64,000 nt of DNA, taken from contig JAJEBE010000006.1 of NCBI GenBank assembly GCA_022822545.1, positions 1 through 64,000 on the forward strand. The letters are read 5' to 3'. This stretch comes from Anaerolineae bacterium. GTDB taxonomy: Bacteria > Chloroflexota > Anaerolineae > Aggregatilineales > Phototrophicaceae. Shown here piece by piece: positions 1 through 64,000 of this stretch. The translations under genes were made by a program, and so were the position numbers. Within the stretch, counting starts at the first letter, position 1. Each line of letters opens with the position of its first letter. Below the pieces are notes generated by a model. The model did not search any database, had not been told where the DNA came from, and was given only the letters and a program-made list of their open reading frames with translations.

Positions 1-852
1 GGCGAATAAGAAGACCGACACGGCCGCGGCATCGCCCATGCGGAAGAATTGAAAGCCGTACTTCCAAATCAAAATGCCCAGGGTGGTATTGACATCGACC
101 GGCCCGCCTTGATTGGGCGCGATGACGAATTGCAGGGCGAAACCCTGAAACGCCGAGATGGTGGATACCGCCATGACAAAGACGGCGGTCGGCCGCAACA
201 GCGGGAGTTCCACGCTCCAGAAGGACTGCACGCGGTTGGCGCCGTCGACGCGGGCGGCATCGCGCAACTCCTGCGGAATGGCGGTCAAGCCGGCCAGCCA
301 GATCAGCATATAAAATGGCATAGCCGACCAGATGCGCGCCAGCACGATCACGATCGGCGAGAGTGTCAGGTCGTGTATCCAGGTGATTTCGGCTTTACCC
401 GTCAGCGGTCTCACCAGGTTGGTGAGGATGCCGCTGGGATGCAGCAAGACGACCCAAATCACCGAGACGACGGCCACCGATGGCAGCAGCGGCGAAAAGA
501 ATATCAGCTTAAGCCCCTCGCGCCCGGGAAACTTCTGATAAAAGAGCAGCGCAACGAAGAGCGACAGAATCACAGTTGGGGCGGTGCTGCCCACGACGAA
601 TCCCAGCGTGACGTTAATCGCCTTGAGGAAGAGACGATCCTTAAACAAGTTGACATAGTTGTCGAAGCCGATGAAAACGGGCGGGCGCAGCAGCGTGTAT
701 TTGGTCAGGCTGAGATAGAAACCGGTGACCAGCGGATACAAAAAGAAGACGGCAAAGAAGATGACGCAGGGCAAGACAAAAATCAGCCCCCAGTATTGGC
801 GGCGGGCGATGACATTCTTTTCGCTCCATACGCGACGGTAGAGGCCGATCAT
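1..852 (-). CDS. Sugar ABC transporter permease, MalF type (3' end cut off by window)
   Basis: Inner-membrane permease of a carbohydrate importer. Reading the minus strand leftwards gives a short basic N-terminus, a first membrane segment (WGLIFVLPCVIFFAVFFLYPLV) and several further hydrophobic segments. The EAA loop for contact with the ATPase reads ELRDAARVDGANRVQSFW. The frame is open to base 1, so the C-terminus is missing. I chose the ATG at 852 because AGGA lies just upstream; an in-frame ATG at 873 sits against a palindromic repeat and has no Shine-Dalgarno. The gene follows the binding-protein gene 973-2277 on the same strand, and a MalG partner would be expected beyond the window. 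The family call is firm; the sugar is unknown. Confidence 0.85.
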   Translation of the reverse strand, partial: MIGLYRRVWSEKNVIARRQYWGLIFVLPCVIFFAVFFLYPLVTGFYLSLTKYTLLRPPVFIGFDNYVNLFKDRLFLKAINVTLGFVVGSTAPTVILSLFVALLFYQKFPGREGLKLIFFSPLLPSVAVVSVIWVVLLHPSGILTNLVRPLTGKAEITWIHDLTLSPIVIVLARIWSAMPFYMLIWLAGLTAIPQELRDAARVDGANRVQSFWSVELPLLRPTAVFVMAVSTISAFQGFALQFVIAPNQGGPVDVNTTLGILIWKYGFQFFRMGDAAAVSVFLFA

Positions 853-875
853 GCTTTCCTGCGCCTCATGCATTC

Positions 876-901
876 GGGCGACCCGGCGGGTCGCCCCTAC
901 A
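876..901 (-). repeat. REP-like palindrome with GTAG foot, copy A
   Basis: Perfect 9-bp inverted repeat (876-884 and 888-896, loop GGC) followed by CTACA. Read on the minus strand it is GTAG plus a GGGCGACC-type hairpin. It lies between a binding-protein gene and its permease gene. Other copies are near 17966, 18014, 31420, 44832, 55341, 62231 and 63632. Confidence 0.85.
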
Positions 902-925
902 CATATAACTCAACGATATTTGCAG

Positions 926-946
926 GGGTCAGCCAGCGGCTGACCC
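926..946 (-). terminator. Intercistronic stem-loop between binding protein and permease genes
   Basis: Perfect 9-bp inverted repeat, GGGTCAGCC (926-934) and GGCTGACCC (938-946), with a 3-base loop. There is no clear T-run on the minus strand, so it may be a partial terminator or an mRNA-stabilising hairpin rather than a strong stop. Confidence 0.55.
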
Positions 947-972
947 GTTGCAATCGTACCAAGCCGCTTGGA

Positions 973-2277
973 TCAACCGCCGCCGGCCGCTTCGATATCA
1001 GCCAGCGCGCGCTCCAGAATGGCGTTGACCTCGTCTTCAGTCTCTTGCAAGACGACATCCATATCTTCGCCGCCGAGCACGACGCGGTCACGCGCGCGCC
1101 CCAAGGCATCGCCGACTTCGGCGAAATTGGCGAAGCGCGGGTGATACTGGCCGCGATAGAGCTCATCGAGGAATACCGGCATGATCTCGTTATTCTGGAA
1201 ATCATCCGTTGCCAGGTATTCAGCGATCGGCTGGAATAGCGCCGCTTCGTTCAGGTAGCGGTCGGGCCTGCTGGTGAGCTTGGCGACCAGCTTCCAACCG
1301 GCTTCCTGCACCTCACGCGGAGCATCGGCGTTGACTTGCAGGTAGAAGGCGTAAGTGGCGAATCCGAGATCGTTCACAGCGTCGTCCCAGCGCGGGATGT
1401 TGTGGATACTGTAATTGATGCCGGCCTCTTCCATGCCCGGCGTGCCCCAATTGCCGAAGGTGCACTCAGTCGCCAGCTCGCCGGCGTTAAAGGCGTTGCG
1501 CGAGACGGTGTACTGCGGCCCGCCGATCTCGTGCACATTGACGATATCGCTCCAGTACTGCATGACGCGCTTCACATTTTCGTTATTGATATCGGCGGTG
1601 TAGGTGACTTCGTCAATCATACTGTTGCCCAGCTGCGTCACCATCGGGTCGAAGTGCAGCATCATATAGATGGCGGCCGACCAATTGAAGTCGAAGCCGC
1701 GTTGAATCAGCGCGCCGTCGTCATCACGCTTGGTGAGTTGCAAGGCGGCGTCGATCAAGCCTTCCCAGGTCTCGGGGAAGTCAGTGGCCGGGTCGAGCCC
1801 GCCTTCCAGCCACAGATCATCGTTGGTGTAGCAGGCGTAATTGCTAAGCTCGGTCGGCAGACCGTAGAGGACGCCGTTGAAGGTATTGCCAGCCAGCACC
1901 GTCTCGCCGGCGAGGCCTTCCCCATAGCGAGCGTAGACATCTTCGATCGTTTGCAAGCCCATAGCGACGGGATCAACCGGCGCCAGCATGTCTTGGGCGT
2001 AGAATTGCGCGTTGAAGAGCGTGAACTGATTGAAGACGTCAGGCCCGGCGCCGGCTGCCATCGCCGTCTGCAAGGCGGTGAAGTAATCCGGCACGATCTC
2101 GTATTCGACCGTGATATGCGGGTTCTCTTCCATGAATTCGGCGATCAGCTCTTCGTCGATCGCGATTCGCGGCCCGTGGTTGTGCATCCACAGCTTGACC
2201 GTGACCGGGTCTTGCGCTTGCGCGAATGGCGCGAGCAGACCCAATATCAACAGAAGTAGCAGAACTCGGACTTTCAT
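973..2277 (-). CDS. Sugar ABC transporter substrate-binding protein, family 1
   Basis: A 434-residue exported solute-binding protein that captures a sugar and delivers it to the permease downstream. It has a classical Sec signal peptide (basic start, Leu-rich core, probable cut after AQA near residue 22) but no lipobox cysteine. The mature part has the usual family 1 features: an early KLWMHNHG strand, a GPDVFNQF segment and a length of about 430. The start at 2277 has GGAAAGGA upstream; longer in-frame readings run into the promoter region and would bury the signal peptide. Upstream lies the divergent amidohydrolase gene at 2405. Ligand unknown. Confidence 0.9.
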   Translation of the reverse strand: MKVRVLLLLLILGLLAPFAQAQDPVTVKLWMHNHGPRIAIDEELIAEFMEENPHITVEYEIVPDYFTALQTAMAAGAGPDVFNQFTLFNAQFYAQDMLAPVDPVAMGLQTIEDVYARYGEGLAGETVLAGNTFNGVLYGLPTELSNYACYTNDDLWLEGGLDPATDFPETWEGLIDAALQLTKRDDDGALIQRGFDFNWSAAIYMMLHFDPMVTQLGNSMIDEVTYTADINNENVKRVMQYWSDIVNVHEIGGPQYTVSRNAFNAGELATECTFGNWGTPGMEEAGINYSIHNIPRWDDAVNDLGFATYAFYLQVNADAPREVQEAGWKLVAKLTSRPDRYLNEAALFQPIAEYLATDDFQNNEIMPVFLDELYRGQYHPRFANFAEVGDALGRARDRVVLGGEDMDVVLQETEDEVNAILERALADIEAAGGG

Positions 2278-2404
2278 GATGAATCCTTTCCTTAACATTT
2301 GCGCTTTTAGAGTATCGTTCAACTCGAATAGTGTGACGCGTCCCCATAGAAAAAGCAAATCATGTGTTATATTCCGAGAGTAAAGACTTGCAGGTGTAGG
2401 CCCT

Positions 2405-3484
2405 ATGGCGAAACCCGGAATGATAATTGATACCGATCTGCACCCGGTGCCGATCCACGAGCGAGTGGCGGAGTACCTGGACGAACCCTGGCGCTCGCGT
2501 TATTTGCGCGGGGACCGGGGCGCGGGCCACCCCAATTACTTCAACCCCAACGGGGTGATGCGGGCCGACAGCGTGACCGCCGACGGGCGCCGCATCGAAA
2601 AGCATCCCGAGACGATGGCGACGCATTTCCTCGATGTCTACGATATCGACTACGCCGTGCTGAACCCGATGGAGGTGATGGAGCATTGCGTCTCGCCCGA
2701 TGCGCATTATTCGGCGGCGGCGCTCTCCGCCGTCAACACCTTCTTCGTCGAAGAATGGCTGCCGGTTGATGAGCGCTACCTGGCGTCGATCACTATCGCC
2801 TTCAGCAATATTGAACTGGCCGTGCAAGAGATCCACCGGCTGGGCGATCATCCGCGCGTGGTGCAGGTGCTGATGGCGAGCGGCTCGCCCTTTCCCCTGG
2901 GGCACAGCTATTTTCATCCGCTGTATGAAGCGGCTTCGCAGTATAACTTGCCTTTGGCCATCCACCCCGGCTTGGAAGGCGTCGGCATCGCCGGCTCGGG
3001 TGGCACAGCCGGCTTCGTCGCCAATTATCTCGAATGGCATACCTTGCTGGCGACCTCTTATATGACGCAGCTCGTCAGCCTGGTCGTCGAAGGCGTCTTT
3101 CAGAAGTTCCCGACCTTGAAGTTCGTCTTCGTTGAAGGCGGGGTGGCCTGGCTGCCGGCGATGATGTGGCGGCTGGACAAGAACTGGAAATCGCTGCGGG
3201 CGACCACGCCCTGGCTGACGCGCCGGCCGAGCGAGATCATCGAGGAGCATTTCATGCTGACGACGCAGCCGATAGAGGAACCGGATGACAATCGGCATTT
3301 TCGGCAGGTGCTGGAGATGTTCAAGGCGGAGAAGATGCTGATGTTCTCCAGCGATTATCCGCATTGGGACGGCGATACGCCGGATTTCGCCATGCGTCAG
3401 TTGGATTCTGACTTGCGGGATGCCGTGATGTACCGCAACGCGCTGGAAGTTTATGGTCTGGAGGTCGGGCAATATGCCGTCTAA
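2405..3484 (+). CDS. Amidohydrolase family 2 (ACMSD-like) metal-dependent hydrolase or decarboxylase
   Basis: A 359-residue TIM-barrel enzyme of the amidohydrolase_2 group, which includes decarboxylases of aromatic carboxylic acids and various hydrolases. Visible signatures are DTDLH near the N-terminus (metal ligands), AIHPGLEG in the middle, FVEGG, and FSSDYPHWDGD near residue 317, where the Asp is the usual last metal ligand. No signal peptide, so cytoplasmic. Its end overlaps the Rieske gene by 11 bases, so the two are probably translated together. That pairing points to oxidation of an aromatic or cyclic compound, but the substrate cannot be read from the sequence. Confidence 0.85.
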   Translation: MAKPGMIIDTDLHPVPIHERVAEYLDEPWRSRYLRGDRGAGHPNYFNPNGVMRADSVTADGRRIEKHPETMATHFLDVYDIDYAVLNPMEVMEHCVSPDAHYSAAALSAVNTFFVEEWLPVDERYLASITIAFSNIELAVQEIHRLGDHPRVVQVLMASGSPFPLGHSYFHPLYEAASQYNLPLAIHPGLEGVGIAGSGGTAGFVANYLEWHTLLATSYMTQLVSLVVEGVFQKFPTLKFVFVEGGVAWLPAMMWRLDKNWKSLRATTPWLTRRPSEIIEEHFMLTTQPIEEPDDNRHFRQVLEMFKAEKMLMFSSDYPHWDGDTPDFAMRQLDSDLRDAVMYRNALEVYGLEVGQYAV

Positions 3485-3830
3485 GTCACAGGTCTACGTC
3501 AGCGCGCTGGAGGAACTCGCGGTCGGCGAGAGCCGCATGGTTGAAGCGGCCGGCAAGTCCATCGGCGTCTTCAACACCGGCTCGCGAATCGTGGCGGTGC
3601 TCAATCTTTGCCCGCATGAATTCGCGCCCGTCTGCCGCGGCGCGTTGGGCGGGACGACCCTGCCGAGCAAACCAGGGGAATTCATCTGGGGACGGGAGAA
3701 TGAAATCTTGCGCTGCCCCTGGCATGGCTGGGAATTCGACCTGCACACGGGCCAATGCCTGACCGACCGCAGTAAGCTCCGGCGCTACCCCGTCATCATT
3801 CGCGATGAGGCGATTTACGTCGAAGTTTAG
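3474..3830 (+). CDS. Rieske [2Fe-2S] ferredoxin-like protein
   Basis: A 118-residue soluble protein with one complete Rieske cluster site: Cys46-Pro-His48 and Cys81-Pro-Trp-His84, the latter in a CPWHGWEFD context typical of dioxygenase Rieske domains. It has no catalytic oxygenase domain, so it is most likely an electron carrier or accessory subunit. The ATG at 3474 is preceded by GGAGGT at 8 bases and overlaps the end of the amidohydrolase gene. Its last 4 bases overlap the convergent VOC gene. The electron partner is not in the neighbourhood. Confidence 0.9.
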   Translation: MPSKSQVYVSALEELAVGESRMVEAAGKSIGVFNTGSRIVAVLNLCPHEFAPVCRGALGGTTLPSKPGEFIWGRENEILRCPWHGWEFDLHTGQCLTDRSKLRRYPVIIRDEAIYVEV

Positions 3831-4249
3831 TTGTTGACCTGGAAGAACTCGACCACTTCGCCGCCCGGGCCTTTGAAGAAGGCGATCGTCACATTCAGCG
3901 GTCCCAAGTCGACCGTTTTCAACTCGACCGTGATTTCCATGCCGGCCGCGCGCACACGCTCAAGCGCGGCTTCGATTTCCGTGGTCGCCAAAGCGAAGTG
4001 AAAGACGACATTGCCTTCGGCATTGCCGGATGGCGAGGTTCCCGGGACCGGCTCGAAAAGCTCAAGATGGCTACCATCGCCGATATCAAGCAAGGCGACG
4101 CGCCGGCCGCTGCTGCTGAATTCGACCGCTTTCGTCATTCCCATCACCTCGGTGTAGAAGGCGACTGAGGCTTGGTAGTCCTGGGTCTGCACGGCGATGT
4201 GATGCGTGCCGAGGCCGGCGATTGTCTGATTCTGGGTTCCGATTGGCAT
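3827..4249 (-). CDS. VOC (glyoxalase-fold) metalloprotein, methylmalonyl-CoA epimerase-like
   Basis: A 140-residue vicinal-oxygen-chelate protein made of two beta-alpha-beta-beta-beta units. The likely metal ligands are His17, Glu63, His84 and Glu134, at the expected positions for an epimerase or glyoxalase. The start has GAGGAG 5 bases upstream. Single-domain VOC proteins of this length include methylmalonyl-CoA epimerases, and this window does carry the matching mutase (41041-44660). However, the gene sits 37 kb away beside an amidohydrolase and Rieske pair, so a lyase or dioxygenase-like role is equally possible. Confidence 0.8.
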   Translation of the reverse strand: MPIGTQNQTIAGLGTHHIAVQTQDYQASVAFYTEVMGMTKAVEFSSSGRRVALLDIGDGSHLELFEPVPGTSPSGNAEGNVVFHFALATTEIEAALERVRAAGMEITVELKTVDLGPLNVTIAFFKGPGGEVVEFFQVNN

Positions 4250-4300
4250 GCGCGCTCCTCAATTGTTTTATCTATGTCAAGGATGTCCGGTTTAGAATCG

Positions 4301-5347
4301 CTACTCTTCCGGCGCATTTCGCTCGTTCCATATTCGGGCGCGCCGTACGAATATCATGGGCTGCTCCACCCAGTCCTCAAAGCCGAGGCGCCGGTTGTCG
4401 GTGAGCCAGTTGATCTTCTCGTCGAGGCAGGCGAGCAGTTCTACGGCATTGATATCGAGGCTGAAGCCGCCATATTCGATTTTGTCATCGCGGGCCGCCA
4501 CCACCAGGGCTCCCTCAGAAGCGTGGGCGGCGGCCTGGTTGCCAAGATCGCCGCGGGCGAAGGCGTCTATCGTCTTGTCATGCAGGGCCTCAATCAGTTC
4601 GCTTTCGCCAGCCTCGCGGCCGAGATAGACGACTTGCGGCATCGTCTCGACGGGCGGACGCAGCCCCGTCCGCTCCACAAGACCGGGCGATTCGCCGGCC
4701 GGCGTGATGATATAATCGTCGCTGCCATCGGCGATCAACACGCCTTGCGGCGTATCAATCTTGACGCCAGCGGCCAGGACGCCATTTTCATCAACATAGC
4801 CGGTCAATTCCAGCAGGCGAAATTCTCCGGTCGTGCTAGTCAAAGCGCCGACGCGCAGATCGCTGCTCAGCTTGTCGTAGCCGCTCAGCCCTGCCGCATC
4901 TTCGGCGCGAGCCAGCAGGGACTGCCGAAAGGTGATGTGACCGGAAGTGAAGGCGACCCGTTCTTCGCCTTCCGCGTCGCGCCGGCGCGAATCGAGGATG
5001 GTGATGCCGCCGCCGACAATATCGTATTGCGGCGTGGCGGAAGCCAGCCAAATCTCGTCAAAGACCGGGATCGGATGGCGGGAAAAGGACAGCCCGACGC
5101 CTTCCATCGTTTCCAGGGCGGTCAGCAAATCCGCTTCGTAGCCGAGATGCTCATAGAAGCCTTCCGAGTTCGGATCAGCGTCGGCGCTGTAGCTGACGGG
5201 GTCGAAGAAAGCGTAGAAGCCAAAGTCGAGGGGGTCGTCGGCGCAGGCTTGCGTCTCCCCGTCATCAGCGGCGGCGGCGAGGCAGAGCAGGCAAGGCAGA
5301 ATCAGCGCTGAGGCGACGCGACATAACAAGAGAGACAATCGAGACAT
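4301..5347 (-). CDS. Secreted substrate-binding protein, family 3-like
   Basis: About 348 residues with a signal peptide (hydrophobic LLLCRVASALILPCLLCL core, probable cut at AAA-D). The mature protein resembles amino-acid-type (family 3) binding proteins: a YEADLLTALE segment near the start, then IVGGGITILDSRR and VAFTSGHITFRQSLLAR, the usual 'reduced-set then saw' strand order. The ATG at 5347 has GAGGA 9 bases upstream and is preferred over an upstream TTG. No permease or ATPase lies beside it, so it is an orphan, perhaps a sensor-type or shared binding protein. The divergent neighbour starts at 5692. Confidence 0.7.
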   Translation of the reverse strand: MSRLSLLLCRVASALILPCLLCLAAAADDGETQACADDPLDFGFYAFFDPVSYSADADPNSEGFYEHLGYEADLLTALETMEGVGLSFSRHPIPVFDEIWLASATPQYDIVGGGITILDSRRRDAEGEERVAFTSGHITFRQSLLARAEDAAGLSGYDKLSSDLRVGALTSTTGEFRLLELTGYVDENGVLAAGVKIDTPQGVLIADGSDDYIITPAGESPGLVERTGLRPPVETMPQVVYLGREAGESELIEALHDKTIDAFARGDLGNQAAAHASEGALVVAARDDKIEYGGFSLDINAVELLACLDEKINWLTDNRRLGFEDWVEQPMIFVRRARIWNERNAPEE

Positions 5348-5691
5348 AAGCGGCGATCCTCGCAAGGGCTGGTATGACCAATGGGATTAGGCTGGCATTA
5401 TATCACTTTCGGCCGGCGCATTATAGTCGATGCGCCCGGCTCGGCAGAAGCAGAAGCGTCCGCTTTGCCGTGAAAGACCTCAGCCTGGCGGCTGGAGATA
5501 GCGACTGGCATTGCTTGACAGCGCATTATCGTTGGGCTATAGTTGCGCGACTGTTTCGCTAGAATACCCGGATGCTGAACAAGGCTGACGCGCCATTGCA
5601 TTTACCGCCGCCTGGCAAGTCTGTTCGTCTCCATTTCTAGTCGCAAACGTCTATCACATCTGTCCCTTTACGAGCATTAGGAGAAAACACA
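5348..5691. other. 344-bp divergent intergenic region
   Basis: Lies between the orphan binding protein (minus) and the disrupted sugar-binding gene (plus). It holds one strong plus-strand promoter (5515-5543) with a leader of about 140 bases. No convincing coding frame or repeat is visible in the rest. Confidence 0.6.
5515..5543 (+). promoter_or_regulatory. Sigma-70-type promoter for the second sugar ABC operon
   Basis: TTGACA (5515-5520), a 17-base spacer, then TATAGT (5538-5543). This is close to consensus and correctly oriented for the operon starting at 5692. Confidence 0.7.
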
Positions 5692-6969
5692 ATGCGCAAG
5701 ATTTTGGCTGTAATGCTTGTCCTTTGTCTGCTTCTGGCGGCTGTGCCGGGCATGACGCAGGACGCGGTTGAGTTGCGAATCCGCTGGTATGACGATGGCA
5801 ACTAAGGCGAGGTTCTGCGCGATCTGCTGGATCGCTTTGAAGCGGACAACCCCGATATCAGCGTCGAGATCGACACGGTGCCTTACCGCGCGATCCTGGA
5901 GAACTTGCCGCTCGACCTGGCGGCGGGTGAAGGTCCCGATATGGCGCGCGTCACCGACCTCGGTGGCTTAGCCGAATACTATCTGGATATGACCTCCCAT
6001 CTCAGCGATCCCGATTACTGGGAAGAGAATTTTGGTCCCTTCCTGAATTGGAAGCGCCTGCCGGGGGACGACAGCAGCATCCCCGGCTTCATGACGCAAT
6101 TGACGATCACCGGTCCTTTCATCAATCGCACGCTCTTTGAGCAGGCGGGTATTGATGTGCCGAGCGATATGTCCGATTCGGTCACCTGGGACGAGTGGGC
6201 GGAAGCTTCGCGCGCGGTCGCCGAAGCGCTGGAGATCCCTTACCCGATGGCGATGGATCGCAGCGGTCACCGCTTCGCCGGTCCCGCGATCAGTTCGGGG
6301 GCGATGTACTTTGACGATATGGGCCACCCGACCGTCATGGACGAAGGCTTCCGTGATATGGCCGAGCGCTTCGTCGGCTGGCACCTTGATGGCACGATGC
6401 ATCCCGAGATGTGGCCGCTGAGCGAAGGTTATGCCGGCGCCAACGAAGAATTCGCCAACGCCGAGTTGGTCTTCTACATGTCCGGCAGTTGGCAGGTCGG
6501 ACAATTCAGCGAGCAGATCGGCGATGCCTTTGACTGGCAGACTGTCCCCAATCCCTGCGGTCCGGGCGGTTGCACCGGCATGCCCGGCGGCGCGGCGCTG
6601 GTGGGCATTGGCTCGACCGAGCATCCGGCCGAAGTTGCCCGCGTGATGGAATATCTGGCGAGCCAGGACGTGCTGGGCGAATTCGCCGCGCGCACGCTCT
6701 TCATTCCGGCGCACGCTGGTTTGTCGGCTTCTGGCGTGGACTTTGATACTGACCTGCAATTGGCGAAGGACTCCCTTGGCGTCTTCGTTGGTCAAGTCGG
6801 CACGCTCGAGCAGACCGCGTTTGACTTGCAGGCTTACGCTTTCAACCGCGCTGTCTTTGACGCCAGCCGCGACCGCCTGACCCAAGCGATGGTTGGCGAG
6901 TTGACGGTGGATGAAGCTATCGCGCGCATTCAGGACGATGTCGATACCGCCTTGGCGGAACAAGGCTAA
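5692..6969 (+). pseudogene. Sugar ABC substrate-binding protein, family 1, interrupted by an in-frame TAA
   Basis: Reading from the ATG at 5692 (AGGAG upstream) gives a signal peptide (RKILAVMLVLCLLLAAVPG) and the first mature residues RIRWYDDGN. A TAA stop then falls at codon 38 (5803-5805). The same frame continues without a further stop to 6969 with a normal family 1 binding-protein body (NPDISVEIDTVPYR, GPDMARVTDLGG, PGGAALVG). One substitution, such as GAA to TAA, explains it. Downstream permeases are intact. It could be a recent nonsense mutation, a sequencing or assembly error, or a read-through stop. There is no good start after the stop that would keep the signal peptide. Confidence 0.8.
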
Positions 6970-6998
6970 GTCGGCAAGCGCGAGTTTGAAATAATGGA

Positions 6999-7033
6999 GC
7001 AGGCAATCGGTCTGAAACAGGCTGGTTGTCTGC
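6999..7033 (+). terminator. Intercistronic stem-loop between binding protein and permease genes
   Basis: Arms GCAGGCAATC (6999-7008) and GGTTGTCTGC (7024-7033) pair over 10 positions if G-U pairs are allowed. A pyrimidine-rich stretch follows. It probably slows or partly stops transcription into the permease genes. Confidence 0.45.
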
Positions 7034-7070
7034 TTCGTCTTTTATAGAAAATCGAGCTATTTTCCGAACT

Positions 7071-8111
7071 ATGACCGCATCCGAACTCCCCGCCATCAAG
7101 AATCGCTCCTCAGTGCGCTTGCTGAACCAGCTCGATCCGATAACGCGGCCCGTCCTCCTGCTGCTTGTCACCGCTGTCGACCGCATCCTTACCCCGATCC
7201 AGCGGCGCGTCGGCATCGACAAGATGGGTTATTTCTTCGTCCTGCCCAATCTATTGATTTTTGGCATCTTTGTTTTGTTCCCGATGCTGCTCAATTTCTA
7301 TTACGCAATGACGGGCGGCACCAAGCTCTTCCCCGAGGATCGCCCTTTCGTCGGCTTGGATAATTTCGCCACGCTCTTCGACTGCGAAAACTTCAGCCAG
7401 CCCAACAGCTGCCAGGAAGATCTCTTTTGGCGCGGTATCTTCAACACTATTCAATTCGTCGTCTTTCAAGTCAGCGGCATCGTGCTCTTCTCGCTGATCA
7501 CGGCGCTGGTCCTCAACCGGAATATCATCGCGCGCGGCTTCTTCCGCAGTGTCTTCTTTTACCCCGTCTTGCTTTCGCCGGTGGTGGTCGCCTTGATCTG
7601 GAAATGGATCTTGCAGCACGAAGGGGTGCTCAACGCCATACTCGAGCTATTTGGCGGCGAGAGCATGCGCTGGCTGCTGGATACCAACTGGGCGATGTTC
7701 TGGGTGGTCTTCGTCAGCGTCTGGGCGCTGATGGGCTTTTACACCTTGATTTTATTGGCGGGCTTGCAATCCATCCCGCCGGAGCTATACGAAGCCAGCT
7801 CGATCGACGGCGCCAATACTTGGCAAGATTTCCGCTTCGTCACCATGCCGCTGTTGATGCCGACCATGTTTGTCGTGCTGGTGTTATCCTTGATCCGCGC
7901 CGTGCAGATGTTCGATCAGATCTTCGTGCTGACCGGCGGCGGGCCGGGCACGCGCACCCAGCTGATGGTGCAATATATTTACACCACCGGCTTCTCCAAT
8001 CAAATACAGCTCTTTGGTTTATCGGCGGCGGCGTCGATGGTGCTGGGCGTCTCGCTCTTGATCCTGACGCTGCTGCAATTGCGGCTCGGCAACCAGTCGA
8101 GCTTGGCTTAA
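7071..8111 (+). CDS. Sugar ABC transporter permease, MalF type
   Basis: A 346-residue polytopic membrane protein. A basic cytoplasmic N-terminus of about 50 residues is followed by six predicted membrane segments, starting with YFFVLPNLLIFGIFVLFPMLL. The EAA loop ELYEASSIDGANTWQDF lies at about residues 242-258. I use the ATG at 7071; a TTG 45 bases upstream is in frame but lies in the intercistronic hairpin region. It pairs with the MalG-type permease 22 bases downstream. No ATPase gene is present, which is common where one shared MsmK-like ATPase serves several importers. Confidence 0.85.
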   Translation: MTASELPAIKNRSSVRLLNQLDPITRPVLLLLVTAVDRILTPIQRRVGIDKMGYFFVLPNLLIFGIFVLFPMLLNFYYAMTGGTKLFPEDRPFVGLDNFATLFDCENFSQPNSCQEDLFWRGIFNTIQFVVFQVSGIVLFSLITALVLNRNIIARGFFRSVFFYPVLLSPVVVALIWKWILQHEGVLNAILELFGGESMRWLLDTNWAMFWVVFVSVWALMGFYTLILLAGLQSIPPELYEASSIDGANTWQDFRFVTMPLLMPTMFVVLVLSLIRAVQMFDQIFVLTGGGPGTRTQLMVQYIYTTGFSNQIQLFGLSAAASMVLGVSLLILTLLQLRLGNQSSLA

Positions 8112-8132
8112 GACGACGCTAGGACGCGGATC

Positions 8133-9209
8133 ATGCAGGCGGATCGCATCAGCATTGGTCAGTTTCTCTCCCGCCGCAGCGGGGGCAAGCGCGTGAATAC
8201 CGCCGATGCCCTGACTTACCTCTATCTCACCATCGGCACGATTCTGATGTTCGGGCCGGTGCTCTGGCTGGTGGCCTCTTCGTTCAAGACGCAGGCGGGC
8301 TTGGTCAAGTATCCGCCGCCGCTGCTGCCCTATCAGCAAGTGCAGGTTGATGTCGAAGGCTTTGACAAGCCGCTGCCGCTATACACGGTGACGGAAGAAG
8401 ACGGCACAATAAGCGAGCTGGCGCAGGTGCGGCGCGTCGGCATCGAAGCACAAATGGTTGACCCGGCCGAGCCCGGCGCTGAGCCAATCAAGGTGAATAT
8501 CCGCCAGCGCGAGCCGGTGGAAGAAGTCAAGCTGGCTTGGGAGAATTACCTCGATCCGCTGATAGAATTGGAAAACTTCGACTTTTTCACCTACCTGAAA
8601 AACAGCGTGATCGTGACCACCTTCGCCACAGCCATCACCTTGGTGATCAACAGCATGGCCGCCTTCGCCCTCAGCAAGTATCGATTCAAGGGGCGCGATG
8701 CCATCTTCGTGCTCTTCATCTCGACCTTGATGATCCCTATCACGGTGATTCTGGTGCCGGTCTTTCTGGTCATCACCAGCATCGGCTGGAAGAACAACCT
8801 CTGGGGCGTGATCATCCCGGGCGCGGCCACCCCAACCGGCATCTTTCTCCTGCGGCAATATATGCTGACGATCCCCGATGAACTGCTGGACGCGGCGCGG
8901 ATCGATGGCGCCAGCGAATGGCATATCTACTGGCGCATTATCCTGCCATTGGCGCGCCCGGCCCTGGCAGTCCTGGCGATCTTCTCGGTCATGTGGCGCT
9001 GGAACGACTTCCTCTGGCCCCTGATCGTGCTGAGCCAAAACGACTACTTCACCCTGCAAGTCGGTCTCAACGCCTTTCAGGGCGAATTGCAGATTCAGTG
9101 GCATTATGTGCTGGCGATGACCGTGGTCACGCTGCTGCCGATCACGCTTGTATTCGCCTTCTTGCAACGCTTCATCACCACCGGGATCGCCACTACCGGG
9201 ATGAAATAA
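8133..9209 (+). CDS. Sugar ABC transporter permease, MalG type, with a large extracellular loop
   Basis: A 358-residue permease. The first membrane segment is near residues 28-50, then about 100 hydrophilic residues (roughly 55-155, acidic and Pro-rich) precede the second at YLKNSVIVTTFATAITLVINS. Typical MalG proteins of about 280 residues have a much shorter stretch here, so the length excess is all in this outside loop. The EAA loop ELLDAARIDGASEWHIYW is intact. It belongs with the MalF-type gene 22 bases upstream. The loop might contact the binding protein, but that is inference. Confidence 0.85.
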   Translation: MQADRISIGQFLSRRSGGKRVNTADALTYLYLTIGTILMFGPVLWLVASSFKTQAGLVKYPPPLLPYQQVQVDVEGFDKPLPLYTVTEEDGTISELAQVRRVGIEAQMVDPAEPGAEPIKVNIRQREPVEEVKLAWENYLDPLIELENFDFFTYLKNSVIVTTFATAITLVINSMAAFALSKYRFKGRDAIFVLFISTLMIPITVILVPVFLVITSIGWKNNLWGVIIPGAATPTGIFLLRQYMLTIPDELLDAARIDGASEWHIYWRIILPLARPALAVLAIFSVMWRWNDFLWPLIVLSQNDYFTLQVGLNAFQGELQIQWHYVLAMTVVTLLPITLVFAFLQRFITTGIATTGMK

Positions 9210-9295
9210 CCGCTCGGCGGCAGCGAATTGGGCTAAGGCGCGAAGGCAATACTAGAAAGTCCTTTGGCCAAGGCAAAATGAGGATTGTGTAATTC

Positions 9296-10282
9296 ATGAA
9301 CGCGCAACGCGCAGTCGTCACAGCGCCGGGCCGGGTGGAATTGGAGAGCTTTGACACGCCACAGCCACAGCCTGGTCAAGTCCTGCTGCGCGCTACAGCC
9401 ACGCTTATCAGCCCGGGCACGGAACGCGCTTTCTTGCTCAACCTCGACAATACCGATCCGAGCTACCCGCTCTACCCGGGCTACAGTTTCGTCGGCGAAG
9501 TCGAAGCCTGTGGCGCTGATGTCGCTAACTTGCAAATCGGCGATCGCGTCGCCTGCCCTGCTCCGCATGCCTCATACGCAGTCGTCGATGCCGATCGCTG
9601 CCTGAAGACGTCGACTGACCTGCCTGATGAAGAGGCGGCCTTTTTCAATCTGCTAGCGATCGCGATGCAGGGCCTGCGCAAGGCGCGCATAGAACTGGGC
9701 GAGTCGGTCGCGGTTTTGGGCGCGGGCCTCATTGGCATCCTAGCGATGCGGCTGGCGCAGCTTTCGGGTGGTTTGCCCGTGATCGGCATCGATCTGGACG
9801 AGAAGCGGCTGGCGCTGGCAAATATGATCGGCGCCGATGACACGATTATCGGCAGCGATAACATTGGCGCTGATCTGCGTGGCCAGCTGGAGAGCGATGG
9901 CGCGAATGTGGTCATTGAAGCGACCGGGGCGCCGGCGCTGGTCGTGACCGCCTTTCAACTGGCGGCGGAAAGAGGCCGCGTCATCTTGCTCGGCAGCACG
10001 CGGGGCAATACCGAGCGCGTCAACTTCTATCGCGATGTACATCGCAAAGGCTTACACGTCATCGGCGGACACGAGATCACGAGACCGCTGCACGAAAACA
10101 GCCCGGGCTACTGGACGCAAATCAGCGAGCATCAAACTTGTCTCGCCCTGCTGGCGCGGCGGCGAGTTGACGTGAAGCCGCTGATCACGCATCGTTATGC
10201 TCAGCGAGATTTTCCCGAAGCCTACGCCCACCTGGCGAACTGGGACAAAGAAGCCATGGGGATTTTGATCCAATGGACCTGA
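9296..10282 (+). CDS. MDR-superfamily NAD(P)-dependent dehydrogenase, zinc-site-poor
   Basis: A 328-residue medium-chain dehydrogenase/reductase. It has a GroES-like N-terminal half and a Rossmann half with GAGLIG near residue 141 and an acidic DLDEKR after the second strand, favouring NAD(H). The usual first zinc-binding Cys region reads SPGTERAF here, and the four-Cys structural zinc site is absent. It therefore resembles the BchC/threonine-dehydrogenase-like subgroup that oxidises polyol or sugar-like alcohols. It overlaps the next hydrolase gene by 10 bases and follows the sugar importer, which suggests work on the imported sugar. The substrate is unknown. Confidence 0.8.
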   Translation: MNAQRAVVTAPGRVELESFDTPQPQPGQVLLRATATLISPGTERAFLLNLDNTDPSYPLYPGYSFVGEVEACGADVANLQIGDRVACPAPHASYAVVDADRCLKTSTDLPDEEAAFFNLLAIAMQGLRKARIELGESVAVLGAGLIGILAMRLAQLSGGLPVIGIDLDEKRLALANMIGADDTIIGSDNIGADLRGQLESDGANVVIEATGAPALVVTAFQLAAERGRVILLGSTRGNTERVNFYRDVHRKGLHVIGGHEITRPLHENSPGYWTQISEHQTCLALLARRRVDVKPLITHRYAQRDFPEAYAHLANWDKEAMGILIQWT

Positions 10283-11220
10283 TATCAAAGCCGGCGGAGA
10301 CGCGGCGGAAACTCTGGCAAATGCTCGGCGATATCCCGCCGCCATTCTCCCCGCAGGTCAGCCTCATCGCCAAAAGCGACCATAGGACCTACACGCTGGA
10401 ACATTTCTCCTACCCCAACGGCCTGGGCGATACGGTTTACGGCTACCTGCTGCTGCCGAAAGCGGTTGACTTGCCGGCGCCGGCGGCGCTCTACCATCAT
10501 GAGCACGGCGGCAAGTACGCGCTGGGCAAAGACGCCGCGCTCAAGATACGCGAGAATGGTTACGCGCCCGGCGTCGCGCTGATCGAGGCGGGCTTTGTGG
10601 TGATGGCTATCGATGCTTACGGCTTCTGCGAGCGGGAGCATCAGGGGCCGGCGGGCGAGCGTGAAAGCGGCGCAGCCACCGAGCTCTCGCTCTTCAAGCA
10701 GTTCCTTTGGCAGGGGCGGACGCTCTGGGGCATGATGGTCCACGATGATTTGACCGCCCTCGCCTACTTGCGGGGCCGCGAGGAAGTTGACGCGGGGCGG
10801 ATCGGCGCGGCCGGCATGAGCCTCGGCGGCTCCCGCTCGACCTGGGTGGCGGCTATGGACGAGTCGGTCAAGGCGGTCGCGCCCATCTCACAGATGACGC
10901 GCTGGCGCGACTTCGCCGAAAGCGGCCATTATCGCGGGCACAGCATCTATTATTATGTGCCGGGCATGCTGGCGTCGCCCTACGACATGGAGCATCTTGT
11001 CGCTCTGACGGCGCCGCGCCATCAGTTGATCTTGACCGGCGACCGCGATCCGCTCTCGCCCATCAGCGGGATTCACAAAGTGATGGACTACGCGCGCGAG
11101 GCGTATCGGCGGGCGGGGGCGGCCGACAAGCTGGAACTCGTGCTCTACGAGGGCGTCGCTCATGCTTACCTGCCGGCCATGGTCGAAGCGATGATCGACT
11201 TTTTCCGCCGTACATTATAG
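10273..11220 (+). CDS. Alpha/beta hydrolase, dienelactone hydrolase/acetyl esterase type
   Basis: A 315-residue soluble serine hydrolase. The nucleophile elbow is GMSLGG (about residues 181-186), the acid is likely the Asp of GDRDPLSP, and the base is the His of VAHAYL near the C-terminus. A YHHEHGG stretch near residue 75 is a plausible oxyanion-hole segment. No signal peptide, so it acts inside the cell. It overlaps the upstream dehydrogenase gene by 10 bases and so is probably translationally coupled and part of the same sugar operon. Deacetylation or lactone opening of an imported carbohydrate is a reasonable guess. Confidence 0.8.
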   Translation: MDLISKPAETRRKLWQMLGDIPPPFSPQVSLIAKSDHRTYTLEHFSYPNGLGDTVYGYLLLPKAVDLPAPAALYHHEHGGKYALGKDAALKIRENGYAPGVALIEAGFVVMAIDAYGFCEREHQGPAGERESGAATELSLFKQFLWQGRTLWGMMVHDDLTALAYLRGREEVDAGRIGAAGMSLGGSRSTWVAAMDESVKAVAPISQMTRWRDFAESGHYRGHSIYYYVPGMLASPYDMEHLVALTAPRHQLILTGDRDPLSPISGIHKVMDYAREAYRRAGAADKLELVLYEGVAHAYLPAMVEAMIDFFRRTL

Positions 11221-11250
11221 ATTGTCCTCAGGGCAATCGCCGCAAATTAT

Positions 11251-11283
11251 TTTCACCACAAAGACACAAAGGACACAAAGGCA
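11251..11283 (+). repeat. Diverged member of the CACCGAGGACAC repeat family
   Basis: The sequence CACCACAAAGACACAAAGG matches the layout of the ACCACCGAGGACAC repeats at 29979, 55271, 57328, 57406 and 57904, but with A-rich substitutions. Non-coding. Confidence 0.55.
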
Positions 11284-11361
11284 GAAGGGGCAGAAAGACA
11301 ATTCTTTCATTATGATTGAGTTCGCATTCACGACATTCAGCACTCCTGGCACGAAGAGCGC

Positions 11362-11400
11362 TTGCAACGATTAAAGGTTACGGTATACTGTCGACAGTAT
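11362..11400 (+). promoter_or_regulatory. Promoter overlapped by a perfect 16-bp palindrome (operator)
   Basis: TTGCAA (11362-11367), 16-base spacer, TATACT (11384-11389). The palindrome ATACTGTCGACAGTAT (11385-11400) covers the -10 box and the expected start point, the position of a repressor site. Its regulator is not known; the GntR protein at 15318 is the nearest candidate in the window. Confidence 0.6.
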
Positions 11401-11518
11401 CATCGGTTTGACGTAAAATATTGTCATTGTGCTGGCTGATGACTTCACATTGACGCCGCAGCCGATATAAACCTGAGCGTCCGGATACGGGGTGTAATTC
11501 GGACGCTTTCTCTTTTTC
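11396..11518 (+). ncRNA. Candidate small RNA of about 115-120 nt
   Basis: Bounded by the promoter/palindrome above and by a factor-independent terminator. It has no convincing coding frame with a ribosome binding site. It could equally be a truncated leader. No family is recognised. Confidence 0.35.
11476..11518 (+). terminator. Factor-independent terminator
   Basis: AGCGTCCG (11476-11483) and CGGACGCT (11500-11507) form a perfect 8-bp stem, followed by the T-rich TTCTCTTTTTCC. Confidence 0.65.
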
Positions 11519-11604
11519 CTGATGCCGTCAGCGCATGGGGGGCTGGGGAAACGAGCGGCATGTCCACAATTTTCGCCGCGCCTCAAAATCGCCGCCTTCA
11601 GCCC

Positions 11605-11632
11605 TTGTATTTCAGAACGCCTGTGCTATAAT
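11605..11632 (+). promoter_or_regulatory. Sigma-70-type promoter
   Basis: TTGTAT (11605-11610), 16-base spacer, TATAAT (11627-11632). It points at the small open frame starting at 11668. Confidence 0.55.
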
Positions 11633-11667
11633 GGCCTCAATCCCAAGCAACTGAGGACCGCCATGCC

Positions 11668-11829
11668 ATGGACCTGCTCAATATCCATGACGACATCATC
11701 GCCGTCCACCGGCTTGCAGGCGCACCCGTCCCCCGCCAGCGCAAAACCTGCCCGGCGGGCAAAACGCGACTTTGTCCGAAAAAAGTTTTTCTTTGTCCGA
11801 CAAACGGACAATGTCGGCCAAACTCCTAA
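11668..11829 (+). CDS. Possible small basic, Cys-containing protein (53 aa)
   Basis: The frame opens with MDLLNIHDDIIAVHRLAGAP, which looks protein-like, and continues into a basic tail with Cys at residues 28, 36, 43 and 49. A GAGGA sits 10 bases upstream of the ATG at 11668, and a good promoter ends at 11632. A competing frame starts 5 bases earlier. The second half overlaps a TTGTCCG hairpin and is low-complexity, so this may be the stump of a longer gene. No family recognised. Confidence 0.3.
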   Translation: MDLLNIHDDIIAVHRLAGAPVPRQRKTCPAGKTRLCPKKVFLCPTNGQCRPNS

Positions 11830-11880
11830 CCAATCAGAAACTATCTGATAATCTCAGGCTTACTCCCGTCCCGCGCTCAT

Positions 11881-11909
11881 TTGAAAGGAAGGGACGCGCT
11901 TGCTATAAT
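11881..11909 (+). promoter_or_regulatory. Strong sigma-70-type promoter for the third sugar ABC operon
   Basis: TTGAAA (11881-11886), 17-base spacer, TATAAT (11904-11909). The leader to the binding-protein start at 12046 is about 130 bases, similar to the 5515 promoter's leader. Confidence 0.7.
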
Positions 11910-12045
11910 TCGCGAGTGGCTCAACCAAATTATCGCGGCGCGGTACTCTACTGTAGCGTTGCCTCGCCTGTCTGGTGAGGGCCTGCGTTCGGTTTTCGCC
12001 ACAATTCAAACGTAATGCGTCATCTTATTCTTTGGAGGAAGTCTC

Positions 12046-13323
12046 ATGTTTGCAAAACGAACCTTGTGGAAGCTCACGCTGGTACTCCTGCTGCTACTGA
12101 CCGCATTCGCAGGCGTACAAGCGCAGGATACGACGCTCACTTTCATCTCCTGGCAGGTGGATGAGCCGGGGGTTGGGGATTGGTGGCGCGGCGCCATCGA
12201 AGAGTTTGAGAGCGCGCATGAAGGCGTCTCGATCGAATTCACCAAAGTCGCCAGGCCTGAATATGCTGACACTTTCCTGACGCTCTTCGCCGGCGGCACG
12301 CCGCCCGACATCGTGCACCTCGCCGCTTTTGAGTTCCAGCAATTCGCCGATGCCGGCTGGATGGAAGATCTTGCGCCTTGGGTCGAGAATTCGGAGCTTG
12401 ATCTGGACGGCTGGGCCGGGCAGGTCAAGTGTCAATGGGAAGGCGAGACCGCCTGCATCATGCTGCTTTACTTCGGCTTCGTCATGGTCGTGAATGACGC
12501 GATACTCGAATCGATCGGTCATGAGGCGCCCAGCAATTGGGAAGAAATGCTCGCGGTCCTGCGCGCCGCCACTCAAGACACGGATGGCGATGGCATCGTC
12601 GATCAATGGGGCATCTGCCACCATACCAACGAAGGCAGCCAATATGCCTCTCAATTGCTGAGCTATGTCGTTGGCGCCGGCGCTTACTGGACCAGCGCGG
12701 AAGGCGAAGTCACCATCGATACGCCGGAGATGGCGGAGGGCTTCTCGCGTTGGAAGACAATCTTCGATGAAGGCCTCAGCCCGCTCGACTTGTCTTCGGG
12801 CGATTGTCACCAGTTGATGATGGAAGGCAAGCTGGCGACGCGGATGGAAGGTTCATGGGTCTACAACTTTGTACGACGGGCCGAGCCGGAAGTGCAGCAG
12901 CATCTTCGCATCGTACCGGTGCCTTTTGCGGTGCCGGTAGGCGGCGGCAGCAACGTCATCGGCATGGCGAGCGAGATCAGCGATGAGCGTAAAGCGCTGG
13001 TTTGGGATTTCATCGAGATAATCACATCGCAGGAATGGCAAGAACAGTTCGGTGTCTACGTCGGCAATCCCGCCCCGCGCCCGGGCACATTAACCGATGC
13101 CATTTATGAAGCCGTTCCCCACGTGGATATTCTGGTCGCGTCGCAGACGACCGCCTCGGAAAACGGGATTGACCGCAGCCCGACCGGCTTGCAGATCGTG
13201 TATAACGAGTTCGCCAAGTTGGTCCGCGATGAAGCGCAGCGAATGGTTGCTGACGATGTCGACCCGGCTGAAGTGGTCGCGAATTTGCACAACCTGGCGG
13301 TCGAGCTGCAGCAGGATATGTAA
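12046..13323 (+). CDS. Sugar ABC transporter substrate-binding protein, family 1
   Basis: A 425-residue exported binding protein. The signal peptide runs MFAKRTLWKLTLVLLLLLTAFAG with a probable cut after VQA (residue 25), and there is no lipobox. The mature part has the family 1 pattern: LTFISWQVDEPG, TPPDIVHLAAFEF, SNWEEMLAVLRAA, and a C-terminal helical lobe ending in AVELQQDM. The start has GGAGGA 8 bases upstream. It is first in an operon with a MalF-type (13415) and a MalG-type (14388) permease and a GntR regulator. Ligand unknown. Confidence 0.9.
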   Translation: MFAKRTLWKLTLVLLLLLTAFAGVQAQDTTLTFISWQVDEPGVGDWWRGAIEEFESAHEGVSIEFTKVARPEYADTFLTLFAGGTPPDIVHLAAFEFQQFADAGWMEDLAPWVENSELDLDGWAGQVKCQWEGETACIMLLYFGFVMVVNDAILESIGHEAPSNWEEMLAVLRAATQDTDGDGIVDQWGICHHTNEGSQYASQLLSYVVGAGAYWTSAEGEVTIDTPEMAEGFSRWKTIFDEGLSPLDLSSGDCHQLMMEGKLATRMEGSWVYNFVRRAEPEVQQHLRIVPVPFAVPVGGGSNVIGMASEISDERKALVWDFIEIITSQEWQEQFGVYVGNPAPRPGTLTDAIYEAVPHVDILVASQTTASENGIDRSPTGLQIVYNEFAKLVRDEAQRMVADDVDPAEVVANLHNLAVELQQDM

Positions 13324-13349
13324 GGCAAGCATCAGCTTGAGATTCATAG

Positions 13350-13385
13350 CCGAGGGCATGGCGCGTTCATGCTCTCGGTTTCTCC
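13350..13385 (+). terminator. Intercistronic terminator-like hairpin between binding protein and permease
   Basis: CCGAGGGCATG (13350-13360) and CATGCTCTCGG (13368-13378) pair over 11 positions with one mismatch, followed by TTTCTCC. It probably gives partial termination, so permeases are made less than the binding protein. Confidence 0.65.
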
Positions 13386-13414
13386 ATCCGGCATTCTGTT
13401 AAGGCTTGCAGACA

Positions 13415-14371
13415 ATGACGAGCGGAATAATCGGGCAGGATGACCCGGCCCGGCGGCCTTTCAATGGCGGGGCGCCGCGCTGGAGCCTGTGGCAACCCGG
13501 CAATCGCCATATTTTCGCCTATCTGCTGCTGCTGCCGGCGGTGCTGCTGACCGCCGCCATCATCGTCTATCCGATCGTATCCGCCATTGACTTGAGCTTT
13601 CAGAAGATCAAGATCGCCAAGTTGGGACGGTCGCGCGCGCCCTGGACCTTGGCGAATTATGAGGAGCTCTTCTTATCGGCCGAGTTCTATCAGGCGATCT
13701 GGGTGACCATCTCCCTGGTCGCGACCGTGACGATCTTGTCTTATGTCATCGGCTTGGCGACCGCGGTGATGGTGAATCAGCGCTTCGCCGGCCGCAAGCT
13801 GGCGCGGGTCTTGGTGGCGGTGCCTTGGGCGGTGCCGTCGGTGATGGCGGCGATTATCTGGTGGTGGCTCTTCGATAGCTCCTTCGGCTTGATCAATTGG
13901 GCGCTGGTGCGCAGCGGCTTGAGCAGCGAGATGATCCCCTGGCTATCCACGCCCGGCGCCGCTTTTTTTGTCATCGTGGTGGTCATGGTCTGGAAGGGTT
14001 ATCCCTTTATTTCGGTCATCATGCTGGCGGGCTTGCAGTCGATCCCGCTGGAATTATATGATGCGGCCAAGGTCGATGGCGCCAACGCCTGGCATCGCTT
14101 CCGTTTCATCACCTTGCCGGGTTTGCGCTCGGTCCGCGGCATCGCCCTCATCCTGATTATGCTCTGGGTATTTCGCGATTTTCCCATCATTTACATTTTG
14201 ACTGGCGGCGGTCCGCAGCGGACGACGCAGACCCTGGCGATCATGACCTATCAAGAAGCTTTTAAGTTTCACGACTTTGGCTTCGCGGCGGCCATCGGCG
14301 TCATCACGCTGGTCATCAGCGTCATCGCCAGTTGGTTTATGGTGCGCCGAACGGACGAGCCCCTATATTGA
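13415..14371 (+). CDS. Sugar ABC transporter permease, MalF type
   Basis: A 318-residue permease. After a Pro/Arg-rich N-terminus of about 30 residues come six predicted membrane segments, beginning HIFAYLLLLPAVLLTAAIIVYP. The EAA loop reads ELYDAAKVDGANAWHRFRF and is followed by the conserved LTGGGPQRTTQ segment. I use the ATG at 13415; a TTG 9 bases upstream is in frame. The gene pairs with the MalG-type permease starting 16 bases after its stop. The system lacks its own ATPase gene. Confidence 0.88.
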   Translation: MTSGIIGQDDPARRPFNGGAPRWSLWQPGNRHIFAYLLLLPAVLLTAAIIVYPIVSAIDLSFQKIKIAKLGRSRAPWTLANYEELFLSAEFYQAIWVTISLVATVTILSYVIGLATAVMVNQRFAGRKLARVLVAVPWAVPSVMAAIIWWWLFDSSFGLINWALVRSGLSSEMIPWLSTPGAAFFVIVVVMVWKGYPFISVIMLAGLQSIPLELYDAAKVDGANAWHRFRFITLPGLRSVRGIALILIMLWVFRDFPIIYILTGGGPQRTTQTLAIMTYQEAFKFHDFGFAAAIGVITLVISVIASWFMVRRTDEPLY

Positions 14372-14387
14372 CGAGAGCGTAGATCTT

Positions 14388-15218
14388 ATGGCGCGCAGCA
14401 GGACGGAGACAGTCATACTTTACGCGGTGGTCATCGCCGTCATTATTGTACTGGTCTTCCCTTTGTACTGGATGATTAACACATCGCTGGCCCCGGCGAC
14501 GCAATTGCGCCGTTTCCCGCCGGTCTTCGTGCAGCCGGAGCCGACTTTCGCCGCTTATGAATCCATCTTCGCGGAACGCCCTATCGGCGTTTGGCTGAGG
14601 AATTCGGCGGTTGTCGCGGTGGCCTCGACGGCGCTATCCATGTTCGTCAGCGTGCTGGCCGGCTACAGCATCTCGCGGATACGGGCGCGCGGCTCGCAGG
14701 CGATCGGTCTCTTCTTCCTGATGAGCCGCATGCTGCCCAGCACACTCATCATCATTCCGCTATTCGTCAGCTTTCGTCAATTGCAGCTCATCGGCGACTT
14801 GAAGTCGCTGGTGCTCGCCCATGCCACTTTCATCACGCCCTTCGCCGTTTGGATGCTGAAAGGCTATTTCGACACCATTCCGGCGGAATTGGAGGACGCG
14901 GCGATGATCGACGGCTGCACGCCGCTGACCGCGCTGCTGCGGGTCGTTTTGCCGCTCTCGGCGCCGGGCCTGGCGGCGACCACGCTCTACGGTTTCGTCC
15001 TCTCCTGGAACGATTTCGTCTTCGCGCGGACTTTCCTGGTGGCGAATCAAAAGGCCTGGACGGTTAATGTCGGCGTGGCGTCGCTGAAAGGCGAATATCT
15101 GACCGAGTGGAATGTCATCATGGCCGGCTCGCTGATCGCGATGCTGCCCATCGTGCTGGCTTATCTCTTTTTGGAGCGCTTCCTGGTCAGCGGCTTGACG
15201 GCCGGGTCGTCAAAATAA
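14388..15218 (+). CDS. Sugar ABC transporter permease, MalG type
   Basis: A 276-residue permease of standard length. It starts MARSRTETVILYAVVIAVIIVLVFPLYWMINTS, has a conserved YSISRIRARG cytoplasmic loop, and an EAA loop ELEDAAMIDGCTPLTALLRV before the last segments. The start at 14388 is the first ATG after the MalF-type gene; longer frames would overlap that gene heavily. It completes the membrane part of the importer with 13415-14371. Sugar unknown. Confidence 0.88.
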   Translation: MARSRTETVILYAVVIAVIIVLVFPLYWMINTSLAPATQLRRFPPVFVQPEPTFAAYESIFAERPIGVWLRNSAVVAVASTALSMFVSVLAGYSISRIRARGSQAIGLFFLMSRMLPSTLIIIPLFVSFRQLQLIGDLKSLVLAHATFITPFAVWMLKGYFDTIPAELEDAAMIDGCTPLTALLRVVLPLSAPGLAATTLYGFVLSWNDFVFARTFLVANQKAWTVNVGVASLKGEYLTEWNVIMAGSLIAMLPIVLAYLFLERFLVSGLTAGSSK

Positions 15219-15241
15219 ACCTCGCGACTGCGCAGAAAAAT

Positions 15242-15301
15242 TTGACAAGCAGGTTGAATATGGGGTAAATTGGTGACACCACTGACCAATCGCCAATTGG
15301 T
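15242..15301 (+). promoter_or_regulatory. Promoter of the GntR gene with three ATTGGT/ACCAAT half-sites
   Basis: TTGACA (15242-15247), 18-base spacer, TAAATT (15266-15271). The half-sites ATTGGT (15269-15274), ACCAAT (15285-15290) and ATTGGT (15296-15301) overlap the -10 box and the start region. This is a classic place for autorepression, and TTGGT/ACCAA half-sites are known for PdhR-type GntR/FCD regulators. Confidence 0.6.
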
Positions 15302-15317
15302 TCATGAGGAGACTGCC

Positions 15318-16082
15318 GTGAAATACCCGTCACCGAGCATCTCCGGCTTGAAGACAATTAAGAAAGTCTCGGTCAAAGACCAGACCTTGGAGCAATTGAA
15401 GAATTACATCTTGTCCGGCGTTGTGCCGCTGGGCGAGCGTTTGCCGTCGGAGCGGGCGCTGGCGGATGCCTTGGGCGTTGGCCGCTACAGCGTGCGGGAA
15501 GCGTTGAAGGTGCTGGAAGCGGTGGGGCTGGTTGAATCGCGCATTGGCGAGGGCACCTTCCTCACCACCAACACAGGCGCGAGCTTCGGGCGGATCCTCG
15601 GGCTCAGCCTCGCCACTTGGGGCGGCACGATCATTGAGTTGCTGGACGCGCGGAAGATGATCGAGGCGGCGGCGGCGCGGGCGGCGGCCGAACGCGCCAC
15701 CGCTGGGCAAATCGAGGGGATCAGGGCGGAGCTTGAGGCTATGCGCGCCAATATGGACCGAGCGCGGGCCTACCTCAAAGCCGATATGAACTTCCACCGC
15801 CGCATCGGCGAAGCCAGCCAAAACGCCATCATCAGCCAATTCGTCAGCAATCTGATCGACCTGCTGGAAGAGGCGCTGAAGGAGGCGCATTCCGACAGTT
15901 TGCCGGCGCAGGCGGAAGGCGGCGGCACCCATCAGGCGATATTCGACGCCATCGCGCGCGGGGATGCCGATGCCGCCGGCGATTTGATGCGCGATCATAT
16001 TCAATTCAGCAGCGAAGTCTGGCAGACCGTGATTTCCCTGGCTGCCGACACCGAAGGAGAATCGACCTCAAGCGACGATTAA
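15318..16082 (+). CDS. GntR-family transcriptional regulator, FadR/FCD subfamily
   Basis: A 254-residue cytoplasmic repressor-type regulator. The N-terminal winged helix-turn-helix (about residues 15-85) contains the GERLPSERALADALGVGRYSVREALKVL signature region. The C-terminal FCD helical domain (about 100-235) carries likely metal/ligand residues in MNFHRRIGEASQN and HQAIFDAIARGDADAA. The GTG at 15318 has GAGGAG 6 bases upstream, which decides the start against an upstream TTG lying in the operator. It sits between two sugar import systems and probably controls one or both; the inducer is likely a sugar acid or a related carboxylate. Confidence 0.88.
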   Translation: MKYPSPSISGLKTIKKVSVKDQTLEQLKNYILSGVVPLGERLPSERALADALGVGRYSVREALKVLEAVGLVESRIGEGTFLTTNTGASFGRILGLSLATWGGTIIELLDARKMIEAAAARAAAERATAGQIEGIRAELEAMRANMDRARAYLKADMNFHRRIGEASQNAIISQFVSNLIDLLEEALKEAHSDSLPAQAEGGGTHQAIFDAIARGDADAAGDLMRDHIQFSSEVWQTVISLAADTEGESTSSDD

Positions 16083-16148
16083 GGAGGTGATTATTGCTCG
16101 ACAAGATCTCGTATGGAGTTGGACAATGAGTATTGTTGAGGAGTGACC

Positions 16149-17933
16149 ATGAACAAGAAATTTCCCTACGACACATCGGACCTGAAGCCCTCGCGCAGGG
16201 ACTTCTTGCGGCTGAGCGGCGCGGGCTTGGCGGCGACGATGCTGGCGCGTTATGGCATGCCGCCGGCTTTCGCGCAGATGATGGGCGACATTCCAGCGGA
16301 ACTGCACCCGGGCAGCCCGAATAACCCGCGGGGCTGGACAACCACGCTGCCGCCCATCCCGGAGGGCATGCCGGTTGATCCGCCGGTGACCATCAGCGGC
16401 AGCCGTCGCGGCCCCTGGGAATTCGCTGAGGGCGATGACATCGAGAATTCGCCCTTCACCCGCCTGAACGCCGCCGTGACCGGCATCCACTGGAAGCTGG
16501 CGTTCAACTGGACCGACAACGAAGCCGAAGTCTTGCAGAAATACAATCTGGCGATCGCCAGCAATGAACTGCCGGACTTCATGGAGACGGTGCCACTGCA
16601 GATCTACTCCGAGCTGCTGGAGAACGACCTGCTGGAAGACATCACTGATGTCTGGGAAGAGGCGGCGCATCCGGTATGGCTGAAGGAAGCGATGGGATTC
16701 AGCGATGGCATCGCCTGGCGCTTGGCGGAGGTCAACGGGCGCAAGATGGGTGTTCCCTACATCGAGCAGGCGGCGCAGAACGACAAGGTCTTGTGGATAC
16801 GTCAGGACTGGCTGGACGCGGTCGGCATGAGCGCGCCAACTACGGTTGAAGAATTGCATGCTGTCGCCACCGCCTTTGTGGAAGCGGATATGGGACAAGG
16901 CGGCGCCGGCACGACGCTCGGCATCGCCGCCAACCGGCAGGTGAACACTTGGTACTGCTCGCTTGATCCCATCTTCGGCGCTTGGGGCGTGATGCCGACA
17001 TTCTGGACGCCGGACGAAAACGGCGACCTGCAATATGACAGTGTTCGGCCGGAGATCAAGGAAGTGCTGGGCATATTGCGGCAGTGGTATGCTGAAGGTT
17101 TGCTGGCGCAAGACTTCTTCACTTTCGCGCCCTGGCAGAATTCTGGCACGCATATTGGCGGCAATTTGGCCGGGATTATGTACTCACCGGCTTTCGGCGC
17201 GGTATACGGCTTGCCGGACAGTGTCGCCAACGATCCCGATGCGCGTTGGACATTCGGCGATATCCCGATGGGACCGAGCGGCATCAAGAAGAAAGCCTGG
17301 AGCAACCCGGTGCCAGACACGGTCTACTGCTTCCGCAAAGGCTTCGAGCATGTCGACCTGGTTTTGAAGCAGATGGCTTGGTGGGCGGAGTTGCTGCAGA
17401 ATCCCAAGAACCGTTACCACGGCTTCGAAGGCACGGCTTACTTCTGGCGCAATGAGGACGGCGAGGTAGACCCGATGGGCGCGACGCTGGATCTCAATGG
17501 CTACGATGACACCAAGCATATTTGGGGCCCACCGGGCACCAATGGCGGCAGCCGCACCGATCCTTTCTTCGAGACGAATTGGATCAAGGAGCGGCGCAAT
17601 GTCTGGGCGAATACGCCGGAAGATGAGCGCGATGCCATGATGGAAGCCTTTCTCGGCGGCGATCCGCTGTCGGTCTTGTGGGATGAAGCCAACGTCTTCG
17701 CCGTTGACCACTGGGAAGCGGATGGCATCAAGAATCACTTCTTGACTGTGCCGACCCGCACGATGGAACGGGCGGGCGCATCGCTGGATGGTTTGGAAGC
17801 CGAGACCTACATCAATATCATCAACGGGCAGGAGCCGCTCGATCGCTTTGACAGCTTCGTTGAGGAATGGCGTTCCGGTGGCGGCGACCGCATCACCGGT
17901 GAAGTCAACGAGTGGTGGCACGCGCAGATGTAG
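16149..17933 (+). CDS. LplA-like oligosaccharide-binding protein with Tat signal
   Basis: A 594-residue substrate-binding protein, long for the class, as usual for LplA/YtcQ-type proteins that bind oligosaccharides from pectin or other polysaccharides. The N-terminus has a twin-arginine signal (SRRDFLRLSGAGLAATML, residues about 17-34) and a probable cut after AFA. The Sec-type signal of the other importers is replaced, so this protein is probably exported folded. The ATG at 16149 has GAGGAG 5 bases upstream. The cognate permeases are 18085 and 18994. The GntR gene lies just upstream. Between it and the first permease is an inverted pair of REP-like elements. Confidence 0.85.
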   Translation: MNKKFPYDTSDLKPSRRDFLRLSGAGLAATMLARYGMPPAFAQMMGDIPAELHPGSPNNPRGWTTTLPPIPEGMPVDPPVTISGSRRGPWEFAEGDDIENSPFTRLNAAVTGIHWKLAFNWTDNEAEVLQKYNLAIASNELPDFMETVPLQIYSELLENDLLEDITDVWEEAAHPVWLKEAMGFSDGIAWRLAEVNGRKMGVPYIEQAAQNDKVLWIRQDWLDAVGMSAPTTVEELHAVATAFVEADMGQGGAGTTLGIAANRQVNTWYCSLDPIFGAWGVMPTFWTPDENGDLQYDSVRPEIKEVLGILRQWYAEGLLAQDFFTFAPWQNSGTHIGGNLAGIMYSPAFGAVYGLPDSVANDPDARWTFGDIPMGPSGIKKKAWSNPVPDTVYCFRKGFEHVDLVLKQMAWWAELLQNPKNRYHGFEGTAYFWRNEDGEVDPMGATLDLNGYDDTKHIWGPPGTNGGSRTDPFFETNWIKERRNVWANTPEDERDAMMEAFLGGDPLSVLWDEANVFAVDHWEADGIKNHFLTVPTRTMERAGASLDGLEAETYINIINGQEPLDRFDSFVEEWRSGGGDRITGEVNEWWHAQM

Positions 17934-17965
17934 CGGGTATTCACCTTGGCGGCATCGCGAGTATT

Positions 17966-18038
17966 GTAGGGGCGATCCTGTGGATCGCCCGCCGATTGAA
18001 ATTACATTCCAATGGGCGACCTGCTGGGTCGCCCCTAA
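17966..18038. repeat. Inverted pair of REP-like elements, copies B1 and B2
   Basis: B1: GTAG then a perfect 9-bp stem (17970-17978, 17982-17990). B2: stem 18014-18021 with 18027-18034, followed by CTAA, a one-base variant of CTAC. The GTAG feet point outward, like the paired REP units (BIMEs) of other bacteria. The pair lies in the binding-protein/permease gap. Confidence 0.8.
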
Positions 18039-18084
18039 GGCATGCGCTTGACGGGCGGATTCATCCGGGGACAACAGCAACGGG

Positions 18085-18984
18085 ATGCCATTCAAACAAT
18101 ATATGAAGCGCGCTTGGCCGCTCTACGTCATGATCGTGCCGGGGATCGTCTTCGTATTGCTGTTTCGCTACTATCCGATGTATGGCGTGGTCATCGCCTT
18201 TCAAGATTTCAGCCCGGCCAAGGGTTTCGCCAATTCGCCCTGGATTGGCTGGGAGAATTTCGAGTTTCTGTTCTCGCTGCCGGAATTCGGGCGCATCTTC
18301 GGCAATACGCTGATCATCGCCGTATCGAAGATCGTTTTGGATCAAATCGGCGCGATTATCCTGGCGATATTGCTGAATGAAGCGCGCCATATTCTATTTC
18401 GGCGCAGTATTCAGACGATGATCTACTTGCCGCATTTCTTGTCCTGGATCGTGCTGGGCGGGATATTGCTCGATATCTTGTCGGTGGGCGGGATACTCAA
18501 TCAGGCGCTGAAACAATTCGGCATCCAGCCGCAGCTCTTCCTGGGCAGCAATGACTGGTTCCGCGGCACGGTGATCATGTCCGGGTTCTGGAAGAGCGTC
18601 GGCTTCTCGACCATTGTGTATCTGGCGGCGCTGACGGCCATCAACCCGGTTTTGCATGAAGCGGCCGCCATCGACGGCGCCGGACGCTTCCGCCGCATCT
18701 GGCATATCACCCTGCCGGGCATCCGGCCGACGATTGTGCTGCTGGCGGCGCTGAGCCTGGGCGATGTGCTGCAAGCGGGCTTCGAGCAGATCTTGACGCT
18801 GTACAGCCCGGCGGTCTACCGCACCGGCGACATCATTGATACCTATGTCTACCGCGTCGGCTTGATTTCGGCGCAATACAGCCTGGCGGGGGCGGTCGGT
18901 CTATTCAAGTCCATCATCGGCTTCTTCTTAATTGTCCTGTCGTATTGGCTGGCGGACCGCTTCGCCGGCTATCGCATTCTCTAG
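18085..18984 (+). CDS. LplB-type oligosaccharide ABC permease
   Basis: A 299-residue permease starting MPFKQYMKRAWPLYVMIVPGIVFVLLFRYYPMYGVVIAFQDFSP, the characteristic opening of the LplB/YteP group. The EAA loop reads VLHEAAAIDGAGRFRRIWHITLPG. Six predicted membrane segments. It works with the LplC-type permease starting 9 bases after its stop and with the LplA-like binding protein upstream. The ATPase is probably shared and encoded elsewhere. Confidence 0.88.
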   Translation: MPFKQYMKRAWPLYVMIVPGIVFVLLFRYYPMYGVVIAFQDFSPAKGFANSPWIGWENFEFLFSLPEFGRIFGNTLIIAVSKIVLDQIGAIILAILLNEARHILFRRSIQTMIYLPHFLSWIVLGGILLDILSVGGILNQALKQFGIQPQLFLGSNDWFRGTVIMSGFWKSVGFSTIVYLAALTAINPVLHEAAAIDGAGRFRRIWHITLPGIRPTIVLLAALSLGDVLQAGFEQILTLYSPAVYRTGDIIDTYVYRVGLISAQYSLAGAVGLFKSIIGFFLIVLSYWLADRFAGYRIL

Positions 18985-18993
18985 GGTGGCGCC

Positions 18994-19875
18994 GTGATCC
19001 GCGACAAGAGCGCGTTCAGTCTCTTTTTCGACAGCTTCAACTATGTCTTTCTGACTGGTTTCGCCATCCTCTGCCTGCTGCCGCTGGCGCATATCTTGGC
19101 GGTTTCGCTGAGCGGACGCGCGCCGGCCACTGGCGGTTTCGTCTCGTTCTGGCCGATCGACTTCACCTTGGAGAACTATGAAGAAGTGATGGGTTCGCCG
19201 ACCTTTGTTCGTTCCTTTTTGATTTCGGTGGCGCGCGTGTTAAGCGGCACGAGCTTGAATATAGTGCTGATTATCCTGACGGCTTATCCGCTCTCGAAGA
19301 CGCCGCGGGTCTTCAAGGGGCGCACGATTTTCATCTGGTTTTTCGTCTTCGCCATGCTGTTTGATGGCGGCTTGATCCCGTCTTTTCTGGTGGTGCGCAG
19401 CCTGGGGCTGTTGAACACGCTGGGCTCGCTGATCTTGCCGAACGCCGTGCCCATTTTCAGCGTTATCCTGATGATGAACTTTTTCCGAGATGTGCCGAAG
19501 GAGCTAGAAGAATCGGCCCTGATCGATGGCGCTTCGCATTGGAAGGTGCTTTGGTATATCTATATTCCGCTGTCGCTGCCGGCCATCGCCACCTTGACGT
19601 TGTTCGCGGCGGTCAATCATTGGAACGCCTGGTTTGACGGGTTGATCTACATGACGGATAACGCCAACTATCCGATGCAGACATTCTTGCGCACGGTGGT
19701 GGTCGAATACGATCTGACCAATGTCGGCATCGACCCGCGCGATTTGCAGCGGCTATCGGACCGGGCGATCCGCGGCGCGCAGATCATTGTGGCGACCGTG
19801 CCTATCCTGGTCGTCTATCCTTTCTTGCAGCGTTATTTCATCTCCGGCATCAAGTTGGGCGCGGTGAAGGAGTGA
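18994..19875 (+). CDS. LplC/YtcP-type oligosaccharide ABC permease
   Basis: A 293-residue permease. It starts with GTG (MIRDKSAFSLFFDSFNYVFLTGFAILCLLPLAHILAVSLSGRAP), includes FWPIDFTLENYEEV before the core, and has the EAA loop ELEESALIDGASHWKVLWYIYIPLSLP and the C-terminal FLQRYFISGIKLGAVKE typical of YtcP. It follows the LplB-type gene by 9 bases. Together with 16149-17933 it forms an oligosaccharide importer, and the GH42 enzyme downstream is a natural intracellular partner. Confidence 0.88.
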   Translation: MIRDKSAFSLFFDSFNYVFLTGFAILCLLPLAHILAVSLSGRAPATGGFVSFWPIDFTLENYEEVMGSPTFVRSFLISVARVLSGTSLNIVLIILTAYPLSKTPRVFKGRTIFIWFFVFAMLFDGGLIPSFLVVRSLGLLNTLGSLILPNAVPIFSVILMMNFFRDVPKELEESALIDGASHWKVLWYIYIPLSLPAIATLTLFAAVNHWNAWFDGLIYMTDNANYPMQTFLRTVVVEYDLTNVGIDPRDLQRLSDRAIRGAQIIVATVPILVVYPFLQRYFISGIKLGAVKE

Positions 19876-19919
19876 GAATCTGAAAGACAATGACGCAGTG
19901 AAAGAGATCAGAATGCCTT

Positions 19920-19975
19920 GCACTCTAGCCCCCTCTAAATCTCCCCTCATCGCGATGGAGGGAGACTTCGCCTCC
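19920..19975 (+). repeat. Dispersed CCCCTC...ATGGAGGGAGACTTC repeat
   Basis: The segment TCTCCCCTCATCGCGATGG with the following AGGGAGACTTC recurs in diverged, inverted form at about 63540-63575 and 63690-63720. All copies are non-coding. Confidence 0.55.
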
Positions 19976-20136
19976 GCTTCACAAGGCTTTTTCCCGTTTG
20001 GAAAACAAGACAGCGTAGAACTGGTTGTTTACGGCAATTCCCACTGTACTTGCTCCCCCTCTCCAATGCTTTGGAATTCTGCCGCGCGCGCGGCGGGAGG
20101 ATTGAAGGGGGACAGGGCTGGGGGATGGAGGGTTCT

Positions 20137-22338
20137 GTGAGCGTCCAACCCATCTTCGGCGGGGGTGTCTTCCCCTTCGGCACACACGTTTACCGCGAGC
20201 CTTGCCTCGATCTGGAGGCCGTCCTGCGCGATTTGCCGCTGCTGAAATCTTACGGCTTCAACATGATCAAGATTCAGGAGCACTGGTCGGCGGACGAAAG
20301 CCGCGAAGGCGAATACGATTTCTCGCGCGTGGAGCGGCTGGTGCGGCGCGCCGATGAACTGGACCTGGGCGTCTATCTCGGCTTGACGATGGAGCAGGCG
20401 CCGGCTTGGGTCTGGCGCAAGTTTCCTGATTGTCACTTCGTTTATTCGGACGGGCGGCGGCATAACCAGCCGACGCAGTACACCATCCCTATGGACGGAA
20501 AGCCGGGACCCTGCTGGGATCATCCCGGACTGCGCGAGGCGGCGGCGCGTTTCATCGCCGAACTGGCGCGGACGCTGGGCAAATACAAGAATATCTGGGC
20601 TTGGAACACGTTTCAGGAGATCGGCTACTGGCCCAACACAGCGGGGAAGCTGGGCTTCTGCTACTGCCCACATACGCTGGCCCGCTTTCGCGAATGGCTG
20701 CGCGAACAGTACGGATCGCTGGACGCGCTGAACGCGACCTGGCAGATCAATTATGCCACTTGGGACGAGGTCGAGCCGCCGCGTCGTGAGGAGCCGCTGG
20801 CGCCTTTCATCGATTGGCGCTATTTCATGGACGATGTCACTATGGCGCGTCAGCTCGCTTTCAAGACGCAAGTTCTGCGCGAGAACGACCCGTACAAGCG
20901 GCCGGTCTTCAGCCATGCCGATACGCCGCGCGTCGGCTCGGGGGCTGAGTGGCGCTGGGCGCGGGCGGGCGACTTCTTCGGCAGCAGCAATTATCCCAAA
21001 TGGAATAATGGCCACCCTTGGGACGATCCCGTCAGGAGCGAAGACGCGGCGCTGGGCAACGAGATCTGGGAAGAGATGATGCTCTGCACCGATCTCGCGC
21101 GGAGCAATAACGGGCGGGACCGCGCGCTTTGGGGCGCTGAATTTCAGGGCGGGCCCATCTCGACTTCGCTGCACTACGGGCGGGTACCGACGCCGAAGGA
21201 CTTGCGCGTCTGGATGCTGGCGGGGCTGGCTTGCGGCATGACGGGCATCAGCTTCTGGAATCATCGGGTCGAGCGCTTCTGGAAAGAGGCGAACGGATTC
21301 GGCTTGCTCGATCCCATCGGCGACAAATCCGAGCGCATGGAGGCGGTCAGCCGCATCGGCGCGGCGATTCAGCGCCACGGCGAATTCTTCGCGCGGTCTC
21401 AGCCGCCGCGGGCCGAGGTCGCCCTGCTGGTGAATGAAGACACTTATCATTTCTTCGAAGCCTGCAACGGCGATGTCATCGAGCATTATCGCTACAATAT
21501 GCGCGGCTGGTACGCCCGGCTTTCGCGATTGGGCATACCGGTTGATTTTCTCGATGCGCGGGAAGTTGCCGGCGGCGATCTGGCGCATTACAAGGCTGTT
21601 GTCTTGACGATGCCGCTCAGTTTGGACGGCGCTTATTTTGCGCACCTGAGGTCCTTCGTCGAGGCGGGCGGCACGTTGATCGCGGAGGCCTGCCCGGGCC
21701 GCTGGGACAAATATGGCTGGTGCACGCTGACGCAATTGGTGGATGGCGGCGAGGAATTGTTCGGCGCGCAACATCAAGAGCTGGTCATGATCAAGGAACC
21801 GGGCGAGCGGCAGCGCTGGATGCCATACGAACGGCGCTACGGCGAATTCGATCCGCCAACCGCTTTGGCCGGAGGCGGGCCTTTCGCCGCGCTGGAACTG
21901 CGGGCGAACTTCTATTTGCAGACGCTGCTGCCGACGACGGCCGAGGCGATATTGACGCGGGACGATGAGGCGGTCGGCGTGATGAACCGGGTGGGCGCTG
22001 GGCGCAGCGTGCTGCTCGGCAGCTTCCTCGGCTTCAGCGCCCTGGCCTATCGCGAGGCGGACGCTGACGGCGATCGCTTCCTGGAAGCGCTGCTGGCGAC
22101 GGCCGGCGTTAGTCCCGACCGCTGCGGCCCGCTCTTGCGCCGGCGGCGCGTCCTCGATGATCGAGAAGCCTGGTTCTTCATCAATCTGGGGGCGGAGCGC
22201 GTGATCGAAACTGTCGATGTCGCCGGTTATCGCAAGGTTACCGATCTGTTGGGAGGCTGCCTGACAGAGCAAACCGACGCCGAGATGACCATTAGCGTTG
22301 ACGGCACAAACCTGGCTTGCCTGCTGCTGTCGTTGTGA
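20137..22338 (+). CDS. Glycoside hydrolase family 42 (beta-galactosidase type)
   Basis: A 733-residue cytoplasmic retaining glycosidase. The N-terminal TIM barrel (to about residue 370) carries the acid/base Glu in WNTFQEIGYW and the nucleophile Glu in WGAEFQGG. A GATase-like trimerisation domain (about 400-600) and a small C-terminal beta domain follow, the normal GH42 order and length. I favour the GTG at 20137 because GGAGG lies 5 bases upstream; the ATG at 20125 would itself overlap that site. It follows the oligosaccharide importer, so it probably cuts imported galactosides or related sugars. Confidence 0.88.
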   Translation: MSVQPIFGGGVFPFGTHVYREPCLDLEAVLRDLPLLKSYGFNMIKIQEHWSADESREGEYDFSRVERLVRRADELDLGVYLGLTMEQAPAWVWRKFPDCHFVYSDGRRHNQPTQYTIPMDGKPGPCWDHPGLREAAARFIAELARTLGKYKNIWAWNTFQEIGYWPNTAGKLGFCYCPHTLARFREWLREQYGSLDALNATWQINYATWDEVEPPRREEPLAPFIDWRYFMDDVTMARQLAFKTQVLRENDPYKRPVFSHADTPRVGSGAEWRWARAGDFFGSSNYPKWNNGHPWDDPVRSEDAALGNEIWEEMMLCTDLARSNNGRDRALWGAEFQGGPISTSLHYGRVPTPKDLRVWMLAGLACGMTGISFWNHRVERFWKEANGFGLLDPIGDKSERMEAVSRIGAAIQRHGEFFARSQPPRAEVALLVNEDTYHFFEACNGDVIEHYRYNMRGWYARLSRLGIPVDFLDAREVAGGDLAHYKAVVLTMPLSLDGAYFAHLRSFVEAGGTLIAEACPGRWDKYGWCTLTQLVDGGEELFGAQHQELVMIKEPGERQRWMPYERRYGEFDPPTALAGGGPFAALELRANFYLQTLLPTTAEAILTRDDEAVGVMNRVGAGRSVLLGSFLGFSALAYREADADGDRFLEALLATAGVSPDRCGPLLRRRRVLDDREAWFFINLGAERVIETVDVAGYRKVTDLLGGCLTEQTDAEMTISVDGTNLACLLLSL

Positions 22339-22425
22339 AGGCAGCCAGAGATTATCTCTGTACTCTCAGTCGTTCAAAGTAAGTAATGAAAATATGGAAA
22401 TGCCTTTTTTCTACCTCATTCCCGG

Positions 22426-22452
22426 CCCTTCCCCATTGCAATGGGGGAAGGG
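22426..22452. repeat. Palindromic CCCTTCCCCATTG repeat
   Basis: Arms 22426-22438 and 22439-22452 pair almost perfectly with no loop. It is the same style as the CCTCCC...GGGAGG palindrome at 63430 and the one inside the coding region at 58743. It lies in the gap between the GH42 and dehydratase genes. Confidence 0.6.
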
Positions 22453-22539
22453 TGACTCGTCATCGTAATTGGCTTTATACATGACTTTGTTAGAACTAAT
22501 TCTGAGTGCTCTGTGTTAAAGAATGAAACAGGATGAATT

Positions 22540-23709
22540 ATGAAAATCACCCGCATTGACTGCCACGTTCTGCTCGTGCCCGAATTCCATACCGAAGCCT
22601 GCTCCTCAGCCCAAGACAACCTGGTGGTCGAGATCCACACCGACGCCGGCATCAGCGGCATCGGCGAGACCGATGTCAACCCGTGGATCGCCCGGGCCTG
22701 CATTCAAGCGATGGGCACGCACATCATGGGCTTGGGCTTGGAAGAGATGCTCATCGGCCAAGACCCGCTGCAGCCGGAGGCCATCTGGCAGAAGCTCTAC
22801 AGCGGCTCGAAGATGAACGGCCGGCGCGGCGCGCTTATCTGCGCCATGGGGGCGATTGATATGGCGCTTTGGGATATCAAAGGCAAGGCCTTGGGACTGC
22901 CTGTCTACAAGCTGCTCGGCGGCGCGGTCAAAGATTCGATCAAGCCCTATGCCTCGCTGCTGCCTACCGGCGATACGCTGGCTGAATATCGCGAGTCGCT
23001 GAAAGCCAAGCTACTGCAAGCGCGGGCCTACGGCTTCAAGGCGGCGAAGCTGGAGATCTGCATCAACGGTCCCTACACCCACAACGCCTTGCAAGAACAC
23101 GATGATCATATCGCCGGCATCGTCGCCGAATGCCGCGACGCCGTCGGGGGGGAGATGACCCTGATGGTCGATGTCGCTTACGCCTGGGATGACGCGCGGA
23201 CGGCGCTGCGGGTGATCAAGCAGCTTGAGCCTTTCGACCTCTTCTTCCTGGAGACGCCCATCAATATCGACGACCTGGAGGGCTACGCCTTCATCTGCGA
23301 TCATTCGCCGATCCGCATCGCCGCCGGCGAGTGGCAGAATACGCATTTTGAATTTCTTGATCTGGCGCATCGGGGCAAGCTGGATGTTTTGCAGCCGGAT
23401 GTCGGGCGAGTAGGAGGCTTCACCGAGGCGCGCAAGGTCGCGCAGCTCGCGGCTGATTATGGCCGGTTGATCGTGCCTCATTGCTGGAAAACCGGCATCG
23501 GTATCGCGGCCAGCGCCCATCTGGGTTTCGCCACCGCTTGCTGCCCCTTCATCGAATGGCTGCCGGCGCATTTATCGGAGTCAGTGCTGCGCGATGAACT
23601 GGTCGCCGATGAGCTGGAGATGATCGATGGGGAGATTCATCTGCCGCAGAAGCCGGGGCTTGGCATCGAGCTTAATCGCGAGGCGCTGGCGCGATATTCG
23701 GTGGATTGA
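22540..23709 (+). CDS. Enolase-superfamily sugar-acid dehydratase (mandelate racemase group)
   Basis: A 389-residue enzyme of the mandelate racemase/muconate lactonising group. The capping domain covers about residues 1-125, followed by the barrel. Likely base residues are in FKAAKLEI, metal ligands in LMVDVAYAW, FLETPINI and IAAGEWQ, and the general base His in VPHCWKTGIG. That His plus the Lys/Glu pattern favours a sugar-acid dehydratase over a racemase. The ATG at 22540 follows a purine-rich stretch (GGATGAATT). It converges with the DapA-family aldolase at 23714. Together they suggest dehydration to a 2-keto-3-deoxy acid followed by aldol cleavage. Confidence 0.85.
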   Translation: MKITRIDCHVLLVPEFHTEACSSAQDNLVVEIHTDAGISGIGETDVNPWIARACIQAMGTHIMGLGLEEMLIGQDPLQPEAIWQKLYSGSKMNGRRGALICAMGAIDMALWDIKGKALGLPVYKLLGGAVKDSIKPYASLLPTGDTLAEYRESLKAKLLQARAYGFKAAKLEICINGPYTHNALQEHDDHIAGIVAECRDAVGGEMTLMVDVAYAWDDARTALRVIKQLEPFDLFFLETPINIDDLEGYAFICDHSPIRIAAGEWQNTHFEFLDLAHRGKLDVLQPDVGRVGGFTEARKVAQLAADYGRLIVPHCWKTGIGIAASAHLGFATACCPFIEWLPAHLSESVLRDELVADELEMIDGEIHLPQKPGLGIELNREALARYSVD

Positions 23710-23713
23710 CGCT

Positions 23714-24604
23714 TCAGTCGCGGACTGGCATCCCCGCCGCTTGCAGAGCCGCCTTGATCGCAGCGCGCCGCTCGGCTGAACTCGCCGGCATGGGCCGCCG
23801 CGGCACCCCGGCCGGACGCCCCTGCAAAGCCAGCGCGGTCTTCACGTTGGCGGGCAGATTATCGTCCATGATGGCATTCCAAATCGGCAGCAGTTTCAGA
23901 TGCGTCGCCAGAGCGCCGGTTTGATCGCCCGCTTGGACTTGATCCCACAATGTCAGGCACAATTCCGGCGCCGCCGTCAATATCGCGGCGATGGCGCCAT
24001 GCGCGCCCAAGGCGAAGGATGGATAGAGCAGCGCGTCCACCGCCGACATAATCAGGCCGGCATCGGCTGAATTATGCAGCAGGTCCGCCAGCAACTTGAG
24101 GTCGCCGGCGCTCTGCTTGACGCCGATCAAACCGGGAATTTCGCGCATCATTTTGTCCAGCAGCACCGGCGAGCAATAGGACCAGGGCACGACGTTGTAG
24201 ACCATGACCGGCTGGGCGGCCGCCTCGGCCAGCAGCGCGAAATGCTCGAACATGGATTCATCGCTGGGGCGGAAGAGATAATGCACCGGCGTGACTTGCA
24301 GCGCCGCGACATCGAGATCGGCCAGGGCTCTGGCTTTTTCCAGCGCCTGCCGCGTGCTGTCGACGATGATGCCGGCGATGACCGGCGCGCGACCGGCGGC
24401 GACTTCAACCGCGCTCCCGACGAGGCGGCGGAGTTCATCGGTGGTCAGCGTATGCCCTTCGCCGGTGCTGCCGCCGACCGCCAGGCCATGCACTCCCGCT
24501 GAGCCGATCAAATATTCCACTTCCGCCCGCAGTGCCGCCTCGTCGACAGTTTCGTCTTCCTTGAACGGCGTCGCCATCGGCGGCACAATACCCTGAATTT
24601 TCAT
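23714..24604 (-). CDS. DapA/NAL-family aldolase or lyase
   Basis: A 296-residue class I aldolase-fold enzyme. It has GSTGEG near residue 45 for carboxylate binding, the Tyr of VMVYNVVP near residue 135 and the Schiff-base Lys in GVKQSAGD near residue 163. Family members include dihydrodipicolinate synthase, N-acetylneuraminate lyase and KDG aldolases. The start overlaps the end of the glycosyltransferase gene by 4 bases (ATGA), so it is the last gene of a minus-strand operon. It also lies 4 bases from the convergent dehydratase gene. A role in 2-keto-3-deoxy acid cleavage or in making a nonulosonic sugar are both possible. Confidence 0.85.
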   Translation of the reverse strand: MKIQGIVPPMATPFKEDETVDEAALRAEVEYLIGSAGVHGLAVGGSTGEGHTLTTDELRRLVGSAVEVAAGRAPVIAGIIVDSTRQALEKARALADLDVAALQVTPVHYLFRPSDESMFEHFALLAEAAAQPVMVYNVVPWSYCSPVLLDKMMREIPGLIGVKQSAGDLKLLADLLHNSADAGLIMSAVDALLYPSFALGAHGAIAAILTAAPELCLTLWDQVQAGDQTGALATHLKLLPIWNAIMDDNLPANVKTALALQGRPAGVPRRPMPASSAERRAAIKAALQAAGMPVRD

Positions 24605-25614
24605 ATCTTCGTCCTTTTCACTGAAACAGTCCGCTGCGCTTCCGCGGCTTCTTCATCGGTCGCCTTTTCGCCGGCCGAAGCCTCATGCTCGAGTATGCGC
24701 TCGATGATGAAGCGAGGGCGCCGCCGCGTCTCATCCAGGTTGCGCCACATATATTCGCCGATGATGCCCAGGATGAGCATCTGCACACCCGCCGCGATCA
24801 AGACGACCACGATGAGCGATGCCCAACCTTCCGTCTGGATGCCCAAGGCCAGCCGGGCGTAAATCACCCAGATCGCGTAGATCAAGCCGAGCAGGCTGAA
24901 CAGGACGCCCAGCCCCGAGGATATGCGGATGGGGAAGTGAGAAAAGGCGACGAATGAATCGACAAAATACTTCATCTTGCGCCCCAGCGTCCACATGGAT
25001 TGGCCGTATCGCTCTGGCCGCGCCTCGCGGTCATAGTGGATGATATCCGGCTCAAAGCCGAGCCAGAGGATCAAGCCCATCAGATAGGCGTTGTTTTCTT
25101 GAATGCTGTTGATCAGCGCGCAGACTTGCTTGTCGATCAAGAAAAAGTCGAAGCCGCGCGCCGGCATGCTCTTGATGGCGAAGCGCTGGAACAGCCGATA
25201 GAAGGTATCGGATAGCAGCGAGGTCGGGAAGGGATCGGCGCGGCCGCGGCGGGCGGCGATGACGACTTTGCGCTCGCCCCGCCAGCGCGCGATCATATCG
25301 TGCAGGAGGGCTGGCGGATCCTGCAAATCGGCGGCGATGGCGGCCACGGCGTCGCCCCGCGCCAGGCTCAAGCCAGCCATGATTGCCGGATTGGAGCCGA
25401 AATTGCGGGAGAGCTTCGCCGCCTTCATGCGCGGCTCCCTCGCCGCCAAGGCCTTCAGCACGGCGAAGGAATCATCGCGCGAGCCGTCATCGATGAAGAT
25501 GAACTCGAAATCATCGCCCGGGTTGCGGGCGGCGACCGCGCGCAGCTCGTCGAGCAAATCCGCCAGGCTTGGCGCGTTGTGATAGACCGGCACGACAATT
25601 GAGATGAGGCTCAT
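24601..25614 (-). CDS. Family 2 glycosyltransferase, polyprenyl-phosphate type (DPM1/GtrB-like)
   Basis: A 337-residue membrane-bound transferase. The N-terminal GT2 domain (about 1-230) starts SLISIVVPVYHNAPSL, with FIFIDDGSRDDS and AADLQDPP as nucleotide/metal-binding segments. Two C-terminal membrane helices follow (about 235-260 and 272-295), the usual GtrB/ArnC layout that passes a sugar to undecaprenyl phosphate. A charged tail of about 35 residues ends the protein. It overlaps the acyltransferase gene upstream and the aldolase gene downstream by 4 bases each, so the operon is tightly coupled. Confidence 0.88.
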   Translation of the reverse strand: MSLISIVVPVYHNAPSLADLLDELRAVAARNPGDDFEFIFIDDGSRDDSFAVLKALAAREPRMKAAKLSRNFGSNPAIMAGLSLARGDAVAAIAADLQDPPALLHDMIARWRGERKVVIAARRGRADPFPTSLLSDTFYRLFQRFAIKSMPARGFDFFLIDKQVCALINSIQENNAYLMGLILWLGFEPDIIHYDREARPERYGQSMWTLGRKMKYFVDSFVAFSHFPIRISSGLGVLFSLLGLIYAIWVIYARLALGIQTEGWASLIVVVLIAAGVQMLILGIIGEYMWRNLDETRRRPRFIIERILEHEASAGEKATDEEAAEAQRTVSVKRTKI

Positions 25615-26378
25615 TCACCCGCTCCGTCATTCATATCAAAATGGCGCAGCACTTGCAGGCGCATTGCCGCATCCACCGGGCCGATCTCGCGAGCCGGCAC
25701 CCCGGCGACGATCGTCCAGGGGGGGACATCTTTCGTCACCATCGCGCCCGGCGCGACGACCGCGCCCATGCCGATCTCGACTTCCGCCGCGAGGGTGGCG
25801 GCCGTGCCGATCAAAGCGAAGCGCCGCACCGTTGGGCCGGGCGCTGAAAAGGGCAGCAAGCCGAAGCGTTTGAGATAAACCTCGTTGTCATTCACCGTCG
25901 CCACGCCCGGGCCGATAAAGACATCGGATTCCACAAGCATATTGCCCGTGATGATCGCGCCATCAATGACGCGGCTGCGCGCGCCCAACTGCGAATCATA
26001 CATCATCATTACACCGCGCCCGAGCACGGACTCGTCCTCCAGGCGGCAGCCCTCTCTTATCGACGCGAGATCGCCGACCAGCACACGCTGGCCGATTTCG
26101 AGATTGCAATATAACACAGAATTGGCGCCAATTACGCAGCCGGCGCCGATGTTCACCGTCCGAGAGTCGGTCGCAAGCGGTCGGTTGGTCGTGCCAGCGC
26201 GGATGGGCGGGCGGCCTATGACCGCGCCGGGCAGGATGCGCGTATCCTCGCCGACGATAACATCGGGAAAGAATGTCACGTTGGCGCCGACTTCGACGCC
26301 GGCTTTCAGGGTCAGGTCGCCCAGGATGTTGAGATTGTCGGGGCGCTTGACGCTGGGGTGGATGTCCAGTTTAGCCAT
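25611..26378 (-). CDS. Left-handed beta-helix (hexapeptide) acyltransferase
   Basis: A 255-residue protein with many hexapeptide turns (for example ILGDLT, VGANVT, IGAGCVIGANSV, VIDGAIITGNML, VESDVFIGPGVA, VAPGAMV). It ends with VTKDVPPWTIVAGVPARE, the typical closing segment of WbbJ/WlbB-like acetyltransferases. Such enzymes acetylate the amino group of a nucleotide-linked sugar. The neighbouring aminotransferase (27380) and epimerase (26383) fit a pathway to an N-acetylated amino sugar. It sits 4 bases after the epimerase gene and overlaps the glycosyltransferase gene by 4. Confidence 0.85.
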   Translation of the reverse strand: MAKLDIHPSVKRPDNLNILGDLTLKAGVEVGANVTFFPDVIVGEDTRILPGAVIGRPPIRAGTTNRPLATDSRTVNIGAGCVIGANSVLYCNLEIGQRVLVGDLASIREGCRLEDESVLGRGVMMMYDSQLGARSRVIDGAIITGNMLVESDVFIGPGVATVNDNEVYLKRFGLLPFSAPGPTVRRFALIGTAATLAAEVEIGMGAVVAPGAMVTKDVPPWTIVAGVPAREIGPVDAAMRLQVLRHFDMNDGAGE

Positions 26379-26382
26379 CGCC

Positions 26383-27375
26383 TCACCAGTAATGCGCCTT
26401 GTGCGCGCGATAGAAATCTACCGTTTGGCGCAAGCCAGCGCGCAAAGCCGTCCGCGGCTCCCAGCCGACCAAGCGGCGTATCTTGCTGATATCGGAATAA
26501 AAATCGCCCGGTTCCTGCGCCTTGCGCTCCGGCGAAAATGGCGCGTATTCCCAGCGGCCGCTGCCGGCGACAGCAATCACCGTTTCCGCCAATTCGATGA
26601 AATCCGTCGGCAAGTCAATGCCCACGTTGAGCACCTCACCGACCGCCGCCGACGCGAGCGCGCTCAACAAGATCGCTTCAACCGCGTCATCAATATACAG
26701 GAAATCGCGCAGAATCTTGCCATCGCCGAAGACTTTGATCGTTTCATCATCGATTGCCAGGCGCACGAACCAGTTGACCACGCCATATCGCGGATGCTTC
26801 ATCTGCGCCCGCGGCCCGTAAATATTGGTCAGCCGCAAGAGCACCGCGTCAATCCCGCGCGCATCATTGTAGACCTGTATGATCTTTTCCGCCGTCAGGT
26901 TGGATATCTCATAGATGCCTTTGGGATGCGTCGGCGCCTCTTCGTTGACCGGCAGGGACACCGCCGGACCATACTGCCCGCGCGTGCCGGTGTAGATCAC
27001 TTTCGCGCTTGGGTTATGCCGCCGCAGCGCCTCCATCACGACCGCCGTGCCTTTGATGTTGATGTCAATATCGGGAAAGGGATCGCTCATGCTCAAGATA
27101 TGATCGACCTGCCCGGCCAGGTGAAAGACAAAATCTTGTCCGCATACCAGATGATTCATCGCGTTGACATCGCGGACATCGCAGAAGTTCAGCGTCACGC
27201 GCGATTTGATCGGCTCAATATTGAAGAGGTTGCCGGCATAACCCGGGATCATGGCGTCCGCGATGGTCACCTCCGCGCCCGCTTTCACCAGGCCAATCGC
27301 CAGGTTGCTGCCCGTGAAACCCAGGCCGCCCGTCACCAGGGCGCGCGCGCCGGAAAATCCTCCGCCAATCTCCAT
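26383..27375 (-). CDS. NAD-dependent sugar epimerase/dehydratase with a YxxxN active site
   Basis: A 330-residue extended short-chain dehydrogenase. The nucleotide-binding loop is TGGLGFTGSN near residue 15, and DAMIPGYAG near residue 40 suits NAD. The catalytic region reads IYEISNLTAEK: the Tyr is present, but the residue four positions on, normally Lys, is Asn. A Thr (TGTRGQYG) takes the usual Ser/Thr place. The rest (RLTNIYGPR, FGDGKILRDFLYIDDAV) is normal for UDP-glucose epimerase relatives. It may use another Lys or be catalytically altered. Four-base gaps to both neighbours place it in the glycan operon. Confidence 0.8.
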   Translation of the reverse strand: MEIGGGFSGARALVTGGLGFTGSNLAIGLVKAGAEVTIADAMIPGYAGNLFNIEPIKSRVTLNFCDVRDVNAMNHLVCGQDFVFHLAGQVDHILSMSDPFPDIDINIKGTAVVMEALRRHNPSAKVIYTGTRGQYGPAVSLPVNEEAPTHPKGIYEISNLTAEKIIQVYNDARGIDAVLLRLTNIYGPRAQMKHPRYGVVNWFVRLAIDDETIKVFGDGKILRDFLYIDDAVEAILLSALASAAVGEVLNVGIDLPTDFIELAETVIAVAGSGRWEYAPFSPERKAQEPGDFYSDISKIRRLVGWEPRTALRAGLRQTVDFYRAHKAHYW

Positions 27376-27379
27376 GCGG

Positions 27380-28471
27380 CTAGCCTCTTATGTCTTCGAT
27401 CGCGGCGCAGACGCGCAAGACCTCTTCATCGCTCAGGCCGATATACAGCGGCAGCGACAGAATCTCGCGGGCCGCTTTCTCCGTCCGCGGCAGGCTGCCC
27501 ACCGCCAAGCCCAGGTCGCGATGGGAGTCTTGCAGATGCGCCGGTATTGGATAGTGTATCAGTGTCCCGATATTTCGCTCCGCCAGCGCCGCCATCAAGG
27601 CATCGCGATTGCGGTCGCGAATGACGTAGAGATGGTAGGCGTGCTGCCGGCCCGCCGGCGCCGACGGCGTCGTCACCGAGCGCAGGTTGGCGTCATAAAG
27701 CGCGGCGATCTCCCGCCGGCGCGCGTTGTGTTTGTCCAGGCGCTTGAGCTTGACGCGCAGCACCGCCGCTTGCATCTCATCGAGGCGACTGTTGGTGCCT
27801 CGCGTTTGATGCGTGTAGCGGCTCGTCTGCCCGTAGTTGCGCTCTTGCTCCAGCCGCTCGGCGTATTCAGGGTTGTCGGTGATGACCGCGCCGCCATCGC
27901 CATAAGCGCCCATATTCTTGGTCGGGTAAAAGCTGAAGGCACCCATATCGCCGATGGCGCCGACTTTGCGCCCCTTGTACTGCGCGCCATGGGCCTGGGC
28001 GCAATCCTCGATCAGCAGCAACTCATGCTCTTCCGCCAGGGTTTTCAGCGCGTCCATATCGGCCGGCTGCCCATAGAGATGCACGACGACAAGCGCGCGC
28101 GTACGCTCCGTTATGGCTCCGCGCGCCGACAGGGGGTCCAAGGTATAGGTCTCCAGGTCGATATCAGCCAGGACCGGTTTTGCGCCCGCGCTTTCGATGG
28201 CGGTCACCGTCGCCATTGCCGTATGCGCTACCGTGATCACTTCGTCGCCGACGCCGATGCCGCCAGCCCGCAGCGCCAGCTCGATCGCGTCTGTGCCGTT
28301 GGCGACGCCGACAGCGCGTGCCAAGCCATGATAGTTGGCGAACTCGGCTTCAAAAGCTCTCACTTCGGGACCGAGGATATACCAGCCGCTCTCCGCCACC
28401 CGCCGCAGCGCTTCATGAATCTCGTCCGCCAGCAAATCATGCAATGGCTTCAACTGATTGAATGGAATCAT
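27380..28471 (-). CDS. DegT/DnrJ/EryC1-type sugar aminotransferase
   Basis: A PLP enzyme of about 363 residues that aminates a keto-sugar nucleotide. The PLP Lys lies in FSFYPTKNMGAYGDGG, the ring-stacking and phosphate-binding segment is NGTDAIELAL, and the acidic DCAQAHGA pairs with the pyridine nitrogen. I start at the ATG at 28471 (MIPFNQLKPLHDLL), which matches the family's usual opening; an in-frame start lies 39 bases upstream and neither has a clear Shine-Dalgarno. It heads the minus-strand operon of epimerase, acyltransferase, glycosyltransferase and aldolase, and probably supplies the amino group that the acyltransferase modifies. Confidence 0.88.
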   Translation of the reverse strand: MIPFNQLKPLHDLLADEIHEALRRVAESGWYILGPEVRAFEAEFANYHGLARAVGVANGTDAIELALRAGGIGVGDEVITVAHTAMATVTAIESAGAKPVLADIDLETYTLDPLSARGAITERTRALVVVHLYGQPADMDALKTLAEEHELLLIEDCAQAHGAQYKGRKVGAIGDMGAFSFYPTKNMGAYGDGGAVITDNPEYAERLEQERNYGQTSRYTHQTRGTNSRLDEMQAAVLRVKLKRLDKHNARRREIAALYDANLRSVTTPSAPAGRQHAYHLYVIRDRNRDALMAALAERNIGTLIHYPIPAHLQDSHRDLGLAVGSLPRTEKAAREILSLPLYIGLSDEEVLRVCAAIEDIRG

Positions 28472-28534
28472 GGTCAAATGTCGCACTCGCATTTCTTGCT
28501 TGCCCGCCAATGATAAAGCATGAGCGCCGCAGCC

Positions 28535-29815
28535 TCAGGCGGCCAGGCTTCCCGCCACCACCGGGTCTCGCCGGCCAAACTGGATCCAGAGCGTCCAAAG
28601 CAGAATCGGCGCGATCAGCAAAGCAGAGCCCAATACAAGCACACCGCTAATGCCCATCGCCGTATCGATGAGCAGACCGGTACTGCCGGATGAGACCGCT
28701 GAGAACAGAGTATACATGGCGAACTCGGTCGAGAAGACGCGTCCGCGGACCTGATTCGGCACAATCTGCAAGAGAAGTTGCGTGCCCAGCACCCAGATCA
28801 ACCCGCCGCCGATGCCGCGCAGCAAGGCGCCAAACAAGATGACCGGGAAAGAAATCAAGGTGGCTGAGATCAGGAAACCGATCATAGCCAAGACATAACC
28901 CAGCGCGATCATCAAGCGCAATTTCCGATCGCGATCTCGCGCCCAGTTCCGCCCCAGTATGGGACCAATGCCGGAGCCGATGCCCGACATCACGTAGATC
29001 AAGCCCAGGCTGATGCTGCCGCCCTCGCCGATAGGAAAATACTGTTCGGCGATCGTCACTTGAACGACCTGATAAAAGCCGATGATCAGCAGGCCCAGGA
29101 TACCTTTGTGGATAGCGATGGAAAATGTGTCGATATGCCGGCGCAGGTAGCTCAGGCCATAGAGATATTGCCGGATGCCGGCCATGATCGATTGATCGGC
29201 GTCCGAGTTCAACTGGGATTGATAGGGCATGCGGAACAAGATAAAGGCGCTCAGCAGAAAAGTGACGGCGTCGATGACAAAGGCGGGATATACGCCAACC
29301 AGGCCCGAGACCAAGCCGCCAAGCGCCGCGCCAAAAGCCAACATCACCGACCAGGTCGCCGAAGCCAGGGCGTTGGCGATGCCCAGCTCCTCACGTTTGG
29401 TGATATCGGGCAGGATGGAATTCCAGGCGGGGAAGAAAAAGCCCTGCGAGGCGCTCTGTATCGCCGTCAAGACGTAAATCAGCCAGACATGCTCGGGGGC
29501 CCGCACCAGCACAAAGCCGAGCACGACAAAGCAGCGCAGCAGATCTGTCGTAATGACGATGGCCTTGCGGTTGTAGCGGTCGGCCACGACGCCGGCAAAG
29601 GGGCTCACGAGAAAAGGCGCCAGCATCCTCACGACAAACAAGCCGCCGACAGCTGTGCCCGATTGCGTCAAGGTCGCGATGAGCGCGGCCGAGGCGATCA
29701 GGTTGAACCAGTCGCCGGTCAAGCTGATGATTTGGCCCGACCACAAATAGCGGAAAGACCGGTTGCCGCGGATCAGCTCCCAGTAACCAGAGGACCTTCT
29801 CTCAGCTTGTGTCAA
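28535..29815 (-). CDS. Major facilitator superfamily exporter (EntS-like)
   Basis: A 426-residue membrane protein with about 12 hydrophobic segments. The loop between segments 2 and 3 reads GVVADRYNRKAI, the MFS signature, and a large cytoplasmic loop follows segment 6 (MPYQSQLNSDADQS). EntS/MefA-type MFS proteins export siderophores, macrolides or other small products. It ends 63 bases before the start of the aminotransferase gene on the same strand, so it may be co-transcribed with the glycan operon, but a functional link is uncertain. A TATAAT-like box at 29902-29907 (minus) could be its promoter. Confidence 0.85.
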   Translation of the reverse strand: MTQAERRSSGYWELIRGNRSFRYLWSGQIISLTGDWFNLIASAALIATLTQSGTAVGGLFVVRMLAPFLVSPFAGVVADRYNRKAIVITTDLLRCFVVLGFVLVRAPEHVWLIYVLTAIQSASQGFFFPAWNSILPDITKREELGIANALASATWSVMLAFGAALGGLVSGLVGVYPAFVIDAVTFLLSAFILFRMPYQSQLNSDADQSIMAGIRQYLYGLSYLRRHIDTFSIAIHKGILGLLIIGFYQVVQVTIAEQYFPIGEGGSISLGLIYVMSGIGSGIGPILGRNWARDRDRKLRLMIALGYVLAMIGFLISATLISFPVILFGALLRGIGGGLIWVLGTQLLLQIVPNQVRGRVFSTEFAMYTLFSAVSSGSTGLLIDTAMGISGVLVLGSALLIAPILLWTLWIQFGRRDPVVAGSLAA

Positions 29816-30154
29816 GGCGAACTCGCATTTGATCCGGGCGGCGGGCGGAGCGCTTCTTATTTACGCGCCAAGCCGCGAGCGCCACATTCCAATAGCCCCT
29901 CATTATATACAGTCATCGAAGCGGATGCACCAGTCGATTGTCTAGGCAGTGTATCCATTTCGGTTGAAACACAAAAGCTTTACCACCGAGGACACCGAGT
30001 TAAATTGAGGGCACAGAGAAAAGCCGTTTGGATAGCCGGCAGACCGAAACGCCGGCGCCCGACAAGGGTATTCAAATCCTGGCCGGATTACGTTAAATTG
30101 TGGCAGGATTATCTACCGCGTCCATAGCGCGTCATCAAGGAGTTGGAAGAGCTT
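29816..30154. other. 339-bp divergent intergenic region
   Basis: Between the MFS gene (minus) and the sulfoquinovose synthase gene (plus). It holds a possible -10 box for the minus strand (29902-29907) and one copy of the ACCACCGAGGACAC repeat (29979-30022). No coding frame stands out. Confidence 0.55.
29979..30022 (+). repeat. CACCGAGGACAC dispersed repeat, full-length copy
   Basis: TTTACCACCGAGGACACCG followed by AGTTAAATTGAGGGCACAGAGAAAAGC. It is nearly identical to the left end of the cassette at 57406, including the GAGGGCACAGAGAAAAGC tail. Confidence 0.75.
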
Positions 30155-31339
30155 ATGCGAGTTTTTATTGCGGGGATTGACGGCTACCTTGGTTGGCCGC
30201 TGGCGATTTATCTGCGAGCCCACGGCCATGAGGTGGCCGGCGCCGATCTGCTTTTGCGGCGGCAATGGGTGGCGGAAGTCGGCAGCGTCAGCGCGCAGCC
30301 CATCGCTTCGCGCGAAGAACGCCTGCGCGCTTTTCACGAGACCTTCGGCGCGGCGCTGGATTTTCGCGTCGGCGATCTGACGGATTACGACTTTGTCAAA
30401 GCCTTTTTCGCCGAGTTCCAGCCCGAGGCGGTGGTGCACCTGGGCCAGATGCCATCGGCGCCCTACTCGATGATCGATCAGGCGCATTGCGTTTGGACGC
30501 AGCAGAACAACGTCATAAACAACCTCAACCTTCTCTGGGCGATCAAAGAAGTCGCGCCCCAGGCGCAGCTCGTCAAGATCGGCACCATGGGCGAATACGG
30601 CACGCCGAACGTCGATATCCCCGAAGGCTTCTTCAATGTCGAATTCCGCGGCCGGAAGGACCGCATGCCGTTCCCGCGGCAAGCCGGCAGTTGGTATCAT
30701 CAAAGCAAAGTGCATGACTCGCATAATACGCATTTCGCCTCGAAGATCTGGGGCCTCCGCGCGACCGATATCATGCAAGGCGTCGTCTTCGGCACACATA
30801 TCGCGGAAATGGGCGCCGACCCGCGCCTGCGCAGCCGCCTCGATTTCGATCAATGCTTCGGCACGGCCATCAATCGCTTCTGCTGCCAGGCGGTCATCGG
30901 CCATCCGCTGACGCTCTTTGGGCTTGGCAGACAGAAACGCGGCTTCCTGCCCTTGGCCGATTCCATGGCCTGCCTGCGCCTGGCGGTGGAGAACCCGCCC
31001 GCCCCCGGCGAATTCCGCGTCTTTAATCAGTTCGAGAATGCTTATTCGATCAGCGAACTCGCCTGCATGGTGAAAGAAGTCGCCGCGGATATCGGCTTGG
31101 ACACGCAGATCCGCCGCTATGACAATCCGCGCGCGGAAATGGAAGAGCACTACTATCAGCCCGACAGGGAGCGTTTGATCGAGCTGGGCTACCAGCCGAC
31201 GCGCGATATCAAGTCGGTAATGAAACAAATGATGCTGGATCTGATACAGCACCGCGATCGCATCGAAGCCCATGCCGATGCGCTGATCCCCGATATCCGC
31301 TGGGATGGGGGGCGCAAGCGTTCCGAGGTCATTGGGTGA
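30155..31339 (+). CDS. sqdB: UDP-sulfoquinovose synthase (SQD1/SqdB-like)
   Basis: A 394-residue extended short-chain dehydrogenase that makes UDP-sulfoquinovose from UDP-glucose and sulfite. It has a nucleotide-binding GIDGYLGWP loop (residues about 7-15) and the family-specific stretch SAPYSMIDQAHCVWTQQNNV. KIGTMGEYGTPN holds the active-site Thr, and YHQSKVHDSHN holds the catalytic Tyr-Lys pair. These match plant and bacterial SQD1 closely. The ATG at 30155 lies after AAGGAG. The head group could go into sulfolipid or, given the neighbouring glycan genes, into a surface polysaccharide. No SqdX-type transferase is next to it. Confidence 0.9.
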   Translation: MRVFIAGIDGYLGWPLAIYLRAHGHEVAGADLLLRRQWVAEVGSVSAQPIASREERLRAFHETFGAALDFRVGDLTDYDFVKAFFAEFQPEAVVHLGQMPSAPYSMIDQAHCVWTQQNNVINNLNLLWAIKEVAPQAQLVKIGTMGEYGTPNVDIPEGFFNVEFRGRKDRMPFPRQAGSWYHQSKVHDSHNTHFASKIWGLRATDIMQGVVFGTHIAEMGADPRLRSRLDFDQCFGTAINRFCCQAVIGHPLTLFGLGRQKRGFLPLADSMACLRLAVENPPAPGEFRVFNQFENAYSISELACMVKEVAADIGLDTQIRRYDNPRAEMEEHYYQPDRERLIELGYQPTRDIKSVMKQMMLDLIQHRDRIEAHADALIPDIRWDGGRKRSEVIG

Positions 31340-31379
31340 GCTGGCGCGGCAATCTGCTGACGAGGGCGGAGGCTATTCA

Positions 31380-33434
31380 GTGACGCGCCGCCTAATCCCG
31401 CCCCAGCCGCCGGCAAATTGGGCGACCAGATTAATCGCCCCTACAATTGCGCTTGTCGCTATCGATTGTCTGCTGGCTCTGCCGGCGCTCGGCAGCGCGG
31501 AAAGCCCTCGTCTATTCGTCTTCTTCCACCTTGGCTTCGTCGGCCTGTTAAGCTGTCTGCTTGCCGCGCTCTATTGCGCTTTCAAGCATCAACTGGCCGC
31601 GCCTGCGCCCTGGCGCGCGCTTATGCTCGCCATAGCCGCGCTGCTCATGTTCTCGCTGGCGCTTGACCTGTCGGGCGCAGGGCTGATCACAGACGCCTTG
31701 GCCATACTCCATCGTCGTTTCCGGGCGCCATACTGGCAAGCATTGGGATTGTTGCTGGCCGCGCTTATATTCCTGCCCCTGATCTATCAGGCACTGCGCC
31801 GATGTTTCACAGAGCGCCGGTATGACGATCTGGCTGTTGTCGGGGGCTTCCTGCTATTCGTTTGCGGCCTGTATCTGCCTCGCGGCGTCGACAGCATCGC
31901 CCATTGGGAAAACTGGATCTATCTGTCTCACCTGGAAGGGCGATTCTCCTGGAGCGTCGCTTACGAATTAACCACGCGGTTCTGGGTCGCCGTGCCGCAC
32001 GCACTCGCCTCCATCATCAGTCCCGGCTCTTTTGTCGGCTTTCATTTGACGCACATTCTCATTCTCTGGGCCAAGTTGGTATTGCTCTACAGCATCCTGC
32101 GCCAGCTCAGATTTGCTCGGCTCTACGCCTTCCTGGCCAGCGTCTTGTTTCTGTTTTATCCGGTCAATTCAGACCTGTTGTCGCTGCGCTCCCTGCCCAA
32201 TCAGTTCAGCGCCATGTCCTTGCTGGCGGCTGGCGCGCTCATTCTCACTTATCGCGAGCATCCCAGCCGCTTACGATTATTCGGCATTTGGCTGGCGCTC
32301 AGCTTCAATGTAGCCAGCAACGAAACCGGCTACGCTCTCATTCTGGTCACGCCGCTCCTGTGGTTGCTCGAGAGGCGTCCGCCGGGGCATGAGGCCTGGC
32401 GTCTCAGCGTTATATGGTTTCTGGCGCCTTGCGCGAAACTGGCGCACCTGGCCTTGCTCGCCGGCAACTCCCTGAGCTTCTACAACAGCTATGTATTCGC
32501 GGGCGAATGGAATCCGACGGCTGAACCATTTGGTCCGGTCGCCAGCCGCCTGGCCGATGTCATCCGGCAGACCTTTTTTGACAGCTGGCTAACGGCGATC
32601 CGCCGATTCCCCAACAGCGAATGGCTGGGTATGTGCGCGGTCCTTCTGGCGCTGATTGCCGGTATCGCCTGGCTCCTGGCGAGGAAGGGCGCCCGGCAAG
32701 AGTTTTTCTCAATACGCGCCCTGGCCGGCGGCTTGCTTCTGATTTTCCCTTCCGTCGGCGTCTTGATCTGGCTCGAACAATACAGCGGCGACCTGTGGCG
32801 AACGTACTTCTACGTTCCCATCGGCGCGTCCGTCGCCGTTTTCAGCCTTATCGCGCTTGCAGCCTCGCCAATCAAGCGCCGCGCAATTCGCGATACCGCC
32901 ATCATCACGCTCTGTCTCGCCGTCTGCGCGCCGGGCATCACGCGCCTTTTCGAGCAGCGCGAGCGCTTAGTGACCAGCGCGGACAACAAGGCGATACTCC
33001 TGCGCAATCTGCTGAAAGCCGCCCCACGAATCGAACCCGATACCATCGTTCTGCTGCTCACCGACCTTACTCGCGAAGAGCTGGACGCGAGCGACTACTA
33101 TGAACTGCGCTACAGCGCTGAACTGGACGACAGCATGCTATATGTCCTCTACAACGGCCTTCAGCTAAGCTCTCATTTTTGCCTGGAATCCGATCTTTGT
33201 TCGCACTTGGAGTTGGTCAGCGATCCCGCTTCGCCGGATTGGAACGACGAGATATTCCGGCGCACACTCTTCTTGAAGATTCATCGAGGCCTCGCCGTCG
33301 AAGTCATTCAAGATCCGGAAAGCTATTTTGATTTCGCCACCGACATCGCCTACGACGCCAGCCAACTCTACGACCCCGACGCACCGCTGCCGCCGCGCGC
33401 GCAAACGATGCTCGGGGCAGCCAGCCGCCGCTAA
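31380..33434 (+). CDS. Large polytopic membrane protein of unknown function, GT-C-like
   Basis: About 684 residues. Roughly 12-13 hydrophobic segments fill residues 20 to 540, followed by a soluble C-terminal domain of about 130 residues. The layout (many helices, an early acidic loop such as PRGVDSIAHWENW, then a soluble tail) recalls GT-C glycosyltransferases such as O-mannosyl or arabinosyl transferases, but I see no decisive motif. The GTG at 31380 has GGAGG 7 bases upstream; an ATG at 31305 would overlap the synthase gene. A REP-like palindrome lies inside codons about 14-22. It is next to the sulfoquinovose synthase and may use its product. Confidence 0.6.
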   Translation: MTRRLIPPQPPANWATRLIAPTIALVAIDCLLALPALGSAESPRLFVFFHLGFVGLLSCLLAALYCAFKHQLAAPAPWRALMLAIAALLMFSLALDLSGAGLITDALAILHRRFRAPYWQALGLLLAALIFLPLIYQALRRCFTERRYDDLAVVGGFLLFVCGLYLPRGVDSIAHWENWIYLSHLEGRFSWSVAYELTTRFWVAVPHALASIISPGSFVGFHLTHILILWAKLVLLYSILRQLRFARLYAFLASVLFLFYPVNSDLLSLRSLPNQFSAMSLLAAGALILTYREHPSRLRLFGIWLALSFNVASNETGYALILVTPLLWLLERRPPGHEAWRLSVIWFLAPCAKLAHLALLAGNSLSFYNSYVFAGEWNPTAEPFGPVASRLADVIRQTFFDSWLTAIRRFPNSEWLGMCAVLLALIAGIAWLLARKGARQEFFSIRALAGGLLLIFPSVGVLIWLEQYSGDLWRTYFYVPIGASVAVFSLIALAASPIKRRAIRDTAIITLCLAVCAPGITRLFEQRERLVTSADNKAILLRNLLKAAPRIEPDTIVLLLTDLTREELDASDYYELRYSAELDDSMLYVLYNGLQLSSHFCLESDLCSHLELVSDPASPDWNDEIFRRTLFLKIHRGLAVEVIQDPESYFDFATDIAYDASQLYDPDAPLPPRAQTMLGAASRR
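31420..31445 (-). repeat. REP-like palindrome, copy C, inside a coding region
   Basis: GGGCGACC, then AGATTA, ATCGCCC and CTACA. The stem is weaker than in other copies (a G-to-A change at its top). It encodes part of the N-terminus of the membrane protein starting at 31380. Confidence 0.6.
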
Positions 33435-33516
33435 TGCGCGCGACGCTTATTCTGTCTTTTACATTTCTATGCTATAAACGGCTTGCGAAACGAAGGCGAG
33501 GCGGGGCAAGCTCTTG

Positions 33517-35061
33517 ATGGCGCACGCACCAGTATTGCTGATCATCCTTGACGGCTGGGGCATCCGCGAAACCGAAGCCGGCAACGCGGTCGCGCTGGCG
33601 GAGACGCCGAATTACGATCGCTGGCTGAAGACCGGCGAGCGCGCGATCGTCCATACATCGGGCGAACACGTCGGCTTGACCTCGGGACAGATGGGCAATT
33701 CCGAAGTCGGTCATCTCAACCTCGGCGCCGGCCGCATCGTCTACCAAGACATCTCGCGCATCGCCAGGGCCATCGCCGATGGCGCTCTGGCACGGAATGC
33801 CGTCCTGAACGATGCGCTCGACGCGATCAAGGCGAAGGGCAAGGCCTTGCACCTCATCGGCTTGCTCGGCGATGGCGGCGTACACAGCCATTCCGACCAT
33901 CTCTACGCGCTGATGGACATCGCTCGTGCCGCCGGCATTGATCCCATCCTGCATCTCATCACGGATGGGCGCGATACGCCGACGCAGCGAGGCATCCGCT
34001 TCTGCGCCGACCTGCTTGACAAAATCGCAGTTGACGAGTGCGGGCGGGTGGCGACCGTCAGCGGGCGTTATTACGCGATGGACCGCGACAAGCGCTGGGA
34101 ACGCACTGGGCGCGCCTATGACGCGATGGCATTTCGCCAAAGCGATGACCATGCGCCCGACCCGCTGACGGCGATCCAGCAATTCTACGACAATGGCGTC
34201 ACGGACGAATTCATCGCGCCGACCGTGATCGGATCGGACGACAATCTCGGCATTGATCCCGGCGATGCGCTGCTCTGCTTCAACTTCCGCGCCGACCGCA
34301 TGCGCCAACTGACGCAAGCCTTCGTCCAGCGGGATTTCGCCAGCGCCGAGCGCTTCCAGCCCATCGCCGACCTGCGCCTGATTACCATGACCGAGTATCT
34401 CGGCGGGCTGACCGAGCACATCCTCTTCCCGGTCGAGCGGCTGAACAACACCTTGGCCGAGACCTTGAGCAAGGCTGGCAAGACGCAATATCATACCGCC
34501 GAGACGGAGAAGTATCCGCACGTCACTTTCTTCTTTAATGGCCGGGTCGAAGCGCCTTTCCCCGGCGAGACACGCTTGATCGTGCCCTCGCCCAAAGTCG
34601 CCACCTACGACTTAAAGCCGGAGATGAGCGCGAAGGAACTCAGGGACGAGACCCTCAAGCGGCTGGGCTCCCATGACGATGACTTCGTGCTGGTCAACTT
34701 CGCCAACCCGGACATGGTCGGGCATACCGGCAGCTTAAGCGCCGCGATCAAAGCGGTGGAGACGGTCGATGCCTGCGCCGGCAAACTGGTTGATGCTGTC
34801 GTGAAGGGGGGCGGCGGCGCCATCGTCACCGCCGACCACGGCAACTGCGAGCGCATGATCGACCCCGTCAGCGGCGAGCCACAACCCTACCATACCGTCG
34901 GACCGGTTTCGCTATTCGTGATCGACGCGGAGAATCGCTACGATCTGCATAGCTGGGGGCGGTTGGCCGATGTGGCGCCGACCGTGCTGGATTTGCTGAA
35001 AGTGCCGCAGCCGCCGGAGATGACGGGCAGAAGTTTGATTAAAGGAATGCGCAAGACATAG
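33517..35061 (+). CDS. gpmI: Phosphoglycerate mutase, 2,3-bisphosphoglycerate-independent
   Basis: A 514-residue two-domain manganese enzyme of glycolysis, interconverting 3- and 2-phosphoglycerate. It has an alkaline-phosphatase-like core: ILDGWGIRE at the start, the catalytic Ser in GQMGNSEVGHLNLGAGR (about residue 68), HLIGLLGDGGVHSH, FNFRADRMRQL, and the metal site VTADHGNCERM. Length is normal. The ATG at 33517 follows an adjacent TTG. Its 3' end has a decayed copy at 36264-36365, behind the next gene. Confidence 0.93.
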   Translation: MAHAPVLLIILDGWGIRETEAGNAVALAETPNYDRWLKTGERAIVHTSGEHVGLTSGQMGNSEVGHLNLGAGRIVYQDISRIARAIADGALARNAVLNDALDAIKAKGKALHLIGLLGDGGVHSHSDHLYALMDIARAAGIDPILHLITDGRDTPTQRGIRFCADLLDKIAVDECGRVATVSGRYYAMDRDKRWERTGRAYDAMAFRQSDDHAPDPLTAIQQFYDNGVTDEFIAPTVIGSDDNLGIDPGDALLCFNFRADRMRQLTQAFVQRDFASAERFQPIADLRLITMTEYLGGLTEHILFPVERLNNTLAETLSKAGKTQYHTAETEKYPHVTFFFNGRVEAPFPGETRLIVPSPKVATYDLKPEMSAKELRDETLKRLGSHDDDFVLVNFANPDMVGHTGSLSAAIKAVETVDACAGKLVDAVVKGGGGAIVTADHGNCERMIDPVSGEPQPYHTVGPVSLFVIDAENRYDLHSWGRLADVAPTVLDLLKVPQPPEMTGRSLIKGMRKT

Positions 35062-35163
35062 GGCGCGTGAACAGCGCTCTGCGACAAGACTGGACGCCGT
35101 TACAGAATCGTCCGTAATCTATTGCAATATGCTATGACGATCAGTGTAGGAGTGAGAGGGACA

Positions 35164-36186
35164 ATGAAAAAGGCTTTCATCATGGTTCTCGTCGTGCTGC
35201 TGCCGATCGCGGCTTTTGCGCAAGATTGGAGAAGCGACGGGGTCGGCGAATTTGAATACAACTGTGATTTGCTTGACGAATTGGTCGCGGAGTTTGGCGA
35301 GGAAGTCTATTTTTTGCGTGAGGGAAAGGAATATACAGTCGAGGAATCCTTCTCGCGGCTCGCGCTCGGCTGTGGCAGGGCATCACATCTCGACAAGGAA
35401 TTGGCGAGAATGGAATACGACACCATTTGGGAATTTACTTACAAAGATGCGAATTCGTATCAATGTGAATTGGTTCGCGAGATTGCCGTCCGTTTCGGCG
35501 ACCAGTTGTTCCGGCTGTACAACCACCCTTCATTCGAACCTCAAGCCAGCAACTTACTAAAATACAATCAGCGCAAGGCGCCATATTGCGTCCCCCGCTT
35601 TGTGATTGCAAATCGTGATATTCAACTGCGCGATTGCCCCGATCGCTCTTGCAGGTTGAACGAATATCTCTTGCGCGGCGAAATGCGGCCAGTGGTCGGC
35701 GTCCAGGCTGACTGGTACGAAGTTGCGCGGGAGTTCAGATCCTGGTGGACAGTTGAACCGGTAGATTCAACTGCCTTCGTCCATGTCGATGATGTCCTGG
35801 CGGGACCGGCTGATTACATCGAACTGGACGATTGGCAGGACGTTATTCACGATGACGATACGCCTTGGTGCAGGCTGCTTGTAACTCGGGAAGACGCGAA
35901 CATCTTGGGACTTGTTGTAAACAAAGCGGGGACGGCGCGAGAGAAAATCAAGGTCGACATTTACTTGCCATTTGCCGAAAGCGCTCTGCCGGTTCTCGAT
36001 CAGATTGAGAAAACCTTTACCGACATCGATATGCTATTCATCAGTCAGACCTACCGGCGAGAAGATTATGGGTCCCGGGTTGGGATTTATACCATTGAGA
36101 TCGCTTGGGAAGAGATCGTCTACCGGATCGGTTTAGACCTGCGAAAAATAGGGGGTTACGCCATTCGCGTATACTGCAATTCATGA
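35164..36186 (+). CDS. Secreted protein of unknown function, paralogue 1
   Basis: A 340-residue exported protein. Signal peptide MKKAFIMVLVVLLPIAAFA, then QDW. The mature part has two similar units (NCDLLDELVAEFGEEVYFL and QCELVREIAVRFGDQLFRL), each with a Cys. An SH3b-like segment follows (RDIQLRDCPDRSCRLNEYLL ... DSTAFVHVDDVL, about residues 155-215), then a C-terminal domain ending YAIRVYCNS. Paired Cys suggest disulfides outside the cell. The ATG at 35164 follows a GGAG/GAGAGGG stretch. It is clearly homologous to 36461-37492. I recognise no characterised relative; the SH3b part suggests binding to a wall or surface polymer. Confidence 0.7.
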   Translation: MKKAFIMVLVVLLPIAAFAQDWRSDGVGEFEYNCDLLDELVAEFGEEVYFLREGKEYTVEESFSRLALGCGRASHLDKELARMEYDTIWEFTYKDANSYQCELVREIAVRFGDQLFRLYNHPSFEPQASNLLKYNQRKAPYCVPRFVIANRDIQLRDCPDRSCRLNEYLLRGEMRPVVGVQADWYEVAREFRSWWTVEPVDSTAFVHVDDVLAGPADYIELDDWQDVIHDDDTPWCRLLVTREDANILGLVVNKAGTAREKIKVDIYLPFAESALPVLDQIEKTFTDIDMLFISQTYRREDYGSRVGIYTIEIAWEEIVYRIGLDLRKIGGYAIRVYCNS

Positions 36187-36263
36187 AAAATGATTGCGAC
36201 AAACCGGCAAGCTATCACGGACATTTCCGGCGCGCCTGCCTTGATTATAAGCTGCAGAATCGG

Positions 36264-36365
36264 GCCGATATGGCGCCGACCGTGCAGGACTTGCGGAAAG
36301 CACCGCAGCCGCCGGAGATGACAGGCAGGAGTTTGATTCGGGCGAAGCGCCAATACGTAGAGTAA
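36264..36365 (+). pseudogene. Relic copy of the gpmI 3' end
   Basis: This stretch repeats the last 30 or so codons of gpmI (34968-35061) with scattered changes. The relic reads MAPTVQDLRKAPQPPEM where gpmI reads VAPTVLDLLKVPQPPEM, and both continue TGRSLI. Only the tail is present. It sits between the two paralogous secreted-protein genes, exactly where a tandem duplication of 'gpmI tail plus secreted gene' would leave it. Confidence 0.85.
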
Positions 36366-36460
36366 AGGGCGGATAAGCGGCCGTCGAGATGGGTTAGAAT
36401 GGCTGCATCGGCAAGGATATCACGGTGCGCTATGAGCGCTTGAGAGAAGGCAGGCAGGAA

Positions 36461-37492
36461 ATGAAGAACAATATCTTTTGGATGCTCGTATTAGTTTTGC
36501 TGGCGCTGCCGGCAAGCGCGCAGGATTGGCAACGCGGCTGGAAGGGCCAGGTTCTCTACAATTGCGACGCGGTTAACGGAGCCGTTGCCGACTTCGGCGA
36601 TGAGTTGTTTGTCATCGGCGGCGTCGACGACCTGACGCCCGGAGATGGCACAGCGGAACACTATCTCCTTACTGCCGGGGGTGTTCGCACCGTGGCCAAC
36701 AGCCTGCTGTCGCGCGCGCCCGGCTGTGGCGTGGTGCCGGAATCTACTACCGGAATCATCGATGTTTACGAACCCGACCGCTGGCTGAAGAACATCACCG
36801 GCGACTATTTCTACCAATGCGACGTCGCGCGCGGCATTGTGGCCAACTATGGCCAGCTCGAGTTTCGGCGCGATGGCGACCGGCGGCATACGGTTATCGG
36901 CTTTTATCAGGAAGACGCGCCCGCCTGCATCCCCCGCCACGTCGTCACCAGCGCCCATGCCGACGTCTTTGCCTGCGCGAGCAGCGACTGCGAAAAGACT
37001 GATCGCATCATGCGCTGGCTCGCCTGGAAAGTGGTCGGTTTGAGCGACGGCTGGTACGAGATTGCCCTGGACGAGGGGACCGGCTTCGTCGCCGAATCGG
37101 ATGTAGTGCCGGGTCCGCTGGGCATGCTGCAAGTGGATGAACAGCATCAACTCCAATACGCGGAATGTATCATGATCCCGCAGCAGAAACAGGCCGAGTA
37201 CCGGCACATCGCCGTCATTAAGGGCGGGCCGGCTTATCAGGAGATGGGCGTGGCGCTATATAAGCCCGCCGCTGATACACCGCTGGAAATACTTGAAGAA
37301 ATCGAGGGCGAATTCAGCAACAACGGCCAACCCTACCTCCTGCAATTGCACACGCGCTCCGAACACTATCCCATGGGCGCCTACATCGTCGAGCTCAGTT
37401 GGGAAGGGCTGACCTTCCGCTACGGTTTCAACGCTCAGGAACACGCGCTCTACTATATTCACGTCTATTGCAATCGGCGTCCCAGCGAGTAA
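36461..37492 (+). CDS. Secreted protein of unknown function, paralogue 2
   Basis: A 343-residue exported protein homologous to 35164-36186 along its length: signal peptide ending ASA-QDW, units YNCDAVNGAVADFGDELFVI and YQCDVARGIVANYGQLEFR, an SH3b-like segment (ADVFACASSDCEKTDRIMRWL ... GTGFVAESDVV) and a C-terminus LYYIHVYCNRRPSE. It has an extra stretch of about 20 residues in the first unit. The ATG at 36461 has AGGA just upstream. Its stop TAA overlaps the ATG of glpD by one base, so glpD is likely translated by re-initiation. Function unknown. Confidence 0.7.
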   Translation: MKNNIFWMLVLVLLALPASAQDWQRGWKGQVLYNCDAVNGAVADFGDELFVIGGVDDLTPGDGTAEHYLLTAGGVRTVANSLLSRAPGCGVVPESTTGIIDVYEPDRWLKNITGDYFYQCDVARGIVANYGQLEFRRDGDRRHTVIGFYQEDAPACIPRHVVTSAHADVFACASSDCEKTDRIMRWLAWKVVGLSDGWYEIALDEGTGFVAESDVVPGPLGMLQVDEQHQLQYAECIMIPQQKQAEYRHIAVIKGGPAYQEMGVALYKPAADTPLEILEEIEGEFSNNGQPYLLQLHTRSEHYPMGAYIVELSWEGLTFRYGFNAQEHALYYIHVYCNRRPSE

Positions 37493-39192
37493 TGAACCGG
37501 CGAGACACCCTGCAAACCATAAAGGACAATCCCGACCTCTCCGTGCTCATCATCGGCGGGGGCGTCAACGGCATCGGCGCATTTCGCGATCTGGCGCTGA
37601 ATGGCGTCGACGCCCTGCTGGTCGAACGGGGCGACTTCGGCAGTGGCGCCAGCGCCGCCTCCTCCCACATGCTGCACGGCGGCATCCGCTACCTGGAAAA
37701 CGGCGAGTTCCGGCTGGTCAACGAAGCCTTGCACGAGCGGGACCGCATGCTGATGAACGCGCCGCATTACGCCAAACCCCTGCGCACCACCATCCCGATC
37801 TTCCGCTGGTTCTCTGGCCTGTTAAACGCGCCGTTGAAGTTCCTGAACCTGCTCGACCGCCCGGGCGAGCGCGGCGCTCTCGTCATCAAGATCGGCTTGA
37901 CCTTTTACGATTTTCTCGTCCGCAAGGGGCGGGCCATGCCCAGGCATGAGTTCCGCCTGCGTAAAGCCGCCCTGCGCGAATACCCGGGACTGAATCCGGT
38001 CATCATCTGCGCCGCCAGCTACTACGATGCCTGGATGCCCGCGCCGGAGCGGATTTGCCTGGAAATGGCGCTGGACGCGGAAGCCGCCAACAGCCGCTGC
38101 CGCGCTCTAAATTACGTCAGCGCCATCGCCGGCGACCGCGAGGGCGTCGTCCTGCGCGATGAGCTTCGCGGCGGGGAATATCGGGTCAAGCCAAAAGTGG
38201 TCATCAATGCCGCCGGTCCCTGGATCGACTTCGTCAATGAGGATGTTGGCGCCGGCGGACAGCGTTTCATCGGCGGCACAAAAGGCTCGCACCTCATCCT
38301 CGACCAGCCGGATTTGCTGGCGGCGGCGCGCGACAGCGAGATCTTCTTCGAAAACGACGACGGTCGTATCGTGCTGATCCTGCCCTTCTTCAATCGCGTC
38401 ATGATCGGCACGACCGATATTCGCATCGACCAGCCGGATGAAGCCGTCATCACTGACGCCGAGATCGATTACCTGCTGGCCATGGTGGGCAAGGTCTTCC
38501 CGCGCATCGGCGTCGAACGCTCGCAGATCGTCTTCAGCTTCTCCGGCGTGCGTCCCCTGCCCTACAGCGACGGCGGCCAAAGCGGGAACGCGGGCCAGAT
38601 CAGCCGGGACCACAGCATTCGCACCATGCCGGCGGGGATCAAGCGGGCCTACCCCATCCACTCGCTGATCGGGGGAAAATGGACCACCTTCCGCGCCTTC
38701 TCGGAACAGGCGGCCGATCAGGCGCTTGACGACCTCGGCCGCGCACGCGCCGTCAGTACAGAGCGTATCAGCATCGGCGGCGGACACGCTTATCCGCGAA
38801 GCGATGCCGAGCGCGATCGCTGGCTGGGCGACTTGCAAGGGCGGGCAGAGCTGCCCTTGCCGCGCCTGCGTCAGCTATTCGAGCGCTACGGCACTCGCGC
38901 CGAAGACATCGCCGTTTTCATCGCAACTGGAACCGACCGTCCGCTCGCAAACCATGCGGACTACAGCCGGCGGGAAATCGAATTCATTCTCAAGTGTGAG
39001 AAGGTCGAGCATCTCGACGACCTGCTGCTGCGGCGCACACTCATCGCGATGTTGGGCGGAAGCAGCCGCGACTTACTCACCGAATTGGCCGGTATCTGCG
39101 CTGAGCCGCTGGGCTGGACCGATGAGCGCAAAGCCGCCGAGATCAAACGCGCCATCGCCATCCTGCGCGACAAGCACCGCGTTGAGTTGTAG
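37492..39192 (+). CDS. glpD: Glycerol-3-phosphate dehydrogenase, FAD-dependent
   Basis: A 566-residue peripheral membrane flavoprotein that oxidises glycerol-3-phosphate to dihydroxyacetone phosphate and passes electrons to quinone. The FAD loop is GGGVNGIG (22-29), followed by the GlpD signature DFGSGASAASSHMLHGGIRYL. GTTDI and SGVRPL occur in the substrate domain, and GGKWTTFRAF near the end of the FAD domain. The C-terminal GlpO-type helical domain is complete. The ATG overlaps the stop of the secreted-protein gene (TAATG), so translation is coupled. Its lipid or glycerol role is unrelated to that gene as far as can be seen. Confidence 0.92.
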   Translation: MNRRDTLQTIKDNPDLSVLIIGGGVNGIGAFRDLALNGVDALLVERGDFGSGASAASSHMLHGGIRYLENGEFRLVNEALHERDRMLMNAPHYAKPLRTTIPIFRWFSGLLNAPLKFLNLLDRPGERGALVIKIGLTFYDFLVRKGRAMPRHEFRLRKAALREYPGLNPVIICAASYYDAWMPAPERICLEMALDAEAANSRCRALNYVSAIAGDREGVVLRDELRGGEYRVKPKVVINAAGPWIDFVNEDVGAGGQRFIGGTKGSHLILDQPDLLAAARDSEIFFENDDGRIVLILPFFNRVMIGTTDIRIDQPDEAVITDAEIDYLLAMVGKVFPRIGVERSQIVFSFSGVRPLPYSDGGQSGNAGQISRDHSIRTMPAGIKRAYPIHSLIGGKWTTFRAFSEQAADQALDDLGRARAVSTERISIGGGHAYPRSDAERDRWLGDLQGRAELPLPRLRQLFERYGTRAEDIAVFIATGTDRPLANHADYSRREIEFILKCEKVEHLDDLLLRRTLIAMLGGSSRDLLTELAGICAEPLGWTDERKAAEIKRAIAILRDKHRVEL

Positions 39193-39201
39193 TCGACCCG
39201 C

Positions 39202-39522
39202 TTATGCCAGCCGCACCGCCGTCCCGCTCGCCGAGACCATCAGCATGCTGCCGTTGGCGCCGATCGTCTCATAATCCAGATCGACGCTGAGTATGGCGTT
39301 CGCGCCCAGTTGCCGCGCGTTGTCCTGCATCTCGTGAATGGCGATGTCCTTGGCCCGCCGCAATTCTTCTTCGTAAGCGCCGGAACGCCCGCCGACGATA
39401 TCGCGGATGCCGGCGAACATATCCTTGAACATATTGGCGCCCATCACCGCTTCGCCGCTCACGATGCCCAAGTAGCCTTCGACAACATAGCCTTCAACGG
39501 TCGGTGTTGTTGTTGTGATCAT
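39202..39522 (-). CDS. YbjQ/UPF0145 family protein
   Basis: A 106-residue soluble protein with the hallmark sequence [21 protein letters not shown] and the C-terminal half [30 protein letters not shown]. YbjQ-family proteins form pentamers and have been called heavy-metal-binding, but their role is unsettled. GAGGAGG lies 12 bases upstream of the ATG at 39522. It converges with glpD. No link to its neighbours is apparent. Confidence 0.88.
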
Positions 39523-39555
39523 CGGTCTTATGACCTCCTCTGTTTCATCATTTGT

Positions 39556-39570
39556 CCCGCATTATGCGGG
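39556..39570. terminator. Short perfect hairpin
   Basis: CCCGCAT and ATGCGGG form a 7-bp stem around a single T, in the gap between meaB and the YbjQ gene (both minus strand). No T-run follows on either strand, so it is only a weak terminator candidate. Confidence 0.35.
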
Positions 39571-39609
39571 CATAAACCCGCGCTTGCAAGTGCGGCAGGG
39601 GGCCTGCGC

Positions 39610-40614
39610 CTAGAGATCGCTCGACGCCAATTTCAGCAGTTGCTCCGCCGCCGCCGACAGCGACAGCTCCCCGTTGAGTAGCGCCGCTTCAATCTCCGGC
39701 AGAGCCTGGCGCAGGGCCGCGTTCTCGAAGACGAGATCGCGCAGCCGCGCCTCCAACGCCGAATGCAGCCATTCGCGCCGCTGCGCCGTCCGCCGCTCTT
39801 CAAAGACGCCGCCCGCTTTCGTCTCGGTCACAAACGCCGATATCGCGGCCCAGATCTCGTCGATGCCGGCGCCGGTCAAGCCCGAGGCGGTGAAGGCGCG
39901 CGTCCGCCAACCGGCGGTGGCCGGCGCGACAAAATGCAGGCTACGGCTGAATTGGGCCCGCGCCGCTTTGGCCGCGGCGACATTTTCGCCATCGGCTTTG
40001 TTGATCACCAGCGCATCCGCCAGCTCAATCACGCCCTTCTTGATGCCCTGCAAGTCATCGCCCGCGCCCGTGATCAGCAGCAGCAGGAAGAAATCCACCA
40101 GCGAGCGCAGCGTCACTTCGCTCTGCCCCGTGCCCACCGTCTCGACGATGATCACATCGTAGCCGGCGGCTTCGCAGACCAGGATCGCTTCGCGCGTCTT
40201 GCCGGCCACGCCGCCCAGAACGCCGCCCGTCGGCGTCGGCCTGATGAAAGCCCTCGGGTCGCGAGACAGACGCTCCATCCGCGTCTTGTCGCCCAAGATG
40301 CTGCCGCCGGTCAAGCTGCTGCTCGGGTCGACCGCGAGCACAGCCACCCGCCGGCCGCGCTCGGTCAGGGCGCAGCCAAAGTTGTCGATGAAGGTGCTTT
40401 TGCCGGCGCCGGGCGGGCCGGTAACGCCGATGCGAATTGACGCGCCGCTATGGGGCAGCAGTGCTGAGAGCAGGGCCTGCGCCGTCCCCTGGTGCTGGGG
40501 CGCGGAACTCTCGACTAGCGTGATGGCGCGGGCCAGGGCAGCGCGATCGCCGGCCAGCAGGCCGCGGGCCAGCGTATCCACGTCGGTTTGGCGCTGCTGT
40601 TGGTCGTCATTCAT
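39610..40614 (-). CDS. meaB: MeaB/ArgK-type GTPase chaperone of methylmalonyl-CoA mutase
   Basis: A 334-residue G3E-family GTPase that loads and protects the B12 cofactor of methylmalonyl-CoA mutase. The P-loop is GPPGAGKS (66-73). Further G motifs are DPSSSLTGGSILGD (switch region), ETVGTGQSE and NKAD. The C-terminal dimerisation helices are present. I use the ATG at 40614; a GTG 27 bases upstream is also possible. The mutase subunits lie just upstream on the same strand, separated by a small plus-strand gene. Confidence 0.9.
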   Translation of the reverse strand: MNDDQQQRQTDVDTLARGLLAGDRAALARAITLVESSAPQHQGTAQALLSALLPHSGASIRIGVTGPPGAGKSTFIDNFGCALTERGRRVAVLAVDPSSSLTGGSILGDKTRMERLSRDPRAFIRPTPTGGVLGGVAGKTREAILVCEAAGYDVIIVETVGTGQSEVTLRSLVDFFLLLLITGAGDDLQGIKKGVIELADALVINKADGENVAAAKAARAQFSRSLHFVAPATAGWRTRAFTASGLTGAGIDEIWAAISAFVTETKAGGVFEERRTAQRREWLHSALEARLRDLVFENAALRQALPEIEAALLNGELSLSAAAEQLLKLASSDL

Positions 40615-40708
40615 GGCTGGGCGCAGATCAGTTGCTTTCACCCATCTTACCGCATTGACTTTATCTGTTACACTTTAGGCGAGACAGGTGAAACAAGGAG
40701 TAAGAAAA

Positions 40709-41026
40709 ATGGCGCAATATCTATGGCAAACTTCGCTTTCGGCGCAGGGATGGCGAGAAGTCATGTCAGACGACTCTGTATTGTACGACGCCCTGAACGA
40801 AGCGGTCTCGAGTTTCGGGGGCACCATGCTGCACAATTGGGTCGCATTTGGCGAGAATGATTTCATCGCCGTGGTAGAGATGCCCAGCAATGAAGACATG
40901 GCTGCATTCGTCTTGGCGATGACCGTGGATGGCTACTACTCACAGGGCAAGACGACAGTTTTGCTGAGCTTTGAAGAAAGTGACGGTGCGCTTGGTCGGG
41001 CTGCCGCTCATCACAATCTCAGCTGA
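40709..41026 (+). CDS. GYD-domain protein
   Basis: A 105-residue soluble protein. The pattern LWQTSLSAQGWREVM, VSSFGGTMLHNWVAFGENDFIAVVEMP and a closing TVLLSFEE matches the GYD domain (a ferredoxin-like dimeric alpha/beta fold of unknown role). AAGGAG lies 8 bases before the ATG at 40709. It is the only plus-strand gene between the mutase and meaB genes, so it splits that module and is probably expressed separately. Confidence 0.75.
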   Translation: MAQYLWQTSLSAQGWREVMSDDSVLYDALNEAVSSFGGTMLHNWVAFGENDFIAVVEMPSNEDMAAFVLAMTVDGYYSQGKTTVLLSFEESDGALGRAAAHHNLS

Positions 41027-41040
41027 GTGGGCGGCGGCGC

Positions 41041-43197
41041 TCAGCCCAGACGCCGCTGCAACTCCGCGAGCACACGCTGCGCCGCGGCCGGTATAACAGT
41101 GCCGGGACCAAAAATAGCCGCCGCGCCCATCTCATACAGGGCGGCGTAATCCTGCGCCGGTATGACGCCGCCGATGACCACCATCATATCGGGGCGGCCC
41201 AGCTTGCTCAACTCCGCGATCAGTTGCGGCAATAAGGTCTTGTGCCCGGCCGCCAGCGAGCTGACGCCGACCACATGCGCATCGTTTTCCACCGCTTGCT
41301 TCGCCACTTCGGCCGGCGTCTGAAACAGAGGCGCGATATCGACATCAAAGCCCATATCGGCAAAGGCGGTTGCAATGACCTTAATGCCGCGATCATGCCC
41401 ATCCTGCCCCATCTTCGCCACCATCAGCCGCGGGCGCCGTCCCTCGTTCCGGGCGAATTCTTCCGTCATTTCCCGCAGTGCAATGACTTCGCTTTCGTCG
41501 GCGAATTCCGTGTTGTAGACGCCTGCGACCGAGCGAATCACCGCCTTATGCCGTCCCCAGACTTTTTCCAGCGCCAGCGATATCTCGCCGTTGGTGGCGC
41601 GGTTCCGCGCCGCATCCACGGCCAGCGCCAGCAGATTGCCCTCGCCCGCGCGCGCGCAATCGGTCAAGGCGTTTAACGCGGCCTGAGCCGCCGCCTCGTC
41701 GCGCTCCGCCCGCAGTTGACGCAGACGTTTGATCTGCGCCTCCCGCACGGCGGTGTTATCGACCTCGCGATAGGCGACAGGTTGTTCTTCTGCCGGGACA
41801 TACTTGTTCAGACCGATGATCGTCTCGCCGCCGCTATCGATATGCGCTTGTCGGCGCGCGGCCGCCTCTTCGATGCGCAGCTTGGGGGCGCCGGTTTCCA
41901 GGGCCTTGGTCATGCCGCCGAGGGCTTCAATCTCCTGGATATGGGCCCAAGCCCGGCGGGCCAGATCCGCCGTCAGCCGCTCGACCAGATAGGAGCCGCC
42001 CCAGGGGTCGACCACATCGGCGATGCCGGTTTCATGCTGCAGGAAAAGCTGTGTGTTGCGGGCGATGCGCGCGCTGAAATCGGTCGGCAGGGCGATGGCC
42101 TCGTCCAGGGCGTTGGTATGCAGGGATTGCGTCCCGCCCAGCGCGGCCGCCATCGCTTCCAGGCAGGTGCGGATGATGTTGTTGAAGGGGTCGCTTGCCT
42201 GCAAGCTCCAGCCCGATGTCTGGCAATGGGCGCGCAAAGCCATCGACCTGGGATTTCGCGGCGCGAAGCCCTTGACCAGCTTGGCCCAGAGCAGCCGCCC
42301 GGCCCGCATCTTGGCGATCTCCATGAAATAGTTCATGCCGATGCCCCAGAAAAAGGACAGACGCGGCGCGAAATCGTCAATCGCCAGACCCGCCGCGGTA
42401 CCCGTCCGCAGGTATTCCAGCCCGTTGGCCAGGGTATAGGCGAGTTCAATATCGGCGCCTCCGCCGGCTTCCTGAATGTGGTAGCCGCTAACGCTGATGC
42501 TGTTGAATTTAGGCATCTCGGCGGCGGTGTAGGCGAAGATATCGGCGGCGATCTTCATCGACTGCGCCGGCGGATAGATGTAGGTGTTGCGCACCATATA
42601 CTCTTTGAGGATGTCATTCTGGATCGTGCCAGTCAGCTTGGAGCGCTGGACGCCCTGTTCCTCGGCGGCCACAATATAAAATGCCAACACCGGCAGCACC
42701 GCGCCGTTCATCGTCATCGAGACCGACATTTGGTCGAGCGGGATGCCATCGAAGAGGATCTTCATATCCAGCACGCTATCCACCGCCACACCGGCCATGC
42801 CGACATCGCCGGTCACCCGCGGATGATCGGAGTCGTAGCCGCGGTGCGTCGCTAGGTCAAAGGCGACCGAGAGTCCTTTTTGCCCGGCCGCCAGGTTGCG
42901 CCGGTAAAAGGCGTTGCTTTCCTCGGCGGTGGAATAACCGGCGTATTGCCGAATCGTCCAGGGGCGGAGGGCGTACATCGCCGGGTAGGGTCCGCGCAAG
43001 TAAGGCGGGATGCCCGCCACGTATCCAAGATGCTCGACCTCATCAAGATCGGCGGCGGTATGCAGCGCTTTGATATCAAGCTGCTCGTGACTGCGCCAAA
43101 TTTGCTCGGCGGCGGGATTGCCCGTCCGCGCCTCGGATTCCCCAAGCAGCGCAACCGGATCGTAATCAATCTTGCTGAAATCGGGGAACTGACTCAT
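41041..43197 (-). CDS. mutB: Methylmalonyl-CoA mutase, large (B12-binding) subunit
   Basis: A 718-residue catalytic subunit that interconverts methylmalonyl-CoA and succinyl-CoA. The N-terminal TIM barrel has [28 protein letters not shown] and [16 protein letters not shown], typical of true methylmalonyl-CoA mutases. The C-terminal cobalamin domain carries the DGHDRG histidine ligand motif, [10 protein letters not shown] and VVIGGVIP. Length is normal. Its ATG overlaps the small-subunit stop by 4 bases (ATGA). With the meaB gene it forms a complete propionate/odd-chain module. Confidence 0.93.
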
Positions 43198-44660
43198 AGG
43201 CCGGCTCCCGAAGCTGGCGGCGCATCAAGCCCGTCTTCCAGGCGCAAGGGAGGCAACGGCTCGGCGCGAATCTCCCCGGCAGCCGATTCGTCTTCGACGG
43301 CGCCTGCTGGCTCCGAGTGATTCGGCGGGGCAAGTTCGCCCGCGTTGACGTACCTGTTGACGCCGACCAGAATCGCAGCGCCGGAGGCCAGATCAATCCG
43401 GCGCCGCTCGGCAATGGCCGCGATTTCGGCTTGAATGAGGCCGGCTTCCAAAGCCGCGATCATGCCGCCGGCCGCCTCGATACTTTGAAATTGGGCCCAG
43501 GCTCGGCGCGCCAATTCATCGGTCAAGCGCTCGATATGCCAAGCGCCGCCGGCCGGGTCGATCACCTGCGTCAGTTCCACTTCCTCCTGCAAGATCAACT
43601 GCAGGTTGCGCGAGAGCCGCCGGGAAAAGGCGTCCGTCCCGCCAAGGGCCTCAGCAAAAGGCGCGATGGTCAGGCAGTCGACGCCGCCAATGACAGCCGC
43701 CAGCGCTTCCGTGGTCAGGCGCAGCAAATTGACATAGGGGTCGCGGCGCGCTTTGTTGCGCAGCCCGTTGCGCGCGCGCAGGCGCAGCCGCTGCCCGGCC
43801 GGGCCCGCGCCGAATGCCCGCGTCATCTGCGCCCAAAGCAACTTGACCGCGCGGAACTTCGCCACTTCCATGAAGAAGTTCTCGCCGATGCAAAGCTCGA
43901 CTTGCAGCTTGGTCGCCGCGAGATCGGGGGCGAGCCCGCGCTCGCACAGGGTCCGCAGGTAAGCGGCGGCGGTCGCCAAAGTTAGCGCCAGTTCCTGCAC
44001 GGCATTCGCGCCGGCAGCATGATAAGGAGCCGTACTCAGGTTGACGCTGCCAAGCTGTGGCGAGGATTCGGCGATCGTGGCGACATGCGCCGCCAGCCGC
44101 TCACTGGCATCGGCCGGCATCCTGCCCGTCCGCGCCAAGACAGCCAGCGGATCGACGCCAACGCAGCCGCTCAAGCGACTCAACGCTTCCTCGCTCAACG
44201 CGGCGCTCAGCAGGCGGTAAATCGCGGGAGCGCGGCCGCCGTCGACGAATAGCGGATACCGGCCCAAGTCGATATCGGCCAAGGCCCGGCGCAGATCGCT
44301 CGGCGTCTTAAGTTGCAGCGCGCCGCTGATTGTGATCGCCGTCTGACCATTGGCCAGCGCTTCTCGCAGCGCCGCGTTGAATTGGGCGGGGTCGGCGATG
44401 TCGATGTCTTGGGCGATCAGCCAGGGGCGTTCACGATAGCCGGTTGCCGTTGCGCCGCGGCGAAAGGGAAACTGGCCGGGCAGTGAATCGAGATGCGCGC
44501 CGTCCACAGCGTCCGCGCCGACCAGCGGCTCTATGTCGATGCCTTCGTAAGTTGACGAGACGAGGCTTTCCAGCGACCGACCGCGCAGCGAGACCCGCGC
44601 CGCTTCCAGCCAATCTTCGCTTGTCGCTGCTTCAAATTCGGCAAACAGGGCTTGGTCCAC
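43194..44660 (-). CDS. mutA: Methylmalonyl-CoA mutase, small subunit
   Basis: A 488-residue homologue of the large subunit's barrel that lacks the cobalamin domain, as is normal for the structural small subunit of the heterodimer. It begins [26 protein letters not shown] and has [12 protein letters not shown] near residue 35, which matches the family opening. That fixes the GTG at 44660 as the likely start, with AGAG 6 bases upstream; a GTG at 44708 is in frame but has no Shine-Dalgarno. It is translationally coupled to the large-subunit gene. Confidence 0.87.
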
Positions 44661-44831
44661 CGCAGTCTCTTCGCATTCCCCGCCTAGGCAAGACAAATAT
44701 AGTCCCACCTGAGCATCTGCTCAAGTGGTTCTGTCTCCGCGTGTGAGCTGGAAGGACGGGTCAAATGCTCTGTGCCCTCAGTAAATCCAAGTTAGTCATG
44801 CGAAAAGTGAAATGTGGTGGATGTTGCAGGC

Positions 44832-44858
44832 GGGCAACTCACAGAGTCGCCCCTACAA
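44832..44858 (-). repeat. REP-like palindrome, copy D
   Basis: GGGCAACT, CACAG, AGTCGCCC, then CTACAA. One mismatch in the stem. It lies in the gap between the GH2 and mutase genes, beside a GTGCCCTCAGT fragment that resembles the CACCGAG repeat family. Confidence 0.65.
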
Positions 44859-44920
44859 CCGACTTGATTGCCGGTTTCTCATAACTTTGTTGGTACTACT
44901 TGTGCTCTCTATGGTTAAAG

Positions 44921-46756
44921 CTACTCAACAGCAGAATCCGCCAGTTCAATGGCCGCCGGCTTCTGCTGCGCCGCCCGGAGCCGCGCCAGGTCAAATTTCC
45001 CGCCCCGGTCGAAGCGGTAGATGCCGTTCTGCTCCTGATAGATGTCGGTCAACTGTGTATAGCAGTAGCCGAACATATTCACGTCATCGAGGAGGATGGC
45101 GCAGAGTTTCTCGAAGCGGTCGTAGAATTCCTCAATGCTTTTCGGGCGCGTACCATATCCCCAGGAATCGTCGCCCGCCTGGACATCGGGATTCCACCAG
45201 GCGCCGCCGAACTCGCTGACGAAATAAGGCTGATCGCGGTAGGGTATCGACCAGTCCACATTGCCAACGTGTCGCGCCGACAAGCCCCAGCCAGTCGCGT
45301 CGTTGAGGTAAGGCGCGCCATGAGCCAAGCCGGCGTGACGCGCGCGGAATGCCTCCGGGTCCTGGGTGTAGTCGTGGCTGTCGTAGACATCGGCTTCCGG
45401 CACGCGGTGGGAATAGCCGGAGGTATCGAGCACGGGCCGCGTGCTGTCCATCGCTTTGGTCGCCAGGTACATGCCCCGCGTGACATCATCAAGGGCGGTG
45501 ATGCGGTCCGTCAATGTTTGCCAGGTCTCGTTGAGCGGGCACCAGCCGACAATGCTGGGATGCGAATAATCGCGTTCGAGGCATTCCAGCCACTGCGTGA
45601 TGTAATCGGGACCAGGATTTTGATGCTCGCCGTTGATGGGACCGTTCATGCTACAGCCCCAATCGCCAAATTCGCCCCAGACGATATAGCCCAGTTGATC
45701 GGCATGATAGAGGAAGCGCTCTTCGAAGACCTTCTGATGCAAGCGCGCGCCATTGAAGCCGGCCGCCAGGCTCAACTCAATATCCTCGCGCAGCGCGGCA
45801 TCGCTCGGCGCGGTCATGATGCCATCGGGATAATAGCCCTGATCGAGTACAAGACGCTGGAAGACGGTTCTGCCATTGATCTTGATGGCTTTGCCGTCTA
45901 TAGAAATCGAACGCAGGCCCGCATAGCTTCGAGCGCTGTCGACCGTGTTGCCATCGGCGTCAATCAGCGCAATCTCCAGATCATACAGATGCGGATCACC
46001 GACTTCCCAGAGCTTGAGGCGGTCGGCGGGTATCGGCAGATCGAGGCGGGGAGACAGGTCGTATTCGGCCGAGCATTCCGCCGTGGCGATGTCGCCGTCC
46101 GCATCGGCCAGGGTCGCGCGCAGGCGCAGCCCGGCCGCGTTGCCGGTGATCGGCTGCTCAAGGCGGAAGGTCTTGTTGGCCAGATCCGGCGTGATGCGCG
46201 GACGGCGCAATGCGATATCGGGCACCGGCTCCAGCCAGACGCTTTGCCAGATGCCGGTCGTCCGCACGTAGATGGCTCCGCTGGGACCGAATTCGCGCGA
46301 CTGTTTGCCGCGCGGTTGGGGCTTTTGCCCGTCATCGCGGGCGCGCAGCACGATCGTGATCGTATCGCCCGCTTCGGCCACACCCTTCAAATCGCAACTG
46401 AAGGGGCTGAAACCGCCACGATGCCGCCCCACTTCGACGCCGTTCACCCAAACCGTGCTGTCGTAATCGACGGCTTGAAAATGCAGCAGGACGCGCCGTC
46501 CGGCCCATTCCGCCGGTATCGCAACTTCGCGGCGGTACCAGACGGCGTTCATGAAGTCGGGATTCTCAATGCCCGAAAGCTGCGATTCCGGGCAGAAGGG
46601 CACCGTAATCGCGTCGCTCAGTTCGCGCTCAAGCAAGCCGCGGTCGATGCCGCTATCGCCCTGGTCGATCTCGAATTCCCATTGGCCGTTCAGGCAGAGC
46701 CAGTCATCGCGGACGAACTGTGGACGGGGGTATTCGCTGCGGGGGATATCGGGCAT
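44921..46756 (-). CDS. Glycoside hydrolase family 2 enzyme
   Basis: A 611-residue cytoplasmic glycosidase without a signal peptide. The N-terminal sugar-binding domain (RDDWLCLNGQWEFEIDQ), an immunoglobulin-like domain and the C-terminal barrel are in the usual order. The acid/base Glu lies in GWCPLNETW and the nucleophile Glu in YFVSEFGGAWW. GH2 includes beta-galactosidases, beta-glucuronidases and beta-mannosidases; the short form seen here is typical of many uncharacterised members. The ATG at 46756 has GGAG 6 bases upstream. Divergent from the epimerase gene. Confidence 0.88.
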   Translation of the reverse strand: MPDIPRSEYPRPQFVRDDWLCLNGQWEFEIDQGDSGIDRGLLERELSDAITVPFCPESQLSGIENPDFMNAVWYRREVAIPAEWAGRRVLLHFQAVDYDSTVWVNGVEVGRHRGGFSPFSCDLKGVAEAGDTITIVLRARDDGQKPQPRGKQSREFGPSGAIYVRTTGIWQSVWLEPVPDIALRRPRITPDLANKTFRLEQPITGNAAGLRLRATLADADGDIATAECSAEYDLSPRLDLPIPADRLKLWEVGDPHLYDLEIALIDADGNTVDSARSYAGLRSISIDGKAIKINGRTVFQRLVLDQGYYPDGIMTAPSDAALREDIELSLAAGFNGARLHQKVFEERFLYHADQLGYIVWGEFGDWGCSMNGPINGEHQNPGPDYITQWLECLERDYSHPSIVGWCPLNETWQTLTDRITALDDVTRGMYLATKAMDSTRPVLDTSGYSHRVPEADVYDSHDYTQDPEAFRARHAGLAHGAPYLNDATGWGLSARHVGNVDWSIPYRDQPYFVSEFGGAWWNPDVQAGDDSWGYGTRPKSIEEFYDRFEKLCAILLDDVNMFGYCYTQLTDIYQEQNGIYRFDRGGKFDLARLRAAQQKPAAIELADSAVE

Positions 46757-46939
46757 GTTTCGCTCCGGACCTAAAGAACATAACGCATGAACTGGACATG
46801 TCAAAATAAGCTCTGCGATTACAATCGACAGATTCCGACGATCCCCCCAAATGTTCGCACAGACCCACGCGATTTGCCAGAACGAAGTGACTTGGCTTGC
46901 AGCGGGTCCCATTTTGGCGGCGGTACAATGGACTAGCTG

Positions 46940-46968
46940 TTGAATATCACGTTAGGTAAAGTATTCAA
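46940..46968 (+). promoter_or_regulatory. Possible promoter within a TTGAATA/TATTCAA inverted repeat
   Basis: TTGAATA (46940-46946) and TATTCAA (46962-46968) are perfect inverted arms 15 bases apart. TTGAAT and TATTCA would also serve as -35 and -10 boxes with a 16-base spacer for the gene at 47016. It could be operator, promoter or both. Confidence 0.4.
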
Positions 46969-47015
46969 GTCAATTTCGGCGCAACACGGTCATAGATTCA
47001 GATGAGGAGCCAGCC

Positions 47016-48101
47016 ATGAAGATTCTTGTCACCGGCGCGACCGGGCGGATCGGCGCGAATCTAGTCCCGCTTTTGCTGGCGGCCGGCCACAGCGTGCGCA
47101 GTTTCGTTTACCCGGGCGATGCCAGCCGCGCGGGAAAGCTGGACGGCTATACCGGCGTCGAAACCGTCACGGGCGACCTGCGCAGCTATGACGATGTGCG
47201 GGGCGCGGTCGCCGGCGTTGATGCCATCTATCATCTGGCCGCCGCCTTTGGCGGTCCTTTCGATAACCGTGATTATCTGCATATCAACGCCATGGGCACC
47301 CTCAATATCCTGGAGTGCATCCGCGAGTTCTGCCCGAACCTGCATCGCTTCGTTTACGCCAGCACCGAAGGCGTCTACTGGCGCCTCACCGATAATGGGC
47401 GTTATTTTAGCGAGCCCATCCGCGAAGACAGGCGCATCCGCCATCCCCACATGCCCTACTTGCTGACCAAGTGGCTGGGCGAGGAATTGGCGATTGCCTA
47501 CCATTTTCAGTATGGCGTGCCGACCACGGCGCTGCGTTTCTCGACCGTCATTGAGCCGAGCGAGTTCCTCAACGAGGCCGGTTTGCCGGCGCTCTTCCTC
47601 TATAGCGAGGCTTACGCGCGCTGGAGCAATGTCAGCGGTGGCGAACTGGGCGCCATCCTCGATCGCGGCGACCCCGACGATATGGCGATGGTGGAGGCGC
47701 TGCTGAGGGGCTGGACGGGCGAAGAGAAGTTCTTGCTCAGCCGCAACCCGGACGGCACAGCCTACCGCCAGCACTTCAGCGATGTCCGCGATATCGCGCG
47801 GGGGCTGGCGTTGAGCATCGAAATCGACGAGGCGGTCGGGCAGGTCTTCAACCTGGCGGGGGCGGCGATTTTCGACTGGGGCGAGATCGTGCCGCGTTTG
47901 GCCGAGCGCTACGGACTGCCGGTGGCGGAAGCCCGCCTGCCCTACGCCAATTACTTCGAGCTGGATCTGAGCAAGATCAAGACTGCCCTCGGCTTCCAGC
48001 CCCAGCACGACTTCGACAGCATATTACATACCGCCGAAGCCATCCGCCGCGGCGACGGGGCCGATGTCATCCCGACCGGCGTCCGCTATGGCGATGCCTG
48101 A
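47016..48101 (+). CDS. NAD-dependent epimerase/dehydratase
   Basis: A 361-residue extended short-chain dehydrogenase. It starts MKILVTGATGRIGANL (glycine-rich NAD(P) loop) with a catalytic YLLTK near residue 150 and a Ser/Thr in VYASTEGVY. GAGGAG lies upstream of the ATG. It sits 21 bases before an enolase-superfamily gene and near a GH2 gene, so it may act on a sugar or sugar acid (uronate dehydrogenase-like) rather than a nucleotide sugar. The substrate cannot be settled from the sequence. Confidence 0.82.
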   Translation: MKILVTGATGRIGANLVPLLLAAGHSVRSFVYPGDASRAGKLDGYTGVETVTGDLRSYDDVRGAVAGVDAIYHLAAAFGGPFDNRDYLHINAMGTLNILECIREFCPNLHRFVYASTEGVYWRLTDNGRYFSEPIREDRRIRHPHMPYLLTKWLGEELAIAYHFQYGVPTTALRFSTVIEPSEFLNEAGLPALFLYSEAYARWSNVSGGELGAILDRGDPDDMAMVEALLRGWTGEEKFLLSRNPDGTAYRQHFSDVRDIARGLALSIEIDEAVGQVFNLAGAAIFDWGEIVPRLAERYGLPVAEARLPYANYFELDLSKIKTALGFQPQHDFDSILHTAEAIRRGDGADVIPTGVRYGDA

Positions 48102-48122
48102 GCGCGGCGACGAGGAGGGATC

Positions 48123-49262
48123 ATGAGCATATCCGGCATAATCGAAGTCATCGAATTCGCTACCCTGATCGGACAGCGGCCACGGGCGGCGGGCAACAAC
48201 GCTCGCCTTGGCGCGCACGGCATTGAAGTGACGTTGCCGCTTTGCCGCCTGACCACCGCTGACGGCGCTAGCGGTTTCGGCGTGAGCCAAGCCAGCCGTG
48301 AGGACGCGGACAGGATCCTGGGCGTCGATATCGCCGATTTGCTGAGCGCGGAAAGCGGGGTCGCCGACCGCGCCCAAGCCTTCGATTTTCCGCTCTGGGA
48401 TTTGCTGGGGAAGCTGAGCGGCAAGCCGATCTACGAAATGGTCGCGCCGCCGGGGGCGACGCTCAGCCAGCCCATGCGCGCCCCCTGTTACGACACCTCG
48501 CTTTACATGAACGGCCTGCACCTGGAATCGCATGAAGCGGCGGCCGCGCTCATCGCCGGCTACGCGCGCGACGGTTACGAGAAGGGTCACCGCAGCTTCA
48601 AGATCAAGGTCGGGCGGGGCGCGCTCCACATGCCGCTGGAGGCGGGCATCAAGCGCGATATCGCCGTGATCAAGGCGGTACGGGAGGCGGCCGGCCCCGA
48701 AGCGCGCATCATGATCGACGCCAACAACGGCTTCAACTTCAATATCGCCCGGCGCGTCCTGGAAGAAACGGCCGACTGCGATGTTTTCTGGCTGGAGGAA
48801 GCCTTCCATGAGGACCCGCTGCTCTATGAGGCGCTGCGCCAGTGGCTGGATGCGGAAGGCATCAACACGCTGATCGCGGATGGCGAGGGCTGGGCGGCGG
48901 CCGCGCTGATGGACTGGGCGCGCGCTGGTTTTGTCGAGGTGGTTCAATACGACATCTTCAGCCACGGCTTCAGCAACTGGCTGCGAACGGGGGCGCAACT
49001 TGATGCCTGGGGCGCGCGCGCGGCGCCGCATCATTATGGCCGGCACCTCGGCAATTATGTCAGCGGGCACCTGGCGCCGGCGATACGCGGCTTCACTTTC
49101 GTCGAGTGGGACGAGACGACGACGGCGGGCATTGACGCTTCCGCCTATCGGGTCGAGGAGGGCCATGCGATCATCCCGAATCGGCCGGGTTTTGGGCTGA
49201 CGCTGGACGACGCGGTTTTCCGCGCGGCGGTGGCGGAGGGTGGCTGGGAGTTGTGCGTGTGA
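48123..49262 (+). CDS. Enolase-superfamily (mandelate racemase group) dehydratase
   Basis: A 379-residue enzyme. The Lys pair lies in FKIKVGRGA (about residues 160-168). Metal ligands are likely Asp in RIMIDANNGFN, Glu in FWLEEAFHED and Glu/Asp in LIADGEGW, and the base His lies in APHHYGRHLGNY. The capping domain is shortened and lacks the usual strand pair found in the 22540 gene, so the two belong to different subgroups. GAGGAGG lies just upstream of the ATG. It is probably co-transcribed with the epimerase gene as part of a sugar-acid pathway. Confidence 0.82.
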   Translation: MSISGIIEVIEFATLIGQRPRAAGNNARLGAHGIEVTLPLCRLTTADGASGFGVSQASREDADRILGVDIADLLSAESGVADRAQAFDFPLWDLLGKLSGKPIYEMVAPPGATLSQPMRAPCYDTSLYMNGLHLESHEAAAALIAGYARDGYEKGHRSFKIKVGRGALHMPLEAGIKRDIAVIKAVREAAGPEARIMIDANNGFNFNIARRVLEETADCDVFWLEEAFHEDPLLYEALRQWLDAEGINTLIADGEGWAAAALMDWARAGFVEVVQYDIFSHGFSNWLRTGAQLDAWGARAAPHHYGRHLGNYVSGHLAPAIRGFTFVEWDETTTAGIDASAYRVEEGHAIIPNRPGFGLTLDDAVFRAAVAEGGWELCV

Positions 49263-49355
49263 CGTGACGGGTCACCCGTTGTTGTCAGCCAGCATCCTTA
49301 CCAACCATTCTCCCTGGATGTGATCACCGAGTAAATGACTTTACCCGAACCAGAC

Positions 49356-49383
49356 TTGTCTATGGGCAATCTTATGATATATT
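49356..49383 (+). promoter_or_regulatory. Promoter of the reverse transcriptase gene
   Basis: TTGTCT (49356-49361), 16-base spacer, TATATT (49378-49383), in a locally AT-rich stretch. A GTCACCCGTTGT inverted-repeat fragment near 49265-49285 could end the preceding operon. Confidence 0.5.
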
Positions 49384-49426
49384 ACGTCATCTTATTTATC
49401 TCTTCGCGTTGAGGTGCCTGATAGCA

Positions 49427-52246
49427 ATGAATCGACAGTATCAGTTTCCAAACTATATGCAGAGGGTGTTTGAACAAGCCCTTGAATGGCTTGATGGCAT
49501 GGAAGATACAGCCGGGTATCGCTTTGGCAACGTGAATCTAGACTATACAGAGATACATGAGGTTGGAACGCACTTTAACAGATATTTTCCAACACATTAT
49601 TTCAAGGTAGTATCTGCCTTTCAAGAAATTATATCCTACGACCTAGTAAGGACCTGGGTTCAGAATAATGGATGTATTTGCCTCGTAGACGTGGGTTGCG
49701 GCTCCGGCGCAGCAACGTGCGCGTTTGTTGAGGTGGTATCTTCAGTATTCGCCAAACTTGACACTAATACTCCGTTGCGCTTGCATGTAATTGGAGTAGA
49801 TCCAACTAGAGCGGCAATCGTAACATATAGAGGCGTTCTAGACCGAATCAACAAAAGCGGCGCATTACCGTTTGGACTCACTATTACTCACGAGTTTCTC
49901 CCCGGTAAGTTACCTGACCACACCAACAAATTATTGCGCATGTTGATCAATCGCCGAACGATTTGGGATCAACCAAGTATTCCACATACGATTCTACTTC
50001 AAGTCAATACCGTTCGAAACTTTCATGAACAGGGAGCAATTCATGATGTTGCCAAGGCGCATGCGCAGGTTTTTGCAGACACGTCTTTGGACCATATCCA
50101 CATTTTGACCATTGCCACAGAAGGATTCGAACAACAAGTCAAGGAAATGAATCGACACCTCCAGTCACAGTTTTCATCTCATCAATCTCTGAAAAACACA
50201 TTTCAAAGCATATCTTATAGATATCGGAATCCGGACAAAAGTTATTTCAGAAAACAGGGATACCCTGAATATAGAAGCTGTTATCATGCCGCATTTTCTT
50301 CTATCAAGAATGCGTCCTGGCAAATGGACGGCACCTGGCAGAGGATCATCCGTCGTGAAAACATCAAGCGAGCTTGGGCGCGTGCTAGAACAGCACTATT
50401 GCGCGAGTCGTTGATTGATGAGGCCGAAATAAGACTTCGTGACCACAATGTGGATCGATTCATCGATCAATTGCAGGCTCGATTGATCGCTTACGCTGAG
50501 GATATATTTCATCCCAAAGATCAGATTTACTATGATTTTCCCAAGAATGCGGAATCCTTCAGACCAAAGAGTCTAACCAGATTCGAGGAAGAGATTCTAT
50601 CGGTTGCTATAATTCAGGTCGCAGGAGACGAATACGGCACACATAGAAACCTTTACGCCTACCGTTTGAATCAGACAGATCACCATGAATCTGAGTATTT
50701 GTATAGTTATTATGGTAATGCCTACAAAGAATGGATGTTTGACGCCTTCGAGGTCGCCCAGTCAACACCTGATGGAGTTGTGTTGGAAACTGACCTGGCC
50801 TCATTCTATACTTGTATCTCTCAGGAACGACTCGCCGATACTCTACTGCTCGAAATGCGCGCAGAAAGTAGCCGAGTTACTTGGCTATTGAATAAAATTC
50901 TCGGAAAGCATTTGGACGATCATCGAAAGAATTTCGGGCTAGCTCAAGGCGGTGTCGGCTCCGGATACTATGCTAACGTATATCTTGCACCAGTCGACGA
51001 TTACTTCATTTCAACAAACTCTTTAGGTGTAGACTACTTCAGATACGCCGATGACATGCTCATTGTAGTTCCAAATGATGTAGCGGTTGACGACGTAATT
51101 AGAGAACTCGACAATCAGCTTGAATCTCTCGGACTGAAACGCAACGAATCCAAAACCACTAATACTTCCACAGGATTGTTTCAGGCTACAAAGTTCTCTC
51201 CCGCACTTGAGCAATTGGGCCTAAAGCTCAACAGAGCTTTGAAAGAGCTTTGGCTAGCCGCCTGCGATTACCACGGTCAATTGGATATAGGCTCAGGAAC
51301 ATTCTATGAATTCTTGCATGAATATCAGCGCCGACTCCGAAGTATTGGCATTACCGTTTCTGTCCCAATGCTTCGTCGCAAAGTTCGAAAATATCAAGCG
51401 CTGTCAACAGGCAACGCGAATATCGCGTTACCAGACTTCGGCGATCAGCTGGGCGACGTTCAATGGGCTAGGCAATTCCAGGCCATGAATCCGATTTGGA
51501 TGGAGGATATAACGTCATTACGTGAACAATTTGAATTCAATGTCATTACCATATTGGAATCTGCCAAGGGCAATTACAAGCTTATTGATCGTAACACTGG
51601 GTCCGCTCTGAGGTTTTGTACTAGCCGATTGTGTCGACTAGGTTTGAGCGCTAGGTCCGCACAGTTGCTGGAAGACCTCCTGATGGTGGCACCGTATCAA
51701 CTTCGTGCAACTTCATTTCTCTTGGAAAGTCTTAGTACACAGGGCCATATCAGAATCATTGAGAACCTTTATGAATTCTACACTGAACAGTCTGATCGCG
51801 ATGAAACGTACTTGCGAGCAATGTTGCTCCGCGCAATGAGATATTTTGAAGATACACCATTGGACCTGCTTTTCTCGGTCGTGGTAGATTCGCAAGAGTC
51901 AATTGAAGCTAGGTTGATGGCGTCTGAATCACTGCTAGCAGCAAACGTCAGTGAAATCGGCTACGAACATTGGGCCAATCTTAACAACACGCTGTCAAAT
52001 GAATCACTTATACCTCGACTCAGGAAAAACCTTATACTGATCTTGCGGCAAGTTCGCGATCGCGACCCACAAACATTTGCTCCGCAACAAGGTGATGACC
52101 CCATGCTATTTGACGCCTTTGACATTGATGAAGGCCTCAACATATTTGAGCAAGCAGAACCGCCTATACTTATGAACTACTACGACCTTACAGACCCCGA
52201 TGATGCCTATGACTATGGCGAGCTAATGACGACCATTAGCCATTAG
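49427..52246 (+). CDS. Reverse transcriptase with an N-terminal methyltransferase-like domain
   Basis: A 939-residue single-gene fusion. Residues about 50-240 look like a class I SAM-dependent methyltransferase: motif I VDVGCGSGA (87-95) and an acidic IGVDPTRAA after the second strand (122-130). Residues about 385-580 form a reverse transcriptase core: ETDLASFYTCI (454-464, motif A Asp), QGGVGSG (507-513, motif B), YADD (540-543, motif C) and GLKRNESK (569-576, motif D). The remaining 350 residues are mostly helical, repeat-like and end in an acidic tail. Codon use is clearly AT-richer than neighbours, which suggests transfer. The ATG at 49427 has GAGGTG 10 bases upstream. No intron-type maturase/HNH domain is seen. 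The layout recalls Abi/UG-type defence reverse transcriptases. Confidence 0.8.
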   Translation: MNRQYQFPNYMQRVFEQALEWLDGMEDTAGYRFGNVNLDYTEIHEVGTHFNRYFPTHYFKVVSAFQEIISYDLVRTWVQNNGCICLVDVGCGSGAATCAFVEVVSSVFAKLDTNTPLRLHVIGVDPTRAAIVTYRGVLDRINKSGALPFGLTITHEFLPGKLPDHTNKLLRMLINRRTIWDQPSIPHTILLQVNTVRNFHEQGAIHDVAKAHAQVFADTSLDHIHILTIATEGFEQQVKEMNRHLQSQFSSHQSLKNTFQSISYRYRNPDKSYFRKQGYPEYRSCYHAAFSSIKNASWQMDGTWQRIIRRENIKRAWARARTALLRESLIDEAEIRLRDHNVDRFIDQLQARLIAYAEDIFHPKDQIYYDFPKNAESFRPKSLTRFEEEILSVAIIQVAGDEYGTHRNLYAYRLNQTDHHESEYLYSYYGNAYKEWMFDAFEVAQSTPDGVVLETDLASFYTCISQERLADTLLLEMRAESSRVTWLLNKILGKHLDDHRKNFGLAQGGVGSGYYANVYLAPVDDYFISTNSLGVDYFRYADDMLIVVPNDVAVDDVIRELDNQLESLGLKRNESKTTNTSTGLFQATKFSPALEQLGLKLNRALKELWLAACDYHGQLDIGSGTFYEFLHEYQRRLRSIGITVSVPMLRRKVRKYQALSTGNANIALPDFGDQLGDVQWARQFQAMNPIWMEDITSLREQFEFNVITILESAKGNYKLIDRNTGSALRFCTSRLCRLGLSARSAQLLEDLLMVAPYQLRATSFLLESLSTQGHIRIIENLYEFYTEQSDRDETYLRAMLLRAMRYFEDTPLDLLFSVVVDSQESIEARLMASESLLAANVSEIGYEHWANLNNTLSNESLIPRLRKNLILILRQVRDRDPQTFAPQQGDDPMLFDAFDIDEGLNIFEQAEPPILMNYYDLTDPDDAYDYGELMTTISH

Positions 52247-52261
52247 TCACGAGACTCGCAC

Positions 52262-53758
52262 TCAATACTTTCTGTCCCTAAACTCCAACACCCCATCCTC
52301 CAGCGCGCCGAAGCGCATCACCAGCAGATCCTTCAAGTAGTTCTGATAGACCTTCCAGGGGCGGCGCAGCCCCTGCTTGGGCAGTGAAGCCAGGGCACGC
52401 CGCACGTAACCCGAGCTGAAATCGATATAGGCTTCCGTCTCGACCGACTCGTCCAAGCGCGGCCGGCACTGATCGTAGCCGCGGCGCTCCATGTGCCTCA
52501 GCAGGCGGCAGACATATTCGCAGATCAATTCGGCTTTCAGCGTCCAGGAAGCGTTGGTGTAGCCGAAAGCCGATACCAGATTGGGGATGCCGCTGTACAT
52601 CATGCCTTTGTAGCTCAGGGTATCGCCCAGGTCGACCGGAGCGCCGTCAACGATGATGTCCACGCCGTGCATGATTTTCATCACCAGGCCGGTGGCGGTC
52701 ACGATGATATCGGCCGGCAGCAACTCGCCTGATTCCAGGCGGACGCCCGCCTCGACGAGGCGGTCGATGCGCGCGGTGACAACCGACACTTTGCCGGTCT
52801 TGATCGCTTGGAACAGGTCGCTATCGGGCACGAGGCAGACGCGCTGATCCCAGGGCTTGTAGCGGGGACCGAAATGCCGCTCGACATCGTAATCGGGACC
52901 GAGAGCCTGGCGAATGCCTTGCAGGATGTTGGCGCGGGTCTCCTGCGGTTTCGCGCGGGCGATGTGGAAATAGAACATCTGGCGGGTGATCGAGAGCCAG
53001 CGAGTCAGCCAGGCCGCCAGCTTGAAGGGCAGGCGCCCCCGCAAGCGCAGCGCCGCCGCGTCTTTTGAGGGGGCGCTGACGACATAGCTGGGCGAACGTT
53101 GCAGCATGGTGACATGCCCGGCGCGCTGTGCCAAAACCGGCGCCATTGTGACGGCGGTAGCGCCGCTGCCGATCAAGACGACGCGCTTGCCGGCGTACTC
53201 CAGATTTTCGCGCCAGTTTTGCGGATGCAGGATCTCGCCGGCGAAATCTTCCATGCCGAGCCAGTCGGGCGTATAACCGCGGTCGTAGCGATAGTAGCCG
53301 GTGCACATGAAAAGGAACTTGCAGCGCATCTTCAAGTCCTCGCCGGATTCGCCCGGCTTGATGGTCACATGCCATTCCGCCTCCGCCGACGACCAAGCGA
53401 CTTGCGTGACGCGTTGGTTGAAACGGATCAGCCGGTCGATGCCGAATTCGCGCGCTGTGTCCTTGAGGTATTGCAGGATGGCGGGGCCATCGGCGATGGC
53501 CTCCTCGCCGGTCCAGGGGCGGAAGCGATAACCGAGGGTGTACATGTCCGAATCGGAGCGGACGCCGGGGTAAGTGAAGAGGTCCCAGGTGCCGCCGATG
53601 CTGTCCCGCCCTTCGACGATAGCGAAGGTCGTATTGGGGCAGCGCGCGCCCAGATAATAAGCGGCCGCGATGCCGGAAAGTCCGGCGCCGACGATCAAGA
53701 CATCGACGGATTCGGTCATCAGTGGGCGCCAATCCTCGCGCTCATTTGCCTTCATCAT
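52262..53758 (-). CDS. Flavin-containing monooxygenase, Baeyer-Villiger type
   Basis: A 498-residue FAD/NADPH enzyme that inserts oxygen next to a ketone or into a soft nucleophile. FAD loop GAGLSG (about residue 24), GGTWDLFTYPGVRSDSD, the Baeyer-Villiger fingerprint FAGEILHPQNW, the NADPH loop GSGATA and a C-terminal ATGL (TATGLVMKIM) are all present, as in EthA-like enzymes. Start at ATG 53758; a second ATG lies 3 bases on. It converges with the reverse transcriptase gene and is divergent from the sulfatase gene. Substrate unknown; a ketone from terpenoid or steroid breakdown is possible. Confidence 0.88.
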   Translation of the reverse strand: MMKANEREDWRPLMTESVDVLIVGAGLSGIAAAYYLGARCPNTTFAIVEGRDSIGGTWDLFTYPGVRSDSDMYTLGYRFRPWTGEEAIADGPAILQYLKDTAREFGIDRLIRFNQRVTQVAWSSAEAEWHVTIKPGESGEDLKMRCKFLFMCTGYYRYDRGYTPDWLGMEDFAGEILHPQNWRENLEYAGKRVVLIGSGATAVTMAPVLAQRAGHVTMLQRSPSYVVSAPSKDAAALRLRGRLPFKLAAWLTRWLSITRQMFYFHIARAKPQETRANILQGIRQALGPDYDVERHFGPRYKPWDQRVCLVPDSDLFQAIKTGKVSVVTARIDRLVEAGVRLESGELLPADIIVTATGLVMKIMHGVDIIVDGAPVDLGDTLSYKGMMYSGIPNLVSAFGYTNASWTLKAELICEYVCRLLRHMERRGYDQCRPRLDESVETEAYIDFSSGYVRRALASLPKQGLRRPWKVYQNYLKDLLVMRFGALEDGVLEFRDRKY

Positions 53759-53834
53759 ACCATGTCACGCGCCAGCGGCAGAGTTGCGACGGACGCGCTA
53801 CAATCGGCGTGACAGAATGAGAAGCGAGAAGCGC

Positions 53835-55232
53835 ATGAACAAGCCAAATATACTGATCATCATGTCGGATGAACACGCGCCGATGTTCAGCAGCGTCTAC
53901 GGGCATTCGATCGTGCAGACGCCGAACATGGAGCGGCTGGCGGCCGCGGGCGCGACCTTTGACGCGGCTTACTGCAATTCGCCGCTGTGCATGCCATCGC
54001 GGATGTCGTTCATGACCGGGCGGCTGGTTCATCACATTGGCGCCTGGGACAACGTGACGCCCTTGCGCTCGGAGGAAGTGACCTGGGCGCATCGCTTGCG
54101 GGCGCAGGGCTATGATGTGGCGCTATCGGGCAAGCAGCACTTCAGCGGCGCCGATCAACTGCATGGCTTTCAGCGGCAACTGGCGCGGGACCTGCACGCC
54201 GAGCGCTATCACCCGATTCATACCTGGGACGAGGGCATCGCGCCGGCGGAGCAGCCCTGGCAGGAGGTCTATGCCGCGGGCCCGGGCTGGACGGAAGAAT
54301 TGGAGGTTGACGAACTGGCGCAAGCGCGGGCGCTGGAGTATCTGCGCGAGCCGGCGCGGCGGACGACGCCCTGGGCGCTGAATGTGTCTTTCGTCGCGCC
54401 GCACTTCCCGCTGGTCGCGCCGCAGCGGTTTTGGGATATGTATCCGCCTGAGGACATGGACTTGCCGACCATCCCCGAAGGACATCTGGAGAATCTGCAC
54501 AGAATGGCGCAGCGCTTTCGGACGATGTTCGGCTTTCCGCAATTTCCCGATGATGTCGTTCAGCGAGCGCGAGCGGGATACTACGCGCTGATCAGTTATT
54601 TTGACGAGAAGATCGGCGAGTTGCTTGACGCCCTGATTGAGACCGGGCAATACGAGAACACGGTCATCATTCACCTCAGCGATCACGGCGAGATGAACGG
54701 CGAACACGGCATGTGGCGCAAGTCTAACTTCTACGAAGCATCAGCGCGCGTCCCGCTGCAGGTGGTCTGGGAGGGGCGGATAGAGGCCGGGCGGAGGTTG
54801 CCCGAAGTGGCATCGCTGGTCGATGTGACGGCGACCCTCTGCGATATCGCCGGCGACGACTGCGATTTGCCGCTGGATGGGGACAGTCTGCTGCCGCTGC
54901 TGACCGGAGGCGACCCTGACTGGAAGGACGAGGCTTTTAGCGAGTATCTGGCGCATGGGACCGATCGGCCGCAGGCGATGCTGCGGCGCGGGCGTTACAA
55001 GCTCAATTACAGCTGGGGCGAGCCGGTCGAGCTGTATGACGTGGCGGCGGATCCGGGCGAGTTTCAGGATTTGGCGGGTGAGGCGGCTTATGCCGATGTG
55101 CTTGAGATGATGAAGGCGGCTTTGTTGGCGGATTGGGAGCCGGCGGCGCTGGATGCGACGGTGCGGGCAAGCCAGCGGCAGCAGAAGTATATTGAGGCGC
55201 GTTTTGGGACAGGCTGGCGGGAAGTGAATTAA
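53835..55232 (+). CDS. Sulfatase, formylglycine type
   Basis: A 465-residue alkaline-phosphatase-fold sulfatase. The N-terminal metal Asp lies in IIMSDEHAP. The formylglycine site reads LCMPSRMSFMTGR (Cys-x-Pro-Ser-Arg), so it needs an anaerobic or aerobic maturase encoded elsewhere. The second metal site is in HLSDHGEMNGEHGMW. No signal peptide is seen, so it acts in the cytoplasm or is exported by other means. The ATG at 53835 is preferred over 53817 because MNKPNILIIMSDEH matches the family opening. Sulfated polysaccharide or choline/aryl sulfate are possible substrates. Confidence 0.88.
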   Translation: MNKPNILIIMSDEHAPMFSSVYGHSIVQTPNMERLAAAGATFDAAYCNSPLCMPSRMSFMTGRLVHHIGAWDNVTPLRSEEVTWAHRLRAQGYDVALSGKQHFSGADQLHGFQRQLARDLHAERYHPIHTWDEGIAPAEQPWQEVYAAGPGWTEELEVDELAQARALEYLREPARRTTPWALNVSFVAPHFPLVAPQRFWDMYPPEDMDLPTIPEGHLENLHRMAQRFRTMFGFPQFPDDVVQRARAGYYALISYFDEKIGELLDALIETGQYENTVIIHLSDHGEMNGEHGMWRKSNFYEASARVPLQVVWEGRIEAGRRLPEVASLVDVTATLCDIAGDDCDLPLDGDSLLPLLTGGDPDWKDEAFSEYLAHGTDRPQAMLRRGRYKLNYSWGEPVELYDVAADPGEFQDLAGEAAYADVLEMMKAALLADWEPAALDATVRASQRQQKYIEARFGTGWREVN

Positions 55233-55270
55233 CAACGACCTGCCTTTAATACGGTAGTATCTCACGTGTA

Positions 55271-55315
55271 ATTTAACCACCGAGTACACCGAGTTTATAG
55301 AGGACACCGAGAGAG
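55271..55315 (+). repeat. CACCGAGGACAC dispersed repeat with a short internal expansion
   Basis: TTAACCACCGAGTACACCG, AGTTTATAGAGGACACCGAG, then GAGAGTCGCC is repeated (GAGAGTCGCCGAGAGAGTCGCC). It lies just before REP copy E. Confidence 0.65.
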
Positions 55316-55340
55316 TCGCCGAGAGAGTCGCCGAGCTTGC

Positions 55341-55364
55341 GGGCGACACAAGTGTCGCCCCTAC
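55341..55364 (-). repeat. REP-like palindrome, copy E
   Basis: Perfect 9-bp stem GGGCGACAC/GTGTCGCCC with a 2-base loop, followed by CTACAT. The stem differs from copy A at the inner positions on both sides, so pairing is kept. Confidence 0.75.
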
Positions 55365-55454
55365 ATGTCGTCGCTTATGGGGCTGAGTTTGGAAACGTGT
55401 TCAACACATTAAATGATCAAGTATTTGCCTGAAGCTTCCAGCTAGAATCGCGAT

Positions 55455-57290
55455 TCATTTCAGCGCAACCAGCTCTTCGACGCGCTGGTATTGGCTCATG
55501 TAGAGATCATGATAGAAGCCACCCATAGCCAGCAACTCATCATGCGTCCCGCGCTCGATGATGCGCTGGTCGTTGACGACGAGGACCTGGTCGGCATTGC
55601 GAATGGTGCTGAGGCGGTGGGCGATGACGAAGGCGGTGCGGCCTTCCAGCAGGCGCAGCAAGGCCTCCTGAATATGGATTTCGGTGCGGGTGTCGACGCT
55701 GCTGGTGGCTTCGTCGAGGATGAGGATGCGCGGGTCGGCCAGGATGGCGCGGGCAATGGCGAGAAGCTGGCGCTGGCCTTGGCTGAAGTTGTGCCCCTTC
55801 TCCGAGACTTGCGTCTGATAGCCGCGCGGCAAGAGGCGGATGAAGCTATCGGCATTGGCCAGCTTGGCCGCTTCAATGACTTCGGCGTCGCTCGCGCCCA
55901 GCCGGCCGTAGCGGATGTTCTGCATCACCGTGCCGCTGAAGAGGAAGGTGTCTTGCAGGACGATGCCGAGCTGCTCGCGGATGGAATCCTGGGTGACGTT
56001 GCGAATGTCCCGATCGTCGATGCGGATGCTACCGGCGGTGACATCGTAGAAGCGGCTGAGCAGGCTGATGATGGTGGTTTTGCCAGCGCCGGTCGGCCCG
56101 ACGAGGGCGATGGTCTGCCCCGGTTCGACTTGCAGGTTGATGCTTTCCAGCACGGGTTTGTCCCGCTCGTAGGCGAAGTCGACATTATCGAAGCGGACAG
56201 CGCCGCGGATATCGCCCAGGGGCAAAGCATGAGGCGCATCGGTGACCGTGGGTGCCGCATCGAGGGCGGCGAAGATACGCTCGGCGCCGGCGAGAGCCGA
56301 TTGCAGTTGATTGTAGACCATGGCGATGCCGCGCATGGGGCGGAAGAAGTTCATGATATAGATGACAAAGGTGGCGATCACGCCGACCGAGACGATATCT
56401 CGCAGCGCCAGCCAACCGCCGAGCAGAGAGGTCGCGGCCACGGTGAGGATCATCATGGTGGTGAACATGGGCCCGAGGGCGGCGGTGATGAAATCGGCGC
56501 GGATGCCGACCGCCCGGTAAGCCTGGCTGGCGTCCTGGAATTGAGCGATGGCGGCGTCTTCCTGGGCGTAGGCCTGGACGGCGCGGATGCCGGTGATGTT
56601 TTCTTCCATGACGGCGTTAAGCCAGCCGAGGTTCTTCTGCATGCCGCGAAAAGCCTTACGGGTGCGTTCAGTGATCTGGCTTGTGATCCAGAGCATGACA
56701 GGCAGGATGATGAGCGTGCCGATGGCGAGCGGGAGATTGAGCAGCAGCATGGCGACCATGATGCCGCCGAGGGAGAGGATATTGGTGGTGAACTGGATCA
56801 AGCCGTTGGAGAGGATCTGGTTGATGGTCTCGCTGTCGTTGGCGATGCGGCTCATCAAGTCGCCGGTGCGGTGGCGATCGTGGTAATCCATCGACAGAGC
56901 TTGATAATGGCGGAAGAGCGCCATGCGAATATCGGCGACGAAATGCTGGCCGATGCGGGTCATGATGACGCCGTGGATGACGGTGAAGAGGCCCTGCGCC
57001 AGGTAGACGCCGAGCATGACAAGCGCGATTTGGAGCAAGCCATCAAGATCGCCAAAGACGACATATTGGTCGATGGCGCGCCCGAGCAGGACGGGGCCGA
57101 TCAGCCCGAAAAGCGTGGCAGCGACGACGAGAAGGGCGACCAGGATCAGGCGGGCGTGATAGGGCTTGAGGTAATCGGCGAGCCGGCGCAGGGTGCCGCG
57201 GCGGTCCTTGGCTTTTTCGCCGGTGGGGCGGGATCCGCCGGAGCCGCCGATGAAGCGCGGGCGGGCTGTCGAGCTGCCTTGCTGGCTCAT
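55455..57290 (-). CDS. ABC exporter half-transporter, subunit with FSQGQ signature
   Basis: A 611-residue fused membrane/ATPase protein. After a Gly/Arg-rich N-terminus of about 40 residues come six membrane segments (about 50-340), then the nucleotide-binding domain: Walker A VGPTGAGKTT (about 397), signature NFSQGQRQ (instead of LSGGQ), Walker B ILILDEATSSVD and the switch His in IAHRLST. Its catalytic Glu is intact, but the signature is atypical. The partner 57944-59809 shows the opposite pattern, so the two probably form a heterodimeric multidrug/lipid exporter of the LmrCD/TM287-288 type. The start lies before a CACCGAG repeat. The two genes are now separated by a mobile cassette. Confidence 0.9.
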   Translation of the reverse strand: MSQQGSSTARPRFIGGSGGSRPTGEKAKDRRGTLRRLADYLKPYHARLILVALLVVAATLFGLIGPVLLGRAIDQYVVFGDLDGLLQIALVMLGVYLAQGLFTVIHGVIMTRIGQHFVADIRMALFRHYQALSMDYHDRHRTGDLMSRIANDSETINQILSNGLIQFTTNILSLGGIMVAMLLLNLPLAIGTLIILPVMLWITSQITERTRKAFRGMQKNLGWLNAVMEENITGIRAVQAYAQEDAAIAQFQDASQAYRAVGIRADFITAALGPMFTTMMILTVAATSLLGGWLALRDIVSVGVIATFVIYIMNFFRPMRGIAMVYNQLQSALAGAERIFAALDAAPTVTDAPHALPLGDIRGAVRFDNVDFAYERDKPVLESINLQVEPGQTIALVGPTGAGKTTIISLLSRFYDVTAGSIRIDDRDIRNVTQDSIREQLGIVLQDTFLFSGTVMQNIRYGRLGASDAEVIEAAKLANADSFIRLLPRGYQTQVSEKGHNFSQGQRQLLAIARAILADPRILILDEATSSVDTRTEIHIQEALLRLLEGRTAFVIAHRLSTIRNADQVLVVNDQRIIERGTHDELLAMGGFYHDLYMSQYQRVEELVALK

Positions 57291-57327
57291 GGCGCGCTCC
57301 TGGTTGAAGCTGCTTGTGACACTCTTG

Positions 57328-57362
57328 CCACCGAGTACACAGAGTTGATTGAGTACCGAGAG
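57328..57362 (+). repeat. CACCGAG dispersed repeat, shorter copy
   Basis: TTGCCACCGAGTACACAGAG followed by TTGATTGAGTACCGAGAG. It lies about 45 bases before the left end of the cassette 57406-57936 and has the same orientation as that end. Confidence 0.65.
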
Positions 57363-57405
57363 CCCATTTCCTTAGTCATTAATCAGCATTCCACGTTTGG
57401 CGAGC

Positions 57406-57936
57406 TTGATACACTTTTACCACCGAGGACACAGAGTTAAGTGAGGGCACAGAGAAAAGCTTATCTACTGTATCGCCGTATACCGGACTTAAGCCGCGTG
57501 ACGTTGAAGTTATTCAAGAGCCCTCTCTTGATTCCAGATGCCCGCAGGTAGGCAATCGTCTGCGCCTCGTGCACAGACGATAATTCGCTTACTGACTTTA
57601 GTTCGACAAGTACTTGGTTCTCGACTACCAAGTCGGCGACCATTTCGCCTACATCTATCCCTTCATAATTGACGCGAAAGCGTTTCTGTCGCCGGTAGCA
57701 AATATCGCGCCGGTCGAATTCAAGGCATAGAGCGTTCTCGTAAATACTCTCGAACAGGCCAGGTCCCAACACACTGTGAACTGTCATCGCCGCACCAATA
57801 ATACGGTATGTCAAGCCATCTTGTCTGAACGTGCTCGTGGAGAGCTTGCCGCCAGCGCGCAATTCTCTATTTTCCATGAAGAAGTCCTCGGTGTGCTCGT
57901 TCAAACTCTGTGTCCTCGGTGGTAAAAGCGTATCAA
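57406..57936. mobile_element. 531-bp inverted-repeat cassette carrying a GxxExxY gene
   Basis: The ends 57406-57438 and 57904-57936 are 33-bp inverted repeats with a single mismatch, made of TTGATAC plus the TTTTACCACCGAGGACAC repeat. Inside is one gene (57461-57877), whose ribosome binding site lies in the right-hand repeat arm. The right end is 7 bases from the stop of the upstream exporter gene. I see no clear target duplication and no transposase. Confidence 0.75.
57461..57877 (-). CDS. GxxExxY family protein
   Basis: A 138-residue soluble protein with the family motif GPGLFESIYENAL (about residues 38-50) and PD-(D/E)xK-like features later: DVGEMVADLVVENQVLVELKSV contains an Asp and a Glu-x-Lys pair at nuclease-like spacing. 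GxxExxY proteins are widespread and patchy and have no settled function; a nuclease-like fold is suspected. The ATG at 57877 has GAGGA 7 bases upstream, and that GAGGA belongs to the flanking repeat. A TTG 27 bases further up would add residues encoded by the repeat itself. It interrupts the exporter operon and has no evident tie to it. Confidence 0.85.
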   Translation of the reverse strand: MENRELRAGGKLSTSTFRQDGLTYRIIGAAMTVHSVLGPGLFESIYENALCLEFDRRDICYRRQKRFRVNYEGIDVGEMVADLVVENQVLVELKSVSELSSVHEAQTIAYLRASGIKRGLLNNFNVTRLKSGIRRYSR

Positions 57937-57943
57937 CTTCGCA

Positions 57944-59809
57944 TTACTCAGCGTCCCCGGTTGTAAAACTGTCGCGAGTCCGTCCATTCTCGCGGGCGAC
58001 TTCGCCAAGCTGGGATTCGTAGATTTCGCGATAGATGGGACCGGTTTCGAGCAGTTCCTGGTGGGTTCCGCGTTCGGCGATGCGGCCTTGATCGAGGACG
58101 AGGATTTTGTCCGCGCGCAGGACGCTGGTGATGCGCTGGGCGATGATGAAGGTGGTGGCGTCGGCCGCCAGGGTTTCCAGCGCCGTCTGAATTCTGTGCT
58201 CGGTTTCCATATCGACCGCGCTGGTGCTGTCGTCAAAGACGAGGATGCCCGGTCGAATCAGCAGGGCGCGGGCGATGGCGATGCGCTGCTTCTGGCCGCC
58301 GGAGAGGTTGGCGCCGCCGGCTTCGATGGGGCTGTCGTAGCCTTTGGGCATGCCGGTGATGAACTTGTGCGCTTGCGCCGCTTGAGCCGCCGCGACGACA
58401 GCCTCGAGCGTGGCGTCGGGCGCTCCATAGGCGATATTGTCGCGGACGCTGCCGCTGAACAGAATCGATTCTTGCAGAACCATGCCGACTCGGGAGCGCA
58501 GGGCCTTCGCATCCCATTGGCGCACGTCCAGGCCATCGACCAGGACGCTGCCGCCGCTGACATCGTAGAAGCGCGGGATGAGGTTGACGAGGCTGCTCTT
58601 GCCGGAGCCGGTCGCGCCGAGCAGGGCGATCTGCTGCCCGGGCGCGGCGCTGAAGCTGATTTCGTGCAGGACATCTTCGCCGCTGACGCCGTTCGCCCGG
58701 TTGGTTCGGGTGAAAGCGCTTGGCTTGCCCCCCTTCCACGCTCCCCCCTCCTCTGAGGGGGGATACACCCGCCGGCTGTAATGGAAGGAGACATTTTCGA
58801 AGCGGACTTCGCCACGGATGCGCTGGGCGCGATGCGGCTGGGAAGCGATCTTGAGCGCCGGGGCGGTATCGAAGACTTCAAAGATGCGCTCGGCGGAGGC
58901 TTCGGCGCGGGCCGCCATCATAAGAAGGTTGCCCAGGAAGAGCAACGGTCCCATGCCGATCATCAAGTAGTTATTGAAGGCGATGAGTTCGCCGATGGTT
59001 AGCCGGTCGCCCAGGACGGAGACGCCGCCGAACCAAAGCACGGCCACCGTGCCCACGTTCGTCAGGATCTGCAGGATGGGCATAGCGATCGCCATCAGCA
59101 CGCCGACTTCAATGTTGCGCTCGCGGTAATCGTCATTGCTCTCGCTGAATTGATCGATTTCGAAGCGGGCGCGGACGAAGGCTTTGACGACTTGCATGCC
59201 GGCCAGGTTCTCTTGCACCAGCGTATTCAGGGCGCCGAGTTGCCGCTGGACGACGGTGAAGAGGCGGGTGGCTTGCAGCATGAGATAACGGATGAAGAAA
59301 CCCGAGATGGCGGCGATGGCGACCATGATCAGGGAAAGCTGCCAATCGGTGAGCAAGAGCATAACCATGCTGCCGATGATCATCAGCAGAACGCGCAGCA
59401 GCAGGGCCAGGCCGGCGCTGGAAAACATGCGCACGACATCGACATCGCTGGAGACGCGGGTCATCAAGCGGCCGGTCTGCATCTGGTCGAGATTGGCGAA
59501 GGACAGCGATTGAATGTGGCGGAAGAGGGCGTGGCGGATATCAAAAGCCAAGCCCTGCGAGACAATCGCGCGGCAATAGCCCTGCCCCAGCGTGCTGACC
59601 GCGCCGATCATGGCGGCGACGAACATCCAGAATGCGCCGAGCAAGATCATGTCCAGGTCGCGCGGGTAGATGCCGCGGTCAATCATGAACTGGAGGAGGC
59701 GCGGCACGCTCAATTCCATGGCGACCGGCAGGACAGTGGTCACGAAGCCGAAGAAGAGATACCAGCCGTAGGGTTTCATGAAGCTGAAGGCGCGCCAGAG
59801 GGACTTCAT
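57944..59809 (-). CDS. ABC exporter half-transporter, subunit with degenerate Walker B and an extra insertion
   Basis: A 621-residue fused membrane/ATPase protein with six membrane segments (about 15-310). Its ATPase has Walker A LGATGSGKSS, an intact LSGGQKQR signature, and Walker B ILVFDDSTSAVD where Asp replaces the catalytic Glu; the switch His of IAQRITS is also replaced by Gln. These are marks of the degenerate site of heterodimeric exporters, which fits pairing with 55455-57290. Between FHYSRR and VLHEISF there are about 32 extra residues (VYPPSEEGGAWKGGKPSAF and on), encoded by a GC-rich palindromic repeat (58743-58762) read in frame. Confidence 0.9.
   Translation of the reverse strand: MKSLWRAFSFMKPYGWYLFFGFVTTVLPVAMELSVPRLLQFMIDRGIYPRDLDMILLGAFWMFVAAMIGAVSTLGQGYCRAIVSQGLAFDIRHALFRHIQSLSFANLDQMQTGRLMTRVSSDVDVVRMFSSAGLALLLRVLLMIIGSMVMLLLTDWQLSLIMVAIAAISGFFIRYLMLQATRLFTVVQRQLGALNTLVQENLAGMQVVKAFVRARFEIDQFSESNDDYRERNIEVGVLMAIAMPILQILTNVGTVAVLWFGGVSVLGDRLTIGELIAFNNYLMIGMGPLLFLGNLLMMAARAEASAERIFEVFDTAPALKIASQPHRAQRIRGEVRFENVSFHYSRRVYPPSEEGGAWKGGKPSAFTRTNRANGVSGEDVLHEISFSAAPGQQIALLGATGSGKSSLVNLIPRFYDVSGGSVLVDGLDVRQWDAKALRSRVGMVLQESILFSGSVRDNIAYGAPDATLEAVVAAAQAAQAHKFITGMPKGYDSPIEAGGANLSGGQKQRIAIARALLIRPGILVFDDSTSAVDMETEHRIQTALETLAADATTFIIAQRITSVLRADKILVLDQGRIAERGTHQELLETGPIYREIYESQLGEVARENGRTRDSFTTGDAE
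58690..58785 (-). repeat. Palindromic GC-rich repeat inserted in frame in an exporter gene
   Basis: Core CCCCCCTC (58743-58750) and GAGGGGGG (58755-58762) form a perfect 8-bp stem with loop CTCT, next to CCCCCCTTCCACG. The same style of repeat occurs in gaps at 22426 and 63430. Here it encodes about 32 extra residues before the Walker A motif. Confidence 0.65.
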
Positions 59810-60292
59810 CGGATTAGTTTAGCCGCGCGAGGGCGCGCTTTCAAGCGAGGGCGGCAACAGTTGGCGGGAAAATGCGGGAAAACGGGCTTAAATGCGAAAG
59901 GATTTCATCACAATATTGATACAGTATAGATATATGAGTGTGGGGGGGCGGGGGTATGGGGGTGCGCCGGTTTTATTTGAGGTTAGACCGGGCATGTTTC
60001 GGGCTTGAATGCTTGGCAGGCGTTAGGGCGTTCATGACGTTAAGTGTAACAGAAATTGGATGGGAAATGGAGACCAAATGTTCGTATTTGGGCGCGAAAG
60101 CAGAGAGAGGATGAGCCGCCGGGGTGGGCGGGGCGGTTAGTCACGGGGTGCGCCTACGGAGTGGATGGTTGGATGGGTTGGGTAGCAAGGCATAACAATT
60201 TGCATCTGCCGCGCGAATGCGCTAAGTTTATTTGCATCCGCGACGGTCTGAGACGCGTCGGCGATTTTCGTTTGAAGAGAAGGAGACTTGCT
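59810..60292. other. 483-bp divergent intergenic region
   Basis: Between the exporter operon (minus) and the double binding protein (plus). It contains an AT-rich stretch near 59915-59935, a G-run near 59942-59970 (possible four-strand structure), a plus-strand promoter (60200-60228) and a 9-bp direct repeat ATTTGCATC near 60198 and 60230. No coding frame is convincing. Confidence 0.55.
60200..60228 (+). promoter_or_regulatory. Possible promoter of the ribose/xylose-type ABC operon
   Basis: TTGCAT (60200-60205), 17-base spacer, TAAGTT (60223-60228), about 65 bases before the GTG at 60293. The ATTTGCATC direct repeats straddle the -10 box and may bind a regulator. Confidence 0.45.
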
Positions 60293-62191
60293 GTGAAGAG
60301 ATTACTGATATTGACGACAGTACTGTTGATCGCGCTTAGCCTCGTCCCCGGGGCGATCGCGCAAGACGATGGCTATACCATCGCGTTTGTGCCGGGCGTC
60401 AACCCGGATCCATTTTACATCACGATGAGCACCGGCGTCTATCAGGCGGCTACAGACCTCGGTATGAATATCATCCAGCAAGATCCGGAGCGCTTTGACG
60501 TCACGGTCTCGGAACCGATCCTGCGCGCTTTGATCGCCCGCGGCGATATTGATGCAATCGTCACCGCGCCCAACGACAAAGAGCAGTCGATACCCGTGCT
60601 GCAAGACGCCCACGACGCCGGCATTGTCGTCCTCACGGTCGATACTTTCATCGGCGATGGCAACTATGCGGATGGCGAGGTCACCTTCCCCATCTCATAC
60701 ATCGGCTCCGACAATACGCAGGGCGGTCATATCGCTTGCTCCGCCTTGGCCGACAAATTGGGCGAGGGCGCGAAGATTTACGTCTCGAACACGCGTCCGG
60801 GCATCAGCACCACCGATCAACGCGAGCAGGGCTGCCTGCAGGCGGCTGAAGAACGTGGTTTGGTCGTCGCCCGCGTCGATTACAACGAGAACAGCGCCGA
60901 TACCGCGCAGGCGCAGACCGCCGCCGTTCTGCAAGCCAATCCTGATATCGTCGGTATGTTCGCCACCAATACCTTCGGCGCATTGGGCGCCGGCACGGCG
61001 ATCCAGAACGCCGGCCTGCAAGGCGCAGTTGAAGTTGCGCTCTTTGACGCCAGCGAAGAAAACATCGGCTTCCTGAATGATGGCATCGTTTCACTGGTTA
61101 TCGCCCAGAAACCGGCTGACATGGGTTATTTGGGTGTGGCCATGGTTGTCGCGCAGCTTGATGGCGTGGCCAGCGTTCCAGCACGGATTGGAACCGGTTA
61201 TGCCGTCATCACCGCCGACAACGTGGACGACCCGGATGTGGCGCGCTTCATCTACACCAGCAATACCAGCGATCCGGCGCCCGCCCTTGATGACAGCTAC
61301 AACCTGGCTTTCGTGCCCGGCGTCAATCCCGATCCCTTCTACATCACCATGTCGCGCGGCGTGAACGCGGCGGCCGGCCGTTTGGGCCTTAACGTCATCC
61401 AACAGGATCCGGAACGATTCGATGTGGCCGTCTCCGAACCGATCATCCGCGCGTTGATCGCCCGCGGCGACATTCATTCACTGGTAACGGCGCCCAACGA
61501 CAAAGAACAGTCGATACCGGTGCTGCAAGACGCTCATGATTCCGGCATTCCGGTTCTGACGGTGGACACCTTCATCGGCGATGGCGATTACGCCAATGGC
61601 GAAGTCACCTTCCCGCTGAGCTACATCGGCTCGGACAACGTCCAGGGCGGTTACATCGCCTGTTCGTCGCTGGCTGACAAGCTGGGCGAAGGCGCCAAGA
61701 TTTACGTCACCAATACGCGCCCGGGCATCAGCACCACCGACCAGCGCGAAGAAGGCTGTCTGGCGGCGGCTGAGGCCGGCGGGCTGGTCGTGGCGCGCGT
61801 GGATTACAACGAGAACAGCGCGGATATGGCGCAGCAGCAGACGGCTGCCGTACTGCAAGCCAACCCGGATATCGTTGGCATGTTCGCCACCAATACCTTC
61901 GGCGCGCTGGGCGCTGGCGCGGCCATCCAGAACGCCGGTTTGCAAGGGGCGGTGGAAGTCGCGCTCTTTGACGCCAGCGAAGAGAATATCGGTTACCTGC
62001 GAGATGGCATCGTCTCACTCGTCATCGCGCAGAAGCCGGCCGACATGGGTTACCTCGGCGTTGTCGCGCAGGTCGCCAACCATCGCGGCGTCACGTCCAT
62101 GCCGGCGCGCGTCGGCACTGGGTACGCCGTGATCACCATCGACAACGTCGATGATCCGGATGTCGCGCGCTTCATCTATACGGCGGGTTAG
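60293..62191 (+). CDS. Tandemly duplicated periplasmic-type sugar-binding protein (RbsB/XylF fold)
   Basis: A 632-residue exported protein made of two near-identical sugar-binding domains. A signal peptide (RLLILTTVLLIALSLVPGAIA) is followed by unit 1 (about 25-323, starting DDGYTIAFVPGVNPDPFYIT), a short SNTSDPAPAL linker, and unit 2 (about 333-632, starting DDSYNLAFVPGVNPDPFYIT). Each unit has the two-lobe type 1 binding fold (NDKEQSIPVLQDAH, SYIGSDN.QGG, YDEN-like YNENSAD). A normal RbsB is about 300 residues, so this is a fusion of two copies. The GTG at 60293 has AAGGAG 7 bases upstream. The permease and ATPase follow. Binding two ligands per chain, or a pseudo-dimer, is likely. Confidence 0.9.
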   Translation: MKRLLILTTVLLIALSLVPGAIAQDDGYTIAFVPGVNPDPFYITMSTGVYQAATDLGMNIIQQDPERFDVTVSEPILRALIARGDIDAIVTAPNDKEQSIPVLQDAHDAGIVVLTVDTFIGDGNYADGEVTFPISYIGSDNTQGGHIACSALADKLGEGAKIYVSNTRPGISTTDQREQGCLQAAEERGLVVARVDYNENSADTAQAQTAAVLQANPDIVGMFATNTFGALGAGTAIQNAGLQGAVEVALFDASEENIGFLNDGIVSLVIAQKPADMGYLGVAMVVAQLDGVASVPARIGTGYAVITADNVDDPDVARFIYTSNTSDPAPALDDSYNLAFVPGVNPDPFYITMSRGVNAAAGRLGLNVIQQDPERFDVAVSEPIIRALIARGDIHSLVTAPNDKEQSIPVLQDAHDSGIPVLTVDTFIGDGDYANGEVTFPLSYIGSDNVQGGYIACSSLADKLGEGAKIYVTNTRPGISTTDQREEGCLAAAEAGGLVVARVDYNENSADMAQQQTAAVLQANPDIVGMFATNTFGALGAGAAIQNAGLQGAVEVALFDASEENIGYLRDGIVSLVIAQKPADMGYLGVVAQVANHRGVTSMPARVGTGYAVITIDNVDDPDVARFIYTAG

Positions 62192-62230
62192 TTAGTCCCC
62201 GCTGATCGAATGCCAAGTAAGATCGTATAC

Positions 62231-62257
62231 GGGCGGCCCACCGGGTCGCCCCTACAA
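62231..62257 (-). repeat. REP-like palindrome, copy F
   Basis: GGGCGGCCC (62231-62239), ACC, GGGTCGCCC (62243-62251), CTACAA. The stem pairs fully if one G-U pair is allowed. It sits in the gap between the binding protein and the permease. Confidence 0.75.
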
Positions 62258-62286
62258 CCTTTGCAGCAGTTGGCTGGGGATTCGTA

Positions 62287-63408
62287 ATGGCAGCAAATAA
62301 TCCGCTGGTGAGGGCGCAGCGTCTTCCCTTTATCAGTCCGCGTTCCATAGAGATCCTGACCAAGAGCTGGTCTTATCTGTTTTTGCTGGGTTTGGTGGTC
62401 TATTTCTCGCTGGTGGGGACGGGGTTTTTCTCGGTCCGCAATTTCTCATCGATCCTCACCACCAGCACCTTGATCATGCTGATGTCCATCGGGCAGACCT
62501 ATGTGGTCATCACCGCTGGCATCGACTTGTCCATCGGCTGGACGGTGGGCTTGTCGTCCGTCACCACCGCGCGCGTCATGCGCGATCTGGCTGCAAGCGG
62601 CAATGACATCGCCTTCGCCATGCTAGCGGGCATGTTCGCCGGATTGTTCGTGGCGCTGATACCGGGATTGGTCAACGGCGTGCTGGTGGCCCGTATCAAA
62701 GTTCCGCCTTTTATCGCGACGCTGGGTATGTTCGGCATTGTGCGCGGCGCCGCTTTCCTGCTCACCGACGGGCAGCAAGTGGTGCGCGGCTTATCGGCGG
62801 AATTGCGCGAGGCGCTGCGCGGCATCGGCAACGGCAGTTTGCTCTATTACATCCCCGATGATGGCTTTCACTGGTTCTCGCTGCCGCCGGATTTGGCGCC
62901 GCAGCAGTTGCGCGTCGTGTCGCAGTTGATGCCGTATCCCGTCATCATTACGGCGCTGGTCGTCATCATCTTCGCCTTCATTTTGGCGCGCACCAAATTC
63001 GGCCGCCACACCTACGTCATCGGCGGCAGTGAAGAAGCGGCGCGGCGTTCCGGCATTAATGTCGACCGCCACTTACTCATCATCTATATCATCTGCGGCT
63101 TCACCGCTGGCATCGCCGGCGTGCTGCATCTCTTCCGCTTCACGGCGGGCGCGCCCCAGGCGGGCGAGGCGGCGCTGCTCTCGTCGGTGGCGGCGGTGGT
63201 CATCGGCGGGACGAACCTCTTCGGCGGCGAAGGCGATATCATGGGCGCGGTTGTGGGCTCGCTGATTATCGCTGTCTTGCAGACCGGTCTCGTGATTTTG
63301 AATATCGATTCTATCTGGCAATTCATCGTGGTCGGCGTGGTCATCATAATCGCCGTGCTGGTCAATCAGCTCCAGGCGGCGCTGGAGAGTTTGCAAAGTC
63401 ATGACTAG
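62287..63408 (+). CDS. RbsC/XylH-type sugar ABC permease
   Basis: A 373-residue permease of the ribose/xylose class. The N-terminal segment SYLFLLGLVVYFSLVGTGFFSVRNFSSIL leads into about nine or ten hydrophobic segments. The cytoplasmic loop for the ATPase, TKFGRHTYVIGGSEEAARRSGINVDR, is the family hallmark, followed by LSSVAAVVIGGTNLFGGEGDIMGAVVG. Between the fourth and fifth segments is an extra hydrophilic stretch (about 165-215). It lies between the double binding protein and the ATPase gene and is part of a complete three-gene importer. Confidence 0.9.
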   Translation: MAANNPLVRAQRLPFISPRSIEILTKSWSYLFLLGLVVYFSLVGTGFFSVRNFSSILTTSTLIMLMSIGQTYVVITAGIDLSIGWTVGLSSVTTARVMRDLAASGNDIAFAMLAGMFAGLFVALIPGLVNGVLVARIKVPPFIATLGMFGIVRGAAFLLTDGQQVVRGLSAELREALRGIGNGSLLYYIPDDGFHWFSLPPDLAPQQLRVVSQLMPYPVIITALVVIIFAFILARTKFGRHTYVIGGSEEAARRSGINVDRHLLIIYIICGFTAGIAGVLHLFRFTAGAPQAGEAALLSSVAAVVIGGTNLFGGEGDIMGAVVGSLIIAVLQTGLVILNIDSIWQFIVVGVVIIIAVLVNQLQAALESLQSHD

Positions 63409-63429
63409 GCCTACCCCTCCTCCCAGCCC

Positions 63430-63451
63430 CCTCCCCGATGCATCAGGGAGG
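63430..63451. repeat. Palindromic CCTCCCCGATG repeat
   Basis: Arms 63430-63440 and 63441-63451 pair with one mismatch and no loop. Same style as 22426 and 58743. Confidence 0.6.
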
Positions 63452-63631
63452 GAGAGCGCGCCTTCAGCGCCCTTCGCTTCAATGGCGCATCACAGTTTTG
63501 ATAGCGCTCAGCCATTCTCGCCGGCGCAGCATCATGTCGATGAAGTCTCCCTCCATTGATATGGCTGGGGGCAGGATAAGTATTCAGCGAGTGTAATATT
63601 GTTGTGTAGCTTGTACTTTCTTGGGCTTTTT

Positions 63632-63657
63632 CGGGCGACCTGATAGGTCGCCCCTAC
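63632..63657 (-). repeat. REP-like palindrome, copy G
   Basis: Perfect 9-bp stem GGGCGACCT (63632-63640) and AGGTCGCCC (63644-63652), loop GAT, then CTACAA. Confidence 0.8.
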
Positions 63658-63739
63658 AAGGCTCGTTCGGTAGTGTGGCGCAGCGCCGAGCAAGTCTTCC
63701 TCCATTCCGATTGGGAGATATAGAAAAGGTTAGCAGCCA

Positions 63740-64000
63740 ATGTCAAAAGAGATGAAGCCGATTCTGACAGCGAGAGGCGTCAGCAAGCACTTCGGCGGTT
63801 TGACGGCGGTGGATGAGGTCGATTTCGAGATATATCCGGGCGAAGTGGTAGCCTTGTTAGGCGATAACGGCGCCGGCAAGTCGACGCTGATCAAGTGCAT
63901 CTCCGGCGTTTACCGTCCGGAGCAGGGCCGCGTCGTCTTTAACGATGTCGATATCACGCACCAGCCGCCGGCCGATGTGCGCAGCCGCGGCATCGAGACG
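63740..64000 (+). CDS. RbsA/XylG-type sugar ABC ATPase (5' part only)
   Basis: The first 87 residues of a sugar-importer ATPase, cut by the window end. It reads SKEMKPILTARGVSKHFGGLTAVDEVDFEIYPGEVVALLGDNGAGKSTLIKCISGVYRPEQG. The Walker A motif GDNGAGKST is complete. The full gene may be a double-length RbsA/XylG (about 500 residues) or a single-domain form; the window does not tell. It completes the importer with 60293-62191 and 62287-63408. Only a weak AAGG is visible upstream of the ATG at 63740. Confidence 0.88.
   Translation, partial: MSKEMKPILTARGVSKHFGGLTAVDEVDFEIYPGEVVALLGDNGAGKSTLIKCISGVYRPEQGRVVFNDVDITHQPPADVRSRGIET

Follow-up and report, generated by a model that had tools for sequence, protein, structure and literature searches.

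A METTL17/Rsm22-like methyltransferase fold in a UG35-group reverse transcriptase, encoded by a one-gene insertion in an Anaerolineae genome

Background

DRTs make DNA by strikingly different mechanisms, and the UG groups that concern us here were reportedly defined by Mestre et al. in 2022.

Among the systems closest to the protein described below, the class 1 UG/Abi enzymes are fusions of a reverse transcriptase (RT) with an alphaRep domain and carry out untemplated synthesis (PMC13174585), and DRT4, which consists of a single gene, produces random single-stranded DNA (PMC13213688). During mitoribosome assembly the mRNA channel of the precursor is blocked by METTL17, which also holds h31; the yeast homologue of METTL17, Rsm22, has lost SAM binding (PMC9892005). 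No specific methylation target of METTL17 is known (PMC11785013). A cysteine cluster has been described for Rsm22 (PMC8171064).

No experimental study of UG35 was found in the literature searched, the 2022 UG/Abi survey lying outside its scope. A literature search pairing UG35 with reverse transcriptases gave no match, and the main text of the DRT papers examined mentions neither UG35 nor a methyltransferase.

The present analysis concerns one gene in a stretch of 64,000 nucleotides (positions 1 to 64,000 of contig JAJEBE010000006.1, assembly GCA_022822545.1, from an Anaerolineae bacterium), which is called the window throughout. The RT group of its product has already been catalogued; what is added here is the assignment of the front domain to a METTL17/Rsm22-like fold and the one-gene insertion.

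Family membership and distribution

The gene occupies positions 49427..52246 on the forward strand and encodes 939 amino acids; a TTG lies in frame upstream of it, at 49409. The best family match of the product was PADLOC RT_UG35 (E 3.1e-226), with residues 205-930 aligned to positions 219-936 of the 938 profile positions, and profile positions 3-192 matched the front domain separately (E 5.8e-36). This full-length profile match makes it virtually certain that the protein is a defence-type reverse transcriptase of the UG35 group. An earlier note on this DNA had considered an undescribed defence RT, a view that finds no support in that form because the protein belongs to a catalogued candidate defence group, RT_UG35, whose front domain is family-wide where examined. 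The note's description of the chain itself stood up well. The 939-residue frame is single and intact, as homologues align end to end, and it joins a methyltransferase-like domain (VDVGCGSGA at residues 87-95), apparent from its AF2 fold and its invariant motifs I and II, to an RT core with the motif A aspartate (456), QGGVGSG (507-513) and YADD (540-543), followed by a long C-terminus that is all-helical in the AF2 model. In detail, one chain contains three modules, namely the methyltransferase fold (1-296), the RT (about 300-590) and the helical C-terminus (about 592-930).

Full-length homologues are 43-46% identical in the case of close relatives and 25-32% in the case of distant ones. In searches of the family, the class and then of genome contigs, the relatives matching over the full length came from Chloroflexota and Cyanobacteria, and one that matches in part came from an Acidobacteria record. 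The front domain was present in every relative covering that region, mainly from Chloroflexota and Cyanobacteria. A 400-genome sample of the phylum, searched at E 1e-20, contained the window's own copy only, which shows UG35 to be rare and patchily distributed. Close relatives were also sought in viral contigs, phages and plasmids, where the search yielded only distant generic RTs or nothing. Neither UG25 nor Rsm22 genes were found in samples of the window's class, where the controls likewise gave no match.

Some loci deserve a separate remark. Genome G475 contains two UG35 genes from different clades (L087 and L099), and the upstream neighbourhood of L099 is shared with L104, from another species. 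A split UG35 system in Leptolyngbya sp. PCC 6406 (L107:8515-9972) was considered and rejected, as an opposite-strand transposase-like ORF interrupts the gene. The gap in the UG35 gene of L092 is a run of N.

The front domain

The window protein remained below the cut-off of the Pfam methyltransferase families (20.4 of 30), and since the N-terminal domain missed every Pfam cut-off, structure was needed. Of the two checks proposed for this region in the earlier note, the comparison with methyltransferase families therefore failed at the profile level and succeeded at the level of the fold, and structure prediction gave a methyltransferase fold: the AF2 model of the first 305 residues alone had a pLDDT of 90.5 and a pTM of 0.90, and residues 83-294 have their strands in the class I methyltransferase order. 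The fold extends over residues 1-296 (49427..50314, forward strand) and contains the SAM motif I, D88-V-G-C-G-S-G94 (49688..49708), and motif II, G123-V-D125 (49793..49801), which we take to bind the ribose of SAM. A Rossmann methyltransferase fold, a motif I rich in glycine and a motif II of acidic character give the domain the build of a class I SAM methyltransferase. At the end of strand 4, the usual place of the catalytic motif, lies Q192-V-N194 (50000..50008), which is not NPPY-like and to which a catalytic role may be ascribed by its place. D88, G90, C91, G92, G123, D125, Q192 and N194 are invariant across 25 family members; because of these eight residues and the class I fold, the SAM motif is no chance match.

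Within the class I enzymes, the nearest structures are those of METTL17/Rsm22. Foldseek placed METTL17 (8csp_7, E 7e-9) first, and when its matches were re-ranked by VIA-align, rows 1-11 were all METTL17/Rsm22 from trypanosome, human and yeast (Z 18.1-22.7), which places the domain in this fold group, with unrelated methyltransferases starting at Z 14.9 and then falling lower. At the sequence level, Pfam PF09243 (Rsm22) was absent from the matches of the 25 members at E 0.1, and profile-profile comparison with bacterial Rsm22 was weak (P 0.0018, probability 15%; P 0.027 against UbiE), the FPTHYFK segment lying opposite the PATF segment of Rsm22, and motif I opposite motif I. The Cys/His cluster of Rsm22 (APCHxxCP, Zn/Fe-S) was looked for in the 25 members and no CxxC-type motif was found, C91 being the sole conserved cysteine. 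Owing to the lack of the cluster and of a Pfam Rsm22 match and to the weak profile match, ribosome binding is to be read as a structural analogy only. At the same time, as the yeast homologue does without SAM binding and METTL17 has no known specific methylation target, the fold predicts contact with RNA or the ribosome at least as well as it predicts methylation, and the front domain may make such a contact.

What the domain does can be pictured in several ways. SAM binding is suggested by the conserved pocket, and methyl transfer is a possibility raised by the modelled fold and the conserved motifs. An active methyltransferase might modify the nucleic-acid product of the RT or its RNA partner, either as a self mark or as protection from nucleases. 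The invariance of motif I, motif II and the Q-x-N pair and the fusion in all relatives covering the region speak for this, but the strand-4 Q-x-N is not the (D/N/S)PP(Y/W) of amino-methylating DNA enzymes, and the fold group includes a member without SAM binding, yeast Rsm22, and lacks a firm target (PMC9892005, PMC11785013), so that we regard this activity as rather unlikely. Alternatively, SAM or a related ligand could be bound as a signal only, the RT being gated in response to a phage-induced disturbance of the SAM pool or of cellular methylation. Such gating would account for SAM-binding residues that are invariant and yet not accompanied by a classical catalytic motif; many methyltransferases, however, lack a simple catalytic motif, and we rate it as unlikely. 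Finally, Rsm22-type folds without catalysis do exist, as in yeast Rsm22 (PMC9892005), and the domain could be a degenerate scaffold serving folding or oligomerisation only, but a dead pocket would not be expected to keep its SAM-pocket residues unchanged across proteins only 25-30% identical, which makes a mere scaffold decidedly unlikely.

The reverse transcriptase core and C-terminus

The fingers and palm of the RT comprise residues 300-590 (50324..51196, forward strand), which matched Pfam RVT_1 with 47 bits (cut-off 29.6) and known RTs with Z 17-25 in VIA-align. The YADD catalytic box, residues 540-543, is located at 51044..51055. All nine full-length rows of one alignment (A1) share its aspartates D542 and D543, and in a second (A2) the YxDD aspartates are kept in all rows reaching the site except the truncated L105. 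The helical C-terminal domain, residues 592-930 (51200..52216), is HEAT/alphaRep-like, with an all-helical AF2 model and matches to AbiA, DRT6, DRT4 and UG15. The full-length AF2 model, built from a 27-row alignment, reached a pLDDT of 87.5 and a pTM of 0.89. VIA-align gave Z 18.5 to AbiA (8oz7) over residues 301-898 with 405 residues aligned, and the Foldseek matches to DRT6, DRT4 and UG15 covered 568-602 columns with a TM to target of 0.49-0.58. By model and structure matches the protein thus has the build of class 1 UG/Abi enzymes, in which the RT carries an alphaRep/HEAT-like domain as a C-terminal fusion.

When the RT core alone is compared by VIA-align, its likeness to G2L4 and group II RTs equals that to class 1 RTs. 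This good alignment with group II/G2L4 and also with DGR RTs (Z 20-25) is what favours an RT of the group II intron, retron or DGR type with an unrecognised RNA. Against such an enzyme stand the NCBIfam scores, which for group II maturase (66.5 of 300 bits) and retron St85 (43.8 of 235) are far below cut-off, as they are for the DRT equivalogs; furthermore, the helical domain is of the class 1 type. An Rfam search gave no match of note at the locus and no intron RNA, and some retron RNAs lie outside Rfam. In agreement with the earlier note, features of group II introns are therefore lacking. The 164-base leader (49263..49426, forward strand) contained no conserved or unusually stable RNA (folding z = -0.94), and the only similarity among leaders and trailers of relatives came from flanking genes or from close relatives, so that the conserved nearby non-coding RNA for which the note had proposed a survey was not found in either. 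With a leader that is unremarkable and not conserved, an intron, retron or DGR origin appears highly improbable.

Insertion site and genomic neighbourhood

The gene is flanked on the left by an enolase-superfamily gene (48123..49262, forward strand) and on the right by a convergent flavin monooxygenase-like gene (52262..53758, reverse strand), both named by reading of their products; in relatives without the RT these two genes adjoin each other. For a comparison of the insertion site, 25 genomes of the genus with both convergent flanking genes on one contig were used. The gap between the last matched codons of the flanking genes was 2-421 bases in 22 of the 25, and about 3.0 kb in the other three (G000, G475 and G491), where it is occupied by the UG35 gene only. 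In the nearest relative (G477), whose flanking proteins are 85% and 90% identical, the gap is 4 bases and the genes meet almost directly. The UG35 gene is thus a one-gene insertion between two convergent flanking genes. No obvious terminal repeats were seen by eye at the junctions. In the tree of the flanking genes the three carriers stand apart, each beside a non-carrier, while they stand together in the RT tree; this fits repeated exchange at the site, the alternative being ancestral presence and many losses.

The empty site in the closest relative supports the recent transfer that had been proposed from the DNA alone. The lower GC and the isolation of the gene, cited at the time, were confirmed as well, with a GC of 44-45% within the gene against 57-65% in the adjoining kilobases, and with a metabolic neighbourhood devoid of related genes. 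Its supposed own promoter is a weak case, as the best leader match was 9/12 and 9 such sites were found in the region against 5.5 +/- 2.6 expected. The metabolic surroundings could point to a housekeeping rather than an antiphage role for this UG35 enzyme, but a gene that is missing from most members of the genus and sits between unrelated genes is very unlikely to serve such a role.

The window locus does not lie in a defence island. The survey of homologues proposed in the note revealed several defence-type genes near relatives. Among 75 neighbours of relatives, for which no background comparison exists, two genes matched RTasDUF1848, and other defence-type families were PD-T4-6, mad3, mad6, AbiLi and type II methyltransferases. 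Co-clustering opposite-strand genes upstream of UG35 at L098:8772-9755 and L109:8745-9728 are probably the two RTasDUF1848/DUF1848 matches. A small ORF of the window (57461-57904, reverse strand), which lies between two ABC-transporter genes and resembles the GxxExxY family, has a relative near UG35 in L086.

In 10 of 14 cyanobacterial UG35 loci, the directly upstream gene belongs to one cluster and encodes about 818 residues where complete. The member scanned, L101:7479-9932, is a UvrD-like helicase that matched PADLOC RTasHel (E 0) and contains in addition a DEDDh exonuclease domain (residues 465-619); the L101 protein has 818 residues, compared with 675 positions of the RTasHel profile. In L101 and nine other cyanobacterial loci the gene overlaps or abuts the UG35 start. 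A dedicated helicase elsewhere in the window genome was considered and rejected, as the matches were of a generic UvrD/PcrA type that also occurred in unrelated control genomes.

Discussion

The patchy one-gene insertion and some defence genes near relatives agree with a defence role, which the family assignment also suggests for the UG35 protein. By analogy with the single-gene class 1 enzymes AbiK and DRT4, the RT would make DNA without a non-coding RNA template. The front domain may bind SAM together with structured RNA, perhaps the small ribosomal subunit, as METTL17 does. Upon infection it could then act as a sensor that releases or triggers DNA synthesis, or as an effector that attacks translation, and the end result would be abortive infection. 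Taken as a whole, this mechanism, a single-gene, DNA-synthesising defence RT independent of non-coding RNA, with a SAM/RNA-binding front domain as sensor or effector, is a possible but tentative one. A bolder version, in which the METTL17/Rsm22-like module docks on or methylates the bacterial small ribosomal subunit and thereby couples the state of translation to template-free DNA synthesis or to translation shut-off, seems quite unlikely.

The pairing of an RT with a methyltransferase-like domain would link DNA synthesis in defence to SAM or to ribosome biology. Should the SAM pocket or a ribosome contact be needed for defence, an antiviral RT would have a new input or output. The window gene, a stand-alone ORF for which neither a helicase nor a non-coding RNA was found, offers a simple test construct.

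Compared with known systems, the second-best PADLOC match, RT_UG25 (E 3.5e-53), scored much more weakly than RT_UG35; since it spans residues 42-735, UG25 probably has part of the front domain in common. Within UG35, the window gene and its closest Chloroflexota relatives stand alone, whereas most cyanobacterial loci have the adjoining helicase. METTL17/Rsm22 resembles the front domain in its methyltransferase fold over residues 1-296, well ahead of other methyltransferases, but the UG35 domain is fused to an RT and has neither the Zn/Fe-S cysteine cluster nor a family match at the sequence level. The class 1 RTs AbiK, AbiA, DRT4, DRT6 and UG15 likewise carry a helical HEAT/alphaRep-like domain behind the RT, and to this layout UG35 adds a methyltransferase-like domain of 300 residues in front of the aligned region, which begins at residue 301.
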